Assembly (NCBI RefSeq): GCF_014359955.1
Contig: NZ_JACIYL010000150.1
Span: 1 to 7,441 of the forward strand
DNA length: 7,441 bases
Direction: 5' to 3'
From: Thermogutta sp.
Lineage (GTDB): Bacteria > Planctomycetota > Planctomycetia > Pirellulales > Thermoguttaceae
Below, in pieces: positions 1 to 7,441 of this stretch. Positions within the stretch are counted from its first letter, which is position 1, and each line of letters starts with the position of its first letter. The notes under the pieces were generated by a model. The model did not search any database, was not told where the DNA came from, and was given only the letters and a program-made list of their open reading frames with translations. The translations under genes were made by a program, and so were the position numbers.

Positions 1-195
1 CTGTCCGGCCAGAGCCGTCGTCTTCTGGAGGAGTTGATCGCTCATCTGGCTGGCCTGAACCGGATCGAGCTGGACTTTTTCGAGATAAAAGTCGGGCGCC
101 CGTGCGGCCAGGATTAACAGGATCTGAAAAAGGATCAGCCCCGCAAGGAAGGCTCCCCCAAGTGCCATGAGGAAAATCTTGATCCATCGTTTCAC
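1..195 (-). CDS. N-terminus of a single-span membrane-anchored hypothetical protein (partial, runs off the left edge)
   Basis: Reading the minus strand from a GTG at 195 gives 65 codons with no stop before the window edge, so only the N-terminus is present. The start is supported by GGAG (plus-strand 203-206) seven bases upstream of the GTG. The product begins MKRWIKIF and has one strongly hydrophobic stretch at about residues 8-31, preceded by Lys/Arg. This predicts a signal anchor or uncleaved signal with the remainder outside the cytoplasm. After the membrane segment comes the stretch ARAPDFYLEKVQLDP and a hydrophilic, helix-prone segment rich in Gln. I do not recognise a named family. The pattern of a short anchor followed by a 'P-x-FY ... 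DP' motif resembles planctomycete hypothetical proteins, but that is recollection, not a search. The gene diverges from the carboxykinase gene at 925, and its upstream region carries repeat cluster A. Confidence 0.72.
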   Translation of the reverse strand, partial: MKRWIKIFLMALGGAFLAGLILFQILLILAARAPDFYLEKVQLDPVQASQMSDQLLQKTTALAGQ

Positions 196-233
196 GGGAT
201 CGCTCCAGTCCGCAAAGAGCCTAGAAAACCAAT

Positions 234-239
234 ATTGTA
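234..239 (-). promoter_or_regulatory. Candidate -10 box for the membrane-protein gene
   Basis: On the minus strand this hexamer reads TACAAT, five of six matches to the sigma-70 -10 consensus. It sits about 39 bases upstream of the GTG at 195, giving a plausible leader of about 30 nt. I see no good -35 box 16-18 bases further upstream, so this is a weak prediction. Confidence 0.3.
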
Positions 240-273
240 GAGAATGGGTCCGGCCGGCGACTATCGCCAGTTG

Positions 274-309
274 GCGCTGACACATCCCCGCGTTTCCTCT
301 GGCGCTGGG
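274..309 (+). repeat. Left boundary module of repeat cluster A
   Basis: This segment begins GCGCTGAC, then TCCCC, then TTTCCTCTGGCG and TGGG. About 30 of its 36 positions match a segment at 3237-3270, in the same orientation and in the same place relative to the hairpin array that follows. No coding role is apparent. It suggests that clusters A and B share more than the hairpins and descend from, or recruited, a larger composite module. Confidence 0.6.
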
Positions 310-338
310 TGCGAACGTCCACAGTAATTTGCCTCAGC

Positions 339-363
339 CGGAGGGACCTCCTTGTCAGGTCCG
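339..363 (+). repeat. Solo left-type REP-like hairpin (cluster A)
   Basis: CGGAGG foot followed by stem GGACCT / AGGTCC (344-349 / 357-362). The innermost pair is broken (C350 opposite C356), leaving the apex CCTTGTC. This is a left-type hairpin without its own right partner, directly upstream of a complete element. The same solo-left-then-element order occurs in cluster B (3343-3368). Confidence 0.75.
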
Positions 364-366
364 CTC

Positions 367-451
367 TCGGAGGGACGTGCTTGTCACGTCTGCCATCTAC
401 CGTTCGATCCATCTATTTCCTTTCACGGGCACAACAAGCGTGCCCCTCCGA
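367..451 (+). repeat. 85-bp bipartite hairpin element, copy A1
   Basis: The left hairpin (367-392) has the TCGGAGG foot, stem GGACGTG / CACGTCT (one G-T pair) and loop CTTGT. A 33-nt spacer (393-425) follows. The inverted right hairpin (426-451) has stem GGGCACA / CGTGCCC (one mismatch, A433 opposite C439), loop ACAAG and the mirrored foot CCTCCGA. The element therefore begins TCGGAGG and ends CCTCCGA, giving terminal inverted repeats. It is followed by six A-rich bases and then the next left hairpin. Confidence 0.8.
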
Positions 452-457
452 AAAAAC

Positions 458-484
458 TCCGGAGGAACCTGCTTGTCAGGTCCG
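458..484 (+). repeat. Left hairpin of element A2 (right half missing)
   Basis: TCCGGAGG foot, stem GAACCTG / CAGGTCC (A466 opposite C482 mismatched), loop CTTGT. It is separated from the previous right hairpin by AAAAAC, matching the six-base A-rich junction in cluster B (3546-3551). A 33-nt spacer-like stretch (485-517) follows, but the expected right hairpin at about 518-543 is absent and the palindrome at 527-556 occupies that place. Confidence 0.75.
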
Positions 485-526
485 CTTGTCAACCTTGGAT
501 GATCCACCCCAATTCACTCGCGTTCT

Positions 527-556
527 GGTAGGGGCAATTCATGAATTGCCCCTACC
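527..556 (+). repeat. Perfect 30-bp palindrome with GTAG foot (family P, copy 1)
   Basis: Each arm is 15 bases, the left one reading GGTAGGGGCAATTCA, and the right is its exact reverse complement with no loop. The GTAG at the outer base of a GC-rich palindrome is the tetranucleotide typical of REP sequences. Diverged copies lie at 699-720 and 5212-5234, so this is a dispersed family and not a local operator. The perfect symmetry suggests a recent copy or selection on structure. Confidence 0.8.
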
Positions 557-562
557 GCATAT

Positions 563-572
563 GGAGGGACCT
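563..572 (+). repeat. Truncated left-hairpin foot
   Basis: GGAGGGACCT matches the foot and half-stem of a left-type hairpin and stops abruptly, abutting the complete element that begins at 574. It looks like a remnant interrupted by, or deleted during, insertion of the neighbouring copy. Confidence 0.5.
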
Positions 573-573
573 T

Positions 574-657
574 TCGGAGGGACCCGCTTGTCGGGTCCGA
601 TGCACACCGATTGATGACCCATCCCCCTCACCGGGCACGACAAGCGTGCCCCTCCGA
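574..657 (+). repeat. 84-bp bipartite hairpin element, copy A3
   Basis: The left hairpin (574-599) has stem GGACCCG / CGGGTCC with all seven pairs intact and loop CTTGT. A 32-nt spacer (600-631) contains CCGATTGATGACCCAT. The right hairpin (632-657) has stem GGGCACG / CGTGCCC, loop ACAAG and ends CCTCCGA. This copy is nearly the same as copy B1 at 3372-3456, including most of the spacer, so these two are probably close relatives. Confidence 0.82.
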
Positions 658-698
658 ACGACGTTTCCCATCTCGTGGCACAACCAGGGTCCCCGGCA

Positions 699-720
699 GG
701 GGCTATTCATGGATGGCCCC
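699..720 (+). repeat. Family P palindrome, copy 2
   Basis: Eleven-base arms (GGGGCTATTCA pairing with TGGATGGCCCC) form a fully paired inverted repeat with two G-T pairs and no loop. It differs from copy 1 at several positions but keeps the fold. The G-T pairs mean it folds better as this single strand than as its complement. The outer GTAG has become GCAG (696-699 region). Confidence 0.7.
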
Positions 721-924
721 GACACCACGTTGCGCTCGTGGCCTGTCACAGCTTGTGGCCAAAATGGGGATGACTTGGCATTTGTCGGGGGCGATGCATC
801 GGCGATTTGTGGCCGGCGGACATGGACGGGGGCTGGCAGTTTTAAAGACCAGCGATTAGCTTAAAAATAAGGCTCAAGCGAGCCGACGGGGGGAGTTTTT
901 GTTTCATTTTCCGGGAGGATCTTT
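721..924 (+). other. Upstream region of the carboxykinase gene
   Basis: This non-coding stretch follows cluster A. It contains a 10-bp palindrome CGATGCATCG (792-801), an AT-rich island at about 840-870 in an otherwise GC-rich region (the likeliest promoter location, but without a convincing -35/-10 pair), and a good ribosome binding site GGGAGGA (913-919) five to six bases before the ATG at 925. Peptides readable across it in several frames show no gene-like features. Confidence 0.5.
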
Positions 925-2502
925 ATGTTTGAAGAATTCTTGCAGGCAGCGCGTACCATTTTCGAGCAGGCGCAGCAGGAAGGAAGGCTGATCCGCAATC
1001 CCGATACAGCGCGACTCCGCGCGATGGCTCTCGAAGAACCCGAGGTCCGCGAAACCCGCTACGGCAGCCTGGAGGTGGACTCGGAGCCGACATCGCGGGC
1101 CGCGATGTTCACCAAGAACAATGTCGACACGAAGTTCGGCAAAGACGAGTACGAGCTTCTCGAGGCGGCCAAGCGCCGGCTGGCCCAGCAGGAACTGGTG
1201 AGCATCGATGTGCAGGTCGGCGACGGTACGGAAGGAATTACCGCCAGACTCATCGTTCCCCGAAGGTATGCCCACGTAGCCTACGCAGGGCTCAAGCTAT
1301 TCAAGCCCACCAGCACGGACGATCCCACTTACCAGGTCATCATGTTTACGGACGAGGCCTTCGAGACCAATAAACACAAAAAACTCCCGGAAAAAGACAT
1401 CACCATTCGCCTCGCCCACTCCCCCGATGGACGGATGGTGAAGATCGTCAGGAACAGCAATTATTTCGGCGAGTGGAAAAAAGGCGTTTTCGCCGGTGAG
1501 GACTGGCGGGTAAAGCAAAAAGGCAACGCGATCTTTTTGCACGTGGGATGCCGGCGGGACACCCTGGAAACACCCCACGGCGGATATCGCACCGTCTGCT
1601 CCCTGTTCGCCGCCCTCAGCGCCAACGGCAAGACGAGCACCACCTGCAAAGTGCTGGCACGAAAAGGTCGGGAACGGTCCTGGCTCATCCAGGATGATGG
1701 GGGCGCCCTGTATCGCGATGGCTCATTCCGCGGGTTCGAGCCCGGGGGAATTTTCATCAAAACGGATGGCCTGAACCCTGGCGATCAACTTGAGGCCTAT
1801 TATGCGTGCCTCAAACGGGAGACATTCCTGGAAAACGTGTGGATCGAACCCGACGGGACGATTGACTTTTTCAATATGGAGCGGACGTCCAACGGCCGGG
1901 CGGTGGTGGAGCGCCGCGATTTTATGCACGCTGCGCAGACCATCAACGCGGATCGTGTCGATAACCTGTTCCTCATCACCCGGGGAAGTACCATTCCCGC
2001 GGTTGCCAAATTAACTCAAGAGGAGGCCGCCGCGTTCATGGTGCTGGGACAGTCCATGGAATCCTCGGCCGGTGACCCCACTCAGGCGGGCAAGATCAAA
2101 AACGTGTTCTTTTACGATCCTTTTGTGGCGGGTAACCGCGCGGAGCACGCCAACCTGTTTTACGATATCCTCAAGGAAAATCCGCACATCCAGTGCTACC
2201 TTCTGAACACCGGCTTCGTTGGAGAGGGGGAATCGATGCGCGACATCCGCCTTCAGGACACGATGGGCATTCTGGACTCCATCCTTCGCGGCGGTCTGGA
2301 TGAGTGGGTCTATTCCCCCCGGACCAAACTCCATGTGCCCACTGCGGTCCGCCTGGTTGATTCCATCCTTTTCCATCCGGAGAAACTCTTCCCGCACGAT
2401 GTTTTTGAAGAAAAACAGGCGGCCCTGGAAAAGCATCGAGCGGAATTTATGGACCGCTTTCCCGGACTACGACCCGAAATCCGACGCGTCTTCCAGCGAT
2501 AA
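925..2502 (+). CDS. pckA: Phosphoenolpyruvate carboxykinase, ATP-type family (divergent)
   Basis: Cytoplasmic enzyme expected to convert oxaloacetate plus ATP to phosphoenolpyruvate, CO2 and ADP for gluconeogenesis, or the reverse as anaplerosis. At 525 residues it is close to the usual ~530-540. Family landmarks, aligned by eye to the E. coli enzyme: YFGEWKKG (180-187; Tyr180 and Lys186 equivalent to Tyr207 and Lys213), His206 (His232), a P-loop-like SANGKTS (232-238; Lys236-Thr237 equivalent to Lys254-Thr255), IQDD (Asp257-Asp258, kinase-2), LENVWIEPDGTIDF (302-315), Arg325 (Arg333 position) and the late LLNTGF motif (426-431). The P-loop departs from the usual GLSGTGKTT, and the RSPKDKY motif near residue 65 is replaced by TKFGKDEY, so the substrate-binding Arg65 is not evident. 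The start has GGGAGGA 5-6 bases upstream. Family membership is firm; the exact reaction is less so. Confidence 0.8.
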   Translation: MFEEFLQAARTIFEQAQQEGRLIRNPDTARLRAMALEEPEVRETRYGSLEVDSEPTSRAAMFTKNNVDTKFGKDEYELLEAAKRRLAQQELVSIDVQVGDGTEGITARLIVPRRYAHVAYAGLKLFKPTSTDDPTYQVIMFTDEAFETNKHKKLPEKDITIRLAHSPDGRMVKIVRNSNYFGEWKKGVFAGEDWRVKQKGNAIFLHVGCRRDTLETPHGGYRTVCSLFAALSANGKTSTTCKVLARKGRERSWLIQDDGGALYRDGSFRGFEPGGIFIKTDGLNPGDQLEAYYACLKRETFLENVWIEPDGTIDFFNMERTSNGRAVVERRDFMHAAQTINADRVDNLFLITRGSTIPAVAKLTQEEAAAFMVLGQSMESSAGDPTQAGKIKNVFFYDPFVAGNRAEHANLFYDILKENPHIQCYLLNTGFVGEGESMRDIRLQDTMGILDSILRGGLDEWVYSPRTKLHVPTAVRLVDSILFHPEKLFPHDVFEEKQAALEKHRAEFMDRFPGLRPEIRRVFQR

Positions 2503-2535
2503 GGCGCATGTCCCCGTGCGGGAAAAAACCGCAAG

Positions 2536-2576
2536 ACCCCGACCTGCGGGTTCCTTGGGCGGAATGCAGTCGGGGT
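2536..2576 (+). repeat. 8-bp perfect inverted repeat after the carboxykinase gene
   Basis: ACCCCGAC (2536-2543) pairs exactly with GTCGGGGT (2569-2576) across a 25-nt loop. An overlapping alternative stem, CCGCA (2529-2533) with TGCGG (2545-2549), would compete with it. It lies 34 bases past the stop codon, so it could stabilise the 3' end or slow polymerase. It has no T-run and is not a standard intrinsic terminator. Confidence 0.45.
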
Positions 2577-2610
2577 GATCGGTCGGAGAGAACCCGATCC
2601 TGGAGTTTAT

Positions 2611-2645
2611 TCGAGCGTTTTTGCTCGAGGGGGACGCGTTCCCCC
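2611..2645 (+). repeat. Two abutting small hairpins
   Basis: TCGAGC-GTTTTT-GCTCGA (2611-2628) is immediately followed by GGGGGA-CGCGT-TCCCCC (2629-2645). Both are perfect 6-bp stems with 5-6 nt loops and no spacer between them. They are seen directly; a role as part of the transcript-end structure between converging genes is inference. Confidence 0.55.
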
Positions 2646-2751
2646 GTGTCCATTCGAGGAACGGCTTTCGCCTTCTGGAGGGACGGCGGCCATGCCGTCC
2701 CTTACGGTTTTTGCGTCGTCGGTTAAAGCGGCGCGTCCCACCGTGTCCGTT
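2617..2751 (+). repeat. Imperfect direct duplication
   Basis: GTTTTTGC followed by a CGCGT-CC-CCGTGTCC-TT core occurs at 2617-2654 and again at 2707-2751. The 20-base cores at 2635-2654 and 2732-2751 agree at 17 positions and start 97 bases apart. The GGAG hairpin at 2677-2702 lies between them. This could be an old tandem duplication or flanking copies left by an insertion. Confidence 0.5.
2677..2702 (+). repeat. REP-like hairpin with GGAG foot (third family); possible weak terminator
   Basis: GGAG foot then AGGGACGGC (2679-2687) pairing perfectly with GCCGTCCCT (2694-2702) around GGCCAT. The foot and first stem bases match the cluster A/B hairpins, but the rest of the stem and the loop differ. 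TACGG and five Ts (2708-2712) follow, so transcripts entering from the left could be terminated weakly. The REP-like reading is favoured because of the foot. Confidence 0.55.
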
Positions 2752-2828
2752 GGCCTGGGTGGAACCGGGCCTCCATCCATCGCGACCTGGAAGACGCGAA
2801 TCCGACGGTCTGTCACGCGGGAACGTGT

Positions 2829-3068
2829 TCAGGCGGATGGTCGGCGGTAATACTGGTAGGCCAGGAGGACCTCGTAAAGATCCAGGGAGATCGTGATTTC
2901 TTCCTGTTCGAAATCTTTCAGCCAGGTCCGCTGGCAGCGAACGGCATCCACCAGAAGGGGCAGAATTTCGCCCAGCCGCACGTTCACCAGGGAAGAGATG
3001 TTGTTTTGTTGGGCCGGAGCCTCGTCTTCCTGAGGGCCGTAGTAAACGCGGAGATGTGTGCGTGGCAT
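2829..3068 (-). CDS. Conserved-looking small hypothetical protein (79 aa)
   Basis: I do not recognise a named family. The ATG at 3068 is preferred to an upstream in-frame TTG at 3128: it has GGAG about ten bases upstream, and the extra 20 residues of the longer form look random. The product starts MPRTHLRVYY, has a short acidic, Gln-rich, probably flexible segment (about 12-25), and then a compact region: VNVRLGEILPLLVDAV (28-43), RTWLKDFEQEEITIS (47-61) and LYEVLLAYQYYRRPSA (64-79). There is no signal peptide or membrane span, and no nucleotide-binding or metal motif. The ordered hydrophobic spacing and charged turns argue for a real, mostly helical cytoplasmic protein. It resembles a small protein I associate with planctomycete genomes; this is unverified. 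It is transcribed alone, converging on the carboxykinase gene and diverging from the metallopeptidase gene. Confidence 0.68.
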   Translation of the reverse strand: MPRTHLRVYYGPQEDEAPAQQNNISSLVNVRLGEILPLLVDAVRCQRTWLKDFEQEEITISLDLYEVLLAYQYYRRPSA

Positions 3069-3236
3069 AGGGGCTTTTCTCCGGATCGACTCCAAAAAAG
3101 GCACCTGCCAGCGTTCCCGCCGGCGCAACCCTCTGTGTCCCCCCTGGGCGTCAAGATTATCGGCGTTCCGATTCTGTGGCTTTGATCAAATTCGCGGGAT
3201 TTGCGGTTTTCTTCGAAAAGACTGCCAGAAACGACT
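3069..3236. other. Upstream region of the small minus-strand gene
   Basis: Non-coding. On the minus strand it contains GATAAT (plus 3156-3161), a possible -10 box for the gene starting at 3068, but the nearest -35-like TTGATC (3184-3189) is 22 bases away, too far for a standard promoter. A TTTGATCAAA palindrome (3181-3190) and a small TTTTC-TTC-GAAAA hairpin (3207-3219) are present. Confidence 0.35.
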
Positions 3237-3270
3237 GCGCTGACGCCTCCCCCTTTCCTCTGGCGGTGGG
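3237..3270 (+). repeat. Left boundary module of repeat cluster B
   Basis: Counterpart of 274-309: GCGCTGAC, TCCCC, TTTCCTCTGGCG and TGGG in the same order, with a two-base length difference and four or so substitutions. Its last bases overlap the 3266-3287 hairpin, which cluster A lacks. Confidence 0.6.
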
Positions 3271-3287
3271 GAGGCCGACCTCCCCAC
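3266..3287 (+). repeat. Perfect 9-bp hairpin with CCGA tetraloop
   Basis: GTGGGGAGG (3266-3274) and CCTCCCCAC (3279-3287) pair completely around CCGA. It is GC-rich and stable on either strand. It has a GGAG within the stem and may be yet another REP-like type, but only one copy is visible in this window. Confidence 0.6.
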
Positions 3288-3342
3288 AACGTCGCGGGGC
3301 GGCGAGATTCAACCCGGCGGCACCTCTTTCGCGGAGCCTACT

Positions 3343-3368
3343 TCGGAGGGACCTGCCTGTCAGGTCCA
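3343..3368 (+). repeat. Solo left-type REP-like hairpin (cluster B)
   Basis: TCGGAGG foot, perfect stem GGACCTG / CAGGTCC (3349-3355 / 3361-3367), loop CCTGT. It begins 29 bases before the next left hairpin, as the solo copy in cluster A begins 28 bases before its neighbour. Tandem left-left spacing is therefore preserved between the clusters. Confidence 0.78.
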
Positions 3369-3371
3369 TAT

Positions 3372-3456
3372 TCGGAGGGACCCGCTTGTCGGGTCCGATG
3401 AACGCCGATTGATGACCCATGCCGCTTCGCCGGGCACGACAGGCGTGCCCCTCCGA
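3372..3456 (+). repeat. 85-bp bipartite hairpin element, copy B1
   Basis: The left hairpin (3372-3397) has perfect stem GGACCCG / CGGGTCC and loop CTTGT. The spacer (3398-3430, 33 nt) contains CCGATTGATGACCCAT, shared with copy A3. The right hairpin (3431-3456) has perfect stem GGGCACG / CGTGCCC, loop ACAGG, and ends CCTCCGA. Four bases (CACA) separate it from the next element. Confidence 0.83.
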
Positions 3457-3460
3457 CACA

Positions 3461-3545
3461 TCGGAGGGACGTGGTTGTCACGTCCGCTCGTCAGGATCGG
3501 ACGATCGGTCGCGTTTCTGCGGGCACGACAAGCGTGCCCCTCCGA
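3461..3545 (+). repeat. 85-bp bipartite hairpin element, copy B2
   Basis: The left hairpin (3461-3486) has perfect stem GGACGTG / CACGTCC and loop GTTGT. The 33-nt spacer (3487-3519) is largely unlike those of the other copies. The right hairpin (3520-3545) has perfect stem GGGCACG / CGTGCCC and loop ACAAG, ending CCTCCGA. Six bases (AAAAAT) lead into the next left hairpin. Confidence 0.83.
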
Positions 3546-3551
3546 AAAAAT

Positions 3552-3628
3552 TCCGGCGGGACGTGCCTGTCAGGTCCGCTTTGCAACACCACACATGCAT
3601 CACGTTTCACCGGGCACGACGGACAAGC
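3552..3628 (+). repeat. Bipartite hairpin element, copy B3, truncated at the right
   Basis: The left hairpin (3552-3578) has a modified foot (TCCGGCGG) and stem GGACGTG / CAGGTCC with one G-G mismatch. The 32-nt spacer (3579-3610) keeps the standard length. The right hairpin is broken: CGGGCACGAC (3611-3620) is followed by GGACAAGC instead of completing the loop and second arm. This is the decayed right end of cluster B. Confidence 0.65.
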
Positions 3629-3639
3629 AAAATTGGTCT

Positions 3640-3667
3640 TTGCGGATTTTGCCCGGCGTGCTAGATT
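3640..3667 (+). promoter_or_regulatory. Candidate promoter for the metallopeptidase gene
   Basis: TTGCGG (3640-3645) and TAGATT (3662-3667) are separated by 16 bases, in the first unique sequence after cluster B. TAGATT matches the -10 consensus at four of six positions. This would give a leader of about 130 nt before the ATG at 3807. The prediction is weak and based on spacing only. Confidence 0.28.
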
Positions 3668-3806
3668 GGGCGGGACGCGCTGGTTTACTGCGGCAGAAAC
3701 TGGCAGAAATGGTGGGATGCTCATGCCCGTCGGATGACAGCCCCTATTTGCCCGGTCTTCTGCCGTATGCGGAAATGGATTTCCTTCAAAAGGAGAGCCG
3801 TGGAGC

Positions 3807-5015
3807 ATGGAAGCTCGACTGTCCCGTCTTGCGTGCGTCCTTCTCGTCGTTGCGACCGCGGCGGGGGCGTCCTATCCCACCCCGAATTTCATCATCCAGT
3901 GCCAGGACCCCCAGCTTGCGCGTGAGCTGGGTGAAGCGGCAGAAAAATATCGGAAAGAGCTGGCGCAATTGTGGCTGGGGCACACGCTGCCCGATTGGTC
4001 TCGCCCGTGCCCGGTAACCGTTCACGTGGGACCGAACCTTGGAGCCGGGGGGGCGACGACGTTCGTTTTCGATCGGGGAGAGGTGTATGGCTGGAAAATG
4101 ACGATCCAGGGGCCCCGGGAACGTCTGCTTGATTCCGTGCTTCCTCACGAGATCACCCATATGATCCTGGCCAGCCACTTCCGGCAGCCTCTGCCCCGAT
4201 GGGCAGACGAGGGAGCCGCCACCACGGTGGAGCACATCAGCGAGAGGGAAAAGCATCGTCGCATGCTCCTCGAATTTCTCCGCACCCGGCGGGGAATTCC
4301 CTTCCGTCACATGTTCGCCATGGAAGAATACCCCCAGGACATCATGCCGCTCTACGCCCAGGGATACACCCTCGCCGAGTTCCTCATCCAGCAGGGCGGC
4401 CATCGTAAGTTCATTCAGTTCCTGGAAGACGGTCTGAAGGACAACAATTGGGATGCCGCCCTGGCGAGACATTATCCCTACCAGGACCTGGGCCGACTCC
4501 AGTTAAGCTGGGTGGACTGGGTTGCCCGGGGGTTCCCTCAGCTTTCTCCGGCATCTGTTCCGTCGGCACCGGAGGCCACACTCGTGGCGGCGAACATCGG
4601 CGGTTCCACCTCCGAATGGCGGGCGAAAGGCTCATCGCCTGCGGTTGTGCCTTCCCTCTACCAGCAACTGGCAGCCTCCCCGCTCGAAGTGGGGGCATCC
4701 GTGGCGGAATCTTCGCCCGGTGCGGGACAACCGGCCGCTGGTGCGCTGGTGAATGCGCCCCAGTACGATCCAGCGAATCCCCCTCTTGTCGACGTGTCCG
4801 GTTGGCGCCCCTCTCCGGTGTCTTCGCCGCTCGCCGCTCAGGCTCTCCCCTCCACCGCGGGGCAGCAATCCCAGGGCTGTGGATGCGGCGCGACGCCCGC
4901 CGAACTTGAGAACTCCAAGCCTGTTATCCCTAATGAAGTGGTGGGCTATCCCCAGACGGCGGAGGGCCGACCGAACGTCCTGATGGAATGGAACAGTCCC
5001 ACCATGTGGCGATGA
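3807..5015 (+). CDS. Secreted zinc metallopeptidase-like protein (HExxH...E, peptidase-MA type) with low-complexity tail
   Basis: Predicted exported hydrolase. The ATG at 3807 has AGGAG 11 bases upstream. Residues 1-21 look like a cleavable signal peptide (Arg5/Arg7, hydrophobic LACVLLVVATAAG, Ala-x-Ala-like end). The zinc site is HEITH (114-118: His114, Glu115, His118), with PRWADEGAA (130-138) supplying the probable third ligand Glu135. This close HExxH...E arrangement matches the gluzincin/peptidase-MA superfamily. A folded domain seems to run to about residue 243 (conserved-looking YAQGYTLAEFLIQQGG at 183-198, LSWVDWV at 233-239). Residues ~245-402 are Pro/Ala/Ser/Gly-rich and probably disordered, with a GCGCG cluster (Cys358, Cys360) near the end. 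No C-terminal anchor is apparent. Substrate is unknown. It stands alone: cluster B lies upstream and 466 non-coding bases follow. Confidence 0.75.
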   Translation: MEARLSRLACVLLVVATAAGASYPTPNFIIQCQDPQLARELGEAAEKYRKELAQLWLGHTLPDWSRPCPVTVHVGPNLGAGGATTFVFDRGEVYGWKMTIQGPRERLLDSVLPHEITHMILASHFRQPLPRWADEGAATTVEHISEREKHRRMLLEFLRTRRGIPFRHMFAMEEYPQDIMPLYAQGYTLAEFLIQQGGHRKFIQFLEDGLKDNNWDAALARHYPYQDLGRLQLSWVDWVARGFPQLSPASVPSAPEATLVAANIGGSTSEWRAKGSSPAVVPSLYQQLAASPLEVGASVAESSPGAGQPAAGALVNAPQYDPANPPLVDVSGWRPSPVSSPLAAQALPSTAGQQSQGCGCGATPAELENSKPVIPNEVVGYPQTAEGRPNVLMEWNSPTMWR

Positions 5016-5401
5016 AGGTATTCGGAAACGCCGGGTTTCTGCAACGGCTTCCAGCGGATCCAATTTCGCGGCGCAAGAAACGCGCCTCGGGGATTGCTGA
5101 AATGGGCTGCTATCCGCGGCGGGACTTCCGGCAACAGGCGGTGGACCAGCGCGACAATGACGAGCGGACCAGTCAGGCATCGGTCGGGCCGGCTCGCGAA
5201 TCACCCCTGCAGTAGGGGCCGTTCATGAATCGCCACAGCAATACCGAAGTGGGGACGGGGCAACCGGGCTCCCTATTGAAAGAACCCACCGCATCTGGCA
5301 CACTTAAATTTTTGCCCTCCCCGTTTGTCGCCCTCATGACCGCGCCAGGTGCGGGACTGGTGGTCTGGTCGTTTGGGGGAAGACTGTGGGGCATCAGCCA
5401 T
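5016..5401. other. Intergenic region between metallopeptidase and ribosomal operon
   Basis: No convincing gene. Short open frames here lack gene-like composition, and the long minus-strand frame that crosses it is the antisense of rpsP and trmD. Visible structures are a small GAAAC/GTTTC stem (5025-5039) just after the peptidase stop, a GGCGC/GCGCC stem at about 5072-5088, and the decayed family P palindrome at 5212-5234. No clear terminator for the peptidase gene is present. Confidence 0.5.
5212..5234 (+). repeat. Family P palindrome, copy 3 (decayed)
   Basis: GTAGGGGCCGTTCA (5212-5225) then TGAATCGCC (5226-5234). The GTAG foot, the GGGGC start and the TTCATGAAT centre of copy 1 are preserved. 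The fold tolerates one G-T pair and one C-C mismatch, and the right-hand CCCTAC end is lost. It is the only family P copy outside the large hairpin clusters. Confidence 0.6.
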
Positions 5402-5458
5402 CGTGTACACAATTTGTAGGCCGAAAATTTGCAGCTAACTCGCGTACACTCAATCGTA
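5402..5458 (+). promoter_or_regulatory. Likely promoter/leader region of the rpsP operon with repeated motifs
   Basis: Two similar 17-18 base motifs, CGTGTACAC...AATTTGTA (5402-5418) and CGCGTACACTCAATCGTA (5441-5458), start 39 bases apart. The first contains the palindrome GTGTACAC. In between, AATTTGTAG (5411-5419) and AATTTGCAG (5426-5434) repeat at a 15-base interval. TACACT (5445-5450) is a fair -10 box but lacks a -35. TTTGTA (5413-5418) with TAACTC (5436-5441) has 17-base spacing but poor consensus. A promoter must lie near here because the operon starts at 5482; its exact position is unsure. Confidence 0.35.
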
Positions 5459-5481
5459 ACTAAGAGAGGGAGAGTGAGTCC

Positions 5482-5910
5482 GTGGCCGTTCGTATCCGCA
5501 TGAAAAGATGTGGCCGAAAGCACCGTCCCTTTTTCCGCATCTGCGCCACAGATGCCCGGGCGCCGCGGGACGGTCGCGTGATCGAGGTGTTGGGAACTTA
5601 TGATCCGATGATTCCGTTGACGGACGCGCGGGTCACGCTCAACCTGGAGCGGGTTCAGTACTGGTTGAGCGTGGGGGCACAACCCAGCGAAAAGGTAAAA
5701 ATCCTGTTGAAAAAATACGGTCCGAACGGTACCCATCTGGAAAAGCAGCGGGAAGCCGTGGAGAAACTGCGGCAGATGCAGGCAGCCCGCAAGGCAGCGG
5801 CTGAGCACGCGTTGGTCCTGGCGGAGCAGAAGAAGGCCGCCAGGAAAGCCCTTGAAGAGGCCGCCCGCGCTGCCGAGGCTGAAACCGCCGAAGAGGCGTC
5901 CGCTGAGTGA
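5482..5910 (+). CDS. rpsP: 30S ribosomal protein bS16 with long C-terminal extension
   Basis: Structural protein of the small ribosomal subunit that binds 16S rRNA and aids its assembly. Residues 1 to about 82 carry the family pattern: MAVRIRMKRCGRKHRPFFRI (1-20), a RDGRVIEVLGTYDP stretch (29-42), LNLERVQYWLSVGAQPSEKV (53-72) and LLKKYG (75-80). The start is GTG, chosen because the conserved AVRIRM follows at once and GAGGGAG (5466-5472) lies nine bases upstream. The family is usually about 80-90 residues, whereas this one has 142. The extra ~60 residues are Ala/Lys/Glu/Arg-rich (for example KAAAEHALVLAEQKKAARK, 104-122) and predict a charged helix ending in an acidic tail. It is the first gene of the operon, and trmD begins three bases after its stop. 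The rimM gene often found next is absent. Confidence 0.96.
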   Translation: MAVRIRMKRCGRKHRPFFRICATDARAPRDGRVIEVLGTYDPMIPLTDARVTLNLERVQYWLSVGAQPSEKVKILLKKYGPNGTHLEKQREAVEKLRQMQAARKAAAEHALVLAEQKKAARKALEEAARAAEAETAEEASAE

Positions 5911-5913
5911 TCC

Positions 5914-6744
5914 ATGCGGATTGATGTCCTGACGCTGTTCCCGGAGATATTTCACAGCTACCTCGGGCAAAGCGTCCTGAAAAAAGCGATCGAGCGGGGG
6001 CTGGTGGAGATCCATCTCCACAATATCCGCGATTGGAGTCACGACAAGAAACACCACAAGGTAGATGATCGACCATTTGGGGGCGGGCCGGGGATGGTGC
6101 TCATGGCGCCGCCCGTTGTGGAGTGCGTCGAGGCAGTCCAGGCGATGGCCAATGAGCCGGGCCACCTGGTCATGCTGACGCCCCAGGGACGAAAACTCAA
6201 TCAGGCGGTCGTGGAGGAACTGGCGCAGCATCCGCGGCTGTTGCTTTTGTGTGGGCGGTACGAGGGATTTGACGAAAGAATCCGACTCATTTTGAAACCC
6301 GATGAGATTTCCATCGGGGATTATGTGCTCAATGGGGGCGAGGTGGCGGCCATGGTGGTCATCGACGCCGTGATCCGTCTCGTCCCCGGAGTGCTGGGAG
6401 ACGAAGAAAGCAGTCGCCAGGACTCGTTTTCCGGTCCTGACAGATTGCTGGACCACGCCCAGTACACCCGGCCGAGGTGTTATCGGGGCTACGAAGTCCC
6501 GGCCGTACTGCTCAGCGGTAACCACCGGGCAATCGAACGATGGCGGCTGATGGATCGGCGGCGGCGGACGGAAGAACGACGCCGCGATTTGCTGGAGGGT
6601 TCAACGACTCTCAGGTTGGGAGAGAGTACACGGGACGAAAAAGTTTCGAAAAATTCGCTTGGCAAGTGTGGCGACGCAGGAACATGCCCTGAAAGCTCTG
6701 CCACCGAAAGCCGGAAGGAATCAGAAAAAGGTTGTCAAGCTTGA
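5914..6744 (+). CDS. trmD: tRNA (guanine-N1)-methyltransferase TrmD
   Basis: SPOUT-family enzyme that uses S-adenosylmethionine to make m1G37 next to the anticodon, preventing +1 frameshifting. It acts as a dimer with a trefoil-knot active site. Landmarks: [13 protein letters not shown] (1-13), [12 protein letters not shown] (51-62), [10 protein letters not shown] (88-97), [11 protein letters not shown] (113-123), [12 protein letters not shown] (132-143), PGVLGDEES (158-166), Asp170 in QDSF as the expected catalytic Asp, HAQYTRP (181-187) and [14 protein letters not shown] (198-211). Residues after about 232 form a polar tail of ~40 residues (ending EKGCQA) beyond the usual end of the family. 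There is no strong ribosome binding site; the ATG is three bases after the rpsP stop, so translational coupling is likely. rplS follows after 14 bases. Confidence 0.97.
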
Positions 6745-6758
6745 ATCAGAGGCCTGCC

Positions 6759-7196
6759 ATGAACAAGGGTGAACTGTTAAAGGCGGTTGAGCAACCCTGC
6801 TTGAAAACGGATATCCCCTATTTTGAAGTGGGGGATACGGTGGACGTTCACTGCCGGATTATCGAAGGCAATAACGAGCGCATTCAGATCTTCAGCGGTG
6901 TGGTCATCGCCCGCAGCGGAAGTGGTACGCGGGAAATGTTCACGGTGCGACGGATTGTCCAGGGCGAAGGTGTGGAACGAAAGTTCCCGCTCCATTCCCC
7001 TCGAATCGCCAAAATCGAGGTGAAACGGACGGCCATCGTGCGTCGGGCAAAACTGTACTTCCTCCGCGATCGGGTGGGCAAAGCCGTGCGGCTCCGCGAA
7101 CGGCGTCCCGATCAGATGCAAAAGCGGCTCAATCGGGAGCGTGCCTACTGGGCCAAACGAGGTGGTCAACCCGTCGAGCAGACGACCTCTGCGTGA
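6759..7196 (+). CDS. rplS: 50S ribosomal protein bL19
   Basis: Large-subunit protein located near the interface with the small subunit. Signature sequence is extensive: [20 protein letters not shown] (24-43), [12 protein letters not shown] (45-56), [20 protein letters not shown] (61-80), PRIAKIEV (81-88) and [20 protein letters not shown] (95-114). At 145 residues it is longer than the usual ~115-120, because of a basic C-terminal tail ([20 protein letters not shown], 115-134). The ATG at 6759 is chosen over an in-frame TTG at 6732: AGAGG (6748-6752) lies six bases upstream and [12 protein letters not shown] fits the family start, while the TTG would overlap the end of trmD. It is the last gene of the operon, with the terminator at 7346-7381 about 150 bases downstream. 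Confidence 0.97.
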
Positions 7197-7345
7197 TCAC
7201 CGCTGGGTCCGGCGGACCGGCAGGCGGACCACAATGACCGCTGAGCCGTTGTGGGAGACGTCCGCGTGGTCCTGGGTAACCCAAGACTTGCAAAGCGACA
7301 GTCGTACAAAGCGCTGACATTCTGGTCTTGGTTGAAGAGAATGCC
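7197..7345 (+). other. 3' untranslated region of the rpsP-trmD-rplS operon
   Basis: No gene seen. It contains a small hairpin GGTCC-GGC-GGACC (7206-7218), a direct repeat GGCGGACC at 7211-7218 and 7223-7230, and a GGGTAACCC palindrome at about 7276-7284. The minus-strand open frames covering it have no gene-like features. Confidence 0.45.
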
Positions 7346-7381
7346 CCGCGAGATGGTGTTGACTATCTCGCGGATTTTTTT
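7346..7381 (+). terminator. Strong intrinsic terminator of the rpsP operon
   Basis: CCGCGAGAT (7346-7354) pairs perfectly with ATCTCGCGG (7365-7373). The pairing extends inward by GGT/ACT (one G-T pair) to a GTTG loop, giving 12 base pairs. After one A comes a run of seven Ts (7375-7381). This is a textbook Rho-independent terminator on the plus strand, the best in the window. Confidence 0.9.
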
Positions 7382-7441
7382 CCGAGAAAAAGGTCTTTTT
7401 TCATCACGGCGAGAAGGCCGCGGCTGTTCCGATTTCACCGG

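Follow-up and report, generated by a model that had tools for sequence, protein, structure and literature searches.

A 7,441-nt stretch of the Thermogutta sp. genome (the window) carries two clusters of facing hairpins, arrays A and B, which raises the question of what kind of element these hairpins form and how it came to be arrayed. The unit is about 85 bases long and consists of a left hairpin (L), a spacer of about 33 nt and a right hairpin (R). The explanation that we favor, with a probability of roughly 0.7, is that it is a REPIN-type repeat, a mobile unit likely copied in trans by a transposase of the RAYT family. It looks like a GGAG-tagged variant of the REPIN class and not like something wholly new.

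The elements of both arrays are listed in Table 1. A first-pass annotation of the window had already placed the four full doublets A1, A3, B1 and B2, with the linkers AAAAAC, CACA and AAAAAT, and all of these were recovered unchanged. B3 is truncated as it had reported, the cut lying inside the right hairpin. Two intact solo L's were missing from its list. A2, described as lacking its right half, indeed has no R, but its spacer is followed by a GTAG-tagged palindrome. Hybrids of this type with a related spacer were found at six other loci in the fetched DNA of this genome and of a second Thermogutta genome (G088, very likely that of T. terrifontis), and also at the orthologous place in G088. 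L stubs precede other units beyond A3. Array B resembles a recombination junction.

Table 1. Repeat elements of arrays A and B, with positions in the window.
Feature	Position	Strand	Basis
Solo L, opens array A	338..364	+	Repeat family D1, PWM scan
A1, full doublet L-spacer-R, 85 nt	367..451	+	Exact pattern; orthologous unit in G088
A2, hybrid L-spacer-F, a GTAG-tagged palindrome replacing R	458..556	+	Sequence; recurs at other loci
F, perfect palindrome GGTAGGGGCAATTCATGAATTGCCCCTACC, GTAG at both ends	527..556	.	Inverted repeat I15
L stub (TGGAGGGACCTT) directly before A3	560..573	+	Read in sequence
A3, full doublet L-spacer-R, 84 nt	574..657	+	Exact pattern
Solo L, opens array B	3343..3369	+	Repeat family, PWM scan
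B1, full doublet L-spacer-R, 85 nt	3372..3456	+	Exact pattern
B2, full doublet L-spacer-R, 85 nt	3461..3545	+	Exact pattern
B3, L, spacer and R truncated beyond its first arm and the start of its loop	3552..3628	+	Sequence

The pattern TCGGAGGGAC..GTGCCCCTCCGA was found 39 times in the window's own genome, 31 copies being exactly 85 bp long, while the reversed pattern was found 0 times. A PWM trained on the units of this genome (threshold 14) detected 197 hairpins in 192 kb of its element-bearing stretches, window included, and none in one shuffle at this threshold. Since the two controls gave 0 against 197 and 0 against 39, the hairpins are not a product of chance. Each unit is a REP doublet, in which R is inverted and different from L and the GGAG tags lie outside. 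The first-pass description of two inverted REPs in a BIME-like arrangement therefore holds genome-wide. GGAGGGAC stands at the hairpin foot in 51/54 and 145/168 units. Comparison of 172 unique 85-mers gave mean pairwise identities of 0.85 for L, 0.57 for the spacer and 0.93 for R, so that the ends are better conserved than the spacer. The spacer is nevertheless not free to vary, most copies lying near one of two consensus families when read by eye. A CT cleavage-site rule at the borders was considered and dropped; CT occurs near the left end in 26/54 and 66/168 units.

The outermost two bases differ between units (TC, CC, TT, AT and others), and because they are variable the shared unit is GGAGG..CCTCC. 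This bears on the comparison with a MITE, i.e. a DDE-transposon derivative that ends in terminal inverted repeats and is flanked by target duplications, which was suggested by the inverted termini TCGGAGG/CCTCCGA; the linkers on both sides of units in one array can also be alike. We find this origin hardly credible: apart from the variable first two bases, the ends are hairpins themselves, the dispersed pairs listed showed by eye no constant duplication at their flanks, and kin copies in a Verrucomicrobia MAG flank a RAYT (see below). The part of the MITE analogy that stands is mobility of the unit together with inverted hairpin ends.

Pairing within the left stem is supported by covariation. 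Of 221 units, 206 form a Watson-Crick pair at one variable stem position of L and 191 at another, where column composition predicts 138 and 112, and these pairs thus covary. The loops of L and R are complementary by consensus, and a hairpin of the whole doublet is predicted as ssDNA for three of the four window units (A1 weakly, z -1.86). Variants of the two loops do not covary, being complementary in 103/221 units versus a shuffled mean of 109.6. Hence covariation lends no support here to the long hairpin that the REPIN model proposes for the whole doublet, and neither this L-R hairpin nor kissing loops were retained as the selected structure.

The arrays follow a simple grammar of tandem L's, L-33-R and L. 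Intact single L's in tandem are common, and B3 is an example of a decayed single. Polarity is uniform in 197 of 201 multi-hairpin arrays. When L's followed by an R at no more than 120 nt are considered, 45/54 pairs of the own genome and 128/182 pairs of the G088 stretches have a gap of exactly 33 nt. The random spacing and orientation that the first-pass annotation had named as its refutation were thus not found, and the constant spacing and orientation that it described hold beyond the window. Its explanation, that geometry keeps the hairpins about three helical turns apart, fared less well. In G088 there are also units whose gaps range between 32 and 40 nt, and in other phyla the span from GGAGG to CCTCC in doublets of this design is 57, 61 or 74 nt (7 units), compared with 81 here. 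As these differences are not multiples of a helical turn, helical phasing is unsupported, and the constant length within one genus is explained by common descent.

We then consider the distribution of the doublets among relatives. G088 contains 61 copies by the exact pattern and 154 by a looser pattern (control 1), and no copy was found by pattern in the other 117 genomes of the family searched. In the congeners G086 and G087, these patterns revealed neither GGAGGGAC doublets nor a second family, GGAGTGCGG; both are present in the own genome and in G088. The exact 24-nt R hairpin had no match in a genome contig collection, a set that may lack near genomes, and for this reason a degenerate pattern was used for the contig search. 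The own genome and G088 were compared at 16 syntenic sites, and every one of them is occupied in both, with equal polarity. Orthologous arrays differ by whole units, some low-identity rows of this comparison probably being paralogs matched via shared repeats. A clean empty site was found neither in G086 or G087 nor, all 16 sites being filled, in G088. The first two had been tried as empty sites and were discarded: the gene beside array A is present in them, but the DNA upstream of it could not be aligned with that of the window.

Dispersed copies in G088 are more informative about movement. There are 61 near-identical pairs of units that lie more than 1 kb from each other and whose spacers have 2 differences or fewer. 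In 36 of them no 20-nt flank is common to both members, in 21 one flank is shared and in 4 both are. The doublets thus keep their own borders at dispersed loci, and the 36 pairs without a common flank indicate that the doublet is what spreads, as one unit. Like units with unlike flanks could alternatively arise by gene conversion between arrays. Such conversion forms part of an explanation that we judge unlikely, namely that the arrays are relics of an ancestral spread whose transposase is gone, and that the units have since been reshuffled, with no transposition involved, by unequal recombination, slippage and gene conversion between arrays. This would agree with the filled sites in both species, with copy numbers that differ by whole units, with the junction-like array B and with the failure to find a RAYT in the window's own genome, whose assembly is in 1117 contigs. 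Identical or nearly identical spacers at distant G088 loci with unlike flanks are, however, explained less simply by conversion alone. Transposition and such reshuffling may act together.

The placement of the arrays was examined with respect to genes. By rough gene calls, 192 arrays are intergenic and 4 lie in ORFs. The gaps that hold them are tandem in 98 cases, divergent in 63 and convergent in 31, and array polarity follows the tandem genes in 64/98. In G088, 61 of 109 array clusters fall in the first 960 kb (21.8 expected) and only 1 between 1.95 and 2.85 Mb (20.4 expected); GC skew in 20 even samples of this genome indicated no clear origin or terminus. Such regional clustering, together with the intergenic position and the agreement with gene direction, would be compatible with a host device, in which transcribed hairpins or protein-binding DNA serve regulation, mRNA ends or chromosome organisation and mobility is secondary. 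Yet all gaps longer than 150 nt in the same DNA show much the same mix (220 tandem, 121 divergent and 48 convergent), so that no role at gene ends is visible. Furthermore, two congeners are without doublets by pattern, and an Rfam search of the window gave 0 matches over the gathering score. A host device is, in our opinion, quite improbable.

Evidence connecting the doublets with a transposase comes from other genomes. In a Verrucomicrobia MAG (L134), a RAYT lies between doublets with the same hairpin core (NF047646, 81.6 bits, cut-off 80). G088 encodes a RAYT as well (C1:896562-896966, 83.8 bits). It is flanked by GGAGTGCGG hairpins, which constitute a second GGAG-tagged family, and no GGAGGGAC-family hairpins were found at this locus. 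The two families are interlaced: 51 of 91 left hairpins of the GGAGTGCGG family lie within 500 nt of GGAGGGAC doublets (chance means 2.2 and 5.1), and all 51 have equal polarity. The RAYT loci examined in two Verrucomicrobia MAGs with 74-nt doublets of the same design, L155 and L170, have GTAG-type hairpin flanks and not these. Both this and the G088 RAYT locus without GGAGGGAC-family hairpins count against the proposed connection.

From these observations we infer how a REPIN-type repeat could function here. The doublet would be copied as single-stranded DNA by a RAYT-family transposase that acts in trans, with GGAG taking over from GTAG as the guide tag at the foot of each hairpin; the candidate enzyme would be the T. 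terrifontis RAYT. Unequal recombination and the insertion of new doublets next to existing ones would let arrays grow, and their decay would leave solo L's and hybrids. We put forward only tentatively, as a rather doubtful extension, that one GGAG-guided RAYT might drive several unrelated-looking hairpin families. It would thereby create polarised mosaic sites of three families (GGAGGGAC doublets, GGAGTGCGG hairpins and GTAG palindromes) that grow directionally, concentrate in one region of the chromosome and act as junctions for inversions. If this is true, each new hairpin would land in fixed orientation beside an older one, hence the directional growth.

The unit was compared with known systems as far as the sections considered of the cited articles describe them. 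With the REPINs of Bertels & Rainey 2011 (PMC3116915) it has in common two inverted REPs, conserved ends with a less conserved spacer, an extragenic and clustered location, a doublet as the spreading unit and, in kin, a link to RAYT. It differs by the GGAG tag, by an L unlike R, by the missing covariation of a long hairpin, by tandem intact single L's and by the RAYT not found in its own genome. The GTAG-tagged REP heterodimers, in the sections concerned of Di Nocera et al. 2013 (PMC3733652), likewise have an outside tag, differing stems, conserved head-to-head spacers, hybrid dimers of two families, occurrence in PVC bacteria and REPtrons that are sometimes missing. That superfamily has GTAG or a near form at the hairpin foot, which the GGAGGGAC units do not, GGAG being outside the degenerate forms named in those sections (GYAG, GYRG, GTRG, GTMG and GTGG). 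The E. coli BIMEs with TnpAREP, as presented in parts of two further articles (PMC8266576, PMC6006769), resemble the arrays in having a REP and an inverted REP in tandem copies and a proposed guide tetranucleotide at the foot of the hairpin. In contrast, the Thermogutta arrays keep strictly to an L-33-R and L-L grammar in a single polarity, and combine two GGAG families with a GTAG palindrome into a mosaic.

These results extend mobile DNA of the REP-doublet type to a thermophilic planctomycete, with GGAG replacing GTAG, and the same hairpin core adjoins a RAYT in another PVC lineage. The prevalence of heterodimers among REP doublets has, in the words of the passage concerned in Di Nocera et al. 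(PMC3733652), "no obvious explanation", and a family of fixed polarity poses this question sharply. T. terrifontis, which is cultured and has a complete genome with 154 copies, offers a system for directed array growth, the use of guide tags and array-borne inversions.

The four full units of the window, their linkers and their inverted termini agree with the sequence as described in the first-pass annotation. Each unit is a doublet of about 85 bp, in which a left hairpin (L) is followed, after a spacer of about 33 nt, by an inverted right hairpin (R), with GGAG tags on the outside. The annotation had also proposed a genome-wide search for this arrangement. With the pattern TCGGAGGGAC-N30..80-GTGCCCCTCCGA, 39 copies (29 forward, 10 reverse) were found in the own genome (4.64 Mb, 1117 contigs, 96% complete; the window is contig C176), and none with the reversed control. 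They measure 85 (n = 31), 86 (n = 5), 84, 83 or 88 nt (n = 1 each), the 88-mer including an N run. Among the 119 family genomes searched, own included, the pattern was present only in the own genome and in G088 (61 copies), a complete same-genus genome of 4,810,751 bp, very likely T. terrifontis; the same-genus genomes G086 and G087 gave 0 copies with it. A looser pattern detected 154 copies in G088 (85 forward, 69 reverse; control 1). The G088 doublet set used below contains 151 members (153 listed via two split patterns, minus two double counts).

Genes, gene gaps and hairpin arrays of the window
Feature	Position	Strand	Remark
left-hand gene call of first gap	1-285	-	without Pfam match
gene gap with first hairpin cluster	286-924		flanking gene calls divergent
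array A (A1, A2, A3)	338-657		
phosphoenolpyruvate carboxykinase-like gene (PEPCK)	925-2502		PF01293
left-hand gene call of second gap	2829-3128	-	without Pfam match
gene gap with second hairpin cluster	3129-3806		flanking gene calls divergent
array B (B1, B2, B3)	3343-3628		
peptidase-MA match	3807-5015		under its curated cut-off
rpsP, trmD, rplS			also in window

Beyond the arrays, degenerate copies of F, a palindrome with GTAG at both ends, are found at 696-718 and 5212-5234. A GGAG-footed hairpin, GGAGGGACGGC..GCCGTCCC, which differs in stem and loop, lies at 2676-2703, between PEPCK and the next gene call.

L and R were located with PWMs in three sets of DNA: 192 kb of own-genome stretches that bear elements (197 hairpins), 20 samples of G088 of 20 kb each, taken at even spacing (103 hairpins), and 40 chosen G088 stretches (708 kb, 569 hairpins). 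The constant spacer length and non-random orientation noticed in the window extend beyond it: in the three sets, the L-to-R gap is exactly 33 nt in 45/54, 14/25 and 114/157 cases, and 41/43, 27/27 and 129/131 multi-hairpin arrays, respectively, have a single polarity. R-to-L linkers are mostly 3–9 nt and L-to-L linkers mostly 3–7 nt; R-to-R neighbours within 120 nt number 0, 0 and 4. The typical order is L-(L-33-R)-L or L-33-R-L. Over the whole of G088, merging at 1 kb gives 109 clusters; 33 contain two or more doublets, and within each of the 33 all doublets share one orientation.

L consists of a 7-bp stem and a CTTGT loop, with GGAG preceding the foot; R is an inverted relative of L with a different stem, almost invariant among the 221 units of both genomes. 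The two variable pairs of the L stem are Watson-Crick in 206/221 and 191/221 units, where column composition predicts 138 and 112, a covariation that counts as support and not as a probability because paralogs share descent. At the orthologous locus L033, a stem pair that is C-G in the L of one species is T-A in that of the other. No covariation was detected between L-loop and R-loop variants (exactly complementary in 103/221, shuffled mean 109.6). Single-stranded DNA folding predicts one long hairpin for three of the four window units (z -1.86, -4.43 and -2.12) and two hairpins beneath a shared base for B2 (z -3.70). Since the L-stem pairs covary and the loops do not, covariation argues for L as a single hairpin and, as regards the long hairpin, either says nothing or counts against it.

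Among doublets separated by more than 1 kb in the fetched G088 DNA, 61 pairs have spacers with no more than 2 differing bases. Shared 20-nt flanks were found on neither side in 36 of them, on one side in 21 and on both in 4; most share neither flank, and the unit therefore has its own borders, GGAGG to CCTCC. The two bases preceding GGAGG are variable. For the comparison between species, own-genome arrays merged at 700 nt gave 40 sites, of which 18 were placed in G088 stretches by both flanks, 14 by one and 8 by none. Sixteen of the 18 are syntenic, and the comparison of orthologous loci suggested by the first-pass annotation gave 16/16 occupied in G088 with 16/16 in the same polarity, occupied sites being over-represented because most G088 stretches were selected for holding elements. 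Orthologous arrays differ in content by whole units (e.g. loci L032, L033 and L040). The left flank of array A is not long enough for the 40-site count; the array itself aligns with one in G088. The two non-syntenic sites include array B, with its left flank matching G088 C1 at 120,256-121,715 (reverse) and its right flank at 182,102-183,494 (forward). From this layout, array B is likely an inversion junction, at which opposed arrays would have recombined and flipped the ~62 kb between them, or else a MAG misjoin.

More than half of the G088 clusters lie in a fifth of the chromosome (61/109 in the first 960 kb vs 21.8 expected). Up to 64 clusters fall within a circular window of 960 kb, compared with at most 45 in any of 2000 uniform simulations. 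In an interval chosen post hoc, 1.95–2.85 Mb, there is 1 cluster vs 20.4 expected. By rough gene calls, 192 classified arrays are intergenic vs 4 within ORFs; array-bearing gaps are tandem in 98 cases, divergent in 63 and convergent in 31 (220, 121 and 48 for background gaps >150 nt in the same DNA), and array polarity matches gene direction in 64/98 tandem gaps.

The best reading of the anatomy, borders, covariation, grammar and co-location observed is that of a REP-doublet population which would be moved in trans by a RAYT, the transposase tied to REP/REPIN repeats. PF01797 matches occur in 81/119 family genomes. In the own genome neither a PF01797 match nor, up to E = 1, an NF047646 RAYT was detected by profile search; one may be missed there because genes flanked by high-copy repeats drop easily from a 1117-contig assembly. 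In G088 one NF047646 match passes the cut-off (83.8 bits vs 80), hereafter the G088 RAYT (locus L145, C1:895955-897114). Its flanks carry a second GGAG-tagged family of GGAGTGCGG hairpin pairs, with three GGAGTGCGGCGATTYATCGCCGC and three inverted GGAGTGCGGGGCTTTAGCCCCGC hairpins in the fetched locus, and no L/R hairpins of the window's family. G086 and G087 have no copy of this second family's left hairpin, of which the own genome has 27 and G088 has 91. For 51/91 of these G088 hairpins, one of the 151 doublets stands no more than 500 nt away, with equal polarity in 51/51, vs a mean of 2.2 (max 11) by circular shifts and 5.1 (max 13) by local jitter. F is interlaced as well: it precedes L within 80 nt at 56 places, at 33 of which the two are 3 or 4 nt apart, and stands in R's place in L-spacer-F hybrids such as A2. 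In a weaker RAYT-like match in G088 (C1:3676418-3676786), NF047646 is matched in two pieces that have a GTAGGGGC palindrome between them. A RAYT-like gene on G087 C325 likewise has its NF047646 match in two pieces with GTAGGGGC in between, and on G087 C85 repeated GTAGAACAAGTCTATAGACTTGTTCTAC-type palindromes lie on either side of another.

A degenerate hairpin, GGAGGGRCNNGCTTGTCNNGYCC, was found in at least 39 stretches; of the 39 listed, 29 are named Kiritimatiellae, Lentisphaerae, Victivallales, Spartobacteria or other Verrucomicrobia MAGs, 7 uncultured bacterium and 3 others. Among the matches listed, 7/38 unique kin hairpins with enough context have an inverted GGAGG hairpin with perfect stem within 100 nt downstream (unit lengths 57, n = 2; 61, n = 1; 74, n = 4); partners that are imperfect (L137 and L140, for example) fall outside this count. 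At the kin locus L134, a RAYT-coding frame (1010-1453; NF047646 81.6 bits, cut-off 80) is bracketed by doublets, and 10/12 genomes reached via kin loci have a PF01797 match. A scan of 65 Y1-bearing loci for such hairpins, with GGAGG or GTAGG, was positive at five (L148, L156, L158, L164 and L166, with L156 and L134 being one locus). Two RAYT loci speak against the RAYT reading: L155 and L170, each in a MAG with 74-nt doublets, have GTAG-type hairpins at their flanks instead. In L164, Kiritimatiellae doublets GGAGGGACGCAATTCATTGCGTCC (1412-1479 and 1787-1854) lie within a long open frame that resembles the L134 RAYT in its C-terminal part.

If a RAYT does move the doublets, transposition would proceed via a single strand, GGAG may act as guide and the G088 RAYT may be the enzyme; it is the natural candidate because the GGAG tag is common to the window's family and the family at the resident RAYT. 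Passages of PMC8266576 report that foot tetranucleotide changes move the cut site in the Marinomonas RAYT system, fitting the guide model, and that such attempts failed in two other systems. The window's family is like REPINs and BIMEs in form and behaviour, and its doublets are of the same sort as the head-to-head heterodimers of Di Nocera et al. (PMC3733652), a paper whose text also reports REPs from the PVC superphylum; PMC6006769 mentions an uncommon class in planctomycetes whose foot is CnGA. GGAG at word start gave 0 occurrences in the main texts of the REP literature examined, a weak negative because figures and inner matches fall outside the count, and the literature searched holds no report of repetitive extragenic palindromic repeats in Thermogutta. 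Within that literature the window's hairpin family looks undescribed, and we place it in the known REPIN/BIME-like class as a form with a GGAG tag, strong polarity and a mosaic make-up.
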